DNA from: Ornithinimicrobium tianjinense
Lineage (GTDB): Bacteria; Actinomycetota; Actinomycetes; Actinomycetales; Dermatophilaceae
Assembly (NCBI RefSeq): GCF_014636495.1
Contig: NZ_BMEM01000002.1
Coordinates: 62,001 to 126,000 of the forward strand
Reading direction: 5' to 3'
Length of the DNA stretch: 64,000 nt
Position numbers and translations under genes: made by a program. The notes under the pieces are model-generated. The model made no database searches, was not told where the DNA came from, and worked only from the letters and a program-made list of their open reading frames with translations. This document shows, one piece after another, positions 1-64,000 of this stretch (within the stretch, counting starts at the first letter, position 1; every line of letters starts with the position of its first letter).

Positions 1-315
1 GGCGGACAGCAGCAGCGCGTGGCGATCGCCCGCTCGTTGGCCATGGAGCCGACCGTGATGCTCTTCGACGAGCCCACCTCTGCGCTCGACCCGGAGATGA
101 TCAACGAGGTCCTGGACGTCATGACCCAGCTGGCCCACAGCGGGATGACGATGATCGTCGTCACCCACGAGATGGGCTTCGCCCGCAAGGCCGCGGACCG
201 GGTCGTCTTCATGGCTGACGGCGCCATCGTGGAGGAGAACACCCCCGAGGAGTTCTTCACCCACCCCCGCTCGGCCCGGGCCAAGGACTTCCTGGGCAAG
301 ATCCTCACCCACTGA
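1..315 (+). CDS. gluA: Glutamate-type amino-acid ABC transporter, ATP-binding subunit (5'-truncated by window edge)
   Basis: Only the C-terminal part is present; the reading frame is open from base 1. It begins inside the ABC signature ([13 protein letters not shown]), followed by the Walker B/D-loop segment [14 protein letters not shown] and the H-loop segment VVTHEMGF. This places it in the GlnQ/GluA family of polar amino-acid importer ATPases, which act at the inner face of the membrane. It is followed after 26 nt by a binding protein and two permeases, the order of Corynebacterium gluABCD, which is why I use that symbol. The substrate (glutamate, or possibly another polar amino acid) is inferred from family and context. 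Confidence 0.93.
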
Positions 316-341
316 AACACCTCACCAAGGAGATCCAGCAG

Positions 342-1166
342 ATGAGCACTTCCTTCCGCATCGCCGCCGTGGCGGCCGCCGCGGCCCTGGCCCTGTCCGC
401 CTGCGGCAGCGACGGCGACGGCGCCGGCGCCGACGGCGACGGCCTGAAGATCGGCATCAAGTTCGACCAGCCCGGCCTGGGCCTCAAGGACGGCGAGAAC
501 TACACCGGCATGGACGTCGAGGTGGCCAAGAAGGTCGCCGAGGGTCTGGGCGTGGCCGAGGACAAGATCACCTGGGTCCAGGCCCCCTCCCCGCAGCGCG
601 AGCAGCTGCTCAAGACCGGTCAGGTCGACATGATCTTCGCGACCTACTCCATCACCGACAAGCGCAAGGCCGAGGTCTCCTTCGCCGGCCCGTACTTCGT
701 CGCAGGCCAGAGCCTGCTCGTGGGCGCCGACTCGGACATCACCGGTCTGGACGACTCGCTCGACGGCAAGCTCCTCTGCTCGGTCACGGGGTCCACCTCC
801 GCGGAGAAGATCAAGGAGGAGATCCCCGGGGTCGAGCTCCAGGAGTACGGCACCTACTCCGAGTGCGCCGCCCAGGTGGCCAACGGCACCCTGGACGCGC
901 TGACCACCGACGACGCGATCCTCGCCGGCTACGCCGCCCAGGACACCTACAAGGGCAAGCTCAAGCTGGTCGGCGGCACCTTCTCCACGGAGAACTACGG
1001 CGTGGGCCTGCCCAAGGACTCCGAGCAGTGCGAGGAGATCAACGAGATCCTCAACGGCCTCTGGGAGGACGGCACGATGGAGCAGATCATCTCCGACAAC
1101 CTCGGCGAGGCCGGCTACGAGTACAACAAGGAGCTGAACCCGCCGGAGGCCGGCGGCAACTGCTGA
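342..1166 (+). CDS. gluB: Glutamate-type ABC transporter substrate-binding lipoprotein
   Basis: A 274-residue extracellular solute-binding protein of family 3 (SBP_bac_3). The N-terminus is a lipoprotein signal: Arg6, an Ala-rich hydrophobic stretch and lipobox LSAC with Cys21 as the lipidation site. A short Gly/Asp linker follows, then the binding domain from about residue 35 to 260 (KIGIKFDQPGLG, then YTGMDVEVAKKVAEGLG and FAGPYFVAGQSLLV). An AGGAG ribosome site lies about nine bases before the ATG. It should deliver substrate to the two permeases downstream. A perfect hairpin follows the gene and may set its expression above that of the permeases. Confidence 0.95.
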   Translation: MSTSFRIAAVAAAAALALSACGSDGDGAGADGDGLKIGIKFDQPGLGLKDGENYTGMDVEVAKKVAEGLGVAEDKITWVQAPSPQREQLLKTGQVDMIFATYSITDKRKAEVSFAGPYFVAGQSLLVGADSDITGLDDSLDGKLLCSVTGSTSAEKIKEEIPGVELQEYGTYSECAAQVANGTLDALTTDDAILAGYAAQDTYKGKLKLVGGTFSTENYGVGLPKDSEQCEEINEILNGLWEDGTMEQIISDNLGEAGYEYNKELNPPEAGGNC

Positions 1167-1204
1167 GGCGCGGCTTCACGCCATACCTCGTCCGCCCGAC
1201 GACA

Positions 1205-1241
1205 CCGGAGGGTATGCCGCGCCGCGCGGCATACCCTCCGG
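1205..1241. terminator. Perfect 16-bp intra-operon hairpin between gluB and gluC
   Basis: CCGGAGGGTATGCCGC at 1205-1220 is followed by a 5-base loop and its exact reverse complement at 1226-1241. No T-run follows. Position after a binding-protein gene and before the permeases fits an RNA-stabilising or leaky-terminator element that raises binding-protein expression; this role is inference. The arms contain the octamer GGTATGCC seen across the window. Confidence 0.75.
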
Positions 1242-1261
1242 GTCAGGACCCACGGAGACCC

Positions 1262-1945
1262 ATGCAGACCATTTTCGAGCAGTTCGGGCTACTCGCCGCG
1301 TTCTGGATGACGATCAAGCTGACCCTGTGGTCGGCGCTCTTCGCCACCGTCATCGGGACGCTCGTGGCGATCATGCGCCTGTCCCCGGTGGGCATCCTGC
1401 GCCAGCTCGGCGCGACCTACGTGACGCTCGTGCGCAATACGCCGCTGACGCTCATCATGATCTTCAGCAGCATCGCCCTGTCGGGGGTGCTGGGCCTCGT
1501 GCTCGCCTCGCGTGACGCGCCCGGGGGCTACATCGCCACCCAGAACTTCCGGCTCGCGGTCCTCGCGCTCTCGGTCTACCACGCGGCGTTCGTCTGCGAG
1601 GCCATCCGGTCCGGCGTCAACACCATCCCTCTCGGCCAGGCCGAGGCGGCGCGTTCCATCGGGCTGACGTTCAGCCAGAGCCTGCGCGAGATCATCCTGC
1701 CCCAGGCGTTCCGCGGGGCGGTGACACCCCTGGGCAACACGCTGATCGCGCTGACCAAGAACACCACGATCGCGGCAGCCATCGGCGTCGCCGAGACGGC
1801 ACTGGTCATGCGCAACGTCGCGGAGTTCGACCCAGGACTGCTCTGGACGGCGTTCGGCCTCATCGCGCTCGGCTTCGTCATCCTCACGGTGCCGATGGGT
1901 CTGGCCACGTCCTTCCTCGCGCACCGCCTGGCGGTGAAGCGATGA
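1262..1945 (+). CDS. gluC: Glutamate-type ABC transporter permease
   Basis: A 227-residue HisM/GltJ-type permease with about five membrane spans, beginning MQTIFEQFGLLAAFW. The cytoplasmic EAA loop that docks to the ATPase is visible as EAARSIGLTFSQSLREIILP. The frame is open further upstream, but the ATG at 1262 gives the normal family N-terminus and has a purine-rich GGAGACC just before it. The stop overlaps the next start by four bases (ATGA), showing translational coupling to gluD. The ABC-type family is certain; the substrate is inferred. Confidence 0.93.
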   Translation: MQTIFEQFGLLAAFWMTIKLTLWSALFATVIGTLVAIMRLSPVGILRQLGATYVTLVRNTPLTLIMIFSSIALSGVLGLVLASRDAPGGYIATQNFRLAVLALSVYHAAFVCEAIRSGVNTIPLGQAEAARSIGLTFSQSLREIILPQAFRGAVTPLGNTLIALTKNTTIAAAIGVAETALVMRNVAEFDPGLLWTAFGLIALGFVILTVPMGLATSFLAHRLAVKR

Positions 1946-2910
1946 CCGCCGCCAACGTCCTCTTCGACGCCCCCGGCCCCCGGGCCCGGGCCAGGCACCG
2001 CATGCTGGCCATCGTCGGGCTCCTCGCGCTCCTCGGCGCCCTGGCCTGGGTGCTCATGCGCTTCCAGGCCAAGGGGCAGCTCGAGCCGGCGCTGTGGAGC
2101 TGGGTGGTGCAGCCCGACTCCTGGCGCTACTACCTGCTGCCGGGACTGCTCGCGACGCTCCAGGCGGGCGCCATCGCCATCGTGGTCTCGATGGTGCTCG
2201 CCCTGGCGCTCGCGATGTCGCGAATGTCGGAGATCACCGTGCTGCGCTGGGCCGCCACCCTCTTCGTGGAGTTCTTCCGCGGGGTGCCCGTGCTCATCAT
2301 GATGCTCTTCGCGTTCTACTTCCTCGTCGACCGCGGCTGGCTGCCGGACAGCACGAACCCGCTCGCCGGCGCGGTCACCGGGCTCGTCCTCTACAACTCG
2401 GCCGTGCTCGCCGAGGTCATCCGCAACGGCGTCGCCTCGCTGCCCTCGGGCCAGCGCGAGGCCGGGCTGTCGATCGGGCTGTCCCCCTCGCAGACCCGTC
2501 GCATCATCCTGGTCCCCCAGTCGCTCAGCGCGATGCTGCCCACCCTGGTCAGCCAGGTCATCGTCATCCTCAAGGACTCGGCGCTGGCGGTGATGATCCT
2601 CTACCCCGAGCTCACCCGCGCGGCCGGTGACGTCGGCTCGGCGAAGGGGGCACCCCTCCAGGCGTATGTCGTGGCTGCTGTCCTCTACATCGTCGTCAAC
2701 TACACGATCCAGCGGATCGCCCAGTGGGTGGAGTCGCGCCAGCGGCGCCGGGGCCGGTCGGCCGGCGGCGTGGTCCACGCCGACACCGGCACGCTGGGCG
2801 CCGGCACCGTCGACGGTGCCCAGGTCATGGAGGACGCTGCGGGACACGTCCACACCAACCTCGAGGACGACGTCTCACGGTCCGCCCACCGCGGCATCGG
2901 GCGCGACTGA
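1942..2910 (+). CDS. gluD: Glutamate-type ABC transporter permease, long C-terminal tail
   Basis: The second permease of the system (322 residues) and partner of gluC in a heterodimeric channel. A cytoplasmic N-terminal segment of about 25 residues precedes the spans (AIVGLLALLGALAWVLM, TLQAGAIAIVVSMVLALALAM). The EAA loop reads EAGLSIGLSPSQTRRIILVP. After the last span (AYVVAAVLYIVVNYTIQRIAQW) a hydrophilic tail of about 60 residues, rich in Arg, Asp and His, extends beyond the usual permease end; such tails occur in actinobacterial GluD proteins. The ATG lies in an ATGA overlap with gluC. Confidence 0.93.
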   Translation: MTAANVLFDAPGPRARARHRMLAIVGLLALLGALAWVLMRFQAKGQLEPALWSWVVQPDSWRYYLLPGLLATLQAGAIAIVVSMVLALALAMSRMSEITVLRWAATLFVEFFRGVPVLIMMLFAFYFLVDRGWLPDSTNPLAGAVTGLVLYNSAVLAEVIRNGVASLPSGQREAGLSIGLSPSQTRRIILVPQSLSAMLPTLVSQVIVILKDSALAVMILYPELTRAAGDVGSAKGAPLQAYVVAAVLYIVVNYTIQRIAQWVESRQRRRGRSAGGVVHADTGTLGAGTVDGAQVMEDAAGHVHTNLEDDVSRSAHRGIGRD

Positions 2911-3121
2911 CGGCTGCGCCGACGGGCCGCATCCCTCCGTCGCCGGCACGCCGAGCAGGAGTGCACCTGACATCACCGCTCCGCCAGTGTCGGTGGATCT
3001 GTCCCGGCGGCATACCCGGGTGGTGTCTGCCCCAGCGTGCACATGCGCGCTCTGGTCGGTCCTGGTCGGGCGTGTCGTCAGGACGGATCGCCCGACTGTG
3101 CCGGACCGAGGGCCACCGTCC

Positions 3122-3550
3122 TCAGGAGTCTCTGCGAGCCCGCCAGGCCAGGGCTGACAGCACGGCGGTCGTGGGCGCCCACACTGCCCTCTCGGGCCTG
3201 GACGGCGAGAGGCCGTTCATGACGGCACCGACGCCCATCAGCACGGCTATGCCGGTCAGCAGATGGCGGCGCACCCTGACCGGAGTGCCATGGCTGGTGA
3301 TCCCCACGGCGAGCCCGGCGTAGACCGCGGCGGCTCCCGCGCTCACGACCCTGAGGCGGTCAGGCAGCACGCCGGGGTGAGCACCGCCATAGCTGGCGCG
3401 GCCCCACGGAGCCCCGAGGGCGAGCGCCACCTGGAACGCGCCGACCACTCCCAGACCCACGGACAGAGCTCTGTGTTCAGGGGAGCGCCCCTGACGCTCC
3501 GTACTCGATGATGTCTCCCTCGCCGCACCCATCCGGTCATCATGGCGCAT
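3122..3550 (-). CDS. Hypothetical integral membrane protein
   Basis: A 142-residue protein with a charged N-terminus of about 25 residues and then roughly four hydrophobic segments (ALSVGLGVVGAFQVALALGA, VVSAGAAAVYAGLAVGI, LLTGIAVLMGVGAVMNGL, and a short C-terminal one). No enzymatic motif is visible. It is a lone gene convergent with the glu operon and separated from it by about 210 nt in which I see no gene. Hydrophobicity and low-complexity content are compatible with a genuine small membrane protein, but the start is uncertain and function is unknown. Confidence 0.55.
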   Translation of the reverse strand: MRHDDRMGAARETSSSTERQGRSPEHRALSVGLGVVGAFQVALALGAPWGRASYGGAHPGVLPDRLRVVSAGAAAVYAGLAVGITSHGTPVRVRRHLLTGIAVLMGVGAVMNGLSPSRPERAVWAPTTAVLSALAWRARRDS

Positions 3551-3627
3551 CCCGCAGCGCCGTCGATCGGGTGGCCGTCAGCCCCGGCAGCGCGCGACCA
3601 CTGCGAGCGTGGCGATCCGAAGGCAAA

Positions 3628-3671
3628 GAGAGGCCCTCTGACCTGCTCGTGCGCCGGTCGGAGGGCCTCTC
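3628..3671 (-). terminator. Terminator hairpin downstream of tRNA-Asn
   Basis: GAGAGGCCCTC (3628-3638) and GAGGGCCTCTC (3661-3671) form an 11-bp perfect stem. On the minus strand the hairpin starts seven bases after the tRNA-Asn 3' end and is followed by TTTGCC, fitting termination of the tRNA transcript. Confidence 0.75.
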
Positions 3672-3677
3672 GTCACG

Positions 3678-3750
3678 CTCCCCCGGTTGGACTCGAACCA
3701 ACAACCTGCCGGTTAACAGCCGGCTGCTCTGCCAATTGAGCTACAGGGGA
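3678..3750 (-). tRNA. tRNA-Asn (anticodon GTT)
   Basis: Read on the minus strand, a full cloverleaf is visible: acceptor 5' arm TCCCCTG pairs with CGGGGGA, the D-arm contains AGCTCAATTGGCAGAGC, the anticodon arm CCGGCTGTTAACCGG displays GTT, and the T-arm contains GGTTCGAGTCC. It is 73 nt long with discriminator G and no encoded CCA. It lies between a hypothetical gene next to dnaG and a terminator hairpin, a common actinobacterial location for this tRNA. Confidence 0.97.
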
Positions 3751-3829
3751 ATGTGTGCGAGGACAGACTGTAGCAAAGGGTCGGCCCGCCGCTGAAATCC
3801 GGCCCGACGAGGTCTCAAGTCCTTCCGGT

Positions 3830-4402
3830 TCAGGGCGTGGGGTCCATGCCCACCTGGCCCCGCAGCTCCTGCCGCGCCAGGAGCACCTGCTCCGCGAGCG
3901 CCACGTCGTCCTGCCGACTCCCCCGGCCCAGCAGCACCTGCTCGACGAGCTCGCGGGTGCGCAGGTCGTTGCGGACCGTCACCCGCGCCGACCGTCGCGG
4001 GCCCAGGTCCACGACCCGCGCGAGGACCACGCTGGCCGAGGTCCGCTCGCGGAACACCTCCGGCACCATGCCAGGCCCGGTCAGCCGCTGAAGGGACCAC
4101 TGCCGGCCCTCGATGCCGTCCACGAACGAGGCAGCGAGCATCCACGTCTCCGGGTTCCAGGCGCCCGCGTCCACCTCGTGCCAGGGTCGCTCCAGCTGCG
4201 TCTCCCCGCCCTCGGTCCGCTCCAGCAGCCGCCAGGTCGTCAGCAGCAGCCAGTGGCCCGTCGCGTCCTCCTGGGCGCTGGCGAGCAGCTGCTCGCCGCG
4301 ACCGAGCTGCGCCCGAGCACCCTGAGGCACGTCGTCAGCCGACCGCTCCGGCTTGGTCACCACCGGCTCACCCTCGGCCCCACGTCGCCTGAACATGCTC
4401 AT
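3830..4402 (-). CDS. Hypothetical protein cotranscribed with dnaG
   Basis: A 190-residue soluble protein beginning MSMFRRRGAEGEPVV. Its ATG overlaps the dnaG stop by four bases (ATGA), which fixes the start and implies coupled translation. The body resembles a PH-like or small beta-rich fold by eye (HWLLLTTWRLLERTEGG, then WSLQRLTGPGMVPEVFRERT), with a charged helical C-terminus containing ELVEQVLLGRGSRQDDVALAEQVLL. No catalytic motif is visible. A gene in this position between dnaG and tRNA-Asn recurs in related actinobacteria, but I do not know its function. Confidence 0.8.
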   Translation of the reverse strand: MSMFRRRGAEGEPVVTKPERSADDVPQGARAQLGRGEQLLASAQEDATGHWLLLTTWRLLERTEGGETQLERPWHEVDAGAWNPETWMLAASFVDGIEGRQWSLQRLTGPGMVPEVFRERTSASVVLARVVDLGPRRSARVTVRNDLRTRELVEQVLLGRGSRQDDVALAEQVLLARQELRGQVGMDPTP

Positions 4403-6354
4403 CCGTCCGTCCTTCCGTCCTTGAGCGCAGCGAACCGCCGCTGCAGCAGCATGAGCTCCTCCGAGAGGCGGCGCGCCTCCGGGGAGCCGGGGCCCGCGCG
4501 GCGCGCTGCCCCCATCGTCTGTGCGATCTGGTGCTCGAGCCCGGCGAGGCGCACCCTCTGCACCAACGAGTCGACATACGTCTCGGGGGGCAGGCCCGAG
4601 AGGGGGTCCAGCCGCGTGGGCAGCGGCGCCACCGCCAGCTCGTGGACCAGCGGCTGCACGAGGGGCGGGGTCTGGGACACGACCGCCTGGTTCCACCGGG
4701 TGGCGCTCATCGACGCAGCCGCTCGCACCCCGCCGACCTGGCGCAGCGCGTGCCACACCGCCTGGTGCATCGGGGCCCGCAGCTGGTCCGGACCCAGCTC
4801 GTCCATGTCCTCGGCGATGATGGCCAGGGGATACTGCAGCGCGACCTGCAGCAGGTTGCGCTCGGCCATCTGCACCGGGTCGGTCAGGTCGGGCCTGGGC
4901 ACCGGCGGATGCCGCTCCTCGGCCTGCTCCTGCTCCGCCGCGCGACCGGTCGCCCGCTCGCGAGCACCACGGTCCTCGGAGTGGAGCGCCCGGTTGACCT
5001 CGACGGTGAGCGCCTGCGGGTCGACGCCCATCCAGCCGGCCACGTCGCGGACATACTCCGGCCGCAGGGTCGCGTCCTTGATCCCGGCCAGGATCGGCGC
5101 GACGGCACGCATCGCCTGGACGCGCTCCCCGGCCAGGCCCAGGTCGTAGGGCGCGAGGGTCGTCCGCACGGCGAACTCGAACATCGGCTGCGCGGAGTCG
5201 ACGAGAGCCCGCACCGCATCCTCCCCCTCCCTCAGCCACAGGTCGTTGGGGTCCTGGCCGTCGGCCGCCACGGCCACGAAGCTCTGCGCCGCCCACCGGT
5301 GGTCCTGCTCGAACGCCTTCATCGCGGCCTTCTGACCAGCGGCGTCGCCGTCGAAGGTGAAGATGACCCGCGCCGGGGCCCGGCCGGGCTCGTCCCGCAG
5401 CATGCGCCGCAGGATCGCGATGTGGTCGGTCCCGAAGGCCGTGCCGCAGGTGGCGACCGCCGTGCCGACACCGGACAGGTGCGCCGCCATCACGTCGGTG
5501 TAGCCCTCGACCACGACCGCCCGCCGCTCGGTGGAGATCGCCTTCTTGGCCAGGTCCAGCCCGTAGAGCACGCCGGTCTTCTTGTAGATCGGGGTCTCGG
5601 CGGTGTTGAGGTACTTCGCGGCGATCCGATCGTCGTCGTAGAGCCGCCGGGCGCCGAAGCCGACCGTGTCGCCGGCGATGGAGCGGATCGGCCACATCAC
5701 CCGTCCCCGGAAGCGGTCGTAGAGACCGCGGCCACCCTTCGCCGACAGCCCGCCGACGACGAGCTCCTCCTCGGTGAACCCCTTCGCGCGCAGGTGGTCG
5801 GTGAGCGCCTGGCCGGACTGCGGGGAGTAGCCCACCATGAACTGCGCGGCGTGCTTGCCGTTGAAACCCTTGTCGTGCAGGAAGACCCGGGCAACCCGAC
5901 CCTCGTGGCTCTGCAGGAGCGCCTGGTGGTAGAACTCCTCGGCCACCCGGTGCGCCTCCATCAGCCGGGTCCGCTGCCCGACCGGCACCTGGGGACCCTC
6001 GCGCCCGCCCGGGCCGGCGGACTCGTCATACCGCAGCACGATCCCGAGGCGGTCGGCGAGCCGCTCCACGGCCTCGGAGAAGGTCAGGTGGTCGATCTTG
6101 GAGACGAAGTCGATGACGTCCCCGCCCTCACCGCAGCCGAAGCAGTGGAAGTAGCCCACCGCGGGGCGCACCGTGAACGACGGTGTCTTCTCGTCGTGGA
6201 AGGGGCACAGGCCCTTGAGCGTGCCCACTCCCCCGCCGCGCAGGTTCACGCCGGCACCGCGCACCACCTCGTCGATCGAGGCGCGCTCCTTGACGGTCTG
6301 GACGTCCTCGCCCCGGATGCGACGGGCCACAGGCACCTCCGTTTCAGCGGTCAA
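4399..6354 (-). CDS. dnaG: DNA primase
   Basis: The 651-residue replicative primase, which makes RNA primers at the replication fork and contacts the DnaB helicase through its C-terminus. The N-terminal CHC2 zinc ribbon has Cys50, His53, Cys71 and Cys74 (CPFHDEKTPSF and FHCFGCGEGG). The catalytic TOPRIM core shows VVVEGYTDVMAAH and VIFTFDGDAAGQKAAM. A helical helicase-binding region with a Gln/Glu-rich linker (EQEQAEERHPPVPRP) ends the protein. Length is normal for actinobacteria. The downstream hypothetical gene overlaps its stop. It diverges from the MFS gene at 6490. Confidence 0.97.
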   Translation of the reverse strand: MTAETEVPVARRIRGEDVQTVKERASIDEVVRGAGVNLRGGGVGTLKGLCPFHDEKTPSFTVRPAVGYFHCFGCGEGGDVIDFVSKIDHLTFSEAVERLADRLGIVLRYDESAGPGGREGPQVPVGQRTRLMEAHRVAEEFYHQALLQSHEGRVARVFLHDKGFNGKHAAQFMVGYSPQSGQALTDHLRAKGFTEEELVVGGLSAKGGRGLYDRFRGRVMWPIRSIAGDTVGFGARRLYDDDRIAAKYLNTAETPIYKKTGVLYGLDLAKKAISTERRAVVVEGYTDVMAAHLSGVGTAVATCGTAFGTDHIAILRRMLRDEPGRAPARVIFTFDGDAAGQKAAMKAFEQDHRWAAQSFVAVAADGQDPNDLWLREGEDAVRALVDSAQPMFEFAVRTTLAPYDLGLAGERVQAMRAVAPILAGIKDATLRPEYVRDVAGWMGVDPQALTVEVNRALHSEDRGARERATGRAAEQEQAEERHPPVPRPDLTDPVQMAERNLLQVALQYPLAIIAEDMDELGPDQLRAPMHQAVWHALRQVGGVRAAASMSATRWNQAVVSQTPPLVQPLVHELAVAPLPTRLDPLSGLPPETYVDSLVQRVRLAGLEHQIAQTMGAARRAGPGSPEARRLSEELMLLQRRFAALKDGRTDG

Positions 6355-6489
6355 CCGGTTGTGGGAAGGAGTCTAGGTCTGTCAGCGTTGGACCTTCGGC
6401 CCTGTCCACATCCGGGGCCCTTCGAGCACCTCGACGTCGAGATGCGCCCTCACCGATGAACGCCGACGACGATCAAGGTCAGACTCCCC

Positions 6490-7998
6490 ATGACACAGCC
6501 CCCCGCGCACGCAGCGCCGGCCCCGGAGGCCCTCTCGCCCTCGACCCTGACCGTGCTGAGGACGCTGACCGTCGCGGCCTTCGTCGTCATCCTCAACGAG
6601 ACGGTGCTGGTCAACGCCCTGCCCCCGCTCATGGACTCCCTCCACGTCGACGAGCGCGCGGTCCAGTGGCTGTCGACGGGCTTCATGCTGACCCTGGCCG
6701 TGGTCATCCCCACGACCGGGTGGTTGCTCCAGCGGCTGGGCACGCGGGGCGCGTTCCGGCTGGCGATGTCGCTCTTCCTGCTCGGGACGACGATCAACCT
6801 GCTGGCGCCGACCTTCACCATCCTGCTCATCGGCCGCGTGGTCCAGGCCAGCGGCACCGCCGTGATGATGCCGCTGCTCATGACCACCCTGCTCACCCTG
6901 GTCCCGCCGAACGCGCGCGGTCGCGTGATGGGCAACGTGACCCTCGCGATGTCGGTGGCTCCGGCCCTCGGCCCGGCCGTCTCCGGGATCGTCCTGCAGT
7001 TCCTCGGCTGGCGCTGGCTGTTCGCCCTGGTGCTGCCGATCGCCCTGGCCGTCTTCCTGCTCGGCTCCCGCGGCCTGCGCGCCGCCGGCATCCCGGAACC
7101 GTCCGGACCCCGCCCACGCCTGGACGGCCTCAGCGTGCTGCTCTCCGCGGTCGGGTTCGGCGCCCTCGTCTACGGCCTGGCCGAGGTGGGCGGCGCAGGA
7201 TCGCGGTCCGGCTCGGCACCCCTCTCGCCCGCACCGATCGCCCTCGTCGTCGGCGCCCTGGGTCTGGCGCTCTTCGTCTGGCGCCAGCTGTCCCTGCAGC
7301 GCCGCAGCACCCCGCTGCTGGACCTGCGGGTCCTCTCCCACCGCCCGTATGCCGTGGCCGTCGCCCTCTGCTCGGTCGCCTTCATGGCCCTGATGGGGGT
7401 GATGATCCTGCTGCCGCTCTACCTGCAGAACGTCCGCGGGCTGTCGGTGCTCCAGACCGGCCTGCTCCTGATGCCTGGCGGGCTCGCCATGGGCCTGATG
7501 GGCCCGAGGGTCGGCCGGTGGTTCGACCGGATCGGTGCCCGGCGGCTGGTCATCCCGGGTGCGTTCATGGTCCTCGTGGCGCTGGCAGGCCTCGTCGCCT
7601 CCACGCTCGGAGCGCCCTGGTGGAGCTTCCTGCTGTGCCACGTCGTGGCCAGCATCGGCCTGGCGCTGATGTTCACGCCGATGTTCACCGGCGGCCTGGC
7701 CTCGCTCCCGCCGCACCTCTACCCCTTCGGCAGCGCCATGATCGGCAGCGTCCAGCAGGTCGCGGCGGCCGCGGGCACGGCCCTGTCGATCGCCGTGCTG
7801 TCCTGGCGGCAGTCCGCGATCCTGGCTGACGGCGCCCCGGCGGTCGAGGCTCTCGACGGCGGAGTCCGGGCGGCGCTGGTCGTGGGCGTCGTGCTCGCGG
7901 TGGTGGTCGCCGGGATCGCCCTGCTGGTGCGTGACCCCGCACCTGAGGCCCGCGACGAGGACGAGCAGGAGCGCCATACCGCAGCCTCGCTAGGCTGA
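6490..7998 (+). CDS. MFS multidrug exporter, DHA2 (EmrB/QacA) family
   Basis: A 502-residue proton-driven exporter with about 14 membrane spans. Family features include VILNETVLVNALPPLMDSLHV in the first span region, WLSTGFMLTLAVVIPTTGWLLQRLGTR for motif A, and the motif C-like VAPALGPAVSGIVLQ. The ATG at 6490 gives the usual N-terminus after a short Ala/Pro stretch. It diverges from dnaG across 135 nt, and its stop lies five bases before the LigD-like gene, suggesting a shared transcript. The substrate is unknown; drug efflux is a family-level inference. Confidence 0.9.
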   Translation: MTQPPAHAAPAPEALSPSTLTVLRTLTVAAFVVILNETVLVNALPPLMDSLHVDERAVQWLSTGFMLTLAVVIPTTGWLLQRLGTRGAFRLAMSLFLLGTTINLLAPTFTILLIGRVVQASGTAVMMPLLMTTLLTLVPPNARGRVMGNVTLAMSVAPALGPAVSGIVLQFLGWRWLFALVLPIALAVFLLGSRGLRAAGIPEPSGPRPRLDGLSVLLSAVGFGALVYGLAEVGGAGSRSGSAPLSPAPIALVVGALGLALFVWRQLSLQRRSTPLLDLRVLSHRPYAVAVALCSVAFMALMGVMILLPLYLQNVRGLSVLQTGLLLMPGGLAMGLMGPRVGRWFDRIGARRLVIPGAFMVLVALAGLVASTLGAPWWSFLLCHVVASIGLALMFTPMFTGGLASLPPHLYPFGSAMIGSVQQVAAAAGTALSIAVLSWRQSAILADGAPAVEALDGGVRAALVVGVVLAVVVAGIALLVRDPAPEARDEDEQERHTAASLG

Positions 7999-8003
7999 GC
8001 CGC

Positions 8004-8969
8004 ATGGCCAGGGCAAGCAGTCCCGCGACCGAGCTCGAGGTCGGCGGGCGGACGGTGCGGATCAGCAACCCTGACCGGGTCTACTTCCCGGAGCTGGGTC
8101 TGACCAAGCTCGACCTGGCGCAGTACTACGTGGCCGTCGGCGACGGCATCGTCAACGCCCTCCGGGAGCGCCCGTGCATGATGCACCGCTTCCCGGAGGG
8201 CATCGCCGGCGAGCGCGTCCACCAGAAGCGCCTCCCGCACGGGGCCCCCGACTGGATGGAGACCGTCCGCATCACCTTCCCACGGTGGAACCGCACCGCG
8301 GACGAGCTCTGCGTGACCGAGCTCGCCCAGGTGATCTGGTCGGTGCAGATGTCGTGCGTGGAGTTCCACCCGTGGAACAGCCGGCGAGGCCACGTCGAGC
8401 AGCCCGACGAGTGGCGGATCGACCTCGACCCCGGGGACGACTGCGACTTCGCCACCGTGCGGCGGGTCTGCGGCATCGCCCGGGAGGTCCTCGACGAGCT
8501 CGGCGCGACGGGCTGGCCCAAGACCACCGGCAGCAAGGGCATCCACGTCTACGTCCGGATCCCGCCCGAGCACGGTTTCGCCGACGTGCGCCGGGCCGCG
8601 CTCGCGTTCGCCCGCGAGGTCGAGCGGCGCACCGACGAGGCCACCACGACGTGGTGGCGCAAGGACCGTGACCCGCGCAAGGTCTTCGTCGACTTCAACC
8701 AGAACGCCCGCGACCACACCATCGCGGCCGCCTACTCCGTGCGCGCCACCCCCGACGCACGGGTGTCCGCTCCGCTGCGCTGGGACGAGGTGGCCGACTG
8801 CGACCCCGCCGACTTCACGATGCTCACCATGCCCGCCAGGTATGCCGAGCTCGGCGACCTGCACGCCGGGATCGACGACGCCGTCTTCGACATCGCACCG
8901 CTGCTGGAGTGGGCCGAGCGCGACGAGGCCGCGGGCGAGGAGACGCCGGAGGAGCCGGAGCCGGCCTGA
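8004..8969 (+). CDS. LigD-type DNA polymerase/primase domain protein (stand-alone)
   Basis: A 321-residue archaeo-eukaryotic primase-like polymerase domain of the LigD family, which fills and adds nucleotides at double-strand-break ends with Ku and a ligase in non-homologous end joining. Visible motifs are HRFPEG, the catalytic acidic pair in WRIDLDPGDD, TTGSKGIHVYVRI with the conserved Ser/His, and KVFVDFNQN. No ligase or nuclease domain is attached, as in the separate polymerase genes of several actinobacteria, and neither ku nor a ligase is in this window. A short acidic tail (EEPEPA) ends the protein. It is probably cotranscribed with the MFS gene. Confidence 0.92.
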   Translation: MARASSPATELEVGGRTVRISNPDRVYFPELGLTKLDLAQYYVAVGDGIVNALRERPCMMHRFPEGIAGERVHQKRLPHGAPDWMETVRITFPRWNRTADELCVTELAQVIWSVQMSCVEFHPWNSRRGHVEQPDEWRIDLDPGDDCDFATVRRVCGIAREVLDELGATGWPKTTGSKGIHVYVRIPPEHGFADVRRAALAFAREVERRTDEATTTWWRKDRDPRKVFVDFNQNARDHTIAAAYSVRATPDARVSAPLRWDEVADCDPADFTMLTMPARYAELGDLHAGIDDAVFDIAPLLEWAERDEAAGEETPEEPEPA

Positions 8970-8984
8970 GCTCTGGCCGCCGGA

Positions 8985-10325
8985 TCACCCACCGGTCTCG
9001 ACGTCGACCACCAACCGCGCGGGGTCCTGCAGCAGGAAGACGCGGTAGGGGCGCCGCTCACCGCTCATCCCGACGAACAGCTGCAGCTGCCCCTCGAACG
9101 GTGGCGTCCTGATCACCTCGACGACCGCCCCGAGCGTGTGGGTGTCGAGCCCGAAGTCACCGCCGTCGTAGACCGGGTCACCCGGCTCCGGGTAGGCCAT
9201 GCCGGACACGACGACCTCGAGGACCGAGTCCCCCGCCACCCCTGCCGGGAGTCCGGACCCGTCACGCAGGGGCTCGTCCGGGTATGCCGCGCGCCAGGTG
9301 GGCGTGCCCGTCCCGGTGAGGTCGAGGACCACCCTGTCAAAGCCGTCGTGGCGACCCGCCCGGACCGTGGGGGCGAACAGCTCTCCCCCGCCCCCGGGCC
9401 AGCCCTGGCTGACCACCGGCTCACCCGGGTCCGTGAACCCGGGCAGCTGAGCATCGGTGTCGGGCTCGTCGGTCGAGGTCCCTCCGCTCGTCGGCTCGTC
9501 CGAGGAGGTGTCGGGCGACGGCTCGTCCGTGGACGGCACCGGCGTCGTGGGCTCGTCCGTGCCCGGGGCCGTCGTCTCGGCGGGGTCGGCGGTGAGCGCC
9601 GGTGCCTCGACCGAGACGAGCAGCCACTCGTCGTCCCCCACCACGCGCAGGAAGCCGCCCCCTCCGAGCGCGTCGATCCAGAAGTCCTCGGACCGCTGGG
9701 CGGCGGCCGGGCAGCCCTGGTCGTCGGTCCCGAGGCCACCGGCCGCGAACCGCCCGTCCCCAGCCAGGGACAGCTCCTCCTGGAACCAGCCGCCCCCGCA
9801 GTCGTCCGCCACGAAGCCCCAGCCGGCCACCGTCTGACCGTCACCGAAGCGCAGCTCGGTGCTGCCAGGGTCCGCCCCGACGATCTCCCCCGCCGACCGG
9901 TCGTCCTCCCAGAGCTGGTCGACCAGCGTCCACGTGGTGCCGTCGAGCTCTCCCGCGGTGGGCACCCGCGGCTCGCCGGCATCCGCGAGGGACCCGTCCG
10001 GCACCGACCCCGCACCCGCGGCCGCGAAGACGAAGGTCGTGTAGCCGTCCGGCACCGCCGCGACCGTCGGCTCTGGCCCGGTGGCACCGCCCAGGAGCCC
10101 GCTCTGCCAGACGGCGGCCACCGCCGCGACCCCGGCCGCTCCTGCGAGCAGCGCCGCTCCGGCACGCTTGCGGCCGCGGCGTCGTCGACCAGCCGTCCAG
10201 TGTGCGTGCACGTCGTGATCCGGGTCGAAGTGCAGGCTGGCGGCCCGCTCGAGCGCCTCGCGCACGTCCGCGAGGTCGGCCGCCTCGTCACGCGACGGGA
10301 CCGTGGCACCGTGCCGGTCGATCAT
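8985..10325 (-). CDS. Membrane-anchored regulator with META/HslJ-like and AMIN-like domains, coupled to an ECF sigma factor
   Basis: 446 residues. A cytoplasmic N-terminus of about 50 residues (DEAADLADVREALERAASLHFD, then an Arg/Lys-rich stretch) precedes one membrane span (AALLAGAAGVAAVAAVW). Outside lies a META/HslJ-like region (GELDGTTWTLVDQLW to EWLLVSVEA), a low-complexity Thr/Asp/Glu/Pro linker repeating TDEP, and an AMIN-like beta domain (GFDRVVLDLTGTG to PARLVVDVETGG). The start is fixed by the ATGA overlap with the sigma gene. Topology and position suggest an anti-sigma factor sensing the cell envelope, but no classic zinc anti-sigma motif is visible, so this role is inference. Confidence 0.75.
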   Translation of the reverse strand: MIDRHGATVPSRDEAADLADVREALERAASLHFDPDHDVHAHWTAGRRRRGRKRAGAALLAGAAGVAAVAAVWQSGLLGGATGPEPTVAAVPDGYTTFVFAAAGAGSVPDGSLADAGEPRVPTAGELDGTTWTLVDQLWEDDRSAGEIVGADPGSTELRFGDGQTVAGWGFVADDCGGGWFQEELSLAGDGRFAAGGLGTDDQGCPAAAQRSEDFWIDALGGGGFLRVVGDDEWLLVSVEAPALTADPAETTAPGTDEPTTPVPSTDEPSPDTSSDEPTSGGTSTDEPDTDAQLPGFTDPGEPVVSQGWPGGGGELFAPTVRAGRHDGFDRVVLDLTGTGTPTWRAAYPDEPLRDGSGLPAGVAGDSVLEVVVSGMAYPEPGDPVYDGGDFGLDTHTLGAVVEVIRTPPFEGQLQLFVGMSGERRPYRVFLLQDPARLVVDVETGG

Positions 10326-10828
10326 GGCCTGTCCTCCTCGTCCGCCTGCTGGACCCGTCTCGTCTCGAGCTCGGCGCGCATCCGCGTCACCGCCTGGTGG
10401 GACAGGCTCTTGACCGTCCCGGTGGCCACCCCCATCACCTGGGCGGTCTGCGCCTCGGTGAGGTCCTCGAAGTAGCGCAGCACGAGGGCCGCCCGCTGGC
10501 GGGGCGGGAGCAGCCGCAGCACGTCGTGGACCTCCGCGTCCCGCGCGCGGACGTCGCTGCCGTCGTCGACGCCGGGGTCCGGGAGGAAGGCGGTGGTGGT
10601 CTCGCGCCGGGACCGGCGCCACCACGAGACCCGCCGTCTGTAGATGACCCGCCGCACGAAGGCGTCGGGGTGGTCCACCGACTCCCACCGCTCGGCCAGG
10701 GCGATGAGGGCCTCCTGGACCAGGTCCTCGGCGAGCGCCGCGTCCCCGCAGAGCAGGTACGCGGCGCGCAGGAGACTGCCCCGACGGGCATGGACGAACT
10801 CGCTGTAGGCGGGGTCGGTCGTGACCAC
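10322..10828 (-). CDS. ECF RNA polymerase sigma factor, SigE-family
   Basis: 168 residues. Region 2 contains FVHARRGSLLRAAYLLCGD, AEDLVQEALIALAERW and FVRRVIYRRRVSWWRR for promoter -10 recognition. Region 4 contains LLPPRQRAALVLRYFEDLTEAQTAQVMGVATGTVKS, a helix-turn-helix for the -35 element. Open frame extends upstream, but the GTG at 10828 has an excellent AAGGAGG five bases before it and gives the family N-terminus. It overlaps the downstream membrane protein by four bases, the usual arrangement of a sigma factor with its regulator. Target promoters are unknown. Confidence 0.92.
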   Translation of the reverse strand: MVTTDPAYSEFVHARRGSLLRAAYLLCGDAALAEDLVQEALIALAERWESVDHPDAFVRRVIYRRRVSWWRRSRRETTTAFLPDPGVDDGSDVRARDAEVHDVLRLLPPRQRAALVLRYFEDLTEAQTAQVMGVATGTVKSLSHQAVTRMRAELETRRVQQADEEDRP

Positions 10829-10898
10829 GTCCCCCTCCTTCGCGAGATCGATGACGATGCTGCTCACACCAGCATGTCGCACGGGGGCCCGAAAGGGT

Positions 10899-12035
10899 TC
10901 AGGACCGGCCGCTGCCGTCGCCGACGAACGCGGGATAGCCCGGCAGCTCGGACGCGGCCGTGCCCCAGGTGCGCGCAGCCCACGTGGCGGCCTCCTCGCA
11001 CGCCCTCGCCACGTCGGGCAGGTCGGCCCTGCACTCCGCCGCCACCCGGCGCCAGCGCGACGCGAGCAGGGGTCGGGCACGCGGCCCGAGGCGTCCGTCC
11101 GGCGCGATGCCCCGGTCCTCCAGCGCCGCGTCCATCAGCCAGCCGGTGGCGCTGAGCACCCAGGCGGCGACCGCCTCCCGCACCTGACGCGCCCACGCCG
11201 GGTCCTTCGCCAGCCCCGGCAGCTGCTGCTCGGCGCTGGAGGTGAAGGCCTCCAGCATGGCGACGGTCAGCCCCGCGGGCGGCCGGAAGACACACCAGCA
11301 CGTCGAGAAGGGCTCGGCGGCGTAGGCCGCCTCGTAGGCCAGGTGGCGGACGCCGGCCCCCTCGAGGTCCAGGAACCGCACCCCGCCAGGGGTGAGGACC
11401 GCGTTGTCGGGGCAGGCGTCCCCGGGCCCCAGGACGTGCCGAGCCGTGTCCCGCTCGAGCCGCTCCACCGCGTCGAGGAGCTCTGCCCTGGCGGCCGCGG
11501 CGGAGCGGGAGCCGGTCACCTCGGCGAGTCGTTCCAGCCCGCGCCGGGGGAAGTCGGCCCGCGCGCGCCGGTCCTCGGCGACCGCAGGGCCGAGACGGTC
11601 CCGTGCTGCCGCGAGCAGAGCGGGGTCTGCCCGGACGGTGCCGCCCAGGGCGGCGGCCCACTCCACGATCTGCCAGTATGCCGTCGCGCTCGCCTGCGGG
11701 GAGGCGTCGGCCAGGAGGACGTCGGCGAGCGTCGGCTCGGCCCCCAGGTCCTCCATCACCACGGTCCGGGTGCCGTCGTCGGCCGCCAGCAGGCGCGGTG
11801 CGCCAGGGAGCAGCTGGAGCCCCACCCGCTCGCGCTCGTAGCCCATCGCCGCCCCGCGGCCCGGCGGTTGCGGCAGGAAGCGCTTGACCACCACGGACGT
11901 CCCCCAGTCGTCGGGGCCCTCAAGGACGGTGTGCCGGTGGACCTGCGAGCGCGCGGACCCGCCCAGGTCCGTCCCCGGGCCGAGCCGGACCCCACGCGGC
12001 AGGACCTGGTCCGGCACCGCGCGGGCGGTGCTCAC
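10899..12035 (-). CDS. Phosphotransferase-fold (aminoglycoside phosphotransferase-like) protein
   Basis: 378 residues with a kinase-like fold. An N-terminal lobe contains WGTSVVVKRFLPQ with a candidate ATP-binding Lys, and TVVMEDLGAEPTLADVLL resembles the hinge. The catalytic loop appears degenerate: HVLGPGDACPDNAVLTPGGVRFLDLEGAGVRHLAYEAAY keeps the GDxCPDN and DLEG elements of APH-fold enzymes in altered form. The GTG start overlaps the nitronate monooxygenase stop by four bases. Substrate is unknown; antibiotic resistance should not be assumed. The open frame beyond 12035 lies inside the upstream gene. Confidence 0.78.
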   Translation of the reverse strand: MSTARAVPDQVLPRGVRLGPGTDLGGSARSQVHRHTVLEGPDDWGTSVVVKRFLPQPPGRGAAMGYERERVGLQLLPGAPRLLAADDGTRTVVMEDLGAEPTLADVLLADASPQASATAYWQIVEWAAALGGTVRADPALLAAARDRLGPAVAEDRRARADFPRRGLERLAEVTGSRSAAAARAELLDAVERLERDTARHVLGPGDACPDNAVLTPGGVRFLDLEGAGVRHLAYEAAYAAEPFSTCWCVFRPPAGLTVAMLEAFTSSAEQQLPGLAKDPAWARQVREAVAAWVLSATGWLMDAALEDRGIAPDGRLGPRARPLLASRWRRVAAECRADLPDVARACEEAATWAARTWGTAASELPGYPAFVGDGSGRS

Positions 12036-13054
12036 CGGCCGAGCCCCCCGACGATGTCTGCTGCCGGTGCTTCCTGGCAGGCTCTCCAGCCGACGCCCGC
12101 CCACACGTGGATCCCGTGCACGTCCCCGGCCGCAGCGGCGGCAGCTCGCACGGGCTTGCTGACCTGGTCGACGACGGGGAAGGCTCGGGGGGCGAGCGCG
12201 GCATACCGGTCGACGAAGCGGTTGCGGACCGCCCCGGCGACGCGCCCGGTGAAGGCGCGGGTGGTGACCCGTTCGGTCAGGTCGGGGTGCCGGAGCGCGG
12301 CACGGTAGGTCGGCGAGGCACCGGACTCGGTGGCCAGCAGCAGCGCCGTGCCCACCTGGACCGCGGCGGCCCCGGCCTCGCGCGCGCGGCCGACGTCACC
12401 CGGCGTGGTCACCCCTCCGGCTGCGAGGAGGGGCAGCGCGGTGAGCGGACGGATCGTCTCGAGCAGGCCGAGGTGGTCGACCACCTCGGGCTCGACCTGC
12501 GGGTCGTGGCTGCCGCGGTGCCCTCCCGCCTCGTGGCCCTGCAGGACCAGCACGTCCGCACCGGCCGCCTCCGCCGCCACCGCCTCGCTGGCGCTGGAGA
12601 CGGTCACGTGCACCTCGCTGCCGGCCCGACGCCAGCGCTCGACGATGTCGGCGCCCGGGACGCCGAAGGTGCACGAGACCACGGCGGGGGCCAACGTCTC
12701 CACGAGCGCCACCTTGTCCGCCCAGTGGTCGGTGTCGCCCCAGACCGGCAGCCCCGGCTCGACACCGAGCTCTCTCGCCAGGGGGGCCAGCGCCTCGCTG
12801 TAGGCCGCCACCTCCCCCTCGTGGCGCTCCCGGTCGACGCGGTGCGGGACGAAGAGGTTGACGCCGAAGGGGCGGTCCGTCAGGTCACGGGTGTGGACGA
12901 GGTCGGCCGCCAGCTGCTCAGGGGTCCGGTAGCCGGCCGCCAGCATCCCCAGCCCGCCGGCGTCGCTCACCGCGGCCACGAGGAGCGGGCTGCTCACGCC
13001 ACCGGCCATCGGCGCCCCGACCACGGGCAGGTCGAGGAGGTCAAGCACGCCCAT
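12032..13054 (-). CDS. Nitronate monooxygenase (FMN-dependent, 2-nitropropane dioxygenase family)
   Basis: 340 residues forming a TIM barrel that binds FMN and oxidises alkyl nitronates or similar compounds. The N-terminus MGVLDLLDLPVVGAPMAGG is typical, and the QGHEAGGHRGS segment carries the conserved active-site His. AVQVGTALLLATES near the C-terminus is part of the phosphate-binding region. ATG at 13054 is chosen as the family start; it overlaps the end of dgt by 14 nt. Some family members are enoyl-ACP reductases or of unknown substrate, so the enzymatic name is at family level. Confidence 0.88.
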   Translation of the reverse strand: MGVLDLLDLPVVGAPMAGGVSSPLLVAAVSDAGGLGMLAAGYRTPEQLAADLVHTRDLTDRPFGVNLFVPHRVDRERHEGEVAAYSEALAPLARELGVEPGLPVWGDTDHWADKVALVETLAPAVVSCTFGVPGADIVERWRRAGSEVHVTVSSASEAVAAEAAGADVLVLQGHEAGGHRGSHDPQVEPEVVDHLGLLETIRPLTALPLLAAGGVTTPGDVGRAREAGAAAVQVGTALLLATESGASPTYRAALRHPDLTERVTTRAFTGRVAGAVRNRFVDRYAALAPRAFPVVDQVSKPVRAAAAAAGDVHGIHVWAGVGWRACQEAPAADIVGGLGR

Positions 13055-14321
13055 GGGACACCTCCGGGCGGGCCCAGGTCGCCAGCGCCCGCGCGTCGGA
13101 CAGGCTGGCCACCTGGTCCACGACGGCCCGCAGGGCACCCGCGTCGTCGGCCGCGGCGTCGTGGGCCTCCTGATGGATCGGGTCCATCAGGCTGGGGTCG
13201 TCGCGGAACCGCTCGACGAGCGAGGCGATCACCTCGCGCTCGTGGTCCATCACCTGGCGTCGCTCCTCGCTGAGCATGACGAAGTGGGCCGCGACGGCCT
13301 TCAGGGCGGCCGCCCGGGCGCGGACGTCGTCCGGCACGACGAGGTCGGCGGCGTAGCGGCTCAGCATCCCGGCACCGTATCGCTCACGCGTCGCGCGCTC
13401 GACGGTGTGGACGAAGTGCCCGATCAGCCGGGAGGTCATGTCCTTCAGCGCCGCGAGGTCGTGCCGGGTGCCGTCGTGGGTCTGCGGCACCCAGCCGGAG
13501 CCGAGCACCTGACGCAGGCCCTCGCGCAGCTGCTCGGCCGGCAGGTCCGGGGCGTACCACGCGTGCGCGACGGCCACGACCTCGTCCTGCTCGACCGTCG
13601 AGCGCAGCGCTGCCGGGTCCACCCGCCCGGAGGCGATGGCGTCCTCCACGTCGTGGACGCAGTAGGCGACGTCGTCGGCCCAGTCCATGACCTGGGCCTC
13701 GAGGCAGCGCCGGTGGGGCTGCCCAGGCGGGCTGCCCTCGCGCATCCACGCGAAGACGTCGGCGTCATCGGCATACACGCCGAACTTGCGGCCGCCGTGG
13801 GGGTGGTCGCCCCGCGACCACGGATACTTCGTGGCCGCGTCGAGACTGGCGCGCGTGAGGTTGAGCCCGGCGGACCGCCCGTCGGCGTGGCAGCGCTTGG
13901 CCTCGAGGCGGGTGAGGACACGCAGGGTCTGGGCGTTGCCCTCGAACCCGCCGATGCCGGCGGCCAGCTCGGCCAGGACCGCCTCGCCGTTGTGACCGAA
14001 GGGCGGGTGGCCGATGTCGTGGGCCAGGCACGCGGTGTCGACGAGATCAGCGTCGCACCCGAGCGCCGCGCCGAACTCGCGGCCGATCTGGGCCACCTCG
14101 AGGGAGTGCGTGAGCCGGTTGCGCACGAAGTCGTCGCTCGTGGGCTGCACGACCTGGGTGGTGGCGGCCAGCCGGCGCAGCGCGGCGGAGTGCAGCACCC
14201 GGGCCCGGTCACGCGCGAAGTCGTGCCGGTCCGACCGCTTCTGGGCGGGGTCCTCGGCGACCCAGCGCTCCCGGTCGGTGTCGGCGTAGCCGGGCACGTC
14301 GACGCCGGTGGGGGTGCTCAC
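13041..14321 (-). CDS. dgt: Deoxyguanosinetriphosphate triphosphohydrolase-like protein (HD domain)
   Basis: 426 residues. The HD-domain metal site is visible as RLTHSLEVAQIGREFG and CLAHDIGHPPFGHNGE (His, then His-Asp), with a later Asp in MDWADDVAYCVHDVEDA. Such enzymes hydrolyse dGTP or other dNTPs to nucleoside and triphosphate, controlling nucleotide pools. I chose GTG at 14321 because it gives the normal N-terminus ahead of YADTDRERWVAEDPAQKRS. Position between dusB and dnaG is conserved in actinobacteria, although here several genes intervene. Confidence 0.93.
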   Translation of the reverse strand: MSTPTGVDVPGYADTDRERWVAEDPAQKRSDRHDFARDRARVLHSAALRRLAATTQVVQPTSDDFVRNRLTHSLEVAQIGREFGAALGCDADLVDTACLAHDIGHPPFGHNGEAVLAELAAGIGGFEGNAQTLRVLTRLEAKRCHADGRSAGLNLTRASLDAATKYPWSRGDHPHGGRKFGVYADDADVFAWMREGSPPGQPHRRCLEAQVMDWADDVAYCVHDVEDAIASGRVDPAALRSTVEQDEVVAVAHAWYAPDLPAEQLREGLRQVLGSGWVPQTHDGTRHDLAALKDMTSRLIGHFVHTVERATRERYGAGMLSRYAADLVVPDDVRARAAALKAVAAHFVMLSEERRQVMDHEREVIASLVERFRDDPSLMDPIHQEAHDAAADDAGALRAVVDQVASLSDARALATWARPEVSHGRA

Positions 14322-14370
14322 GCCTCGAGGGTATGCCGTGCGGGCGCGCCCCGCGTGCGAGGCTGGCCGG

Positions 14371-15165
14371 ATGCGGATCACCGAGCTGCGTGTCTACCCG
14401 GTCAAGTCGTTCGCCGGCGACCCCGTGGAGGAGGCGGTCGTGGAGCCGTGGGGTCTGCAGGGCGACCGGCGCTGGGGCCTGGTCGACGATGCGGGCGAGA
14501 AGGTCACCGCTCGCGCGGTGCGCGCGATGCTGGGCCTGCGCGCCGAGCAGGTCGACGAGGAGACCGTCCGCATCCACGACAGGCACGGGGGCAGCATCCT
14601 GGTCGACACGCCGCTCGGTCTGCCCCCGGTCCCGGTGAGCCACTCCCGCCAGGGCTTCGCCGCGCCGGCCGACGCGGACGTCAGCCGGTGGATCTCCGAG
14701 CGGCTCGGCCGACCGGTGCGGCTGGTCTGGCAGGAGGACCCGACGGTGCGTCGGGTCTCCGGCGCGCACGGCGGGCTCGAGGGGGACGTCCTCTCGCTGG
14801 CCGACGCTGGCCCCCTGCTGCTCACCTCCGAGACCTCGCTCGCCCGGCTCCAGGAGTGGGTGGGGACCGGACCGGAGCTGGACATGGTGCGGTTCCGGCC
14901 CAACGTCGTCATCGACGGGGCGGAGGCGTTCGCGGAGGACACCTGGCGCACCGTCCGTCTGGGCGAGGTGGACTTCCGCGTCACCGAGGTGTGCGACCGG
15001 TGCGTCATGACGACGGTCGACCCGGTCACCCTGGAGGGTGGCCCCGAGCCCGTGGCGACGCTCGCCCGGCACCGGCGCTGGGAGGGGAAGACGTGGTTCG
15101 GCGTCCGCCTCGTCCCGCTCGGTGAGGGGGTCCTGCGCACCGGCGACGGGGTGATGCCTCAGTGA
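14371..15165 (+). CDS. MOSC domain-containing protein (YcbX-like)
   Basis: 264 residues. The N-terminal MOSC beta-barrel domain shows ITELRVYPVKSFAGDPVEEAVVEPWGL split around GDRRWGLVD. The C-terminal MOSC domain carries MVRFRPNVVIDG and the Cys-containing EVCDRCVMTTVDPVT. MOSC proteins bind molybdenum cofactor or transfer sulfur; YcbX-type members detoxify N-hydroxylated compounds with a reductase partner. No fused ferredoxin domain is present. ATG at 14371 is chosen by similarity to family N-termini. It diverges from dgt across about 50 nt and runs tail to tail with the next gene. Confidence 0.9.
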   Translation: MRITELRVYPVKSFAGDPVEEAVVEPWGLQGDRRWGLVDDAGEKVTARAVRAMLGLRAEQVDEETVRIHDRHGGSILVDTPLGLPPVPVSHSRQGFAAPADADVSRWISERLGRPVRLVWQEDPTVRRVSGAHGGLEGDVLSLADAGPLLLTSETSLARLQEWVGTGPELDMVRFRPNVVIDGAEAFAEDTWRTVRLGEVDFRVTEVCDRCVMTTVDPVTLEGGPEPVATLARHRRWEGKTWFGVRLVPLGEGVLRTGDGVMPQ

Positions 15166-15773
15166 CCGCCCTGCTCCGTCTCGGTCGCCCTGTCTGCCGT
15201 GCCGAGCTCGGCGCCGCGGTCGAGCCCGCTCCGCCCGCGCAGCAGGTCCGCCAGGCGACGCGCGCCCCGGCCGACGACCGGCCCGAGCGGGCGGACGGCC
15301 ACGTCACGGTAGCCACCGAGGTCCAGACCCGCCTGCCGCTCGAAGACGCTGCGCGCCGCCCGGTCCCCCGTCCGCAGCCACGACCACGCCATCGACGCGA
15401 CGTAGAGCGGGACGAAGGGCAGCCCGAGGCAGTAGGCCCACTGGGTGCTGTGGACCAGCTCATGGCGCATCAGGGTCGGCCGCTGGGCCGCGAGAAGGTC
15501 CAGGTCGTGGCGGGTGATGACGACGTCGCCGACCGTGAACGCGCCACCGGCCGGGAAGGTCCAGCGGTAGTAGTCCGCCAGGAAGCTGAGGCCGGGCCCG
15601 CGCCGCACACGCGCACCGCCCACCACGGCCACCAGGAGACCGAACGGCGTGGAGAGGTTGACCCAGTTGAGGACGTGCCGCACGCGCGTCCAGGTCGTCC
15701 CCGGCCACGCGGTGGGCTCCAGGCTCGGGTGACGCGGCCCCGGGGCCTCGGGGCGCAGGTAGAACCCAGGCAT
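15159..15773 (-). CDS. Putative HExxH-containing membrane protein, function unknown
   Basis: 204 residues beginning MPGFYLRPEAPGP. The middle holds LMRHELVHSTQW, a HELVH match to the HExxH zinc-metallopeptidase signature, next to hydrophobic segments (STPFGLLVAVVGGA and CLGLPFVPLYVASMAWSW). A third metal ligand could be one of the later acidic residues such as Glu in FERQAGLD. Such proteins with a short HExxH are common uncharacterised actinobacterial neighbours. The start overlaps the DUF2277 stop by one base (TGATG), so the two are cotranscribed. Protease activity is inference; it may be an inactive fold. Confidence 0.7.
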   Translation of the reverse strand: MPGFYLRPEAPGPRHPSLEPTAWPGTTWTRVRHVLNWVNLSTPFGLLVAVVGGARVRRGPGLSFLADYYRWTFPAGGAFTVGDVVITRHDLDLLAAQRPTLMRHELVHSTQWAYCLGLPFVPLYVASMAWSWLRTGDRAARSVFERQAGLDLGGYRDVAVRPLGPVVGRGARRLADLLRGRSGLDRGAELGTADRATETEQGGH

Positions 15774-16039
15774 CAGGCGTAGCGCGCCTGGGCCCGGGCA
15801 CGCGCCTTGGCGGCCTCGGTCTCCCTGTCCTTGGGCGGTGCGGTGGTCACCAGGCTGTCCAGCAGCGTCTGGGTGGCCTCGGCGATCGCGGCGACAGCCA
15901 CGGCATACGCCTGCTCGTTGGCCTTCGCCGGGCGGCTGGCGCCCGCGACCTTGCGGACGTACTGAAGCGCGGCGTCGTGGACCTCCTGCCGCGTGGCGGG
16001 CGGGGCGAAGTTGTTCAGCGGGCGGATGTTGCGGCACAT
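15773..16039 (-). CDS. DUF2277 family protein
   Basis: 88 residues beginning MCRNIRPLNNFAPPATRQEV, the diagnostic DUF2277 N-terminus with Cys2. A helix-rich body (AALQYVRKVAGASRP) and Ala/Arg-rich tail follow. Function of the family is unknown. It diverges from the sulfurtransferase gene across 39 nt and overlaps the downstream HExxH gene. Confidence 0.9.
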   Translation of the reverse strand: MCRNIRPLNNFAPPATRQEVHDAALQYVRKVAGASRPAKANEQAYAVAVAAIAEATQTLLDSLVTTAPPKDRETEAAKARARAQARYA

Positions 16040-16078
16040 GCCTCCACTCTGCCACCAACCCCGGCTAGGGTCGGGCCT

Positions 16079-16948
16079 ATGCCGATCGAGCCCACCTCGC
16101 CCCTGGTCAGCGCCGCCGAGCTCGCCGAGCTCCTCGACGGGCCGCAGGAGAGCCGCCCCACGCTCGTGGACGTCCGGTGGGTGCTCGGCGGGGGCGAGCA
16201 GCACAACCGCGAGAGCTACCTCGAGGGTCACCTGCCGGGGGCATCGTTCCTGGACCTCGAGTCGGCGCTCTCGGACCCGGTCACGGCGTCCGGTGCGGGC
16301 GGCCGTCACCCGATGCCCTCACCTGAGCGGGTGCAGGAGGGGCTGCGTGCGGCCGGCGTCCGCAGCGGGCGGCCGGTCGTCTTCTACGACGCGCGGGCCT
16401 CGCTCGGGGCGGCCCGAGCGTGGTGGGTCGCGAGCTACTTCGGGGTGGAGGCCCACGTGCTGGACGGCGGTCTGGCCGCCTGGCAGGAGGCCGGTCTGCC
16501 GGTCGAGTCCGGCCCGGTCGAGGTCCCCCCTGGCGACGTGGTGCTCGAGGCCGGAGGGCGCCCCACCGTGGACGCCATCGGGGTGCAGGACTGGGTGGAC
16601 CGCGGTGGGCAGCTGCTCGACGCGCGCCCAGCGGACCGCTTCCGCGGGGAGAACGAGACCATCGACCCGGTCGCCGGGCACATCCCGGGAGCCCGCAGCC
16701 TGCCTGCGCTCGAGCTGCTCGACGACCACGGACGCTTCCTGCCCGCCAACGCGATCACCGCCCTCATGCACGAGGCCGGCGCGGACCCCGAGCGTGCCTC
16801 GGCGGTCTACTGCGGGTCGGGCGTGCAGGCCGCCCACGTGGCACTCGCGCTCGAGGCCGTGGGGCTCCCCACGCCCGCCGTCTACGTCGGCAGCTGGAGC
16901 GACTGGATCAGCGGGCCCGACCGCCCCGTGGCGACCGGGCCCGCCTGA
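16079..16948 (+). CDS. Thiosulfate/3-mercaptopyruvate sulfurtransferase (two rhodanese domains)
   Basis: 289 residues. The inactive N-terminal rhodanese domain spans about residues 1-140 (LVDVRWVLGGG, then GHLPGASFLDLE). The catalytic C-terminal domain ends with AVYCGSGVQAAHVALALE, where the Cys of CGSGV carries the persulfide. The CGSGV loop fits either thiosulfate or mercaptopyruvate enzymes, so I leave the donor open. The start ATG lies in CTATGCCG. The reading frame is open upstream but the first domain starts here. Confidence 0.92.
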   Translation: MPIEPTSPLVSAAELAELLDGPQESRPTLVDVRWVLGGGEQHNRESYLEGHLPGASFLDLESALSDPVTASGAGGRHPMPSPERVQEGLRAAGVRSGRPVVFYDARASLGAARAWWVASYFGVEAHVLDGGLAAWQEAGLPVESGPVEVPPGDVVLEAGGRPTVDAIGVQDWVDRGGQLLDARPADRFRGENETIDPVAGHIPGARSLPALELLDDHGRFLPANAITALMHEAGADPERASAVYCGSGVQAAHVALALEAVGLPTPAVYVGSWSDWISGPDRPVATGPA

Positions 16949-16987
16949 GCCTGCTCGCGACCAGCCGAGCCGGGCCGGCCAGGGTCC

Positions 16988-17512
16988 TCAGCCCGAGAAC
17001 CGCCGGACGAGCTCGCGGTTGAAGGCCGGGAGGTCCGCCGGGGTGCGGCTGCTGACCAGCCACTCGTCCACGACGACCTCCTCGTCGACCCAGTCCGCAC
17101 CGGCGTTGCGCAGGTCCGTCCGGAGCGACGGGTAGGACGTCATCCGACGCCCTCGCACCGCGTCCGCGTCGGTGAGGATCCAGGCGCCGTGGCAGATCGC
17201 GGCGACCGGCTTGCCCGCGTCGACGATGGCCCTCGTGAGGGCGACGGCGTGATCGTCCATCCGGATCTTGTCGGCGTTGGCGGTCCCACCGGGCAGCACC
17301 AGCGCGTCGTAGTCCTCCGCCGAGGCGTCCGCGACGGGCACGTCGATGGCCTGGGTGTGCCCCTTCTTGCCCTCGACCTCGCCGTCCTTGGGCGAGATGA
17401 GGTGGGGCGTGCCGCCGGCGTCGACGACCGCCTGCCAGGGACTGGTCAGCTCGCTGTCCTCGAACCCGTCCGTCAGGACGAATGCCACGTTCTTGCCCTC
17501 GAGCCCGGCCAT
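16988..17512 (-). CDS. DJ-1/PfpI family protein (type 1 glutamine amidotransferase-like)
   Basis: 174 residues of the PfpI/YhbO clade. Glu18 (FEDSE) and the nucleophile-elbow Cys107 in AAICHGAW, followed by His108, form the expected reactive site. VLPGGTANADKIR is the conserved loop near the site. Members act as stress proteins with deglycase, glyoxalase-like or peptidase activity claimed; the exact reaction is unsettled. It is a single gene on the minus strand after the sulfurtransferase, 72 nt from dusB. Confidence 0.92.
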   Translation of the reverse strand: MAGLEGKNVAFVLTDGFEDSELTSPWQAVVDAGGTPHLISPKDGEVEGKKGHTQAIDVPVADASAEDYDALVLPGGTANADKIRMDDHAVALTRAIVDAGKPVAAICHGAWILTDADAVRGRRMTSYPSLRTDLRNAGADWVDEEVVVDEWLVSSRTPADLPAFNRELVRRFSG

Positions 17513-17584
17513 GGTCGATCTCCGTTCGTCGGTCGTTGGGGTGAAGCCCTCCCACCCTAACGAGCGCCCCGAGGACTCGCCCGC

Positions 17585-18793
17585 TCAGCCCGCCGAGACG
17601 TCCAGCTCGGCCTGGGCGACGGCCGCCCGCTGGGCGTCGTCGAGCTCGCGCGACTCCAGCCACCGGTCCGGCAGGGCCACGACGCGCGGCGATCCGGCGC
17701 GACCCCGCTGACCGTCGGCGCCCTCGCGCGGCCAGGCCTGGTCGAGGTCGAGACCGTCGATGAGACGGTCGAGGTCCTCGAGCGTGTCGACCAGGGCGAG
17801 CTGGTGCCGCATCTGGCCACCGACCCGGAAGCCCTTGGTGTACCAGGCGATGTGCTTGCGGATGTCGCGGCACCCCTTGCCCTCGTCGCCGTGGAAGTCG
17901 ACGAGCAGCTCCGCGTGCCGGCGCAGCACGCGGCATACCTCCTCCAGGGTCGGCTCGACCCGCACCCGGGAGCCGGCGAAGGCGGCGGCCAGGTCGGTGA
18001 ACAGCCACGGCCGGCCCAGGCAGCCGCGCCCGACCACGACGCCGTCGCAGCCCGTCTCCTCGACCATCCGCAGCGCGTCGTCGGCGGACCAGATGTCGCC
18101 GTTGCCCAGGACCGGGATCGAGGTCACCGCGGCCTTGAGCTCGGCGATGCGCGACCAGTCGGCCTGTCCGGAGTAGGCCTGGGCGGCCGTCCGCGCGTGC
18201 AGGGCGACGGCCGCCACGCCCTCCCCCTCGGCGATCCGGCCGGCCTCGAGGAAGGTCTCGTGGTCGGCGTCGATGCCCACCCGCATCTTCACCGTGACCG
18301 GTATGCCGCCCGCCTCGGCCTCGCGCACGGCGGCGCGGACGATCCCGCGGAAGAGGTCGGTCTTCCAGGGCAGCGCCGAGCCGCCACCCTTGCGGGTGAC
18401 CTTGGGCACCGGGCAGCCGAAGTTGAGGTCGACGTGATCGGCGCGGTCCTCCTCGACGAGCATCCGCACGGCGGCACCGACCGTCACCGGGTCCACGCCG
18501 TAGAGCTGCACGGAGCGCGGCTGCTCCTCGGCGTCGTGCTCGATGAGCTTCATCGAGACCGGGGTCCGCTCCACGAGCGCGCGCGATGTGATCATCTCGC
18601 TGACGTAGAGACACCCCGAGCCTCCCACGCCCAGCTCACCGCCGGCCGCGGCCAGGCCCTCGTCGCCGTACTCCCGGCACAGCCGTCGGAAGGCGCGGTT
18701 GGTGATGCCGGCCATGGGCGCGAGGACGACCGGGGCGTCGATCGTGTGCGGGCCGATCTGCAGCGGGGGAAGGACGGGAGCGGTGACAGTCAT
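17585..18793 (-). CDS. dusB: tRNA-dihydrouridine synthase
   Basis: 402 residues. The FMN-binding TIM barrel starts VVLAPMAGITNRAFRRLC; the catalytic Cys127 lies in DLNFGCPVPKVTRKGGG; VLGNGDIWSADDA and DGVVVGRGCLGRPWLF are the FMN phosphate-binding segments. It reduces uridines in the tRNA D-loop with NADPH. A C-terminal helical domain with a charged linker binds tRNA. A Gly-rich segment near residues 45-60 (GLAAAGGELGVGGSG) looks like a lineage-specific insert. The start overlaps the lysG stop by four bases. Confidence 0.95.
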   Translation of the reverse strand: MTVTAPVLPPLQIGPHTIDAPVVLAPMAGITNRAFRRLCREYGDEGLAAAGGELGVGGSGCLYVSEMITSRALVERTPVSMKLIEHDAEEQPRSVQLYGVDPVTVGAAVRMLVEEDRADHVDLNFGCPVPKVTRKGGGSALPWKTDLFRGIVRAAVREAEAGGIPVTVKMRVGIDADHETFLEAGRIAEGEGVAAVALHARTAAQAYSGQADWSRIAELKAAVTSIPVLGNGDIWSADDALRMVEETGCDGVVVGRGCLGRPWLFTDLAAAFAGSRVRVEPTLEEVCRVLRRHAELLVDFHGDEGKGCRDIRKHIAWYTKGFRVGGQMRHQLALVDTLEDLDRLIDGLDLDQAWPREGADGQRGRAGSPRVVALPDRWLESRELDDAQRAAVAQAELDVSAG

Positions 18794-19740
18794 GACCCGT
18801 CGATTGTCCCACCGTCGGCGCGCCGCCCCGAATCCGTGCGCCGCAGGGTGCGCGCGGCCTCCTCGGTGACGCAGCGGGTCAGCACGTCCAGGGTGCGCGA
18901 GGGCAGCCGCCAGGCGAGCCAGTGCAGGGGGACGTCATGGTGGGGGCGGGGCCCGACCGGCACGAGACGGCCGGCGGACATCTCGCTCTCGGCCCAGTCC
19001 TGCGGCACCATCCCCCAGCCCATCCCCAGCCGCACGGCCTCGGCGAACTCCAGGCTCGACGGCACGAACGTCGTGGGCGGGTCGACCTCGCGGCGCGCCC
19101 ACCTCCGGGCCACGCGGTACTGCATGGTGTCCTTACGGTCGAAACGGACCATCGGGGCGCGGTCCAGGTCTGCCGGCCGCGGCCCGCGGGGCAGCCACCG
19201 GGCCGCGAACTCCGGGGTGCAGACCGCGACGTAACGGAGCGCCCCCAGCGGGGTCAGACGGCACCCGGCCACCGGTGTCGGGTCTGCCGTCACGGCCGCG
19301 AGGGCCGAGCCGGCGCGCACGAGGTCGCTGGCGTGCTCCTCGTCCTCGCGGACCAGGTCGAGCACGACGCCCAGCTCAGCCTGGGCCTGCGCCAGCGCGG
19401 GCAGGATCCAGGTCGCCAGCGAGTCCGCGTTCACGACCACAGGCACCTGCGGGTATGCCGTCACGCCCCGCCCGTCCTCGGCGTCCGGGACGAGCTCGGC
19501 CAGGGCGTCGTGGACCAGCAGGTCCCACTGGCCGGCGAGGCGCAGCAGCACCTCCCCCGCCGGCGTGGGCGTGACCGGCTTGGTGCGACTGACCACGACC
19601 TGCCCCACCGACCGCTCGAGCGCCTTGACACGCTGGGAGACCGCCGACGGCGTCACGTGCAGCCGGGCGGCCGCCCGCTCGAACGTGCCCTCACGCACCG
19701 CGGTGCTGAGGGTGAGGAGCGAGACGGGGTCGAGCGACAT
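18790..19740 (-). CDS. lysG: LysR-family transcriptional regulator LysG/ArgP type
   Basis: 316 residues. The N-terminal winged helix (DPVSLLTLSTAVREGTFERAAARLHVTPSAVSQRVKALE) is of the ArgP/LysG subgroup, followed by a periplasmic-binding-like effector domain (VPVVVNADSLATWILPAL). The gene is divergent from lysE with 79 nt between them, the classic arrangement in which LysG with lysine or arginine activates exporter expression. A 7-bp dyad in the gap is the likely operator. The stop overlaps dusB by four bases. Confidence 0.93.
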   Translation of the reverse strand: MSLDPVSLLTLSTAVREGTFERAAARLHVTPSAVSQRVKALERSVGQVVVSRTKPVTPTPAGEVLLRLAGQWDLLVHDALAELVPDAEDGRGVTAYPQVPVVVNADSLATWILPALAQAQAELGVVLDLVREDEEHASDLVRAGSALAAVTADPTPVAGCRLTPLGALRYVAVCTPEFAARWLPRGPRPADLDRAPMVRFDRKDTMQYRVARRWARREVDPPTTFVPSSLEFAEAVRLGMGWGMVPQDWAESEMSAGRLVPVGPRPHHDVPLHWLAWRLPSRTLDVLTRCVTEEAARTLRRTDSGRRADGGTIDGS

Positions 19741-19761
19741 ACAGCCAGGCTAAGGGTCCGG

Positions 19762-19781
19762 CAGAATCCTTCATGATTCTG
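19762..19781. promoter_or_regulatory. Dyad in the lysG/lysE divergent promoter, likely LysG operator
   Basis: CAGAATC and GATTCTG form a perfect 7-bp inverted repeat around a six-base spacer, in the 79-nt gap between the divergent genes. LysR-family proteins bind such dyads. It is also among the AT-richest patches of the region. Binding is inferred. Confidence 0.65.
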
Positions 19782-19819
19782 ATGCTGGGTGATCCGATCG
19801 ACGCCTCTACGGTGGTGCC

Positions 19820-20434
19820 GTGACCGAGCTGACCCTCCTCCTGACCGGGACCCTGACAGGTCTTGGCCTCATCGTCGCCATCGGCGCCCAGAACGCCTAC
19901 CTGCTCCGCCAGGGGCTGCGCCACCAGCAGGTCGGCCCGCTCGTCGTGTTCTGCGTCCTGGCCGACGCGATCCTGATCGGCCTGGCCGTCCTCGGGATCG
20001 GCGCCCTCGTCGCGACCTGGCCGGCTTTTCTCACCATCGCCCGGTGGGGCGGTGGGCTCTTCGTGATCGGCTACGGGCTCCAGGCAGCCTGGCGCGCGAT
20101 GCACCCGGGCGAGACCCTCGAGGCGGACGGGTCCGCGCGCAGCACCAGCCTGTGGCGGTCTCTGCTCACGATGGCGGCCCTGACCTTCCTCAACCCCCAC
20201 GTCTACCTCGACGTCACGCTGCTCGGCACCATCGCCTCCACGCACGGCCCGCAGGGCCGCTGGTGGTTCTACGCCGGCACGGTGCTCGGCAGCACGATGT
20301 GGTTCACCCTTCTCGGTCTCGGCTCCCGCGCCCTGGCCCCGTTCTTCGCCAGGCCGCGCTCCTGGCAGGTCCTCGACGCGCTCATCGCGGTCGTCATGGT
20401 GACCATCGGGCTGGGGCTGATCCTCGGCGGCTGA
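19820..20434 (+). CDS. lysE: LysE-type basic amino-acid exporter
   Basis: 204 residues with about six hydrophobic segments. The family signature is visible as GLIVAIGAQNAYLLRQGL at residues 12-30, and TFLNPHVYLDVTLLG contains the conserved Asn-Pro in a mid-membrane segment. LysE proteins export L-lysine and L-arginine to prevent toxic accumulation when dipeptides are taken up. The start is GTG at 19820. The divergent LysG-type regulator supports a true LysE rather than a homoserine/threonine exporter paralogue. A terminator follows. Confidence 0.94.
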   Translation: MTELTLLLTGTLTGLGLIVAIGAQNAYLLRQGLRHQQVGPLVVFCVLADAILIGLAVLGIGALVATWPAFLTIARWGGGLFVIGYGLQAAWRAMHPGETLEADGSARSTSLWRSLLTMAALTFLNPHVYLDVTLLGTIASTHGPQGRWWFYAGTVLGSTMWFTLLGLGSRALAPFFARPRSWQVLDALIAVVMVTIGLGLILGG

Positions 20435-20446
20435 GCGGACGCACGA

Positions 20447-20482
20447 AGAGGAGCCGTGGGCTGTACTGCCCACGGCTCCTCT
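20447..20482. terminator. Bidirectional terminator between lysE and the alanine symporter
   Basis: AGAGGAGCCGTGGG at 20447-20460 pairs perfectly with CCCACGGCTCCTCT at 20469-20482, closing an eight-base loop. It lies between the convergent lysE and symporter genes and can serve both. Confidence 0.85.
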
Positions 20483-20499
20483 CCAGGGGTGTGCCGGCT

Positions 20500-22017
20500 T
20501 CAGCGGCGCGCGTCGCCCTCCAGGGCGGTGTCGGGGCCGACCGCCAGACGGTCGGCACGCTCCTCCCAGAAGGTGGCGTTCTTGATGCCGAGCGGGCGGG
20601 GGTCGAACTGCGGGTCGACGCCCTGCTTCTTCTGCGCCTCGTAGTCCTTGAGGACCTTGATGGCCGGTCCCTGCAGGATGAGGATCGCGATGATGTTGAG
20701 CCAGGCCATGAGCCCGACCCCCAGGTCACCGGCCGCCCACGCGTCGTCCGCCGTCGTCAGCGTGCCGTAGGCCACGACGACGAGCACGATCAGCTGCAGG
20801 ACGCGGTAGGACCAGACGTGCACCGTGTGCGAGCGCCCGCGGAGCAGGTAGGTGAGGTTCACCTCGGCCATGTAGTAGTAGGCCACGATCGTGGTGAAGG
20901 CGAAGAACAGCAGCGCCACCGCCACGAAGGTGCCGCCCAGGCCGGGGAAGACGGAGTCCAGGGCGGCCTGCGTGAAGGCGGGGCCCACCTCGACGTCGGC
21001 CACCTCGGCCGGGCCCGAGTGGATGACCGCGCCGTCCGCGCTGCCGCCCTCGTGCACGCGGTACATGCCCGTGGACAAAATCATGATCGCGGTGGCGGTG
21101 CAGACGAACAGCGTGTCGACGTAGACGGCGAAGGCCTGCGCCAGACCCTGCTTGGCGGGGTGCGAGACCTCGGCGGCGGCAGCCGCGTGGGGGCCGGTGC
21201 CCTGGCCGGCCTCGTTGGAGTACAGGCCGCGCTTGACACCCCACATGACCGCCATACCCAGGATGGAGCCGAAGGCGGCGTCCAGGCCGAAGGCGCTGCG
21301 GACGATCAGGGCGAACATCGCCGGGACCTCGGTGATGTTGACGAAGAGGATGATGAGCGCGAGCAGGATGTAGGCGATCGCCATGAACGGCACGACCATG
21401 CTGGCGAAGACGGCGATGCGCTTGAGACCACCCACGACGATGAAGGCCAGCGCGATCACGACGCCGATCGCCACGATGCGGGGGTCGAGGCCCCAGGCGT
21501 TCTCCATCGAGGAGGAGATGCCGTTGGCCTGGACGCCGGGCAGCAGCAGGCCCATCGCGAGCACGGTCACGAAGGCGAACAGCATGCCGTACCAGCGCAT
21601 GCCCAGACCCTTCTCGATGTAGTAGGCCGGGCCGCCACGGTACTCGCCCTCCTTGTCGCGCTCCTTGTAGACCTGGCCGAGGGAGCACTCGATGAAGGAG
21701 GTGGCCGCCCCGAGGAAGGCCATCACCCACATCCAGAAGACGGCACCGGGGCCACCGAAGGCGATCGCGGTCGCGACGCCACCGATGTTGCCCATGCCGA
21801 CGCGTCCGGCGAGGCTCATCGCCAGGGCCTGGAAGGAGGACACGCCGGCCTCGGACGACTCACCCTTGCGCAGCTGCTCCAGCATGCCCGGGATGTGACG
21901 GACCTGGACCAGACGCAGGCGGATGGTGAAGTACAGGCCTGCGGCGAGACAGAGGTAGACGAGCGGGCTGGACCAGACGATGGCGTTGGCGTCGCTCAGG
22001 AAGTCAGACATGGACAA
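20500..22017 (-). CDS. Sodium:alanine/glycine symporter (AGCS family)
   Basis: 505 residues with roughly ten or more membrane spans. Family segments are visible: SFQALAMSLAGRVGMGNIGGVATA near residues 60-85, GGPAYYIEKGLG, and RGLYSNEAGQGTGPHAAAAAEVSHPAKQG in the middle. These proteins import alanine or glycine with sodium. A second possible start (MSDFLSDAN) lies two codons downstream. A hydrophilic C-terminal tail of about 50 residues follows the last span. It is a single gene, terminated by the shared hairpin with lysE. Confidence 0.93.
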   Translation of the reverse strand: MSMSDFLSDANAIVWSSPLVYLCLAAGLYFTIRLRLVQVRHIPGMLEQLRKGESSEAGVSSFQALAMSLAGRVGMGNIGGVATAIAFGGPGAVFWMWVMAFLGAATSFIECSLGQVYKERDKEGEYRGGPAYYIEKGLGMRWYGMLFAFVTVLAMGLLLPGVQANGISSSMENAWGLDPRIVAIGVVIALAFIVVGGLKRIAVFASMVVPFMAIAYILLALIILFVNITEVPAMFALIVRSAFGLDAAFGSILGMAVMWGVKRGLYSNEAGQGTGPHAAAAAEVSHPAKQGLAQAFAVYVDTLFVCTATAIMILSTGMYRVHEGGSADGAVIHSGPAEVADVEVGPAFTQAALDSVFPGLGGTFVAVALLFFAFTTIVAYYYMAEVNLTYLLRGRSHTVHVWSYRVLQLIVLVVVAYGTLTTADDAWAAGDLGVGLMAWLNIIAILILQGPAIKVLKDYEAQKKQGVDPQFDPRPLGIKNATFWEERADRLAVGPDTALEGDARR

Positions 22018-22104
22018 GAACCCTCTTCATCGGGGGATGTGCGGGACGACGGCAGTGTGCGGCAGCCGTGGCCTCACGTCAAGGCGCAGCACCGCAGGAT
22101 CGCC

Positions 22105-23505
22105 TCAGCAGCCCAGGAGGCGCTGGGCGAGGTAGGCCTCGACCTGGTCGAGCGCGACGCGCTCCTGCGCCATGGTGTCGCGCTCCCGGATGGTCACCGC
22201 GTGGTCCTCGAGCGTGTCGAAGTCAACGGTCACGCAGAACGGCGTGCCGATCTCGTCCTGCCTGCGGTAGCGACGTCCGATGGCGCCCGCGTCGTCGAAG
22301 TCGACCATCCAGTTCTTGCGGAGGGCGGCTGCGAGGTCACGCGCCTTCGGTGACAGGTCGGCGTTGCGCGACAGCGGCAGGACGGCGACCTTCATCGGCG
22401 CCAGCCGGGGGTCGAGGCGCAGCACGGTGCGCTTGTCCACGCCGCCCTTGGCGTTCGGCGCCTCGTCCTCGGTGTAGGCCTCGACGAGGAAGGTCATCAG
22501 CGAGCGGGACAGGCCGGCCGCCGGCTCGATGACGTAGGGGGTGTAACGCTCCCCCGTGGTCTGGTCGAAGAAGGACAGGTCGGCGCCCGAGTGCTTCGCG
22601 TGGGTCGACAGGTCGAAGTCGGTGCGGTTGGCCACGCCCTCGAGCTCGCCCCACTCGCTCCCGGTGAAGTTGAAGCGGTACTCGATGTCGACGGTGCGCT
22701 TGGAGTAGTGCGAGAGCTTCTCCGCGGGGTGCTCGTAGTGGCGCAGGTTGTCGCCGCTGATGCCGAGGTCGGTGTACCACCGAGTGCGCTCGTCGATCCA
22801 GTACTGGTGCCACTCCTCGTCCTCGCCCGGCTTGACGAAGAACTCCATCTCCATCTGCTCGAACTCCCGCGTGCGGAAGATGAAGTTGCCCGGCGTGATC
22901 TCGTTGCGGAAGCTCTTGCCGGTCTGGGCGATGCCGAACGGCGGCTTCTTGCGGGAGGCCCCCATGACGTTGGCGAAGTTGATGAAGATGCCCTGAGCCG
23001 TCTCGGGCCGCAGGTAGTGCAGGCCCGACTCGTCCTCGATGACGCCCAGGTAGGTCTTGAGCATCATGTTGAACTCGCGGGGCTCGGTCCATGCCTTGTT
23101 GCCGCAGTTGGGGCAGGTGATGTCCGAGAGGGGCACGTCGTCGGGGTCGACGACCTGGCCCTTCTTGGCGAGCTTGGCCGCGACGCCCTCCTGCAGGTGG
23201 TCGGCGCGGAAGCGCTTGTGGCAGGACTGGCACTCGGTCAGCGGGTCCGAAAACTCCCCCACGTGACCGGAGGCGACCCACGTCTGGCGCGGGAGGATGA
23301 TCGAGGAGTCCAGGCCGACGACGTCGTCGCGCATCTGCACCATGGAGCGCCACCACTGGCGCTTGATGTTCTCCTTGAGCGCCACTCCCAGGGGCCCGTA
23401 GTCCCAGGCCGACCTCGTCCCGCCGTAGATCTCCCCGCAGGGGAACACGAAGCCGCGGCGCTTGGCGAGGGAGACGACGAGATCGACGGTGGAGGTCTGA
23501 GCCAT
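22105..23505 (-). CDS. glyQS: Glycyl-tRNA synthetase, single-chain class II
   Basis: 466 residues, dimeric type (alpha2) as in actinobacteria, charging tRNA-Gly. It begins [19 protein letters not shown]. The CQSCHKRF and CPNCGNKAW pairs suggest a zinc site in the insertion. [37 protein letters not shown] and [16 protein letters not shown] correspond to class II motifs. The frame is open beyond the chosen ATG but lacks family sequence. The C-terminal anticodon-binding domain is intact. Its position between uppS/recO and dusB/dgt/dnaG matches actinobacterial gene order. Confidence 0.96.
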
Positions 23506-23562
23506 GGGCGGCAGTCTACGGCCCGTCCGCGGCCCCTCCGGACCCGTCGTTACGCTGGGCTC

Positions 23563-23892
23563 GTGTCCGATCCCGCCTCCCCCACCGAGCGCACCACGAC
23601 CACCCCCGGGCCCGTGCGGCGCAGGATCGAGCAGGCGTCCCTGCCGGCCCTGCAGCTGCTGGCCCGTCTGCCGGTCTGGTTGCCCTTCCTCGTCCTTCTC
23701 CTGCTGCTGCTCGGGGGTGGGTTCCTCGGGGGCCCCGTCGGCTGGGTCCTCGTGGTCGTCGCCGTGGCGTTCATCCTGTGGCTGCTCTACCTGTCCTGGC
23801 CCCGGCTGACCGCGGTCGAGCGAGTCATGCGGGTGGCGGTCCTCGTCCTGTTCGCGGTGGTGACCGTGGTGCAGCTGCTGCCCCGCGGCTGA
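23563..23892 (+). CDS. Small membrane protein (DUF6703-like)
   Basis: 109 residues from GTG at 23563. A polar N-terminus of about 30 residues is followed by three hydrophobic segments: [38 protein letters not shown] and [16 protein letters not shown]. It resembles the small actinobacterial proteins I associate with DUF6703, but that assignment is from memory and tentative. It is divergent from glyQS and 47 nt upstream of the zinc operon; a Zur box separates it from znuA, so it is probably not part of that regulon. Confidence 0.65.
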
Positions 23893-23904
23893 TCGTCCTC
23901 GTTT

Positions 23905-23919
23905 TGACAATCATTCTCA
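23905..23919. promoter_or_regulatory. Zur box upstream of the zinc uptake operon
   Basis: TGACAATCATTCTCA is a near-perfect 7-1-7 palindrome of the Zur type (reverse complement TGAGAATGATTGTCA, compare TGAAAATGATTTTCA). It is 20 bases before the znuA start, in an AT-rich patch. Since zur is the last gene of the operon, autoregulation by zinc is expected. Confidence 0.85.
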
Positions 23920-23938
23920 TCTTCGACACCATGGCGGT

Positions 23939-24952
23939 ATGCCGTTCCGCTCCCGCCTCGCGGCCCTGACCGCCCTCACGATCGTCCCGCTCACCGCCTG
24001 CTCCGGCCCGGCGCAGACCGGGACCGACGCTGGTGACGACGGCGGGCAGGTCCAGCTGGTGGCCAGCTTCTACCCCGTCGAGTACATCCTCGGACGACTC
24101 GCCGGGGACCGGGCGGAGATCACCACCCTCACGGCCGCGGGCGTGGACCCGCACGACGTCGAGCTCAGCCCCCGCACGGTGGGCACGATCGGCTCGGCCG
24201 ACCTGGTGGTCTACGCCTCGGGGATGCAGCCGGCTGTCGACGACGCCGTCGCCCAGTCCGGCTCCGGCACGACGTTCGACGTGGTGCCGGCCGCCGACCT
24301 GCTCGCGCTCCGGGAGACCGCGGAGCAGCATGCCGAGCACAGCGACGACGACCAGCACGGCGACGACGACCAGCACAGCGAGGACGAGCACGCCGACGAG
24401 GAGGAGTCCCACGACGACCACGGGCACGGCGCCGAGGACCCCCACTTCTGGCTCGACCCGGTCCGTTACGCCGACGTCGCCGACGCCGTCGCGGAGGAGC
24501 TCGCCACCGTCGACCCGGACGGCGCCCAGGTCTACCGCGCCAACGCGGCCGCCCTGCGGGAGGACCTCGAGAAGCTCGACGGCGAGCTCGAGGCCGGACT
24601 GGCGGACTGCACCAGCAGGGAGGTGGTGACCACGCATGACGCCTTCGGCTACCTCGGCCACCGCTACGACCTGCACCTGACCGGCATCAGCGGCATCTCC
24701 CCCGAGTCCGAGCCCTCGCCGGCACGGCTCGCGGAGGTGGCCGCGATGGTGGAGGCGGACGGGCTCACCACCGTGTACACCGAGCCGCTTCTGGGCGACG
24801 CGATCGCCCGGACCCTCGAGGTCGAGACGGGCGTCGCGGTGCTGACGCTGGACCCTGTCGAGGGCATCACCGACGCGTCGGCCGGCCAGGACTACCTGGC
24901 CGTGATGCGCGCCAACCTCGCTGCCCTCCGCCAGGGTCAGGGGTGCTCGTGA
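23939..24952 (+). CDS. znuA: Zinc ABC transporter substrate-binding lipoprotein
   Basis: 337 residues, cluster A-I metal-binding protein. Signal peptide with lipobox LTAC (Cys20) anchors it outside the membrane. Metal ligands are expected at His in GVDPHDVELSP, His in DPHFWLDP, His in THDAFGYL and an acidic residue near the C-terminus. A His/Asp-rich loop (residues about 127-163, HSDDDQHGDDDQH and similar) is typical of zinc rather than manganese binders. The Zur box, adjacent ATPase and permease genes and terminal zur support zinc as substrate. Confidence 0.93.
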   Translation: MPFRSRLAALTALTIVPLTACSGPAQTGTDAGDDGGQVQLVASFYPVEYILGRLAGDRAEITTLTAAGVDPHDVELSPRTVGTIGSADLVVYASGMQPAVDDAVAQSGSGTTFDVVPAADLLALRETAEQHAEHSDDDQHGDDDQHSEDEHADEEESHDDHGHGAEDPHFWLDPVRYADVADAVAEELATVDPDGAQVYRANAAALREDLEKLDGELEAGLADCTSREVVTTHDAFGYLGHRYDLHLTGISGISPESEPSPARLAEVAAMVEADGLTTVYTEPLLGDAIARTLEVETGVAVLTLDPVEGITDASAGQDYLAVMRANLAALRQGQGCS

Positions 24953-25731
24953 GATCCACCGAGGTCGTGCGCCTCCACCAGGCGGCGTTCGGCTACCAGG
25001 GGCGGCCCGTCGTCACCGACGTCGACCTGAGCGTCCGTCGTGGCGAGGTCGTCGCCGTCCTTGGCCCCAACGGGTCGGGCAAGACCACGCTGGTCAAGGG
25101 CCTCCTGGGCCTGTCCGAGCACCTCTCGGGCGAGGTCAGCGTGCTCGGCACGCCCCTCGCCCGGCTGCGCGACCGCACCAGGGTCGGCTACGTCCCCCAG
25201 CGGCACACGCTCACGGGCGGGGTGCGCGCCACGGTCCTCGAGGTCGTCCTGACTGGACTGCTGTCCAGCCGACCCTGGTGGCGCCCGCTGGGTCGCGACG
25301 CGCTCACCCCGGCCCTGGCCGCGCTGGACACCGTCGGGCTGGCCGACCGGGCCCGGTTCGACGTCGAGACGCTCTCCGGGGGCCAGCAGCGCCGTGTCCT
25401 GATCGCCCGCGCGCTCGTCGCCCGCCCCGAGGTGCTCGTCATGGACGAGCCGACCGCCGGCGTGGACCGCACCAGCCAGCAGGTGCTCGCGGGGGTCCTC
25501 CGGCGGCTCGGGGAGGCGGGCACCACCATGGTCGTGGTCACCCACGAGCTCAGCGCCCTTCGCGGGGTCGTCGACCGCATCGTCGAGGTGGACTCCGGCC
25601 ACCTCACCTACGACGGCACCCCCGAGGGGTATGCCGTGCACCAGGCCGAGCTGGCCCGGGCCGCAGGCCGCGGACCCGCCGCCCCCGACGGGCGGCATAC
25701 CCGGACCGGGGAGACGGGAGGGGCACGGTGA
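24949..25731 (+). CDS. znuC: Zinc ABC transporter ATP-binding protein
   Basis: 260 residues. Walker A GPNGSGKTTLVKG, Q-loop YVPQRH, signature LSGGQQRRVLIARAL, Walker B VLVMDEPTAGVD and H-loop VVVTHELS are all intact. I choose GTG at 24949 because it overlaps the znuA stop in GTGA; an in-frame GTG six bases earlier is possible. The C-terminal tail is Arg/Pro-rich. It energises the ZnuB permease. Its stop shares one base with the znuB start. Confidence 0.93.
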   Translation: MRSTEVVRLHQAAFGYQGRPVVTDVDLSVRRGEVVAVLGPNGSGKTTLVKGLLGLSEHLSGEVSVLGTPLARLRDRTRVGYVPQRHTLTGGVRATVLEVVLTGLLSSRPWWRPLGRDALTPALAALDTVGLADRARFDVETLSGGQQRRVLIARALVARPEVLVMDEPTAGVDRTSQQVLAGVLRRLGEAGTTMVVVTHELSALRGVVDRIVEVDSGHLTYDGTPEGYAVHQAELARAAGRGPAAPDGRHTRTGETGGAR

Positions 25732-26735
25732 TGTCCGAGATGCTCTCGCTGGAGTTCATGCGCACCGCGTTGCTCGCCGCCCTCTGCGTCGGGCTCGTCG
25801 CGCCGATGGTCGGGATCTTCCTGGTCCAGCGCCGGCTGTCCCTCGTCGGCGACGGGATCGGGCACGTCGCGCTCGCGGGTGTCGCCGTCGGCGTCGCGAC
25901 ACAGAACAGCCCGGTGTGGTCTGCGCTCGTGGCCGCCGTGCTGGCCTCGGTGCTCATCGAGCTCGTCCGGGCCCGGGGCCGCACGTCCGGCGACCTCGCG
26001 CTCGCGCTGATGTTCTACGGGGGTATCGCCGCCGGGGTCGTCATCATCAATCGCGCCGACGGCGCCCAGACCGGCACCCTCACCGGCTTCCTCTTCGGCT
26101 CGATCACGACCACTTCCCGGGAGGAGCTGGCGCTCTTCGCCGCCCTCTCGGTCGTCATCGCCGGCGTGGTCCTCCTGCTGCGCCAGCGGTTCTTCGCGGT
26201 CGCCGGCGACGAGGAGTACGCCAGGGCCAGCGGCCTGCCCGTGCTCGCGCTCAACATCGTCCTCGGCGTGCTCACCGCCGTCACCGTCGTCGTGGCGATG
26301 CGGGTCATCGGCCTGCTGCTGATCAGTGCCCTCATGGTCATCCCGAACGCCGCCGCCCAGCAGCTCTCCGGCAGCTTCCGGGCCGCCGGCCGCTGGGCGG
26401 TCGGCTTCGGCGTGCTGGCCTCTGTCGGCGGGGTCATGGCCTCCTACCAGCTCGACACCGCCGCGGGCGGCACGGTGGTGCTGCTGGCGATCGCGGTCTT
26501 CGTGGCCGCGGCCCTGGCCGGGTCGCTGCGGCGGGCCCTGGCCCGGCGACGGCACCGGCACGCCGAACGACACCTGCACGAGCACGGCCCGGACTGCGGT
26601 CACGCCGCGGTCCCGCACGGTGACCACGTGGACTACCTGCACGACGGTCACCGTCACGCCGCCCACGAGGGCCACTACGACGAGCACGCCGACGAAGCGC
26701 ACGTCCAGCCCGAGCCCGAGGAGGCGAACCGATGA
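25731..26735 (+). CDS. znuB: Zinc ABC transporter permease with His-rich C-terminal tail
   Basis: 334 residues of the ABC-3 family with about eight membrane spans (TALLAALCVGLVAPMVGIFL, VGDGIGHVALAGVAVGV, VVVAMRVIGLLLISALMVIPNAAAQQL). The final 60 residues are cytoplasmic and extremely His-rich (RRHRHAERHLHEHGPDCGH and HDGHRHAAHEGHYDEHADEAH), likely a zinc buffer or sensor at the inner mouth of the channel. The ATG at 25731 forms TGATG with znuC, and the stop overlaps zur by four bases. The tail is the unusual feature; most ZnuB proteins lack one this long. Confidence 0.92.
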   Translation: MSEMLSLEFMRTALLAALCVGLVAPMVGIFLVQRRLSLVGDGIGHVALAGVAVGVATQNSPVWSALVAAVLASVLIELVRARGRTSGDLALALMFYGGIAAGVVIINRADGAQTGTLTGFLFGSITTTSREELALFAALSVVIAGVVLLLRQRFFAVAGDEEYARASGLPVLALNIVLGVLTAVTVVVAMRVIGLLLISALMVIPNAAAQQLSGSFRAAGRWAVGFGVLASVGGVMASYQLDTAAGGTVVLLAIAVFVAAALAGSLRRALARRRHRHAERHLHEHGPDCGHAAVPHGDHVDYLHDGHRHAAHEGHYDEHADEAHVQPEPEEANR

Positions 26736-27148
26736 GCACCGCACCGAGCCAGCGACGTCGCCCGACACGCCAACAGTCGGCCGTCATCGAGCGGCTGGGG
26801 CGCAGCGAGGACTTCACGAGCGCCCAGGACCTGCACGCCCGGATGCGCGAGGCCGGCGACAAGGTCGGCCTGGCCACCGTCTACCGCACGCTGACCGCGC
26901 TCGCCGCCAACGGCGAGGTGGACATGATCCGCACCGACGAGGGTGAGGCCGTCTACCGGCGCTGCTCCACCGGGCACCACCACCACCTCGTGTGCCGCAG
27001 CTGCGGACGGACCGTGGAGATCGAGGGCCCGGCGGTCGAGCGCTGGGCGGACCGGGTCGCCGACGAGCACGGCTACACCGACGTCGAGCACACGCTGGAG
27101 ATCTTCGGCACCTGCCGGGAGTGCGCCGCCCGCACCCACCACTCCTGA
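26732..27148 (+). CDS. zur: Zinc uptake regulator, Fur family
   Basis: 138 residues. The winged-helix N-terminus (RPTRQQSAVIERLGRSEDFTSAQDLHARMREAG, then LATVYRTLTALAANGEVD) is followed by the dimerisation domain with metal motifs HHHHLVCRSCG and FGTCRECAARTHHS, the two CxxC pairs of the structural zinc site. It should repress this operon through the 23905-23919 box when zinc is plentiful. The TGA stop at 27146-27148 abuts the first unit of a 22-bp repeat array. Confidence 0.94.
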   Translation: MSTAPSQRRRPTRQQSAVIERLGRSEDFTSAQDLHARMREAGDKVGLATVYRTLTALAANGEVDMIRTDEGEAVYRRCSTGHHHHLVCRSCGRTVEIEGPAVERWADRVADEHGYTDVEHTLEIFGTCRECAARTHHS

Positions 27149-27300
27149 CCGGACAGGCGTTCTGCACGGACCGGACAGGCGTTCTGGACCGACCGGACAG
27201 GCGTTCTGGACCGACTGGACAGGCGCTCTGGACCGACCGGACAGGCGCTCCGGACCGACCGGACAGGCGTTCCGGACCGACCGGACAGGCGTTCTGCACA
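27148..27300. repeat. Seven-unit tandem repeat, 22-bp period, core ACCGGACAGGCG
   Basis: Cores start at 27148, 27170, 27192, 27214, 27236, 27258 and 27280, exactly 22 bp apart. Each unit is the 14-base ACCGGACAGGCGTT (or GCT/GCC variants) followed by 8 bases such as CTGGACCG. One core has a C-to-T change (ACTGGACAGGCG). The array begins at the zur stop codon and ends about 45 bases before the uppS 3' end. There are no unique spacers. The same core occurs around fumC. Confidence 0.95.
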
Positions 27301-27344
27301 GGCGCGAGGAGGGCCCTCGCCCGGAGGGTATGACGCCTCCCGGC

Positions 27345-28133
27345 TCAGGCGCTCGGCGTGTCCACGGCGCCGCCGTAGCGGCGGTCGCGCGCGGCATACT
27401 CCTCGATGGCGGCCCAGAGGTTGCGCCGGTCGTAGTCCGGCCAGAGGACGTCCTGGAAGACCATCTCGGCGTAGGCGCTCTGCCACAGCAGGAAGTTGGA
27501 GGTCCGCTGCTCCCCCGAGCTGCGGACGAAGAGGTCCACGTCCGGCACCTCCGGGTGGTAGAGGTAGCGGCCGATGGTGCGCTCGTCGATCCCGCGCGGC
27601 GACAGCCGACCCGACCTCACGTCCTCACCGATCCGGCACACGGCGTCGGCGATCTCCGCGCGACCCCCGTAGTTGACGCAGAAGTTGAGCGTGATGCGGT
27701 CGTTGCCCCGCGTCTGCTCCTCGGCGCGCTCCAGCTCGGAGATGACCGACCGCCAGAGCCGGGGCGTCCGCCCCGACCAGAGCATCCGCACGCCCCACGA
27801 GTCGAGCTCGTCGCGGCGCCGGTGGATGACCTCCCGGTTGAAGCCCATCAGGAAGCGGACCTCGTCGGGGCTACGCCGCCAGTTCTCCGTCGAGAAGGCG
27901 TAGGCGCTGATGCACGTCACGCCGATCTCGATCGCGCCGGCGATGACGTCGAGCAGGCTCGCCTCCCCCGCCTCGTGTCCCTGGGTGCGCCTCAGCCCAC
28001 GCTGGTTGGCCCAGCGGCCGTTGCCGTCCATGACGATCGCGACGTGCCGCGGCACCAGGTCCTGGGGCACGGCGGGCGGGCGGGCGCCGCTGGGGTGCGG
28101 GAAGGGCTGCTGGTAGGCGCGTGCACCGGCCAT
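27345..28133 (-). CDS. uppS: Isoprenyl transferase (undecaprenyl/decaprenyl diphosphate synthase)
   Basis: 262 residues, cis-prenyltransferase making the lipid carrier for cell-wall synthesis. The catalytic Asp is in [28 protein letters not shown] and [23 protein letters not shown] are conserved binding segments, and the [10 protein letters not shown] stretch is typical. An N-terminal Pro-rich extension of about 25 residues ([14 protein letters not shown]) is usual in actinobacteria. It lies four bases after recO, and the pair is cotranscribed. Confidence 0.95.
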
Positions 28134-28136
28134 GGG

Positions 28137-28868
28137 TCAGTGGATCCTCTCGACGTGCCGCAACGACCGCACCCCGCGCTCGAGGTGCCACTGCAGGTAT
28201 GCCGCCACGAGGCCGCTCGCCTCGCTGCGGTGACGCCGTTGGCTGGCGTCGGCGACGGCCCAGTCTCCCGCATACAGGGCGGTGAGCAGCTCCAGGCTCT
28301 CGGGTGCCGGGGCGCTCGAGCCGGGCGGGCGGCATACCGGGCAGACGACGCCGCCCGAGGGGACGTGGAAGGCCCGGTGCGGACCGGTCATGCCGCAGCG
28401 CGCGCAGTCCACGAAGCTCGCGCGCCAGCCGGCGATCGCCAGCGCGCGCACGAGGTAGGAGTCGAGCACCAGGCGCGGGTCGTGGGCGCCGCCCGCGAGC
28501 GCCGCGAGGGCACCGGCGAGGAGGGTGAAGTGCGGCACCGACCCCTGACCCTCCTCGGTGAGCTGCTCGCAGGTCTCCAGCATCACGCTGGCGGCGGTGA
28601 AGGCGGCGTAGTCGCGCGTGATGGCCTCGCCGTAGGTCGCCAGGCAGTCCGCCTGTGTGATGGTGTCGAGGTTGCGACCCTCGTAGCACTGGACGTCGAC
28701 GACCATCCCCGGCTCCAGCCGCGCCCCGAACTTGCTCTTGGTCCGGCGGACGCCCTTGGCCACCGCGCGCACGGGGCCCCGGCCCCGCGTGAGGAGCGTG
28801 ACGATCCGGTCGGCCTCGCCCAGCTTGTGCGTGCGCAGCACGATGGCGGCCTCGCGATAGGTGGGCAT
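28137..28868 (-). CDS. recO: DNA repair protein RecO
   Basis: 243 residues. The N-terminal OB-fold (YREAAIVLRTHKLGEADRIVTLLTRGRG) is followed by a helical domain with a Cys4 zinc site: CARCGMTG and CPVCRPPG. RecO promotes RecA loading and strand annealing with RecR in gap repair. ATG at 28868 gives the family start MPTYREAAI. It is immediately upstream of uppS, a conserved pair. An alkB-like gene diverges from its start. Confidence 0.95.
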   Translation of the reverse strand: MPTYREAAIVLRTHKLGEADRIVTLLTRGRGPVRAVAKGVRRTKSKFGARLEPGMVVDVQCYEGRNLDTITQADCLATYGEAITRDYAAFTAASVMLETCEQLTEEGQGSVPHFTLLAGALAALAGGAHDPRLVLDSYLVRALAIAGWRASFVDCARCGMTGPHRAFHVPSGGVVCPVCRPPGSSAPAPESLELLTALYAGDWAVADASQRRHRSEASGLVAAYLQWHLERGVRSLRHVERIH

Positions 28869-28936
28869 GGTCCATTGTCCCCCGAGGTACCGCCGCCTGC
28901 GGCACGGGACACACCACGACCTCGCTCTCGACACAT

Positions 28937-28952
28937 TCGTACACCTGTTCTA
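28937..28952. promoter_or_regulatory. LexA (SOS)-like box upstream of the alkB-like gene
   Basis: TCGTACACCTGTTCTA matches the actinobacterial SOS consensus TCGAAC-N4-GTTCGA with one mismatch in each half. It overlaps a -10-like TACAGT (28951-28956) and lies about ten bases before the gene start, so LexA bound there would block transcription. It also sits between divergent recO and the alkB-like gene. Confidence 0.65.
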
Positions 28953-28962
28953 CAGTAGGAGC

Positions 28963-29598
28963 ATGATGCTGCAGGGCTCGCTCCTGGACCAGGTGGACGA
29001 CGTCGGGCTGCGCCCGCTGGACGGCGCCGTCCGGCGGCAGACGCTCGACCACGGCGCCTGGATCGACGTGCGCCCCGGGTGGGTGACCGGCTCCGACCAG
29101 CTCTTCGCCCGTCTCACGCTGGGCGGCCCGGCAGGGGTGGAGTGGCACGGCGAGGAGCGGCAGATGTGGGACCGGCAGGTCGCCACACCCCGCCTCCTGC
29201 GCTTCTACCGGGAGGGCGAGCGGCTGCCCGACCCGGTGCTCGTCCAGGCGCGCGCAGCGCTCGACGCCTACTACCTCGAGGAGGCCGGCGGCCCCTTCGT
29301 CACGGCCGGGATGTGTCTCTACCGTGACGGTCGCGACAGCGTGGCGTGGCACGGCGACCGCACCGGACGCAGCTCCTGGGCGGACACGATGGTCGCCATC
29401 GTCAGCCTCGGTGCACCGCGCGCTCTCCTGCTGCGCCCGCGCGGGGGCGGTCACAGCCTCCGCCACGTCCTGGGCCACGGCGACCTGCTGGTCATGGGCG
29501 GCAGCTGCCAGCGCACCTGGGACCACTGCGTCCCCAAGTCGAGCCAGCCCACCGGGCCCAGGATCAGCGTGCAGTTCCGCCAGCGGGGAGTGCGCTGA
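28963..29598 (+). CDS. AlkB-like 2-oxoglutarate/Fe(II)-dependent dioxygenase
   Basis: 211 residues. Iron ligands His130 and Asp132 (AWHGD) and distal His188 (TWDH) are visible, with 2-oxoglutarate-binding Arg200 and Arg206 in RISVQFR, a variant of RxNxTFR with Ser for Asn. The family repairs alkylated DNA or RNA by oxidative demethylation. Two ATG codons in a row (28963 and 28966) are possible starts. A LexA-like box upstream supports a DNA-damage role. Its 3' end overlaps dhaM tail to tail by 35 bases. Confidence 0.9.
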   Translation: MMLQGSLLDQVDDVGLRPLDGAVRRQTLDHGAWIDVRPGWVTGSDQLFARLTLGGPAGVEWHGEERQMWDRQVATPRLLRFYREGERLPDPVLVQARAALDAYYLEEAGGPFVTAGMCLYRDGRDSVAWHGDRTGRSSWADTMVAIVSLGAPRALLLRPRGGGHSLRHVLGHGDLLVMGGSCQRTWDHCVPKSSQPTGPRISVQFRQRGVR

Positions 29599-32077
29599 CG
29601 GCCCTGGCCTCGAGCAGGGCCCGCACCTCCCGGGCGCTTCCGCAGCCCAGGGCGGCGTCGGCCAGCGCGCGGTAGTCGGCGAGCGACCCCGCACGCAGCC
29701 TCTCCTTCACCGCCGCGACGCTCGCCGGCGACGCGCTCAGCTCGGCGGCCCCCAGGCCGACGAGCAGCCCGGCGACGTCCGGGTCAGCGGCCATCGAGCC
29801 GCACACGCTCACGCTCAGCGAGCCGTCGAGCGCCTGGCACACGTCGCGCACCATCTGCAGCACGGCCGGCTCGAGCGGGTCGGCCCAGGGCCCGACCGCC
29901 GCACTCCCCCGCTCGGCGGCGAGGACGTACTGGCTGAGGTCGTTGCTGCCGATCGAGACGAAGTCCAGCCCCCGGGCGAGGTCGCCCACCCGCAGGGCCG
30001 CCGCGGGCACCTCCACCATGATGCCGACGCGCAGGCCGGCCGGGCGAGGCGTGCCCGTGCGACGCACCGCCTCGTCGAGCGCCTCGAGCCCCAGCTCGAC
30101 GTCCTCCCTCGTGGTCACCATCGGGAACATCACCTGCAGGCGGTGCTCCTGGGCGGCCCGGCACGCCGCCTCGAGCTGGTCCACCAGCAGGGTCCGGTCC
30201 GTACGGAAGGCCCGGATGCCCCGCACCCCCAGGAAGGGGTTCGCCTCCTCCCGGGAGGGGATGAACGGGAGCGGCTTGTCACCCCCGACGTCCCAGGTGC
30301 GCAGCGTGACGGGGTGAGGGGCGAGCGCCTCCGCGATCGAGGCGAAGGCCCGGGCCTGCTCCGCGACCGTGGGAGCCTGTCGGTGCTGTCCGAAGAGCGC
30401 CTCCGTGCGGACCAGCCCGCAACCCTCCGCACCAGCCTCCGCCGCGAGACGCGCCGTCCCGACCGAGGTGACGTTGGCGCGGACCGGCACGGCCACGCCG
30501 TCGGTGGTCACCGCGGGGTCGTGGGCCGCCACCATCGCACGCCTCCGGGCCTCTCCGCGTCGTTCGAGCAACCGCTCGAACTCCGCCAGGACCTCCGCCG
30601 GCGGATCCACCTCCAGGCGTCCGGACCGTGCGTCGAAGGCCACCACGGTGCCGGTCGCGACGCCTTGGAGGCGCTCGGCGCCCGTCAGGACAGGCACGCC
30701 GCGGGCCGCGGCGACCAGCACGCCGTGGCCGGTTGCACCGCCCCGCAGGGTGATGACACCCCGGACCGCCCGGGCGTCCAGGGAGATCGCGAGCGCAGGG
30801 TCCAGCTCGTCCACGACGAGGATCCCCTCGCCGAGGTCATCCGGGTCCTCCAGCCCCGCGAGGATCCTCAGGACCCGGTCCCCCACGGAGCGCACGTCCT
30901 GCGCACGCTCGCGCTGATAGGGGTCGGCCAGCCCTTCGAAGCGGGCAGCGGCCTCCTCCACCACCTGCTGCCAGGCCCGCAGCGCCCCCAGCCCGGTGCC
31001 CAGCCGTCGCTCGACCGCGGCCGTCAGGGCAGGGTCGCGCAGCAGGGCCGCGTGCGCCTCGAACACCTCGGCCGCCCCGGCCCCCAGCCGTCCACGCGTC
31101 GTCGCCGCGAGCTCGCCCAGGCGCGCCACCGCTGAGTGCACGGCTTCCATCCACCGGCGGTGCTCGGTCCCGGTGTCCTCGACAGGTATGTCGGGCAGGT
31201 CCAGCTCGGCTGCGGTCCGGACGACCGGACCCACGGCCGCCTCGAGCCCGGAACCGGCCACCCCGGGCTCGTCCACGAGAGCGACGGGCGCACTGGCCAC
31301 GGCCAGCTGGTCGCCGGTGCCGCCCGGCAGGTCGCCGAAGCCTTCCTCGGCCAGCCGCACGAGGCCCTCCAGCGCGTCCTCCGCCAGCGGGCCCCGGGCC
31401 TCGGCCAGCAGCACGTGCCCCTGCTGCGCGTCGAGGGTCGCCACCCCGGACAGGCTGAGGGCGTCGACAGGTCCCCGGCCGACGGTCAGGTTGCGCACCC
31501 GAACCTCGGTTCCGGGCGCCACGTCGGCCACCCTCGCCACCAGCCGGGCTGCCGGCCTGGCGTGCAGGCCGTGCTCCGCCACGACCGGCAGCTCGACGGC
31601 GTGCGGCCACGGCTCGTCAGCCGTCAGCTGCCCGGGCAGCGCCTCGGTGCGGACCTCCTCGCCGCCGAGGTGCGTGCGCTTGGCGCCGAGGCCCGACTCG
31701 GCCTCCCGCGCCACGGCGGCCGCGTCCAGCCCTGCCGCGGCCGCGACGACGGCAGCGACGAGGCCCTCGACGAGGGGGGCCGGCGACAGGACGACCCGTC
31801 CGACGACCTCAGGGTCCACCAGCTCGAGCGCCATCTCCGCGGACAGGACCGCGCTGCCCAGGTCGAGCAGCACGACGACCCCCTCTCCCCCGGACGCCTC
31901 GTCCGCGGCGGAGATCGCCTCGGCGACCGCAGCGGCGTCCGTGCCGATGGTCCGCTCGTCCAGTCCCGCCGCGATGCCGACGTGCGGGGCACCGTCGGGC
32001 GGCGCCATCTCCATCGCCAGGGTCACCGCGGCCTCGGCGAGGGCGTGGCTGTGTGAGACGACGACCAGGGAGATCAC
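29564..32077 (-). CDS. dhaM: Three-domain DhaM: EIIA(Dha)-HPr-EI fusion, dihydroxyacetone phosphotransferase
   Basis: 837 residues joining three PTS modules. The mannose-IIA-like domain (1-130) has His9 in VVVSHSH. The HPr-like domain (about 155-250) has His172 in EHGLHARPA. The EI-like domain (about 260-837) has His451 in RGGATGHGVLVAAARG and the PEP-binding RTWDVGGDKPLPF, VRGIRAFR and SVCGSMAADP segments. It passes phosphate from PEP to the ADP bound by DhaL. A Gly replaces the usual Ser before the EI His. It lies 13 bases after dhaL. A general EI need not be required. Confidence 0.93.
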   Translation of the reverse strand: MISLVVVSHSHALAEAAVTLAMEMAPPDGAPHVGIAAGLDERTIGTDAAAVAEAISAADEASGGEGVVVLLDLGSAVLSAEMALELVDPEVVGRVVLSPAPLVEGLVAAVVAAAAGLDAAAVAREAESGLGAKRTHLGGEEVRTEALPGQLTADEPWPHAVELPVVAEHGLHARPAARLVARVADVAPGTEVRVRNLTVGRGPVDALSLSGVATLDAQQGHVLLAEARGPLAEDALEGLVRLAEEGFGDLPGGTGDQLAVASAPVALVDEPGVAGSGLEAAVGPVVRTAAELDLPDIPVEDTGTEHRRWMEAVHSAVARLGELAATTRGRLGAGAAEVFEAHAALLRDPALTAAVERRLGTGLGALRAWQQVVEEAAARFEGLADPYQRERAQDVRSVGDRVLRILAGLEDPDDLGEGILVVDELDPALAISLDARAVRGVITLRGGATGHGVLVAAARGVPVLTGAERLQGVATGTVVAFDARSGRLEVDPPAEVLAEFERLLERRGEARRRAMVAAHDPAVTTDGVAVPVRANVTSVGTARLAAEAGAEGCGLVRTEALFGQHRQAPTVAEQARAFASIAEALAPHPVTLRTWDVGGDKPLPFIPSREEANPFLGVRGIRAFRTDRTLLVDQLEAACRAAQEHRLQVMFPMVTTREDVELGLEALDEAVRRTGTPRPAGLRVGIMVEVPAAALRVGDLARGLDFVSIGSNDLSQYVLAAERGSAAVGPWADPLEPAVLQMVRDVCQALDGSLSVSVCGSMAADPDVAGLLVGLGAAELSASPASVAAVKERLRAGSLADYRALADAALGCGSAREVRALLEARAVSALPAGGTAR

Positions 32078-32089
32078 GGCGCCCGATCC

Positions 32090-32719
32090 TCAACCGAGGC
32101 TGCGGGCGGCCGACTCCAGGAGCATGGTCGCGCTCGTGGCGCCCGGGTCGAGATGACCGGCGGAGCGCTCGCCGAGGTAGGAGGCCCGGCCCTTGCGGGC
32201 GACGAGCGGCTCCGTGGAGTCCCTGCCGCCAGCCGCAGCCACGGCCGCGGCCTCCAGGCATCCGGCCAGGTCGGCGCCGCCGCTCGCCGCCCCGTCGAAG
32301 GCACGCACCGCCGGCGCGAGCGCGTCATACATGGTCTTGTCCCCGACCTCCGCCTTGCCGCGGGCGACCACGCCGTCCACCCCGGCGCGCAGCGCCTGCG
32401 CGACCTCGGTGGGACCGACGGAGGTCGCCCCGGCCAGCGGCGCCGCGAAGCGCAGGAAGAAGGTGCCGTACAGCGGGCCCGAGGCGCCCCCGACCTGGCT
32501 GACGAGGGTCATGCCCACCTTCTTGAGGTAGGCGTCGATCCCCTCGCCGTCGGCGTCCGGCAGTGCGGCGCAGGCAGCGAAACCGCGGGCCATGTTGGTC
32601 CCGTGGTCACCGTCCCCGATGGCGCGGTCGAGGTCGGTGAGGTGCTCGGCCTGCTCGGTCAGCATGGCCGAGGTGTCGGCGATCCAGGCGCGGAACTGGC
32701 TCACGTCGGCCACCGTCAC
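32090..32719 (-). CDS. dhaL: Dihydroxyacetone kinase subunit L
   Basis: 209 residues, the ADP-carrying subunit. DLDRAIGDGDHGTNMARG holds the three Asp residues that bind the two Mg ions and nucleotide, and GGASGPLYGTFFLR is a conserved nucleotide loop. SAGHLDPGATSATMLL ends the domain. In the PTS-type enzyme the ADP stays bound and is rephosphorylated by DhaM. The GTG start overlaps the dhaK stop by four bases. Confidence 0.95.
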   Translation of the reverse strand: MTVADVSQFRAWIADTSAMLTEQAEHLTDLDRAIGDGDHGTNMARGFAACAALPDADGEGIDAYLKKVGMTLVSQVGGASGPLYGTFFLRFAAPLAGATSVGPTEVAQALRAGVDGVVARGKAEVGDKTMYDALAPAVRAFDGAASGGADLAGCLEAAAVAAAGGRDSTEPLVARKGRASYLGERSAGHLDPGATSATMLLESAARSLG

Positions 32720-33720
32720 ACCCCCCACCGCAGCCCGGGAGTGTCGACGGGGGCGTCCCACAGCCGGACCAGCTCGTCGTCGGCCCGCAGGAGCGTGACC
32801 GAGCAACCGGCCATCTCCAGGGAGGTGATGTAGTTGCCGACCAGGTTGCGGGCCACGGTGACACCGGCCGCGGCCAGGATGCGGTGGACCTCGTTGTACA
32901 TCAGGTAGAGCTCCAGCAGGGGCGTGCCGCCCATCCCGTTGACCATCGCGATAACGCTCTCGCCGCGCGCGAGCCCGAGGTCCGCGACGACCGGTCCGAG
33001 CAGATCCTCGGCGATCTCGCGGGCGGGAGCGAGGGGCACCCGGGCACGGCCGGCCTCGCCGTGGATGCCGATCCCCAGCTCCATCTCGTCCTCGCCGAGC
33101 TCGAAGGTGGGCTTGCCGGCCGCGGGGACGGTGCAGGAGGTGAGCGCCATACCCATGGAACGGCCCTGGCCGTTGACCTTCTGGGCCAGCGCGAGACATT
33201 CCTCGAGGGAGCGGCCCTCCTCGGCGGCCGCCCCGACGATCTTCTCCAGGAGGACGGTCACGCCGACGCCCCGGCGACCGGTGGTGTAGGCGCTGTCCTG
33301 CACGGCGACGTCGTCGTCGGTCACGACCGACGCGACCTGGGCGCCTCCGCCCTCGGCGGCCATCTCCGCGGCCATCTCGAAGTTCATGATGTCGCCGGTG
33401 TAGTTCTTCACGATGTGCAGGACCCCGGCGCCGCCGTCGACCGCCTGGGTCGCGGCGAGGATCTGGTCAGGCACCGGGGAGGTGAAGACCTCGCCGCAGC
33501 AGGCGGCGTGCAGCATGCCGGTGCCGACGTAGCCGCCGTGCATGGGCTCGTGCCCCGAGCCTCCCCCGGAGACGAGGGCGACCTTTCCCTGCACGGGCCC
33601 GCCTGCCCTCAGCACCAGTTTGTGCTCCAGGTCGACGTCGAGCCGGTCGGGATGGGCAGCCGCCATGCCCGCGAGCGCTTCGACGACGACATCTGCCGGA
33701 TCGTTGAGCAGCTTCTTCAT
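32716..33720 (-). CDS. dhaK: Dihydroxyacetone kinase subunit K
   Basis: 334 residues, the substrate-binding subunit. Dihydroxyacetone is expected to bind covalently to the His in MELGIGIHGEAG. GGGSGHEPMHGGYVG and HIVKNYTGDIMNFEMA form the rest of the site. It is the first gene of dhaK-dhaL-dhaM; no dhaR-like regulator or glycerol dehydrogenase is adjacent. The operon lies between era and recO, which are usually close neighbours. Produces dihydroxyacetone phosphate for glycolysis. Confidence 0.95.
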   Translation of the reverse strand: MKKLLNDPADVVVEALAGMAAAHPDRLDVDLEHKLVLRAGGPVQGKVALVSGGGSGHEPMHGGYVGTGMLHAACCGEVFTSPVPDQILAATQAVDGGAGVLHIVKNYTGDIMNFEMAAEMAAEGGGAQVASVVTDDDVAVQDSAYTTGRRGVGVTVLLEKIVGAAAEEGRSLEECLALAQKVNGQGRSMGMALTSCTVPAAGKPTFELGEDEMELGIGIHGEAGRARVPLAPAREIAEDLLGPVVADLGLARGESVIAMVNGMGGTPLLELYLMYNEVHRILAAAGVTVARNLVGNYITSLEMAGCSVTLLRADDELVRLWDAPVDTPGLRWGV

Positions 33721-33786
33721 GGACCCACTCTGCCACGCCCGCCTCGCGCAGGGGCGGGGACGGCGCCCCGGCCGTCGGACCGGCGC

Positions 33787-34722
33787 TCAGAACCCCAGCC
33801 GGTCCAGCGCCTTGGGATCGCGCTGCCAGTCCTTGGCGACCTTGACGTGCAGGTCCAGGTAGACGCGGTGGCCGAGCAGCCGCTCGATCCCGGCGCGGGC
33901 GGTCGTGCCCACCTCCCGCAGCCGGGAGCCGCCCCGGCCGATGATGATCGCCTTCTGGCTCGGCCGCTCGACGTAGACGTTGACGCGCACGTCGCTCATG
34001 GGGTCGTCCTCCGGTCGACCCTCGCGCGCGACGACCTCCTCGACCTGGACGGCCAGGCTGTGCGGCAGCTCGTCGCGGACGCCCTCGAGAGCGGCCTCGC
34101 GCACGAGCTCGGCGATCATCACGAGCGTCGGCTCGTCGCTGACCTGGTCGGGTGGGTAGAGCGGCGGCGACTCCGGCAGGAAGCTGGCCAGCAGCCCCGC
34201 CACCTGCTCGACCTGCTCGCCGCTCACCGCCGAGCACGGGATGATCGCGTCCCAGTCGCCCAGCCCGTCGATCGCGACGAGGTGCTCCGCGAGCCGGTCA
34301 CGGTCGACGCTGTCGGACTTGGTCGCGATGGCCACGACCGGCACCCTGCGCACCCGCTGGAGCTCGGCCAGGTCCTTGGCGATGTAGGTGTCCCCCGGAC
34401 CGATGCGCTGGTCCGAGGGCAGGCAGAAGCCGATGACGTCCACCGACAGGAGGGTCTCGCGCACGAGGTCGTTGAGCCGCTGACCGAGCAGCGAGCGGGG
34501 CCGGTGCAGGCCGGGGGTGTCCACGAGCACGAGCTGCGCGCGGTCGTCGGTGCGGATGCCGCGGATCGTGTGGCGCGTCGTCTGCGGCTTGGAGGAGGTG
34601 ATCGCGACCTTCTCCCCGACGAGGGCGTTCGTCAGGGTGGACTTGCCGGCGTTGGGACGACCCACCAGGCAGGCGAAGCCGCTGCGGTATGCCGTGGTGC
34701 TGGGTCCGGTCTCAGCGGGCAC
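33787..34722 (-). CDS. era: GTPase Era
   Basis: 311 residues. The GTPase domain shows G1 GRPNAGKST, G2-region SKPQTTRHTIRG, G3 VDTPGLHRP and G4 ATKSDS; the C-terminal KH domain shows KAIIIGRGGSRLREVG and binds 16S rRNA in 30S maturation. I chose GTG at 34722, which has GGAGG seven bases upstream; a longer in-frame start at 34758 would lie deeper in the upstream gene. It overlaps the CBS protein by 11 nt. Confidence 0.95.
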   Translation of the reverse strand: MPAETGPSTTAYRSGFACLVGRPNAGKSTLTNALVGEKVAITSSKPQTTRHTIRGIRTDDRAQLVLVDTPGLHRPRSLLGQRLNDLVRETLLSVDVIGFCLPSDQRIGPGDTYIAKDLAELQRVRRVPVVAIATKSDSVDRDRLAEHLVAIDGLGDWDAIIPCSAVSGEQVEQVAGLLASFLPESPPLYPPDQVSDEPTLVMIAELVREAALEGVRDELPHSLAVQVEEVVAREGRPEDDPMSDVRVNVYVERPSQKAIIIGRGGSRLREVGTTARAGIERLLGHRVYLDLHVKVAKDWQRDPKALDRLGF

Positions 34723-36058
34723 GCTGGTCCTCCTCGGTCGGGGCGGGCACGGGCTCACGCACGTGCTCGGACGGGCTGTCAGGGTGGGCGGTGGGCTCGA
34801 GGCGACGCACCAGGACGGTGGCGACCCGACGGCGGCGGCCGGCCATCCGCTCCGCGGTCAGCTCCAGGCCGGAGACCTCGCCGACCGACCCCTGGATCGG
34901 GACCCGGCCGATCACGGTCGCGAGGAGACCGCCGACGGAGTCGACGTCCTCGGTCTCGATCTCGACGTCGAACATCTCGGCGAGGTCGTCGACCGGCAGG
35001 TTGGCCGGCACCCGGGTCAGCTCCCTGCCGTCGGCATCCATCACCTGCTCGACGTCCGCCTGCTCGCGGTCGTGCTCGTCGGTGATCTCGCCGACGATCT
35101 CCTCGAGGACGTCCTCGATCGTGACGAGGCCGGCGGTGCCGCCGTACTCGTCGATGACCAGCGCGACGTGCTGACGGGCCTGCTGCATCTCGCGCAGCAG
35201 CGCGTCGACACGCTTCATCTCCGGCACACGCTGGACCGGGCGCATCACCTCGGTGACGACGACGGCTCCGACGGCGTCGGGATGGGCGTTGGCGTAGCGG
35301 GCGACGTCCTTGAAGTAGAGCATCCCCAGCACGTCGTCGGTGTCCTCGCCGACGACGGGGACGCGGGAGAAGCCCGAGCGCAGGAACAGGGACATGGCCT
35401 GCCGGAGGACCTTCTCGGACTTGATGGTGACCAGGTCGGGCCGCGGCACCATCACCTCCCGGGCCACCGTGTCCCCCAGCTCGAAGATCGAGTGGATCAT
35501 CTCCCGTTCCTCGTCCTCGATGACCGAGGACTCCCCCGCCAGGTCGACCAGCTCGCGCAGCTCGGACTCCGAGGCGAAGGGGCCCTCGGCATACCCCCGG
35601 CCCGGGGTCACGGCATTGGCGGTGACGACCAGCAGCTTGGCGACGGGGCCGAGGAAGAGGCGCAGCAGCCGCACCACGGGAGCGGCGAGCAGGGCGACGG
35701 ACTCGACGTGCTGGCGACCCAGCGTCCGCGGCGAGACCCCGACCACCCCGAAGGAGACCACGGCCATGATCGCCGTCGCGACGAGGGCGGTCCGCCAGTG
35801 CGAGTCGGCGACGATGTCCACCGCGACCGTGACGAGGACGGCCGTGGCCGCCTCGGCCGTGACGCGCACGAAGGTGGCGACGGCGAGGTACGGCGAGGCG
35901 TCGGCCATGATCCGCGCCAGCGCCCGGGAGCCGCGACGGCGCTCCTCGAGCAGCTGGGCCGCCCGGTGACGGCCGACCCGCTGCAGAGCGGTCTCGCCGG
36001 CGGCGAGCAGGAACGCGATGACCGTGGTGGCGATCGCGAGGAGGACGAGCGAGGTCAT
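34712..36058 (-). CDS. Hemolysin-family (CNNM/CorC-type) membrane protein with CBS domains
   Basis: 448 residues. The N-terminal CNNM/DUF21 membrane domain (about 1-150) has several spans ([40 protein letters not shown]). Two CBS domains follow ([17 protein letters not shown] to [12 protein letters not shown], and [17 protein letters not shown] to [30 protein letters not shown]). A CorC_HlyC domain ends the protein. Members are linked to magnesium/cobalt homeostasis; the haemolysin name is historical. It overlaps ybeY by four bases. Confidence 0.93.
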
Positions 36059-36560
36059 CCGGCGGTCCCACCAGCCTCCGGCGCCGCCGTCGTCGTGCGG
36101 CCCCGCTCGGCCAGGAAGGTGAGCAGCAGGGTGCGCTGCAGGTCGAACATCTCGCGCTCCTCGGCCGGATCGGCATGGTCGAAGCCCAGCAGGTGGAGGA
36201 TGCCGTGGGTGGTGAGGAGCAGCAGCTCGTCGCCCACCGCGTGGCCGGCCGCCTGCGCCTGCGCCCGGGCCACGGACGGGCAGAGCACGACGTCCCCGAG
36301 CAGACCCGGCTCAGGCTCCTGCCCCTCGCGGCCCGGCCGCAGCTCGTCCATCGGGAAGCTCATGACGTCGGTCGGACCGGGCAGGTCCATCCACTGCTCG
36401 TGCAGGGCAGCCATCGCCGGCTCGTCGACCAGGGTGATCGTCAGCTCCGCCTGCGGATGCACGCGCATCTGGGCGAGCACATGACGCCCCAGGTCCGCCA
36501 GCTCCTGCTCCGGCACCGGCGAGGGCACCTCGCCAGACTCGTTGAGGACCTCGATGCTCA

Positions 36561-36561
<1 letters not shown>
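36055..36561 (-). CDS. ybeY: rRNA maturation RNase YbeY
   Basis: 168 residues. The zinc site [17 protein letters not shown] matches HGxLHLxGYDH. It acts in 16S rRNA 3'-end processing and ribosome quality control. It shares one base with phoH (TGATG) and overlaps the CBS gene by four, so phoH-ybeY-corC-era forms a tightly coupled block, standard for bacteria. Length and N-terminus ([11 protein letters not shown]) are normal. Confidence 0.95.
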
Positions 36562-37679
<1,118 letters not shown>

Positions 37680-37692
37680 CAGGTGCCCCAGT

Positions 37693-39102
37693 CTAGGCGT
37701 CGGCCCCCGTCACGGCAGGCGCATCCGCCACCCGCGCCCCCGGCGGCGTCTCGCGGGTCCGGGAGGCGGAGAGGACCGAGAGCGCGCCGACGCCGACGGC
37801 CACCGCCAGCGTCCCGACGAAGGCGGTGTGCTGCTGGCTGCCGTAGAAGGCGCCGAACGCGACACCGGCGAGCGCCAGCGCCACGGCACTGCCCAGCGCC
37901 TCCCCGACGGCCAGGGCAGAGGTGTTGCGCCCCACCTCCGACGGCGGGGAGAGCCGCATCGTGAGCAACGTCGTCGTGGGGTAGGCCAGGCCCACGCCGA
38001 GCGTGGCGAGCCCGTAGAGCAGAACGACGACCCACCCTGGCCCGGCGACCACCACCACGAGCCCGAGGAGCACCATCATGGCGGTGAACACGACGACCCC
38101 GACGAGCATCACGCGGTAGCGGTCGGTGGTCTCGGGCAGACGCCCCTGGAGCCAGGAACCGAGCGCCCACGTCACGCTGGCCGCGGCGAGGACCGAACCC
38201 GCCTGCGCGGGTGAGTAGCCGTGCTCGTCCCGCAGCATGAGGGGCAGATAGGCCTCGGCGGTGACGAAGCTCGCGCCGAGCGCCGCCCGCACCCCGATCA
38301 CCGAGGCCAGACCGCGGCCCAGGGTGAGGGTGCCCGGCGGCAGCAGGCGCAGGGCGGAGCCGAGCAGCACGACGACCGCGGCGCCCCCGACCAGCCACTC
38401 CAGCCCCTCGACCCGCTCCCCGGCGAGGTTGAGCAGGGCCACGCTCACGGCGGCCGCGACGGCCCAGGCGATGGTGGAGGGGCGCAGGTATGGCGCGTCC
38501 GCCCCGGGGTGGGTGCCCCGTAGCGCAGGGCGCAGCACGAGGAGGGAGAGCACCACGAAGGGTGCCACCCCCAGGAAGACCCAGCGCCAGGACAGCTGCT
38601 CCACGAGCAGTCCGGTGAGCAGCGGGCCGGCGAGCCCCGGTACGACCCAGGCGGCCGCGAGCAGCGAGAAGACGGCGGGTCGTCGCGCGTCCGGGATCCG
38701 CTGGGCGATCACGACATACACCGCGACGGTCGACAGGCCCGACCCCAGGCCCTGCAGACCCCGTCCCAGGACGAAGATCTCCATCCCGGGGGCGAGGCCG
38801 GCCACGAGGAGTCCGGCGGCGAAGAGCGCCGATCCCGCGACCACGACGGGGCCGGGACCGCTGCGGTCGCACCACCAGCCCCCCACGATCATGCCGACGA
38901 CGCTGGCGGCGACGGTCGCGCCGAAGGCGAGGTTGTAGAGCGCGTAGCCGTCGAGGGCGGCCGCGACCGTCGGCATGGCTGCTCCGACCGCGATGTACTC
39001 GAGGGCGAAGAGGGCGATCAGGCCGGCCGCACCGACCGAGGCGCTGCGCAGGCCGGGCGCGAAGATCGAGGTGGGGACTGGTGCGGCGGGGGCTGGGTTC
39101 AC
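37693..39102 (-). CDS. MFS transporter
   Basis: 469 residues with about 14 membrane spans. The first span region reads LIALFALEYIAVGAAMPTVAAAL, and GGWWCDRSGPGPVVVAGSALF is a motif A variant. GRGLQGLGSGLSTVAVYVVIAQ is typical of DHA2-like members. The GTG start overlaps the rsmE stop by four bases. It sits inside the conserved hrcA-dnaJ-rsmE-phoH-ybeY run, where a transporter is not usual, so it appears to be a lineage-specific insertion. Substrate unknown. Confidence 0.88.
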   Translation of the reverse strand: MNPAPAAPVPTSIFAPGLRSASVGAAGLIALFALEYIAVGAAMPTVAAALDGYALYNLAFGATVAASVVGMIVGGWWCDRSGPGPVVVAGSALFAAGLLVAGLAPGMEIFVLGRGLQGLGSGLSTVAVYVVIAQRIPDARRPAVFSLLAAAWVVPGLAGPLLTGLLVEQLSWRWVFLGVAPFVVLSLLVLRPALRGTHPGADAPYLRPSTIAWAVAAAVSVALLNLAGERVEGLEWLVGGAAVVVLLGSALRLLPPGTLTLGRGLASVIGVRAALGASFVTAEAYLPLMLRDEHGYSPAQAGSVLAAASVTWALGSWLQGRLPETTDRYRVMLVGVVVFTAMMVLLGLVVVVAGPGWVVVLLYGLATLGVGLAYPTTTLLTMRLSPPSEVGRNTSALAVGEALGSAVALALAGVAFGAFYGSQQHTAFVGTLAVAVGVGALSVLSASRTRETPPGARVADAPAVTGADA

Positions 39103-39836
39103 CGCCACCCCGCACGGGTGTGCAGGGCGGCAAGCGCAGCGGGTCCGGCTGTGGAGGTCCTCAGCACCGTCGAGCCGAGGCGCACCGCCACGGCGCCCGC
39201 ACCCGTGAGGGCGGTGAGCTCGTCGTCGCTGACGCCGCCCTCGGGGCCGACGACGAGGAGCACCTCGCCGGCCTTGGGCAGGGTCACGTCGGTCAGCGCT
39301 CGGCTCGCGGACTCGTGCAGCACGAGCGCCAGGTCGGCGGACGTGACGCGGCCCAGCAGCTCGGCCCGGTGCGCCAGCGGCGCGACATCGGGCACCCGCA
39401 CCCGGCGGGACTGCTTGACCGCGGCGACGACGGTCTGCTCCCACTTGCGGTGGGCCTTCTCGGCCCGCTCGGCGCGCCAGCGCACGATGGAGCGGTCGGC
39501 CTGCCACGGCACGATCTCGTCGACGTCCAGCTCGGTTGCGGTCTCGACCGCCAGCAGGTCGCGGTCGCCCTTGGCCAGGGCCTGCACGAGGACGAGCCGC
39601 AGCGGCGCCGTCGGCTGCTCCCCCAGCTCCTCGACGCGCAGGTCGAGCGCGCCGCGGTGGGAGAGGGAGACCGAGCACACGGCATACCGGCCCGTGCCGT
39701 CCGAGAGGAGCACCTGCTCGCCCGGGCCCAGACGCTGCACGTCGGCGGCGTGCCGGCCCTCCGGGCCGTCGAGGTGGACCTCGGTCGTGCCGTCCGGCAG
39801 CGAGCCGGCGGCGACGAGGAAGAGGGGTGCGGTCAC
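39099..39836 (-). CDS. rsmE: 16S rRNA (uracil1498-N3)-methyltransferase
   Basis: 245 residues. The N-terminal PUA-like domain (VTAPLFLVAAGSLP to DLRVEELGEQ) precedes a SPOUT/trefoil-knot methyltransferase domain with LLVVGPEGGVSDDEL and VRLGSTVLRTSTAGPAAL forming the SAM-binding knot. GTG at 39836 is four bases after the dnaJ stop and gives the family start. It modifies U1498 in the decoding centre. Location directly after dnaJ is the conserved one. Confidence 0.94.
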   Translation of the reverse strand: MTAPLFLVAAGSLPDGTTEVHLDGPEGRHAADVQRLGPGEQVLLSDGTGRYAVCSVSLSHRGALDLRVEELGEQPTAPLRLVLVQALAKGDRDLLAVETATELDVDEIVPWQADRSIVRWRAERAEKAHRKWEQTVVAAVKQSRRVRVPDVAPLAHRAELLGRVTSADLALVLHESASRALTDVTLPKAGEVLLVVGPEGGVSDDELTALTGAGAVAVRLGSTVLRTSTAGPAALAALHTRAGWR

Positions 39837-39840
39837 GTCC

Positions 39841-40968
39841 TCACCGGCCGCGCAGCGCGTCCCAGAGCTTGCCCTTGCGGCCGTGGCCCTGACCGGCGGA
39901 GGCCAGGCGGCCCTGCGGCCGGGTCTCACCGCGGTCCTCGGCGAGGCGCGTCAGGAGCTCGCGCTGCTCGTCGGAGAGACGGGTGGGGACCCGGACGTCC
40001 AGGTGGACGACGAGGTCACCGCGCCCCTCGTGACGCAGATGGTTGACGCCGAGGCCGGGCAGGCGCACGGTCTCGCCGGGTTGCGTGCCCTCGTCGACGA
40101 CCACCTCGCGCTCCCCGTCCAGCGTGTCCAGCGGGATCGTCGAGCCGAGCGCGGCGGCGGTCATCGGCACCTCGAGGGTGCAGTGGAGGTCGTCGCCCCG
40201 ACGGGTGAAGGTGTCGTCGGCGGCGACCGCGATCTCGACGTAGAGGTCGCCGGGCTCGCCGCCGTAGGGGCCCACCTCGCTCTCACCGGCCAGCTGGATG
40301 CGGGTGCCGCTGTCGACGCCGCCGGGGACCTTGATGGTCAGGTCCCGGCGGGTGCGCACACGCCCCTCGCCGGAGCAGTCGAAGCACGGGTGCTCGATGA
40401 CGTCGCCGTAGCCGCGGCACGCCTGGCACGGTCGGGAGGTCATGACCTGGCCCAGGAAGGATCGCTGGACCTGCTGGATCTCGCCGCGGCCGGCGCAGAC
40501 CTGGCAGGTGCTCGTGCCGGTGCCGGGCTGGGCGCCCGAGCCCGAGCAGGTGGCGCAGCCGATCGCGGTGTCGAGCGTGAGCGTCTCCTCGCCGCCGAAG
40601 ACGGCGGTGCGCAGGTCGATGTCGAGGCGGACGAGCGCGTCGTGGCCCCGCTGCACACGCGAGCGCGGGCCGCGCGCGCCGGCCGCGGTGCCGCCGAAGA
40701 AGGCGTCCATGATGTCGCTGAAGGAGAAGCCCTGGCCGAAGCCGCCGGTGGCGCCGCCGTAGGGGTCCTGTCCGCGGTCGTACGCCGCCCGCTTGTCGGC
40801 GTCCGCGAGGACGTCGTAGGCCTGCGAGACGCGCTTGAACTCGCTCTCGGCGTCGGCTCCGGGGTTGACGTCAGGGTGCAGGGTCCGCGCCTTCTTGCGG
40901 TAGGCGCGCTTGATCTCCTCGAGGGTGGCCTCGCGGGAGACACCGAGGTCTGCGTAGTAGTCGTTCAC
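39841..40968 (-). CDS. dnaJ: Molecular chaperone DnaJ (hrcA-linked, DnaJ2-type)
   Basis: 375 residues. The J-domain (1-70) carries HPD in LHPDVNPGAD; a Gly/Phe-rich segment follows (GGATGGFGQGFSF). The zinc-finger domain has four CxxC-type motifs: CATCSGSG, CQVCAGRG, CQACRGYG and CFDCSGEG. Two beta-barrel substrate domains end the protein. It stimulates DnaK ATPase. It is 91 nt downstream of hrcA and is expected to be under the CIRCE element upstream. Confidence 0.96.
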   Translation of the reverse strand: MNDYYADLGVSREATLEEIKRAYRKKARTLHPDVNPGADAESEFKRVSQAYDVLADADKRAAYDRGQDPYGGATGGFGQGFSFSDIMDAFFGGTAAGARGPRSRVQRGHDALVRLDIDLRTAVFGGEETLTLDTAIGCATCSGSGAQPGTGTSTCQVCAGRGEIQQVQRSFLGQVMTSRPCQACRGYGDVIEHPCFDCSGEGRVRTRRDLTIKVPGGVDSGTRIQLAGESEVGPYGGEPGDLYVEIAVAADDTFTRRGDDLHCTLEVPMTAAALGSTIPLDTLDGEREVVVDEGTQPGETVRLPGLGVNHLRHEGRGDLVVHLDVRVPTRLSDEQRELLTRLAEDRGETRPQGRLASAGQGHGRKGKLWDALRGR

Positions 40969-41059
40969 TGGTTCGGGGCGTCCTTGGGTCGGCGTGCGTC
41001 AGCGGTGGTCAACGGTCGGAGGGCCTGAGGTATGCCCGGGGTCGGGTGCGCGGGGTGTC

Positions 41060-42088
41060 TCACCCCTCCAGGATCTCGGCCACGTAGTGGGCGACGGCGC
41101 GCACCGCGGCCATCGCCTGGGGGTAGTCCATCCGGGTCGGGCCCAGCACGCCCAGGCCGCCGACCACGCCATACCGGGTGGCGACGACCGAGGTGGTCTG
41201 GAGCGGCTCGTAGGGGTTCTCGTGGCCGATGGACACGGCGACGGCGTCCCCGGCCTCGCCGCTCGCGAGCGTGGACATGCCCCCGATCAGCCGGAGCAGG
41301 ACGACGTGCTCCTCGAGCGCGTCGAGCACCGACGACAGTGAGGTCGGGAAGTCCGTGCCGACCCGCGCCAGGTTGGCGGTGCCGGCCAGCACGACCCGCT
41401 CCTCGGTGTCCGCAGCAGCGGCGTCGGCCAGGGCGGCCGCGACGGACTCGGCCACCCGCCGGTCGTCCACGGGCACGGCGTCGAGCACGGAGGCGAGTCG
41501 CGCCGGGATCATCGAGAGCAGCTGCCCCACGGCCGCGCCGTTGATCCGCGAGCGCAGGTCGGCGACCGCCAGCTCGTCGCCGGACAGGTCGCGGCCGACG
41601 TCGACGACGCGCTGCTCCACGCGGCCCGTGTTGGCGATGAGCACCACCATCAGACGGGTGCCACCCACCGGGACGAGCTCGACGTGGCGGACCGTGGAGC
41701 GCGACAGGCTGGGGTACTGCATGACGGCGACCTGCTGCGTCAGGCTCGACAGCAGCCGGGTCGTGCGGGACACGACGTCGTCGAGGTCGACGGCGCCACC
41801 GAGGAACTGCTCGATCGCGGTGCGCTCGGCGCGCGAGAGCGGCTTGACGGTGGAGAGCCGGTCGACGAACAGGCGGTAGCCGGCGTCGGTGGGCACCCGG
41901 CCGGCGCTCGTGTGCGGCGCCGTGATGAGGCCCTCCTCCTCGAGGACGGCCATGTCGTTGCGGACGGTCGCGGCCGAGACACCCAGCCGGTGGCGCTCCA
42001 GGAGCGCCTTGGAGCCCACTGGCTCGGAGGTCTTCACGTAGTCCTGGACGATCGCGCGGAGCACCTCGAGGCGACGGTCGTCGCTCAT
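41060..42088 (-). CDS. hrcA: Heat-inducible transcription repressor HrcA
   Basis: 342 residues. A winged-helix N-terminus ([29 protein letters not shown] and [18 protein letters not shown]) precedes a GAF-like domain (about 110-340). It represses heat-shock genes by binding CIRCE and is reactivated by GroEL. ATG at 42088 is the family start; a perfect CIRCE element lies about 30 bases upstream, so autoregulation is expected. Confidence 0.96.
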
Positions 42089-42118
42089 GGTCGGCTCACC
42101 TCCCCTGGCGTTGGCGGT

Positions 42119-42145
42119 CTGGCACTCTCTGGCACTGAGTGCCAG
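42119..42145. promoter_or_regulatory. CIRCE element (HrcA operator)
   Basis: CTGGCACTC, nine spacer bases and GAGTGCCAG form a perfect 9-bp inverted repeat with the exact CIRCE spacing (consensus TTAGCACTC-N9-GAGTGCTAA). It lies just upstream of hrcA on the minus strand and about 125 bases upstream of fumC on the plus strand. Confidence 0.95.
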
Positions 42146-42180
42146 TCTACGCGGGTCTGCCGGGTGCTCGGCCCCTCCCG

Positions 42181-42226
42181 ACCGGACAGGCGCTCGTGCC
42201 ACCCACCCCTCCCGACCGGACAGGCG
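42181..42226. repeat. Two copies of the ACCGGACAGGCG core, 34 bp apart
   Basis: ACCGGACAGGCG starts at 42181 and 42215. The copies are embedded in a longer near-identical unit (CCTCCCGACCGG, then CAGGCGCTCGTGCC). They lie in the hrcA-fumC gap, upstream of fumC, and share the core of the 27.15 kb and 43.7 kb arrays, though the period here is 34, not 22. Confidence 0.9.
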
Positions 42227-42270
42227 CTCGTGCCAGCCGCCCTGGCGCCGTGTCGTCCTACGATCGGGGC

Positions 42271-43677
<1,407 letters not shown>

Positions 43678-43704
43678 GAGCACCGCCCGCGCAGCCCCTC
43701 GCCG

Positions 43705-43793
43705 ACCGGACAGGCAGGACGGCCGGTCCGGCAGCAACGCCTGTCCGGTCCGGCAGCAACGCCTGTCCGGTCCGGCAGCAACGCCTGTCCGGT
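43705..43793. repeat. 22-bp-period repeat array downstream of fumC, mostly inverted
   Basis: One direct core ACCGGACAGGCA is at 43705-43716. Three reverse-oriented cores CGCCTGTCCGGT start at 43738, 43760 and 43782, again exactly 22 bp apart. The unit on the minus strand is ACCGGACAGGCGTT plus GCTGCCGG, so it shares a 14-base core with the 27.15 kb array but has a different 8-base part. The opposed copies can form a hairpin after fumC. Confidence 0.93.
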
Positions 43794-43860
43794 CGGGTCT
43801 GGGGAGTGATCGAGGCGTGGCGAGCCTCACCCGCCACACCCGTCTCACGGCATACCCTCG

Positions 43861-44730
43861 GTGCCCGTGATGGACCGGTATGGAGCTGACGTGCTGAAGA
43901 CCGACTGGAGGGCGCCGCGCCGCGGGCGCGCCCAGGAGGTCGAGGCGGTGACGGGGACCGTCGTGGAGGACGTCGACACCGGCTGGGTCGGGGCGGTCGT
44001 GCGTGTCGAGAAGGCCGGTGGCATGCAGGTGGTCCACCTCGAGGACCGGCGCGGCCGGGTCAAGGGCTTCCCGCTGGGACCGGGCTTCCTCATCGACGGT
44101 GCCCCCGTCGTGCTCACCGCGCCGACGGCCGAGCGCCGCGCGCAGGTCCAGGCGGCGCAGCAGGCCGCGAGCCGGACCGCCAGCGGGTCGGTGCGCGTGG
44201 TCGGGCAGGCGGCACGCGTGGCCAGCGGCTCCCGGATCTGGGTCGAGGGCAAGCACGACGCCGAGCTCGTCGAGAAGGTCTGGGGCGACGACCTGCGGGT
44301 CGAGGGCGTGGTCGTGGAGATGCTCGACGGGGTCGACGACCTCGCGGCGGCGATCCGCGACTTTCGCCCCACGGCCGACCGGCGCCTCGGCATCCTCGTC
44401 GACCACCTGGTCCCCGGCACCAAGGAGAGCCGCATCGTGGCGGAGGCAGAGAAGGTCAGCCCGCACGCGCGGATCCTCGGGCACCCGTACGTCGACGTGT
44501 GGCAGTCGGTCAAGCCCGCACGCCTCGGCCTGACCGCCTGGCCCGTCATCGAGAAGGGGCGTTCGTGGAAGCACGGGGTGCTCGAAGAGTTGGGTTATCC
44601 CCATAGCACCCAGGCCGACGTCGCCCTAGGTTGGAAGAAGATCCTCAGCACCGTGCGTTCCTACAGCGACCTGGAACCCACGCTGCTCGCCAGCGTCGAA
44701 GAGCTCATCGACTTCGTCACCGTTCCATGA
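43861..44730 (+). CDS. DUF3097 family protein (TOPRIM-like segment)
   Basis: 289 residues from GTG at 43861. The N-terminal beta-rich half (about 1-100) is followed by a segment resembling a TOPRIM nucleotide-binding fold: WVEGKHDAELVEKVWG (Glu), VVVEMLDGVDDL and LGILVDHL (acidic positions). The family is confined to actinobacteria and uncharacterised. Its position near hemW and hrcA is conserved. TOPRIM resemblance is by eye; nuclease or primase-like activity is not shown. A DUF4870 gene follows after 16 bases. Confidence 0.85.
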   Translation: MPVMDRYGADVLKTDWRAPRRGRAQEVEAVTGTVVEDVDTGWVGAVVRVEKAGGMQVVHLEDRRGRVKGFPLGPGFLIDGAPVVLTAPTAERRAQVQAAQQAASRTASGSVRVVGQAARVASGSRIWVEGKHDAELVEKVWGDDLRVEGVVVEMLDGVDDLAAAIRDFRPTADRRLGILVDHLVPGTKESRIVAEAEKVSPHARILGHPYVDVWQSVKPARLGLTAWPVIEKGRSWKHGVLEELGYPHSTQADVALGWKKILSTVRSYSDLEPTLLASVEELIDFVTVP

Positions 44731-44746
44731 CCGCAGGAGGGCCACC

Positions 44747-45166
44747 ATGAGCCAGCACCCCCACCCCAACCATCCCTACCCCCAGGCACCGGGCACCCCG
44801 GCCGTCAACGGCGAGGAGCGCACCATGATGCTCCTGGCCCACCTGTCCGCTCCGGCCGCCATGCTCCTCAGTGCCGGCTGGCTGCCGTTCCTCGGCCCGC
44901 TGCTCGTGTGGCTCTTCTACAAGGACCGCAGCCGGGCCGTCCGCGCCGCCGCCGCCGGCGCCTTCAACTTCAACATCGGCCTGACGGTCGCCTCCGTCCT
45001 GACCTGGATCAGCGTCATCGTGACGCTCGGGATCGGCCTCCTCTGGGCGGTCCCGATCTGGATCGTGATCTTCATCGCGCAGATCTGGGTGCACCTCAAG
45101 GCCGCCCTGGCCGCCAACCGCGGCGAGGTCTACGACTACCCGTTCCAGGTGCGCATCCTCAGCTGA
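44747..45166 (+). CDS. DUF4870 domain-containing membrane protein
   Basis: 139 residues. A His/Pro-rich N-terminus of about 25 residues (SQHPHPNHPYPQAPG) precedes the DUF4870 domain with three or four membrane segments (MMLLAHLSAPAAMLLSAGWLPF, FLGPLLVWLFYKDRS, SVLTWISVIVTLGIGLLWAVPIWIVIFI) and the typical AAAAGAFNFNIG and GEVYDYPF segments. Function unknown. An AGGAGG-like ribosome site precedes it and an intrinsic terminator with six T follows. Confidence 0.9.
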   Translation: MSQHPHPNHPYPQAPGTPAVNGEERTMMLLAHLSAPAAMLLSAGWLPFLGPLLVWLFYKDRSRAVRAAAAGAFNFNIGLTVASVLTWISVIVTLGIGLLWAVPIWIVIFIAQIWVHLKAALAANRGEVYDYPFQVRILS

Positions 45167-45169
45167 CGA

Positions 45170-45197
45170 CCCTGACGCCGGTCGCAGGGAGTTTTTT
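45170..45197 (+). terminator. Intrinsic terminator after the DUF3097-DUF4870 genes
   Basis: CCCTGAC and GTC-GC-AGGG form a short stem with a two-base bulge around GCCG, followed two bases later by TTTTTT at 45192-45197. A T-run this long is rare in this window. Confidence 0.75.
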
Positions 45198-45450
45198 CGA
45201 CCAACCCCTTGCGCCCGGCGCCGGAGAGGCGTAGAACAGTCTGTACGCACTCCTTCGGGAGAGCGGGTCGCAAGACTTGTCGAGGATTCGTCGTTCTTCG
45301 AACAGCCCTTTGTGATGCAGGGTTCGAGCCTCCGGCACCTGTGCGACCGTCCAGCTGGCACCACGGCTGGTCGTGTGGCCCGACCCGCGAACTCATACTT
45401 CGCGGGACGGGCCACACCTTTGTCTGCGGGGGGATGGCCCACCGGGACAG
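45198..45450 (+). ncRNA. Candidate small RNA gene (promoter plus structured transcript) in the DUF4870-hemW gap
   Basis: The 391-nt gap has no convincing coding region. A promoter-like TTGCGC (45209-45214), 17-base spacer and TAGAAC (45232-45237) is followed by a structured stretch: CTCC-TTCG-GGAG at 45250-45261, GTTC/GAAC around 45293-45302, CCAGC/GCTGG around 45351-45370, and a 19-bp terminator-like hairpin at 45373-45417. It does not match tRNA, tmRNA, SRP RNA or RNase P RNA by eye. A transcript of about 170 nt is inferred; none is proven. Confidence 0.4.
45373..45417 (+). terminator. 19-bp hairpin with CTCATAC loop
   Basis: Arms 45373-45391 and 45399-45417 pair over 19 positions with one A-A mismatch, around the loop CTCATAC. 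CTTTGTCT follows on the plus strand, so it can end the candidate small RNA. A second hairpin with the same loop lies 37 bases on. Confidence 0.75.
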
Positions 45451-45454
45451 GAAC

Positions 45455-45493
45455 GGATCAGCCCTGCCGGCTCATACCCGGCAGGGCTGATCC
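45455..45493. terminator. 16-bp hairpin with CTCATAC loop, 3' of hemW
   Basis: GGATCAGCCCTGCCGG at 45455-45470 pairs perfectly with 45478-45493 around the loop CTCATAC; the stem extends by about five more pairs (GAACG/CGTTC) after a one-base bulge. It lies 65 bases beyond the hemW stop and probably ends that transcript. Confidence 0.8.
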
Positions 45494-45557
45494 CGTTCTA
45501 CCGCGAGCAGCCGTCCACCAGCCCTCTTCGGTATGGCGTGTCGGTGAACTTTCTCGC

Positions 45558-46805
45558 TCAGGCGGCCAGCAGCCGGTGGACCACGGTGTCGGCCAGCAGC
45601 CGTCCGCGCCGGGTCAGGACCACCCGTCCGCGCACGGCGGCGACCCCGTCCACCAGGCCGTCGGCCACGAGGCCGGCGACCGCCCGTCGGCCCTGGCCCG
45701 CCAGGGCCGTGACCGGCAGGCCCTCCGCCAGCCGCGACCCGAGCAGCACGGTCTCGTCGTGCCGCTGCTCCTCGTCCAGCACCTCGCGGGCATGGGCCGG
45801 GCTCTCGCCGCGCGCGAGCCGCTCCGTGTAGGCGCGCGGGTGCTTGACGTTCCACCACCGCACTCCACCGACGTGGCTGTGCGCCCCCGGGCCGATGCCC
45901 CACCAGTCGCCGCCGCGCCAGTAGGCGATGTTGTGACGACACTCGGTGCCCGGGGCGCTGGCCCAGTTGGAGATCTCGTACCACCGGAAGCCCGCGGCGC
46001 CGAGCAACTCGTCCGCGAGCTCGTACTTGTCGGCCTCGTCGTCGTCCTCTGGCGCGGGGACCTCGCCGCGGCGCACCCTGGCCGCCAGCTTGGTGCCCTC
46101 CTCCACGACGAGCGCGTAGGCCGACACGTGGTCCGGTGCCAGTCCGACGGCGACCTCGAGGCTGCGCCGCCAGTCCTGCAGCGACTCCCCGGGCGTGCCA
46201 TAGATCAGGTCCAGGCTCACCTGCATCCCGGCGCCGCGCACCGCGGCCACGGCGGTGGCGACGTTGGCCGGGTCGTGGGTGCGATCCAGCGTGGCGAGGA
46301 CGTGCGGGACGGCCGACTGCATGCCGATGCTGACCCGCGTGAAGCCTTGTGCGGCAAGCCTTTCGGCAACCTCCGGGGTGAGGGTGTCGGGGTTGGCCTC
46401 GGTCGTCACCTCCGCGCCTGCCGCCAGTCCCCACTGCGCGCGTATGCCGTCCAGCAGCCCCCCGAGCAGCTCGGGCGGGAGCATGGTCGGCGTGCCGCCG
46501 CCGAGGAAGACGGTCGACACCTCCGGCGGGGTCCCGGGCGCCAGCACCCGCCCGGCCAGACGCAGCTCCTCGTGCGCCGCCCGGACGAAGTCACCCATGG
46601 GGCCCGGGACCTGCCCCACCACCGGCAGGGTCTCCCCCAGCTCGGGCAGCGTGTAGGTGTTGAAGTCGCAGTACCCGCACCGGACCCGGCAGAAGGGCAC
46701 GTGGACGTAGACCGAGAAGGTGCGCGACGGCATACCGACGAGCGCGGACGCGGGGAGCGAGCCGTCGACCGGGGCGGGATCACCGGGAGGGAAGGCGGAC
46801 GGCAT
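45558..46805 (-). CDS. hemW: Radical SAM haem chaperone / coproporphyrinogen dehydrogenase-like HemW
   Basis: 415 residues. The radical SAM cluster motif is CRVRCGYC in VYVHVPFCRVRCGYCDFNTY, followed by LGGGTPTMLPPELL. HemW proteins bind haem and an Fe-S cluster; they are often annotated as oxygen-independent coproporphyrinogen oxidase but lack the extra Cys of HemN, and no CxxxCxxCxC is seen here. ATG at 46805 is inside a GGCATACC octamer. A longer frame exists upstream. It diverges from ppk2. Confidence 0.92.
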   Translation of the reverse strand: MPSAFPPGDPAPVDGSLPASALVGMPSRTFSVYVHVPFCRVRCGYCDFNTYTLPELGETLPVVGQVPGPMGDFVRAAHEELRLAGRVLAPGTPPEVSTVFLGGGTPTMLPPELLGGLLDGIRAQWGLAAGAEVTTEANPDTLTPEVAERLAAQGFTRVSIGMQSAVPHVLATLDRTHDPANVATAVAAVRGAGMQVSLDLIYGTPGESLQDWRRSLEVAVGLAPDHVSAYALVVEEGTKLAARVRRGEVPAPEDDDEADKYELADELLGAAGFRWYEISNWASAPGTECRHNIAYWRGGDWWGIGPGAHSHVGGVRWWNVKHPRAYTERLARGESPAHAREVLDEEQRHDETVLLGSRLAEGLPVTALAGQGRRAVAGLVADGLVDGVAAVRGRVVLTRRGRLLADTVVHRLLAA

Positions 46806-46882
46806 ACCTCCCAGTGTCCCACCCGCGCCCGACGCCACGGTCGTTCACCGGATCGTCACCCTGGGGCGATACTGTCGGCGAC

Positions 46883-47773
46883 GTGCAGCAACGTCTTCGC
46901 GAATACATCGACCGCCTTCGGGACGAGGGCTACACGGTCCGCGACGACCAGGGCTCCGACCCCGACCTGATCTCCCCGTCGGGCAGCGCGGTGGACACGT
47001 GGCGCGAGGACTACCCCTACAGCGAGCGGATGACCCGCGACTACTACGAGGTCGAGAAGTGGCTGCTGCAGGTCGAGCTGCTGAAGTTCCAGTACTGGGC
47101 CAAGGACAACGGCAGCCGTCACGTGCTCGTCTTCGAGGGCCGCGACGCGGCGGGCAAGGGCGGGTCGATCAAGCGGTTCACCGAGCACCTCAACCCCCGC
47201 GGCGCGCGCGTGGTGGCGCTGAACAGGCCGACCGAGGTGGAGGCCGGGCAGTGGTACCTCCAGCGTTACGTCCAGCACCTGCCGACGTCCGGGGAGATGG
47301 TGCTCTTCGACCGCAGCTGGTACAACCGTGCCGGAGTGGAGCGCGTCATGGGCTTCTGCTCCGAGCAGGAGTACGAGACCTTCATGGAGCAGGCCCCGCT
47401 GTTCGAGCGCATGCTCGTCGACTCGGGCATCTCGATCACCAAGTTCTGGTTCTCGGTGACCCAGACCGAGCAGCGCACGCGCTTCGCGATCCGTCAGCTG
47501 GACCCGGTCCGGCAGTGGAAGCTCTCGCCCATGGACCTCGAGTCGCTCGACCGCTGGGACGACTACACCGCGGCCAAGGAAGAGATGTTCCGTCGGACCG
47601 ACACGGACTGGGCGCCGTGGACCACGATCAAGTCCAACGACAAGAAGCGCGCCCGCATCAACGCGATGCGCCACTTCCTCAGCCTGTTCGAGTATGAGGG
47701 CAAGGACCACGACGTCGTGCTGCGCCCGGACCCGCGGCTCGTCAAGCGGGCGCGCGACACCGTCGGCGACTGA
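46883..47773 (+). CDS. ppk2: Polyphosphate kinase 2 family protein
   Basis: 296 residues from GTG at 46883. Walker A is GRDAAGKGGSIKRF and Walker B region VLFDRSWYNRAGVERVMGFC; the lid region is TKFWFSVTQTEQRTRF. These enzymes phosphorylate GDP or ADP with polyphosphate, or the reverse. A -10-like GATACT about ten bases before the GTG suggests a leaderless mRNA. An upstream in-frame ATG at 46814 would add a non-family segment. Its last bases GCGACTGA start an 8-bp repeat array. Confidence 0.92.
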   Translation: MQQRLREYIDRLRDEGYTVRDDQGSDPDLISPSGSAVDTWREDYPYSERMTRDYYEVEKWLLQVELLKFQYWAKDNGSRHVLVFEGRDAAGKGGSIKRFTEHLNPRGARVVALNRPTEVEAGQWYLQRYVQHLPTSGEMVLFDRSWYNRAGVERVMGFCSEQEYETFMEQAPLFERMLVDSGISITKFWFSVTQTEQRTRFAIRQLDPVRQWKLSPMDLESLDRWDDYTAAKEEMFRRTDTDWAPWTTIKSNDKKRARINAMRHFLSLFEYEGKDHDVVLRPDPRLVKRARDTVGD

Positions 47774-47849
47774 GCTGCTGAGCGACTCAGAGACTCAGCG
47801 ACTCAGCGACTGGGCGGCTGCGCGGCTGGAAGACTGCGCGGCCGCGCGG
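47766..47849. repeat. Degenerate octamer tandem array starting at the ppk2 stop
   Basis: From GCGACTGA at 47766-47773 (last codon and stop of ppk2) about ten consecutive 8-bp units follow: GCTGCTGA, GCGACTCA, GAGACTCA, GCGACTCA, GCGACTGG, GCGGCTGC, GCGGCTGG, AAGACTGC, GCGGCCGC, then a partial unit. The units drift from AT-containing to pure GC. Confidence 0.8.
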
Positions 47850-47870
47850 TGGGGCAATGACCCACCCAGA

Positions 47871-47919
47871 GCCCCACTCTCGTGTGAGCGCCAGGGCCTG
47901 AGGGTCACCAGAGTGGGCC
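47871..47919. repeat. Palindromic element downstream of the DUF559 gene
   Basis: GCCCCACTCTCG at 47871-47882 faces AGAGTGGGCC at 47910-47919, giving an 8-bp stem (CCCACTCT/AGAGTGGG). The same 12-mer GCCCCACTCTCG recurs beyond the other end of the gene. Confidence 0.7.
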
Positions 47920-47947
47920 ACTCGGCAGGCCTCGTCGCCAGGGCGCC

Positions 47948-48868
47948 TCAGGAGCGGCCGGGAAAGTAGCGACGCCACTCGTCCGAGGCCCTCCCCATCG
48001 GGATGCCGCGCTGGGCGAAGATCCGCCGCAGCCGGGCGACCGTCTCGCCGGGAGTGGTGTAGATGTCCTTGCTGACGAGGGTCACGATCCGCCACTGCTC
48101 GTCCTCGAACTCCTCACGCCGTCCGATGTCACCCTCCCAGTGCTGCTCGCGCTCGATGTGCTGACGCCCGTCGTACTCGACAGCCGTCCTCGTTGCGCGG
48201 TCTCCCGCGTCGAGCCGCCGCCGCAGCTGCCCCCGGTCGTCGAAGAACCGGATGTCGGTCTCCAGCTCGGGCAGTCCGCTCAGCACACGCAGCAGCCGGG
48301 CCCGTGACTCCATCGGCGAGTCCACCCCCGGTCGGACCAGACCGGCCGCACGTCTGGCCAGCCGCACTCCCCGTCCGCTCGCCGAGGCGGCCGCCGCCAC
48401 GAGCGCGGCCTGCGTCGTCCGGCGCTTGCGGACCAGTCCGTCACCGAGCACGACCAGGTCGACGAGGTCGAGGTGCGCCGCCAGGTCGAGGAAGGTGTCG
48501 ACCGCGCTCGTGATCCGCACCGACCGGAAGGTGGTGCCACCCCGGCCGGAGTGGTGCACGACCACGCCTTCCCTGCGTCGGCGCTTCACGTCGTGAGGCA
48601 CCGACACGTGCAGGTATGGCGTGTCCGGCACCGGGGCGCCGTAGACCCGGGCCGCCAGGTGGTGCGAGACGACGGCCCGCTCGCTCGCCGCCACGATCAG
48701 CGCCGCCCTGGCGTCCGCCAGCACGGGGTCAGCCGCGGCGGCCGCGGCGGCCACGTGCACGCCGTGGACGATGCGCCGGAAGCGCTCGGACTCCAGGTCC
48801 GCGCGCGTCAGCCCGGCGGCCAGCCCCCGCGCGGTGGTGAACGGTCTGGTGAGGTCGAGCCGCGACAT
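47948..48868 (-). CDS. AbiEi-like/DUF559 domain protein
   Basis: 306 residues. The N-terminal part (RLDLTRPFTTARGLAAGLTRADLESERFRRIVHGVHV, then VSHHLAARVYGAP) resembles the winged-helix AbiEi-type antitoxin region. The C-terminal part (TRTAVEYDGRQHIEREQHWEGDIGRREEF, then WRIVTLVSKDIY) is a DUF559 domain, related to very-short-patch-repair endonucleases; candidate active-site residues are Glu and Asp in VEYDG. Such genes are multicopy in many actinobacteria and not proven toxins or antitoxins. Palindromes lie on both sides. ATG at 48868 chosen. Confidence 0.82.
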   Translation of the reverse strand: MSRLDLTRPFTTARGLAAGLTRADLESERFRRIVHGVHVAAAAAAADPVLADARAALIVAASERAVVSHHLAARVYGAPVPDTPYLHVSVPHDVKRRRREGVVVHHSGRGGTTFRSVRITSAVDTFLDLAAHLDLVDLVVLGDGLVRKRRTTQAALVAAAASASGRGVRLARRAAGLVRPGVDSPMESRARLLRVLSGLPELETDIRFFDDRGQLRRRLDAGDRATRTAVEYDGRQHIEREQHWEGDIGRREEFEDEQWRIVTLVSKDIYTTPGETVARLRRIFAQRGIPMGRASDEWRRYFPGRS

Positions 48869-48961
48869 GGCACCAGGGTGCCCGTCCCAGGGCATCCATC
48901 CCGCCCGTCGTCCACAAGGTGAGCTCACGATCGTGGCATCGCTCCCGGACACTTACCCAGT

Positions 48962-49010
48962 GCCCCACTCTCGCAGGCAAGAGGGCCTCGGGCGGGGGCG
49001 AGACTGGGGC
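48962..49010. repeat. Palindromic element upstream of the DUF559 gene
   Basis: GCCCCACTCTCGC at 48962-48974 pairs with GCGAGACTGGGGC at 48998-49010, 13 positions with one mismatch. It shares GCCCCACTCTCG with the palindrome at the opposite end of the gene, so the gene lies between 12-bp direct repeats. Confidence 0.7.
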
Positions 49011-49051
49011 TCTCGGCGACCTGCGTCGAGGCGGACCTGGCCGACCGTGCG

Positions 49052-49183
49052 CTCAGATGCGGCGCTGCCCCAGGTCGGTGATGGCCCGCCCTGTGCTCAG
49101 ATGCGGACGTACGCCAGGTCCGTGATGGCGCGCCCTGTGCTCAGATCCGGACGTACGCCAGGTCCGTGATGGCGCGTCCCGCC
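49052..49183. repeat. Three tandem 44-bp units containing the trmB 3' end
   Basis: Units begin CTCAGAT at 49052, 49096 and 49140. The last unit is the true end of trmB (residues [11 protein letters not shown] and stop). The middle unit differs at few positions and would still encode [12 protein letters not shown]-stop; the outermost is more diverged (GRAITDLGQRRI-stop). The period of 44 is not a multiple of three. Confidence 0.92.
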
Positions 49184-49907
49184 TCGACGCCGCGGCGCTC
49201 GAACCGGGTCACGGGCCGGAGCGGCGCGCGCTCGGTCGACACCAGTCGCAGCCCGGCGTGCGCGTCCAGCACCTCCTGCATCGACTCGGCGTAGTCGTCC
49301 CAGTCGGTGGCCAGTCGCCAGGTGCCACCAGGCGCGAGCAGCCGCACCACGGTGTCGGCGAACTCCGGGGTGACGATCCGTCGCTTGTGGTGCCGCGCCT
49401 TGGGCCACGGGTCGGGGAAGAAGGTCCACACCTCGTGCGCCCCGCCCGGCTCCAGCACGGTGCGCAGGGCGAGCGCCGCGTCGGCCTCGAGGATCCGCAC
49501 GTTGGGCGGGACCGCTCCGCCGCCGGCCTGCTCCAGCTTGAGGAGCGCGTGTCCTATGCCGGGACGCCATACCTCGAACGCCAGGAAGTCCCAGTCAGGA
49601 CGCGCGGTCGCGCCGGACGCGAGCGCGTCGCCCGCGCCCGAGCCGATCTCGACCACCAGCGGCGCGCGGCGGCCGAAGGCCTCCCCCACGTCCAGGCGGT
49701 AGGAGGGGTCCACCGCCGTGGACCGCTCGCCCAGCGAGCGCGGCACCTCGAGCAGCACCTCCCCGGCGTGCCGGTCCCACGCCTGCTGGTGGGTGTGCGG
49801 CATACGCCCGCCGCGACGCGTGAAGGAGCGCGTGCGCGCCAGCGGGCGCGGCCCGATGACCGGATGTCCGAGGGCGTAGTGCCCGCGGGCCCCCGGGCGG
49901 GAGTCGC

Positions 49908-49911
<4 letters not shown>
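49141..49911 (-). CDS. trmB: tRNA (guanine-N7)-methyltransferase
   Basis: 256 residues. [20 protein letters not shown] is the usual pre-domain segment, so the ATG at 49911 is kept rather than the internal ATG; it also overlaps the lepA stop by four bases. The SAM motif is [13 protein letters not shown], and [20 protein letters not shown] is the family signature for m7G46 formation. The 3' terminal 44 bp are repeated twice more downstream. Confidence 0.95.
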
Positions 49912-51770
<1,859 letters not shown>

Positions 51771-51842
51771 GCTGGGTCTCGACCTCGTCAGGTATGTCGT
51801 GGGCTGGGCAGTCCTCCTAGTGTCCCACGGCGGCGGACCGGG

Positions 51843-52298
51843 TCAGGTCTGCTCGGACATGTCCGGCGCGGCCCCGTCGATCCGGACGAACGCCCGCAGG
51901 GTGCCGTCGCCGTGGTCGCGGATCTCGGTGTACCCGAGCGACTCGTAGAAGGCGCGCTGCCGCGGCTCGTCGTCGGTGAGCAGCACCTTCTGCCGGACGT
52001 GCGCGAAAGGCTCGAGCGCGGCGAGCACGAGGCTGCGCCCGACGCCCTCGCGCTGCAGCTCGGGGCGGACCAGGACGTCCTGCAGGTAGGCGATGCTCGC
52101 ACCGTCGGAGATGACGCGCGCCAGCCCCAGCAGCTGGTCGCCATACCGCGCCGTCACGACCCGGGTGGAGTTGCGGACCGCCTCCTCCAGCGTGTCCGGG
52201 TCGTCCGTGTAGGCGGACCAGCCGACCGCGGTATAGAGCTCGACCAGCTCCTCGCGCCCCGGGCGCTCCTCCTCGACCACGATCTCGTGACTGCTCAC
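51843..52298 (-). CDS. GNAT-family N-acetyltransferase
   Basis: 151 residues from GTG at 52298 (an upstream in-frame ATG at 52349 is possible). The GNAT fold is visible: [19 protein letters not shown], then [24 protein letters not shown] (acetyl-CoA loop with Gln/Arg-x-x-Gly-x-Gly/Arg) and [14 protein letters not shown]. Substrate is unknown. The N-terminal [19 protein letters not shown] places it with a common actinobacterial subfamily. It diverges from aceB. Confidence 0.88.
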
Positions 52299-52449
52299 GA
52301 CCTCACTGTACGAGCCGTGCAGATCGGATGCCTCCGGGGCTGGCCGCACGACAACGGCACACGGTAGTCTTTCACTGCACGACGCACTTCTTCCGCATCA
52401 CGGAAACTCACCCCTGGTTGAGCATCCCCGACCCACCCCGAGGAGCGCC

Positions 52450-54075
52450 ATGAACGAGCAGAACCCCACCCCCGCCGTCACCCTTGACCTGCCCGAGGGC
52501 GTGCAGGTGACCGGCGAGCTGCGTCCCGGCTACGAGGAGGTGCTCTCCCGCCAGGCTCTGGAGCTGATCGCCGCGCTGCACCGTGAGCTGGAGCCGCGTC
52601 GCCAGGAGCGGCTCCGCGCCCGCGCCGAGGTCGTCGACGCGGTGGCCGCCGGCCAGGACCTCGGGTTCCTGCCCGAGACCGCCTCGGTGCGCGAGGACGA
52701 CTCGTGGCGCGTCGCTCCGCCTGCACCGGGCCTGGAGGACCGCCGTGTCGAGATGACCGGCCCCACCGACCGCAAGATGACCATCAACGCGATGAACTCC
52801 GGCGCACGCGTCTGGCTGGCCGACCAGGAGGACGCCAACACCCCGATGTGGGCCAACGTGGTCGAGGGCCAGATCAACCTGCGCGACGCCATCGCCGGCA
52901 CCATCACCTTCACCTCCCCCGAGGGCAAGGAGTACGCCCTCTCGACGACCGACCAGAGCCAGCTGCCGACGATCGTCATGCGGCCGCGGGGTTGGCACCT
53001 GGACGAGAAGCACATCACGGTGGACGGCGAGCGCACCTCCGGCAGCCTCGTGGACTTCGCGCTCTACATGTGCGCGAGCGCCCGCCTGCAGATCGACTCC
53101 GGCAAGGGCCCCTACTTCTACCTGCCGAAGATGGAGCACCACCTCGAGGCGCGGCTGTGGAACGACGCCTTCAACCTGGCCCAGGACGCCCTGGCGATCC
53201 CGCGCGGCACGATCCGCGCGACCTGCCTCGTCGAGACCTACCCCGCCGCGTTCCAGATGGAGGAGATCCTGCACGAGCTGCGCGACCACTCCGCGGGCCT
53301 CAACGCCGGGCGCTGGGACTACCTGTTCAGCATCATCAAGACCTACCGCACCCGGGGTGAGGACTTCGTGCTCCCCGACCGCAACGCGGTGACGATGACG
53401 GCCCCGATGATGCGCGCCTACACCGAGCTGCTCGTCAGGACCTGCCACAAGCGCGGCGCGCACGCGATCGGCGGCATGGCGGCCTTCATCCCGTCCAAGG
53501 ACGAGGACGTCAACAAGGCCGCCTACGACAAGGTGCGCGCCGACAAGTCCCGCGAGGCCAACGACGGCTTCGACGGCTCCTGGGTGGCGCACCCGGGGAT
53601 GGTGCCGACCTGCCTGGAGGTCTTCGACGCCGTGCTCGGCGACCGCCCCAACCAGCTCGACCGGTTGCGTGAGGACGTCTCGGTCACGGCGGCCGAGCTG
53701 CTCGACGTCCGGTCGACACCTGGGGAGGTGACCGAGCAGGGCCTGCGGGCCAACATCGACGTGGGTCTGCAGTACCTCGCCACGTGGCTCACCGGCCGGG
53801 GCGCCGTCGGGATCCACAACCTCATGGAGGACGCCGCGACCGCCGAGATCTCCCGCAGTCAGGTGTGGCAGTGGATCCACAACCAGGTCACGCTGGCCGA
53901 CACCGGCGAGACCGTCACGAGCGAGCTCGTCGAGCGCCTGGTCGACGAGGTGGTCCCCACGCTCCCGGGCTCCCCGGAGGACTACGCGGACGCCACGCGA
54001 CTCTTCCTCGAGGTCGCCGTCGCGGACGACTACGCCGACTTCCTCACCGTGCCGGCCTACGAGGCGATGCCCTGA
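52450..54075 (+). CDS. aceB: Malate synthase A
   Basis: 541 residues. It condenses glyoxylate with acetyl-CoA to malate. MTGPTDRKMTINAMNSGARVWLADQEDANTPMW and VEGQINLRDAIAGTITF are family segments of the TIM barrel, and AHAIGGMAAFIPSKDE and NVGLQYL-like NIDVGLQYLATWLTGRGAV occur near the C-terminus. GAGGAG lies eight bases before the ATG. It is followed directly by glcDEF, so glyoxylate is probably made from glycolate; no isocitrate lyase is in this window. Confidence 0.96.
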   Translation: MNEQNPTPAVTLDLPEGVQVTGELRPGYEEVLSRQALELIAALHRELEPRRQERLRARAEVVDAVAAGQDLGFLPETASVREDDSWRVAPPAPGLEDRRVEMTGPTDRKMTINAMNSGARVWLADQEDANTPMWANVVEGQINLRDAIAGTITFTSPEGKEYALSTTDQSQLPTIVMRPRGWHLDEKHITVDGERTSGSLVDFALYMCASARLQIDSGKGPYFYLPKMEHHLEARLWNDAFNLAQDALAIPRGTIRATCLVETYPAAFQMEEILHELRDHSAGLNAGRWDYLFSIIKTYRTRGEDFVLPDRNAVTMTAPMMRAYTELLVRTCHKRGAHAIGGMAAFIPSKDEDVNKAAYDKVRADKSREANDGFDGSWVAHPGMVPTCLEVFDAVLGDRPNQLDRLREDVSVTAAELLDVRSTPGEVTEQGLRANIDVGLQYLATWLTGRGAVGIHNLMEDAATAEISRSQVWQWIHNQVTLADTGETVTSELVERLVDEVVPTLPGSPEDYADATRLFLEVAVADDYADFLTVPAYEAMP

Positions 54076-54128
54076 CCGCCAGGCCTAGGGTGGAGGACGA
54101 AGCGGTCCGTGAGAGAGAGGTCCGGGGT

Positions 54129-55604
54129 ATGACGTCAGCCGGCTCCCGAGGGAGCGTCACCGAGGTGCTCGCCGACCTGCGCGGCGTCGTGCCCGAGCGC
54201 CAGCTCCTGACCGATCCGTCGGAGCTGGACACCTACGCGTGCGACGGGCTCGCCGCCTACCGCGTCCGTCCCGCGCTGGTGGTCCTCGCGGACAGCGCCG
54301 ACCAGGTCGCAGCCACGGTGACCGCGTGCGCTCGCCGTGGCGTGCCGTTCGTGGCGCGCGGCTCGGGCACCGGTCTGTCGGGAGGCGCCCTCCCCCACGC
54401 GGAGGGCGTCCTCCTGGTCACCAGCCGGCTGCGCACGCTGCACGAGGTGCGCCCGCAGGACCAGCGGGCCGTCGTCGACCCGGGAGTGATCAACCTGCAG
54501 GTCAGCAAGGCCGCCAACCCGCACGGCTACTACTTCGCCCCCGACCCCAGCAGTCAGCAGATCTGCTCGATCGGCGGCAACGTCGCGGAGAACTCCGGCG
54601 GCGCGCACTGCCTCAAGTACGGCTTCACCAGCAACCACGTGCTCTCCCTCGACGTCGTGACGCCGCAGGGCGAGCAGGTGACGCTCGGCACCGAGGCACC
54701 CGACGCACCGGGCTACGACCTCGTGGGCGCGTTCGTCGGGTCGGAAGGGACGCTCGGCGTCGCGACGCGCGCCACCGTGCGGCTGACCCGGCTGCCCCAG
54801 GAGGTCCGCACCGTCCTGGCCGGGTTCGCGAGCACCGACCAGGCCGGCGCGGCGACCAGCGCCATCATCGCGGCCGGCATCGTGCCGGCCGCCATCGAGA
54901 TCATGGACGCCCTGGCGATCGAGGCCGCCGAGAAGGCGGTCAGCTGCGGCTATCCCGCCGGCGCCGGGGCGGTCCTGGTCGTGGAGCTGGACGGCTCCGC
55001 CCTGGAGGTCGAGCACGAGTACGCCCGGGTCGAGCAGATCTGCCGCGAGGCGGGCACGTTCGAGTTCCGGATGGCCACCGACGCGGCGGAGCGGGCCGAG
55101 ATCTGGAAGGGCCGCAAGTCGGCGTTCGCCGCCGTCGGGCGCATCTCCCCCGACTACATCGTGCAGGACGGCGTCGTGCCCCGCACCGCCCTGCCCGAGG
55201 TCCTGCGTCGGATGGGCGAGATCAGCGCCGAGCGCGGCGTCCGCGTCGCCAACGTCTTCCACGCCGGAGACGGCAACCTGCACCCGCTCGTGCTCTTCGA
55301 CGCGTCCGAGGAGGGCGCCACCGAGCGGGCCGAGGAGGTCTCCGGGATGATCCTGGACCTGTGCATCGAGCACGGTGGGTCGATCACCGGTGAGCACGGC
55401 GTGGGGGCCGACAAGGCCCGCTACATGCCGCGGATGTTCACGGACGACGACCTGGACACGATGCAGCTGGTGCGCTGCGCCTTCGACCCCGAGGGGCTCG
55501 CCAACCCGGGCAAGGTCTACCCGACCCCGCGGCTGTGCGGTGAGCGGCCCCGGGTCGTCCAGGGTGCGCATCCGCTGACGGCCGACGGCGTGGAGGTCTT
55601 CTGA
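54129..55604 (+). CDS. glcD: Glycolate oxidase FAD subunit GlcD
   Basis: 491 residues of the FAD-linked oxidase (PCMH-type) family. The FAD domain shows VARGSGTGLSGGALP, DPSSQQICSIGGNVAENSGG and SEGTLGVATRATVRL; the C-terminal domain contains VFHAGDGNLHPLVLFD and SITGEHGVGADKARYM with catalytic His residues. With GlcE and GlcF it oxidises glycolate (and perhaps D-lactate) to glyoxylate. ATG at 54129; the stop shares a base with glcE. Confidence 0.93.
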   Translation: MTSAGSRGSVTEVLADLRGVVPERQLLTDPSELDTYACDGLAAYRVRPALVVLADSADQVAATVTACARRGVPFVARGSGTGLSGGALPHAEGVLLVTSRLRTLHEVRPQDQRAVVDPGVINLQVSKAANPHGYYFAPDPSSQQICSIGGNVAENSGGAHCLKYGFTSNHVLSLDVVTPQGEQVTLGTEAPDAPGYDLVGAFVGSEGTLGVATRATVRLTRLPQEVRTVLAGFASTDQAGAATSAIIAAGIVPAAIEIMDALAIEAAEKAVSCGYPAGAGAVLVVELDGSALEVEHEYARVEQICREAGTFEFRMATDAAERAEIWKGRKSAFAAVGRISPDYIVQDGVVPRTALPEVLRRMGEISAERGVRVANVFHAGDGNLHPLVLFDASEEGATERAEEVSGMILDLCIEHGGSITGEHGVGADKARYMPRMFTDDDLDTMQLVRCAFDPEGLANPGKVYPTPRLCGERPRVVQGAHPLTADGVEVF

Positions 55605-56881
55605 TGACAGGGAGCGTGCTCGACCTCATCGGTGCTGCCTGCCAGGCCCGCGAGGCCACGGCGGCGGACGCCGTGGACGGGGTGACGACGCAGGTGGTCG
55701 CCTCGCCCGCCTCGACCGAGGAGACCTCGGCGCTGCTGCGTGCCTGCCACGAGCACGGCCTCGCCGTCGTCGTCCGCGGTCACGGGACCAAGCTCGCGTG
55801 GGGCACGCCCCCCGAGCGGGTGGACGTCGTCCTCGACACGACGAGGATGGACGCGCTCGTCGAGCACTCCCGCGGTGACCTGATCGCCACCGCCGGTGCC
55901 GGTATGCCGCTCGCCCGCCTCGCCGCCCACCTCGCCGAGGGCGGCCACCAGCTCGTGGTGGACGACCTCGTGGCCGTCGACCGGCCCGACGGCCCCGGCG
56001 GCTCCACGCTGGGCGGGGCGGTGGCCACCAACCTCTCGGGCCCGCGCCGCACGTGGGTCGGCGCCATGCGCGACCTCGTGATCGGCGTCCGGTTCGTCCG
56101 CCCCGACGGCACCGTCGCCAAGGCGGGCGGCAAGGTCGTCAAGAACGTCGCCGGCTACGACCTGTCCAAGCTCCTCTGCGGCTCCTACGGCTCGCTGGCC
56201 GTCATCACCGAGGTGACCGTCCGGCTGCACCCGCTGCCCGAGGCGGACCGCTGGGTGGGCACGTCGGTGGAGCCGGACCGGCTGGCTGCCGTCCTCGCCG
56301 AGGTCGTGCAGAGCCAGGAGGTGCCGCACGCCGTCGAGGTGCGCGTGCGTCCCGGCGTCCGCCCCGCCGTGGTCACGCTGCTGTCCGGCACCGAGGCGGG
56401 CGCGACCGCGCGGGCCGAGACCCTGCGTGACCGGCTCGCGACGCTCGGCTGCGAGGCCCGGGTGCACGACGTCGCTCCCCCGTGGTGGGGAGTCCTGCTG
56501 CACCCGGGGCAGCGTGGCGGCACACCGGTGCCCGACGGCTCCCGTCCGGTCCTGCTCAAGGCCACGGCGCGCCTGAGCGGCATACCGCAGCTCCTCGAGG
56601 AGGTGACGGCGGTCCAGGGCACCGCCACCGGTTCTGCGGGGTCCGGCGTCCTCTACGTCACGCTGCCGCCCGGCGACGAGGTGCACGACCACGTCCAGCG
56701 GTTGCGCAGCGTGTCCACGCGCCTCGGTGGCTCGCTGGTCGTGCTCGACGCACCGCCGCAGACCAAGCCCGGCCTCGACAGCTGGGGCGCCGTCCCCGGA
56801 CTGGAGCTGATGCGCCGGGTGAAGCAAGAGTTCGACCCGCGGCGCACCCTCGCGCCCGGACGGTTCGTGGGAGGCCTGTGA
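55604..56881 (+). CDS. glcE: Glycolate oxidase FAD-binding subunit GlcE
   Basis: 425 residues, a second FAD-binding subunit. VVVRGHGTKLAWG and GGSTLGGAVATNLSGPRR are the FAD-binding segments, with VKNVAGYDLSKLLCGSYGSLAVI typical of GlcE. The active-site His region of GlcD is absent, as expected. It is longer than E. coli GlcE (about 350 residues), the added part being in the C-terminal half. TGATG overlap with glcD, and the stop is one base before the glcF ATG. Confidence 0.9.
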   Translation: MTGSVLDLIGAACQAREATAADAVDGVTTQVVASPASTEETSALLRACHEHGLAVVVRGHGTKLAWGTPPERVDVVLDTTRMDALVEHSRGDLIATAGAGMPLARLAAHLAEGGHQLVVDDLVAVDRPDGPGGSTLGGAVATNLSGPRRTWVGAMRDLVIGVRFVRPDGTVAKAGGKVVKNVAGYDLSKLLCGSYGSLAVITEVTVRLHPLPEADRWVGTSVEPDRLAAVLAEVVQSQEVPHAVEVRVRPGVRPAVVTLLSGTEAGATARAETLRDRLATLGCEARVHDVAPPWWGVLLHPGQRGGTPVPDGSRPVLLKATARLSGIPQLLEEVTAVQGTATGSAGSGVLYVTLPPGDEVHDHVQRLRSVSTRLGGSLVVLDAPPQTKPGLDSWGAVPGLELMRRVKQEFDPRRTLAPGRFVGGL

Positions 56882-56882
56882 G

Positions 56883-58253
56883 ATGAGCGACCGATCGACC
56901 CCTGTCGACCTGGGGATGCCGACCGCGCGCGGCGATCGCTCCCGGGTGCTGGCGCAGCCCGCGTTCGACGACCACCGGCCGCCCAGCCCCGACCTGCTCG
57001 ACGACTGCGTGCACTGCGGGTTCTGTCTCACGACCTGCCCGACCTACCAGCTGTGGGGCGAGGAGATGGACAGCCCGCGCGGCCGCATCGACCTCATGCG
57101 CGCGGCCAGCGAGGGTGGTCCGCTCACGGAGTCGACGGTCGACCACTGGGACGCCTGCCTCGGCTGCATGGCCTGCGTGACGGCCTGTCCGTCGGGCGTC
57201 CAGTACGACCGGCTCATCGAGGCCACCCGGGCCCAGGTCGAGCGCCGGGTGGAGCGTCCGGCCAAGGACAAGGCATTGCGCAGCCTCATCTTCGGGCTGT
57301 TTCCCTACCCGCAGCGCCTCCGCGCGCTGCGTGGGCCGCTGCGCCTCGCGCAGCGGACGGGGGTGCTCGACCTCGTCGCCCGCACCGGGCTCGTCGGGCG
57401 GATCAGCCCCCAGCTGGAGGTCATGCAGTCGCTCGCGCCGCCGCTGGGCCCGCGCGCAGAGGTCCCTGAGAGGACCCCGGCCGTCGGTGAGCGCAGGGCC
57501 GTCGTCGGGATGCTGACCGGCTGTGTCCAGCGGGAGTTCTTCGGGGACGTCAACGTCGCCACCGCACGCGTCCTGGCAGCGGAGGGCTGCGACGTCATCG
57601 CCCCTCGCCGGCAGGGCTGCTGCGGCGCACTGTCGGTGCACGTGGGCCGCGAGGAGGAGGGCGCGGAGTTCGCCCGGCGCCTCATCGACACCTTCGAGGA
57701 CGCGGGCGTCGACCACGTGGTCGTCAACGCGGCCGGGTGCGGCTCGAGCATGAAGGAGTACGTCCACCTGCTGGCGGACGACCCGGCCTACGCGGACCGG
57801 GCGCGCGCGTTCAGCGCGAAGGTCCGTGACCTCTCGGAGATCCTCGTCGCCCTCGGGCCGGTGGCGACCCGGCACCCGGTCACCGCCGAGGGCCAGGAGC
57901 TGACCGTGGCCTACCACGACGCCTGTCACCTGCGCCACGCCCAGGGTGTGGTCAGCCAGCCGCGACAGCTTCTGCGCGCGATCCCGGGCCTGCGACTGGT
58001 CGAGATCCCGAACGCCGAGATCTGCTGCGGCTCGGCCGGGGTCTACAACATCCTCAACCCCGAGCCTGCGCAGGAGCTCGGTGACCGCAAGGCGGCCAAC
58101 ATCCTCAGCACCGGCGCTCAGCTGCTCGTCACGGCCAACCCCGGGTGCCTGATGCAGATCACGCAGGCACTCGAGCGGGCCGGGCGCCCCGTCCCCTTCG
58201 TGCACACGGCCACACTGCTGGACGCCTCCATCGCCGGAGAACGCCTGGCCTGA
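56883..58253 (+). CDS. glcF: Glycolate oxidase iron-sulfur subunit GlcF
   Basis: 456 residues. Two 4Fe-4S motifs are clear: CVHCGFCLTTCPTY and CLGCMACVTACPSG. Two CCG domains follow (GCVQREFFGDVN to RRQGCCGALSVH, and YHDACHLRHAQGV to NAEICCGSAGVYN). It passes electrons from GlcDE to the quinone pool. The N-terminal stretch of about 40 residues is without domain. A strong terminator hairpin follows. Confidence 0.93.
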   Translation: MSDRSTPVDLGMPTARGDRSRVLAQPAFDDHRPPSPDLLDDCVHCGFCLTTCPTYQLWGEEMDSPRGRIDLMRAASEGGPLTESTVDHWDACLGCMACVTACPSGVQYDRLIEATRAQVERRVERPAKDKALRSLIFGLFPYPQRLRALRGPLRLAQRTGVLDLVARTGLVGRISPQLEVMQSLAPPLGPRAEVPERTPAVGERRAVVGMLTGCVQREFFGDVNVATARVLAAEGCDVIAPRRQGCCGALSVHVGREEEGAEFARRLIDTFEDAGVDHVVVNAAGCGSSMKEYVHLLADDPAYADRARAFSAKVRDLSEILVALGPVATRHPVTAEGQELTVAYHDACHLRHAQGVVSQPRQLLRAIPGLRLVEIPNAEICCGSAGVYNILNPEPAQELGDRKAANILSTGAQLLVTANPGCLMQITQALERAGRPVPFVHTATLLDASIAGERLA

Positions 58254-58270
58254 ACCGCCCACGACGACAA

Positions 58271-58300
58271 GGCCCCGGTCCGCGCGAGCGGACCGGGGCC
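58271..58300. terminator. Terminator between glcF and lldP
   Basis: GGCCCCGGTCCGC (58271-58283) and GCGGACCGGGGCC (58288-58300) form a perfect 13-bp stem with loop GCGA. It lies between convergent genes and can serve both. Confidence 0.88.
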
Positions 58301-58319
58301 CTGTCATGGGCCGTCGACC

Positions 58320-60125
58320 TCAGACGTCGACCGGGGTCTGCACAGCCGGGAGCTTCTTCTCCCGGTCGAGCATCCACCAGAGCGCGCCCAGGAGGATCGC
58401 GACCAGCACCGCGGTGTGGAGGAGCCCGACCAGGGCGACGCCATAGATCATGAAGTAACCCACGGCGCCCGCGACGAGGCAGTAGTAGAAGGTGACCAGC
58501 GCGGTCTTGCGGATGAGGTCACCCTCGCGACCCAGCAGGCCGACCGTCGCCGAGGCGGCGACGATGTTGTGGATCGCCACCGGGTTGCCACCCGCTCCAC
58601 CGACCGCCTGGGTCGCGACCACGGTGTCCGGAGAGACCCCGATCTCGGCACCCGTGTGGAACTGGAAGAGGGCGAAGGTGAGGTTGGACACGGTGTTCGA
58701 CCCGGCCACGAAGGCGCCCAGCGCTCCGATGAACGGGCTGATGAGCGGCCAGTTGGCCCCCGCCATGGCCGCGGCCCCCTCGGCGAGGGTGACCGGCATG
58801 GAGTTCAGGCCCGACTCGGTGAAGTCGGCGCCGGACCGGATCAGGATGCGCACGAGCGGGACGGCGAACCCGAGGGCGACGGCCGTGCCGAGGAGCTGCT
58901 TGCCGGCGATGGTCCACGTCTCGCGGATCTGCTGACGGTCCATCCGGTGCAGGCCGTAGGTGATCAGGCAGGTGAGGATGAACACGGTGCCGGGGCTGTA
59001 GAGCCACTGCCAGGTCGTCGAGATGCCCGAGCCGAAGATGTTCTCGAACGGGACGGTGACCGCAGGGTTCTCCGAGCGCAGGGCGTCCTGCAGGGGCACG
59101 ATGAGACGGGTGGCGAGCAGCAGCACCGCGACGATCACGTAGGGCGCCCAGGCGACCGCCATGCCCATCTTGCGGTGGCTCAGCTCGTCGAGGTGGTCGG
59201 TGTCCACCGACCCCATCCAGCGCTCCTCCCAGCTCGCCCGGGGACCGAACTCGAAGGTCTCCTTCGGCATGAGGAAGCCGCGGCTGGAGGTGAACATCAC
59301 CAGCGCCAGACCGATGAGGCCACCGAGCAGCGACGGGAACTCCGGGCCGAAGAGGAAGGCGACCAGGACGTAGGGCACCGTCATCGCCAGCGAGGCGTAG
59401 ATCGCGAACGGCCAGACCTTCAGGCCCTCGGCGAAGCTGCGGCGCTCGCCGAAGAAACCGGTGAGGAAGACCGAGATCATGAGCGGGATGAGCAGGCCGG
59501 CGATCGCGTGGATCACCGACACCTGTTGGGCGATGTGCGCGACATACTCCATGTGGTCCATGCCCAGCTCGGCCTCGCGGGCAGCGACGCCCGGGTCGCC
59601 GCTGAGGCCCTGCCCCACGCCGACGATCAGCGGGGTGCCCACCGCGCCGAAGGAGACGGGCGTGGACTGGATGATCAGGCCGACCATGACCGCGGCCATC
59701 GCGGGGAAGCCCAGCGCCAGCATGAGCGGGGCGACGACGGCCGCCGGGGTGCCGAACCCCGAGGCACCCTCGATGAAGGAGCCGAACAGCCAGCCGATGA
59801 TGATGGCCTGGATGCGGCGGTCGGGCGAGATCGAGGTGAAGCCGGCGCGGATGGTGCTCATGGCACCGCTGGCGATGACGGTCGAGAGCAGGAGCAGCGC
59901 GCCGAAGACGATGTAGAGAAGCGAGACGGCGATGATCACGCCCTCGACGGTGGCTGCGGCCACGGCACCGGGGCGCATCTTCCAGACCAGCATGGCGATG
60001 ATCACCGTGACCACGTAGCCCACCGGCATGGCGTATTTGGCCGGCCAGCGGAACCCGGCCAGCAGCACGCCGACCAGGGCGATGGGCGCGATGGCCAGCA
60101 GGGTGAGCACTGCAAGGTTGTCCAC
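58320..60125 (-). CDS. lldP: L-lactate/glycolate permease, LctP family
   Basis: About 601 residues from GTG at 60125, which has GAAGG eight bases upstream; the frame is open to a GTG at 60185 without a good ribosome site. About twelve or more spans; family segments include [40 protein letters not shown] and [16 protein letters not shown]. LldP homologues carry lactate and glycolate with protons. Convergence with aceB-glcDEF suggests glycolate uptake for that pathway. An upstream 5' extension was considered and rejected. Confidence 0.9.
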
Positions 60126-60257
60126 GTCGACACCTTCTTCTGACGTCGGGGCCTTCTCCGGGACTGAGGAGGCGCTGTCCTGCACTCTTCACGAAGGTGG
60201 CCGACTGCGCAAGACCCCTCGCCGAGATGGTCCGAGGAATGTCGTTAGCGTGACGTC

Positions 60258-60716
60258 ATGTCCTCGTCAGGGAACCTCCCGGAAGCAGAGCATCCGCCCA
60301 CGCAGGTCCTCACGCCCGGGACGGCACAGCCGGCCGCGTACTCCTACGGCCCCGTGGACGACGACCTCGCGGACCCGGGAGAGGTCGCCTGGGCGTGGGT
60401 GACCTTCGAGGAGGACGCGCGACGCGGCAAGGACCGTCCGGTCCTCGTCGTGGGACGTGACGGCGACCGGCTGCTCGCCCTGCAGCTGACCAGCAGGGAC
60501 CACGACCTCGACGCGGCGCAGGAGGCGGCCGAGGGCCGGTTCTGGGTCGACATCGGTGCCGGTGCCTGGGATCGGCGGCGTCGACCCAGCGAGGCCCGGG
60601 TCAACCGGCTGCTGCGCCTGGACCCCTCGGTCGTGCGACGGCCGGGTGTGCCGCTCGACCCGGGCCTCTTCGCCGAGGTCATGACCCAGGTGCGGCGCTA
60701 CTTCCCCGTTCCCTGA
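60258..60716 (+). CDS. PemK/MazF-like protein, orphan
   Basis: 152 residues. The MazF-like core (about 40-150) contains DPGEVAWAWVTFEEDARRGKDRPVLVVGRDGDRLLALQLTS and a C-terminal helix, with the conserved Arg-Pro-Val-Leu-Val strand. It has a 40-residue N-terminal extension and no antitoxin gene next to it, unlike true mazEF or pemIK pairs. Actinobacterial members of this kind are common and their RNase activity is unproven. A terminator follows; the gene is convergent with tRNA-Ala. Confidence 0.82.
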   Translation: MSSSGNLPEAEHPPTQVLTPGTAQPAAYSYGPVDDDLADPGEVAWAWVTFEEDARRGKDRPVLVVGRDGDRLLALQLTSRDHDLDAAQEAAEGRFWVDIGAGAWDRRRRPSEARVNRLLRLDPSVVRRPGVPLDPGLFAEVMTQVRRYFPVP

Positions 60717-60739
60717 GCGTCGCCGAGGACCGCGGACGA

Positions 60740-60773
60740 CGAAGGCCGGGCACCTCGCGGTGCCCGGCCTTCG
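60740..60773. terminator. Terminator between the MazF-like gene and tRNA-Ala
   Basis: CGAAGGCCGGGCACC and GGTGCCCGGCCTTCG form a perfect 15-bp stem around TCGC. It lies between convergent genes and probably terminates both. Confidence 0.88.
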
Positions 60774-60781
60774 TGTCCTGC

Positions 60782-60857
<76 letters not shown>

Positions 60858-60936
60858 TCGTCGTGAGGACTGGAGTACTTTACCCAGATCGGTCCCGGAA
60901 CTCCAAATCCCAGGTCAGCAGCCCTTTCGTCCCTGG

Positions 60937-61572
60937 TCAGCGGTCGGTCACGCTGCCCACGCTGGCCGTGACACCGCGGTTCCAGGCCTCCAGGCGCCAC
61001 CCGGTGCGGTGCTCCACGAGCTCGGCCCAGTGGCAGTTGTGCAGCCCGACGAGAGAGAGCCACGCCTGCCGGTAGCTCAGACCCACGACGTCGGCGACCA
61101 GCGCCCGGCTGGCCATGCCGTGCGTCGCGAGGACGGCGGTCCGGTCCGGCGCGAGCCTGGCCACGAGGTCGTCGAAGGCGGCACGGACCCGACGTTGGAC
61201 GTCCACCACGCGCTCCCCGTGCACCCCGCGGACCTCGTCCTCGCCGCGGTCCAGGGCCTCGACGACGTCGGGGTAGCGCCTGACCACCTCGGAGTGAGGC
61301 AGACCCTGCCACTCCCCCACGTGGATCTCGCGGAGCCGCTCGTCGTGCTCGACGGTCAGGCCGGTCAGCGCGGCCAGGGCGTCGGCTGTGTCGGCGGCGC
61401 GGGCGAGGTCGCTGGAGACCAGGCGTGCCACGCCCCGGTCGCACAGGGCCTGGGCAGCCGCTGCGGCCTGCTGCCGGCCACGGTCGGACAGGTGCACGTC
61501 GAGCTGGCCCTGGTAGATGCCCGAGGCGTTGTGGCCGGTCTCGCCGTGCCGCCACACGATGACGCGGCGCAC
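60937..61572 (-). CDS. Histidine phosphatase family protein
   Basis: 211 residues. The phosphohistidine site is VIVWRHGETGHNASGIYQG (RHG) near the N-terminus, with the second His in VLATHGMASRALV. LREIHVGEWQGL is the phosphoglycerate-mutase-like acid segment. Its place after rsfS in actinobacteria is often occupied by glucosyl-3-phosphoglycerate phosphatase, but the substrate is not decidable from sequence. The gene is eight bases after rsfS, and is probably cotranscribed. Confidence 0.9.
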   Translation of the reverse strand: MRRVIVWRHGETGHNASGIYQGQLDVHLSDRGRQQAAAAAQALCDRGVARLVSSDLARAADTADALAALTGLTVEHDERLREIHVGEWQGLPHSEVVRRYPDVVEALDRGEDEVRGVHGERVVDVQRRVRAAFDDLVARLAPDRTAVLATHGMASRALVADVVGLSYRQAWLSLVGLHNCHWAELVEHRTGWRLEAWNRGVTASVGSVTDR

Positions 61573-61580
61573 CGTGCCGC

Positions 61581-61958
61581 TCAGGCGCTCTCGGGCGGAG
61601 CCGGCGAGGGCAGCACGATCGGCGGGCAGTCCTTCCAGAGCCGCTCGAGGTCGTAGAACTCACGGTCCTCGGCGTGCATGACGTGCACGACGATGTCGCC
61701 GAAGTCGAGCAGCACCCAGCGGCCCTCGCGCTGGCCCTCGCGGCGCAGCGGCTTGGAGCCCAGCTGGAGGAGCCGGTCCTCCACGGAGTCCACGATGGCG
61801 GAGACCTGGCGCTCCGACGGTGCGGAGGCGATGACGAAGACGTCGGTCAGGACCAGCTGGCCCGACACGTCGAGGGCGACGACGTCCTGGGCGAGCTTGT
61901 CGTGCGCGGCGACGGCGGCCGCCTGCGCGAGCTCCTTGGCGCGCGTGGTGGCGCTCAC
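61581..61958 (-). CDS. rsfS: Ribosome silencing factor RsfS
   Basis: 125 residues of the DUF143/Iojap family. [38 protein letters not shown] and [28 protein letters not shown] are family segments. It binds uL14 and prevents subunit joining under starvation. The ATG overlaps the nadD stop by four bases, the conserved nadD-rsfS arrangement. Confidence 0.96.
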
Positions 61959-62542
61959 TGGGTTTCCTCCCGGTAGAGGTGGTACTTGCCGATGTACTGG
62001 ACGACGCCGTCGGGCACGAGGTACCAGACCGGCTCGCCCGCGGCCGTGCGCTCACGGCAGTCGGTGGAGGAGATGGCCATGGCGGGCACCTCCAGCAGGG
62101 TGACCTTGTCCTCGGGCAGCCCCGCCTCCGAGAGCTCGTAGCCGGGTCGGGTGACGCCCACGAAGTGCGCGAGCTCCCACAGCTCCTCGACGCCCTCCCA
62201 CGACAGGATCTGCGCCAGGGCGTCCGCGCCGGTGATGAAGTAGAGCTCGTCGTCCGGCCGCAGCCGGCGCAGGTCGCGGAGCGTGTCCCGCGTGTAGGTC
62301 GGCCCGTCGCGCTCGACGTCGACCCGGCTGACGGTGAAGCGCGGGTTGGACGCCGTCGCGATGACGGTCATCAGGTAACGGTGCTCGGCCGGCGAGACCT
62401 TGGTGACGTCCTTGCGGTAGGGCTGGCCGGTGGGGACGAAGACGACCTCGTCGAGCCCGAGCAGGTGCGCGGCCTCGCTGGCCGCCACGAGGTGCCCGTG
62501 GTGGATGGGGTCGAAGGTCCCACCCATCACCCCGAGACGCAT
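61955..62542 (-). CDS. nadD: Nicotinate-nucleotide adenylyltransferase
   Basis: 195 residues. The nucleotidyltransferase motif [15 protein letters not shown] is at the N-terminus, and the [11 protein letters not shown] segment corresponds to ISSTxIR with Asp-Cys replacing the usual residues. It makes deamido-NAD from nicotinate mononucleotide and ATP. ATG at 62542 is fixed by a one-base overlap with the upstream small gene (TGATG). Confidence 0.95.
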
Positions 62543-62772
62543 CAGTGCCCGGTGCCCCTGTGCGCGTCGGGGTCCTGGTGGCCCTCGGCCACGCCGTGCG
62601 GGTCCAGCGCCAGGGTGTTGCGGAAGGACCACAGCAGGCCGAGCAGCAGCAGGAAGGTCGCGATCGCGATCACGCCGAACCAGATCGGCTCGAAGATCAG
62701 CTCGTTGACGACCGGGTGGTGACCTCCCTCCTCGGCGGAGGTGGCCAGGACCTGGGACAGCGCAGACGTCAT
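62542..62772 (-). CDS. Small single-span membrane protein upstream of nadD
   Basis: 76 residues from ATG at 62772. One hydrophobic segment ([21 protein letters not shown]) lies near residues 28-48, followed by a His/Asp-rich tail ([18 protein letters not shown]). Similar small genes occur before nadD in relatives, but function is unknown. It is translationally coupled to nadD and diverges from the glycosyltransferase. Confidence 0.75.
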
Positions 62773-62814
62773 GCGGGACACGATACCCCGGTGCCTGCGA
62801 CATACAGTGGTCGT

Positions 62815-63786
62815 ATGCCGTCAGCGCCCCACCCCGTCCTCTCCGTCGTCGTGCCGATGTACGACGAGGCCGAGGTGCTGCCGCTGTTCGTCGAGCGGCT
62901 GCGCCCCGTGCTGGACGGCCTCGACGAGCCCTACGAGCTGGTCGCGGTGGACGACGGCAGCCGGGACCGGACGCCCGTGCTGCTCCAGGCGGCCCGACGG
63001 ACCTGGCCGCAGCTCCGTGTGCTCCGGCTGCGCGCCAACGCCGGCCACCAGGCCGCCATCTCCGCCGGCCTGGCGGCGGCCCGCGGCGACTGGGTGGTCA
63101 CGCTCGACGCCGACCTGCAGGACCCTCCCGAGGTGATCCCCGAGATGATCGCCCGGGCGCGCGCCGAGGGCGTCGACGTCGTCTACGGCGTGCGCACCGA
63201 CCGGTCGAGCGACACCGCCTTCAAGCGCCGCACCGCCCACCTGTTCTACGCCACGATGCGCCTCATGGGGGCCACCGGCGCGCCCGACCACGCCGGTGAC
63301 TACCGCCTGATGTCCAGGGCCACCGTCGACGCCGTCAACGCCTTGCCCGAGGACCACCGGGTCCTGCGCCTGGTGGTCCCCGCGCTCGGGTTCCCCTCCA
63401 CCACCGTCGGCTACGCCCGGCAGGAGCGCGCCGCGGGCACGAGCAAGTACCCGCTGGCCACGATGGTGCGGCTCTCCCTCGACTCCGTCACCGGCTTCTC
63501 CCGGGCCCCGCTGAAGCTGGCCACCTGGTTCGGGCTCGGCGGCTTCCTGCTCGCCGTCGCCCTGCTCGGCTACGCCCTCGTGGCCAAGCTCACCGGGCAC
63601 ACCATCGCCGGGTGGACGTCGACCGTGATGATCGTCGCGGCGTTCAGCGCCCTGCAGCTGCTGTGCCTGGGCATCCTCGGCGAGTACGTCGGCCGCATCT
63701 ACACCTCGCTGCAGCGCCGCCCGACCTACTACGTCGCTCACGACTCCCTCACGGACGAGCGCGAACGGCATACCCTGCACCCATGA
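62815..63786 (+). CDS. Glycosyltransferase family 2 membrane protein (GtrB/DPM1-like)
   Basis: 323 residues. The GT2 domain shows [32 protein letters not shown] and [17 protein letters not shown] (DXD-type acidic pair). Two C-terminal membrane segments ([19 protein letters not shown] and [23 protein letters not shown]) anchor it. Such enzymes transfer sugars to polyprenyl phosphate. Start ATG is in CGTATGCC. It overlaps the next gene by four bases. Confidence 0.9.
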
Positions 63787-64000
63787 CCCAGGGCACCCCG
63801 ACCGGCTGGCTCAGGGACACCGACCCTGCGCTGCGGTGGCAGGTCGAGCGCGACCTGCTCGGCGAGCCGGAGGCGGTGTGGAGCGCGACGCGCGCCCGCG
63901 TCGCTCGGGAGGGGTATGGCGCGCGGCTGCTCTCCCTGCAGGACCCCGACGGGCAGTGGGCCGGCGGGTCCTTCTTCCCGGCCGGCTGGGACCTGGAAGA
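63783..64000 (+). CDS. Squalene cyclase-like (terpenoid toroid) protein, truncated by window edge
   Basis: Only the first 72 residues are visible. The start ATG overlaps the glycosyltransferase stop (ATGA). The sequence GWLRDTDPALRWQVERDLLG, then RVAREGYGARLLSLQDPDGQW and GGSFFPAGWD, is typical of actinobacterial alpha/alpha-toroid proteins annotated as squalene cyclase-like or prenyltransferase-like. No catalytic DxDD motif is in the visible part. Function unknown. Confidence 0.75.
   Translation, partial: MTQGTPTGWLRDTDPALRWQVERDLLGEPEAVWSATRARVAREGYGARLLSLQDPDGQWAGGSFFPAGWDLE

Follow-up and report, generated by a model that had tools for sequence, protein, structure and literature searches.

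A dispersed bipartite repeat at gene ends of Ornithinimicrobium tianjinense and its dialects in congeners

An array of 22-nt units behind a zur-like gene

The window, the whole 64,000-nt stretch of O. tianjinense DNA analysed here, contains a gene for a Fur-family regulator (zur-like, 138 aa; 26732..27148, plus strand; PF01475, E 5.6e-31). An uppS-like gene (262 aa; 27345..28133, minus strand) converges toward it, and between the two lies an array of seven 22-nt units starting GACCGGACAGGCG (27147..27300, plus strand). Tandem Repeats Finder describes this array as 27147-27296, with a period of 22, 6.8 copies and 93% matches. The cores start at 27147, 27169, 27191, 27213, 27235, 27257 and 27279. 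Six of the seven are exact, and the fourth, GACTGGACAGGCG, has one change. The first unit overlaps the TGA stop codon of the regulator gene: its initial G and A are the last two letters of the TGA, which is followed by CCGGACAGGCG. An earlier note on this DNA had reported seven cores at 22 bp with few variants, located between the zur stop codon and the 3' end of uppS, and both the array and its placement are confirmed. That note did not include two further loci in the window, nor a second box, TGCC, that belongs to the element as it is defined below. The units of the zur array lack this box (for example, TTCTGGACC), which makes the array atypical.

When the core was searched for with up to two mismatches, 22 matches were found in the window; 100 shuffles averaged 10.55 matches and reached at most 18. 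The two further loci flank a fumarase-like gene (Lyase_1 / FumaraseC_C; 42271..43677, plus strand) on both sides. Upstream, two units at period 34 (GACCGGACAGGCGCTCGTGCC plus a linker; 42180..42235, plus strand) lie between two divergent start codons, 35 nt in front of the gene. Downstream, a lone core with one mismatch (GACCGGACAGGCA; 43704..43716, plus strand) lies 26 nt past the stop codon and is convergent with three identical 22-nt units, GACCGGACAGGCGTTGCTGCCG (43729..43794, minus strand). An RNA-family scan of the window at gathering thresholds found two tRNAs and nothing else. A 44-bp tandem repeat (49051-49176, 2.9 copies) is located at the end of a predicted minus-strand gene. A TGA is present in each of its listed units, and the repeat thus appears to include the stop codon.

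Copy number, consensus, and period of the element

The core, ACCGGACAGGCG, has 234 exact matches in this 3.3-Mb genome (130 forward and 104 reverse), and the pattern written backwards has none. Each of 185 further genomes from the family, of which 30 belong to the same genus, has 0-7 matches. Splitting the pattern by the letters that follow it located 233 of the 234 places, with one left over, and the loci fetched from this genome (the own loci) and the window together contain 234 exact cores. Most of these lie outside predicted genes (222 of 234), with the other 12 inside. Genes outside the window were predicted by a codon-usage gene finder trained on the window rather than taken from a curated annotation. 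The zur array is not a zur-specific feature but one site of a dispersed repeat family.

The element is a directional bipartite 20-mer, ACCGGACAGGCG-NT-NN-TGCC. Its consensus was taken from 239 units in 60 locus-and-strand sets, with arrays weighted equally, and reads (G)ACCGGACAGGCG, T (60%), T (87%), two free positions and TGCC, the letters of which are found in 79-95% each. On the 5' side of the core there is a weak preference for C and nothing more. A 17-base pattern, ACCGGACAGGCGNTNNTGCC, has 176 exact matches here and none in 395 other genomes of the order.

Thirty-four arrays were cut into units. The period is 22 in 23 of these arrays and 26, 27, 29, 32, 33, 34, 37, 40 or 42 in the other 11, where the length beyond 22 nt is a locus-specific linker. 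A 22-nt unit consists of the 20-nt element and one letter on each side. Since the 22-bp period is mainly the length of the element and other arrays run at 26-42, helical phasing is not required, and the former interpretation of the spacing as two helical turns can be set aside.

A larger mobile unit was considered and rejected, as the stretches shared between loci are the arrays themselves (among the matches listed, 59 of 2447 alignment lines). A plasmid or phage source was rejected as well: at E 1e-5, nothing in plasmids or phages matched the zur array. Six viral contigs have one match each to the 17-base pattern, which by a rough estimate is close to chance for such a collection. We found no mention in the literature of the core string, nor of anything on this repeat family.

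At one fetched locus (L122, 3410-3537; L-numbers denote fetched loci), four units with a spacing of 42, 42 and 22 bp lie inside a predicted ABC-transporter-like reading frame, so the element may be translated there. Runs of N occur within or beside the arrays at L091, L099 and L105 in this assembly, and some arrays may therefore exceed their counted length. Contig C1 begins and contig C3 ends in closely related array sequence.

Position and polarity relative to stop codons

An array run was defined as a single exact core, or as at least two cores with no more than one mismatch each. According to our own gene finder, 70 of the 84 runs are flanked by two genes, 7 fall within a gene and 7 are located at the edge of a stretch. 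In the 70 intergenic runs, 5' ends that face a stop codon are within 15 nt of it or overlap it in 35 of 51 cases, and 3' ends that face a stop codon are within 15 nt in 8 of 47. Run ends that face a start codon are rarely close to it (1 of 19 for 5' ends and 1 of 23 for 3' ends). The 19 of 70 runs with a 5' end facing a start codon count against a gene-end rule. Eight further clusters were retrieved only once the rule was known, and in these it held in 5 of 9 cases.

Eleven runs begin exactly at the GA of a TGA. Of 38 gene ends of this genome with a nearby first unit on the same strand, 13 have a stop codon that overlaps this unit: 11 as T-GACCGG (the hyphen marks the start of the unit) and 2 as a TAG that lies within the unit. 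Neighboring runs in opposite orientation that both have at least two units converge in 11 cases and diverge in 1, which is found in the alternating locus L110. With single units included, 20 pairs are convergent and 5 divergent. A stricter filter, limited to runs with an exact 13-mer, gave 29 of 44 for 5' ends, 8 of 42 for 3' ends and 9 of 9 convergent pairs. The wider recount was used for the main figures because this filter hid the one divergent pair in L110. Under the stricter filter, the runs at L119 and L209 were also counted as far from a stop codon, and in both the stop codon lies inside the first unit. Orientation alternates at only a few loci (L110, L114, L112, and the single-unit L202 and L089/L117). 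At L090, L100, L111, L114 and L120, almost all of the space that separates the convergent genes is occupied by the array, with a 3' distance of -10 to 10 nt.

Genes with arrays at their 3' ends include those for Fur, RecX, cytidine deaminase, exonuclease VII, malic enzyme, an ABC transporter, and an AMP-binding enzyme of the acetyl-CoA synthetase type. A Pfam scan of 20 genes adjoining arrays found mostly unrelated functions; three of the genes encode metal- or ArsR-type regulators, two encode histidine kinases and two amidohydrolases. This mixture does not support a regulon of zur or of one pathway.

Constraint within arrays and RNA folding

Mismatches to the consensus of each array were counted in the 34 arrays. 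There were 56 mismatches in 1980 core positions, 25 in 660 TGCC positions, 41 in 330 at the two free positions and 124 in 637 in the rest, so that both boxes differ at 3-4% and free positions at 12-21%. Because the arrays had been found through the core, the count was repeated with reciprocal seeds in 22-bp arrays of the 46 own loci. Core-seeded arrays had 23 of 584 mismatches in TGCC vs 110 of 584 at free positions, and arrays seeded only with the right half had 47 of 1548 in the core vs 97 of 516 at free positions. In this comparison the free positions are the two middle ones, the first and the last, and the significance of the counts is indicative only because the units of one array are related. 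The boxes decay less than the free positions, which argues against slippage or dead copies alone. The earlier note had held that a core without constraint would speak against its idea, and the counts contradict such a lack of constraint.

For units that end in CCTGCCG or GCTGCCGG, a hairpin containing a bulged A is predicted, with an energy of -8 to -10 kcal/mol. The predicted folds of units with TTAGTGCC or TTCTGGACC are no more stable than those of shuffled sequences. For whole arrays, the folding z score is below -2 in 8 of 34 in the sense direction and in 15 of 34 in the antisense direction. With many units and arrays having no stable fold, folded RNA is not the conserved feature, and a structured 3' UTR element, which had been suggested before, is not borne out as a consistent fold. 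The unit consensus is followed by no T run and there is no consistent hairpin, so the pattern of an intrinsic terminator is not seen. A hairpin much more stable than shuffles was found 3' of 1 of 15 unpaired arrays, vs 6 of 26 control gene ends. A strong hairpin lies downstream of the array at L091 (judged by eye) and at L124.

Arrays with other cores in congeners

A search for the core with three mismatches across the genus gave 338 matches in this genome (21 for a reversed control), 132 (26) in G113, 96 (10) in G132 and 61 (25) in G108, where G-numbers denote genomes of congeners. Most other congeners had 30-70 matches vs controls of 15-35. As most congeners exceed it about two-fold, the reversed control is too low. 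The G108 count is thus not unusual by itself, and what speaks for G108 are the arrays that were subsequently read there; its matches in this search include pairs at exactly 22 bp.

The arrays in G108, G113 and G132 again have a period of 22 and a GCC-like box, with another core. This core is ACCGGACGCGCG and variants of it in G113 and G108, and ACCGG(A/G)CGGTCG in G132. Intergenic cores of the AG, GC and GGT type in the fetched stretches number 222, 0 and 0 in this genome, 0, 10 and 0 in G113, 0, 0 and 9 in G132, and 0, 12 and 0 in G108, with the G108 and own loci mostly picked for matches and G113 and G132 sampled blindly. Counts of tandem ACCGGAC pairs in random stretches are by themselves modest, with nine in G113 (permuted words: mean 1.2, maximum 15) and four in G108 (mean 0.5, maximum 6). 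There were none in G132, because its core differs. In G123, G124, G116 and G106, k-mer and tandem scans of 178-200 kb each found no genome-wide family. The earlier note had proposed looking for arrays at several intergenic loci in different species as a sign of function, and these were found, at dozens of loci here and in three congeners with their own cores. It had also taken absence from close relatives as a sign to the contrary. Taken literally, such an absence holds for this sequence and this locus, but at least three congeners have arrays of this architecture built on a different core.

Placement at gene ends was also counted in these genomes. In G132, 4 of 5 stop-facing 5' ends and 0 of 4 3' ends are within 15 nt, and three overlap TGA by GA. 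In G108, 6 of 7 stop-facing 5' ends are within 15 nt, but so are 4 of 7 3' ends, and the small G113 sample has 0 of 2 stop-facing runs that follow the rule. Some genes end inside the first unit: three in G108 with APDAR-stop, two in this genome with PDRR-stop and one in G113 with PDARS-stop. All 21 stop-overlapping gene ends share a single reading frame with respect to the element. Stop codons seem to be available in the element in this frame only, and the shared frame is therefore at least partly forced; 49 of 234 own exact units have a stop triplet in that frame.

The end of the zur gene could be located in 17 of 29 congener zur loci, and none of these 17 has such an array. One near-core is found at the G110 zur locus. 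Unrelated tandem repeats after stop codons occur in congeners too. In G124, the zur orthologue has an unrelated 22-bp tandem repeat (GAACACGCCAAAGGGCTC...) right after its stop codon (L172 8907-8981; L147 from 1901), and 200 kb of the G124 genome contained no second cluster of it. In two cases (L100/L213 and L120/L248), arrays are present in two species at orthologous gene ends, and by a rough reckoning, sharing by descent at these two ends is not clearly above chance. With only two shared ends, the sites of arrays turn over fast. In G107, an array with a 32-bp period contains ACCGGACCGGCC (L220, ~2400-2600) and is possibly another dialect.

The sequence TTRTCCAC(A/C), which we take to be the usual form of the DnaA box, is found behind some elements. 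In 400 kb of G113, 5 of 5 such boxes sit behind an element at constant spacing (L230 19808; L242 14064 and 14106; L248 3716 and 3787). In the own loci, 2 of 5 boxes are behind an element at an equal offset (L100 3771 and L205 2693), and of 19 boxes in the samples of six other congeners, one is preceded by a sequence that loosely resembles the core. Where it is seen, the box comes after the last unit of an array or after a single unit. In this genome, 2 of 106 terminal cores have the box, background hits included. The shared box module ties the dialects together as one family and weakly raises a link to DnaA. No replication initiator was found among the 20 Pfam-scanned array neighbors. The former term iteron, in its replication sense, is not supported by loci that are dispersed at unrelated gene ends, nor by a zur array that matched no plasmid or phage at E 1e-5.

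Comparison with known repeat systems

The family resembles REP, BIME and REPIN sequences in its high copy number, its extragenic dispersal as a short repeat (222 of 234 exact cores outside predicted genes), the many copies right behind stop codons, the clusters at gene ends, and the lineage-specific sequence classes. Roles in delimiting gene ends have been proposed for the REP elements of E. coli. REPs of E. coli often lie within 15 nt of a stop codon and reportedly stall ribosomes there (PMC12306157), and in a published REP table a 5' GTAG is frequent and some elements begin with GTGG (PMC2817692). The 5' GTAG tetranucleotide is not found in the present element. In contrast to REPs, there is no consistent palindrome here, with some units folding and other common ones not, and the first unit often overlaps the stop codon. 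Unlike BIMEs, the arrays are mostly head-to-tail and alternate at few loci only. A search of this genome for RAYT (Y1 transposase, PF01797) had no match at E up to 1, at which a very divergent or unassembled copy is possible, and there were matches in 10 of 14 control genomes. A RAYT-driven REP was rejected on this result. We found no literature on REPINs with RAYT in Actinobacteria. Since neither RAYT nor GTAG was found, we term the family REP-like in behavior and not REP.

The iterons of plasmid origins are direct repeats of ~17-22 bp that occur with DnaA boxes. The present arrays are like them in their 22-bp direct repeats and, in G113 and at two loci of this genome, in an end module that resembles a DnaA box; they differ in having dozens of chromosomal gene-end loci, no initiator among the 20 scanned neighbors, and variable spacing. 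The DNA uptake sequences (DUS) of Neisseriaceae are not known to form 22-nt tandem arrays. The likeness to DUS is that of a short directional dispersed word with species dialects (PMC3630211).

A possible gene-end signal and alternative explanations

The stop-adjacent arrays and the dialects of congeners suggest a gene-end recognition system rather than random slippage. The explanation that we favor, at about even chances, is a REP-like family of gene-end signals that differ in dialect between species and are maintained by a sequence-specific recognition just behind stop codons. This explanation builds on the dispersal of the element, its bipartite constraint, its position and polarity at gene ends, the convergent pairing, and the dialects of congeners, all of which are observed. 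From these we infer a reader, its effect and a mode of copy movement. The directional 20-nt element stands in sense orientation right behind the stop codon or overlaps it, and is multiplied locally as whole 22-nt units or as a unit plus linker. Most likely, a sequence-specific factor would read it in linear form, either in the nascent transcript or in the DNA immediately past the stop codon. This factor would delimit the gene end by causing the ribosome, the polymerase or 3' exonucleases to pause or by blocking them, and would insulate converging genes. Copies would spread and homogenize within a species, and the core would change between species. Species dialects would then result if the element co-evolves with its reader, or with the spreading machinery. 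Uniformity within a species could also be due to recent copying, which leaves the unequal mismatch rates along the unit unexplained. A more far-reaching version is a gene-end punctuation system of an actinobacterial genus, in which a 20-22 nt directional signal is locked to the stop codon (by the T-GACCGG overlap or an in-frame stop in the unit), a factor co-evolves with the dialect, and each species rewrites the signal across its own gene ends. We put this version forward tentatively and consider it rather doubtful.

A selfish REP-like mobile repeat without a host function is possible, although we would sooner expect it to be wrong. Such a repeat would be copied by a recombinase or transposase other than the Y1 type, gene ends would be its tolerated or preferred target, and its uniformity would reflect recent spread. 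The high copy number restricted to one species, the dispersal, the turnover of sites between species and the period of exactly 22 nt in 23 of 34 arrays all fit this explanation, and the TGA overlap could be a target preference. It sits poorly with the missing Y1 transposase domain, with the polarity relative to stop codons and with the 11 of 12 convergent pairs. In addition, dead copies should mutate evenly, whereas mismatch rates in the boxes are lower by a factor of 3-7 than those at the free positions and in linkers. Plain tandem slippage without function has hardly any probability left. Local duplication is evident, and unrelated repeats follow stop codons in congeners, but slippage cannot bring one set of 17 specified bases to dozens of loci that are unrelated, or keep both boxes while other positions change. 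As a full account, which the earlier note had allowed for, it fails against 234 dispersed cores, 176 matches to the 17-base pattern and constraint on both boxes.

Transcription termination by RNA hairpins, with each unit folding as CCGG(A)CAG...CTGCCGG, is unlikely. The units with a stable predicted hairpin and the five loci where the array nearly fills a convergent gap are in line with it, and the frequency of hairpins after arrays (1 of 15, vs 6 of 26 in controls) suggests that arrays may stand in for terminators. Yet the TTAGTGCC and TTCTGGACC units fold like shuffles, few arrays fold well in the sense direction (8 of 34, vs 15 of 34 antisense), the variable positions that pairing would need are free, and a strong hairpin follows the array at both L091 and L124. 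A chromosomal protein-binding array for replication or nucleoid organization, hinted at by the DnaA-box-like TTNTCCACA module at the last unit in G113, appears very improbable. All five boxes in G113 and two of five own boxes share their spacing behind the element, but the box is found at 2 of 106 own terminal cores, and 1 of 19 boxes in other sampled congeners is preceded by anything core-like. Moreover, the arrays are genome-wide and placed by gene ends, and their periods range from 22 to 42. What stands of the earlier interpretation is a constrained core at many intergenic loci with arrays in other species; slippage without function as a full account, a meaning of the two helical turns, a consistent 3' UTR fold and a replication iteron are not supported.

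If the gene-end signal is real, several species of the genus would tag their gene ends with a short word. The sequence of this word would drift between species, and its architecture (22 nt, two boxes, stop proximity) would be retained. The family would then be a natural system for studying the spread and persistence of REP-like repeats without a RAYT transposase, and for asking if stop-side sequence-specific signals shape termination in high-GC bacteria. Array length may vary between strains, which might be of use for typing.

Other repeats in the congener samples

Two other repeats were seen in the sampled congener genomes. The word GGTATGCCGTG (reverse CACGGCATACC) is scattered and over-represented in the samples of G108, G113, G116, G124 and G132, with 24 seen in the G113 sample vs 2.8 expected. 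The enriched word in G123 belongs to a 29-bp tandem repeat at contig ends (L157 1-95 and L160 10278-10354), which is of another kind than the arrays.
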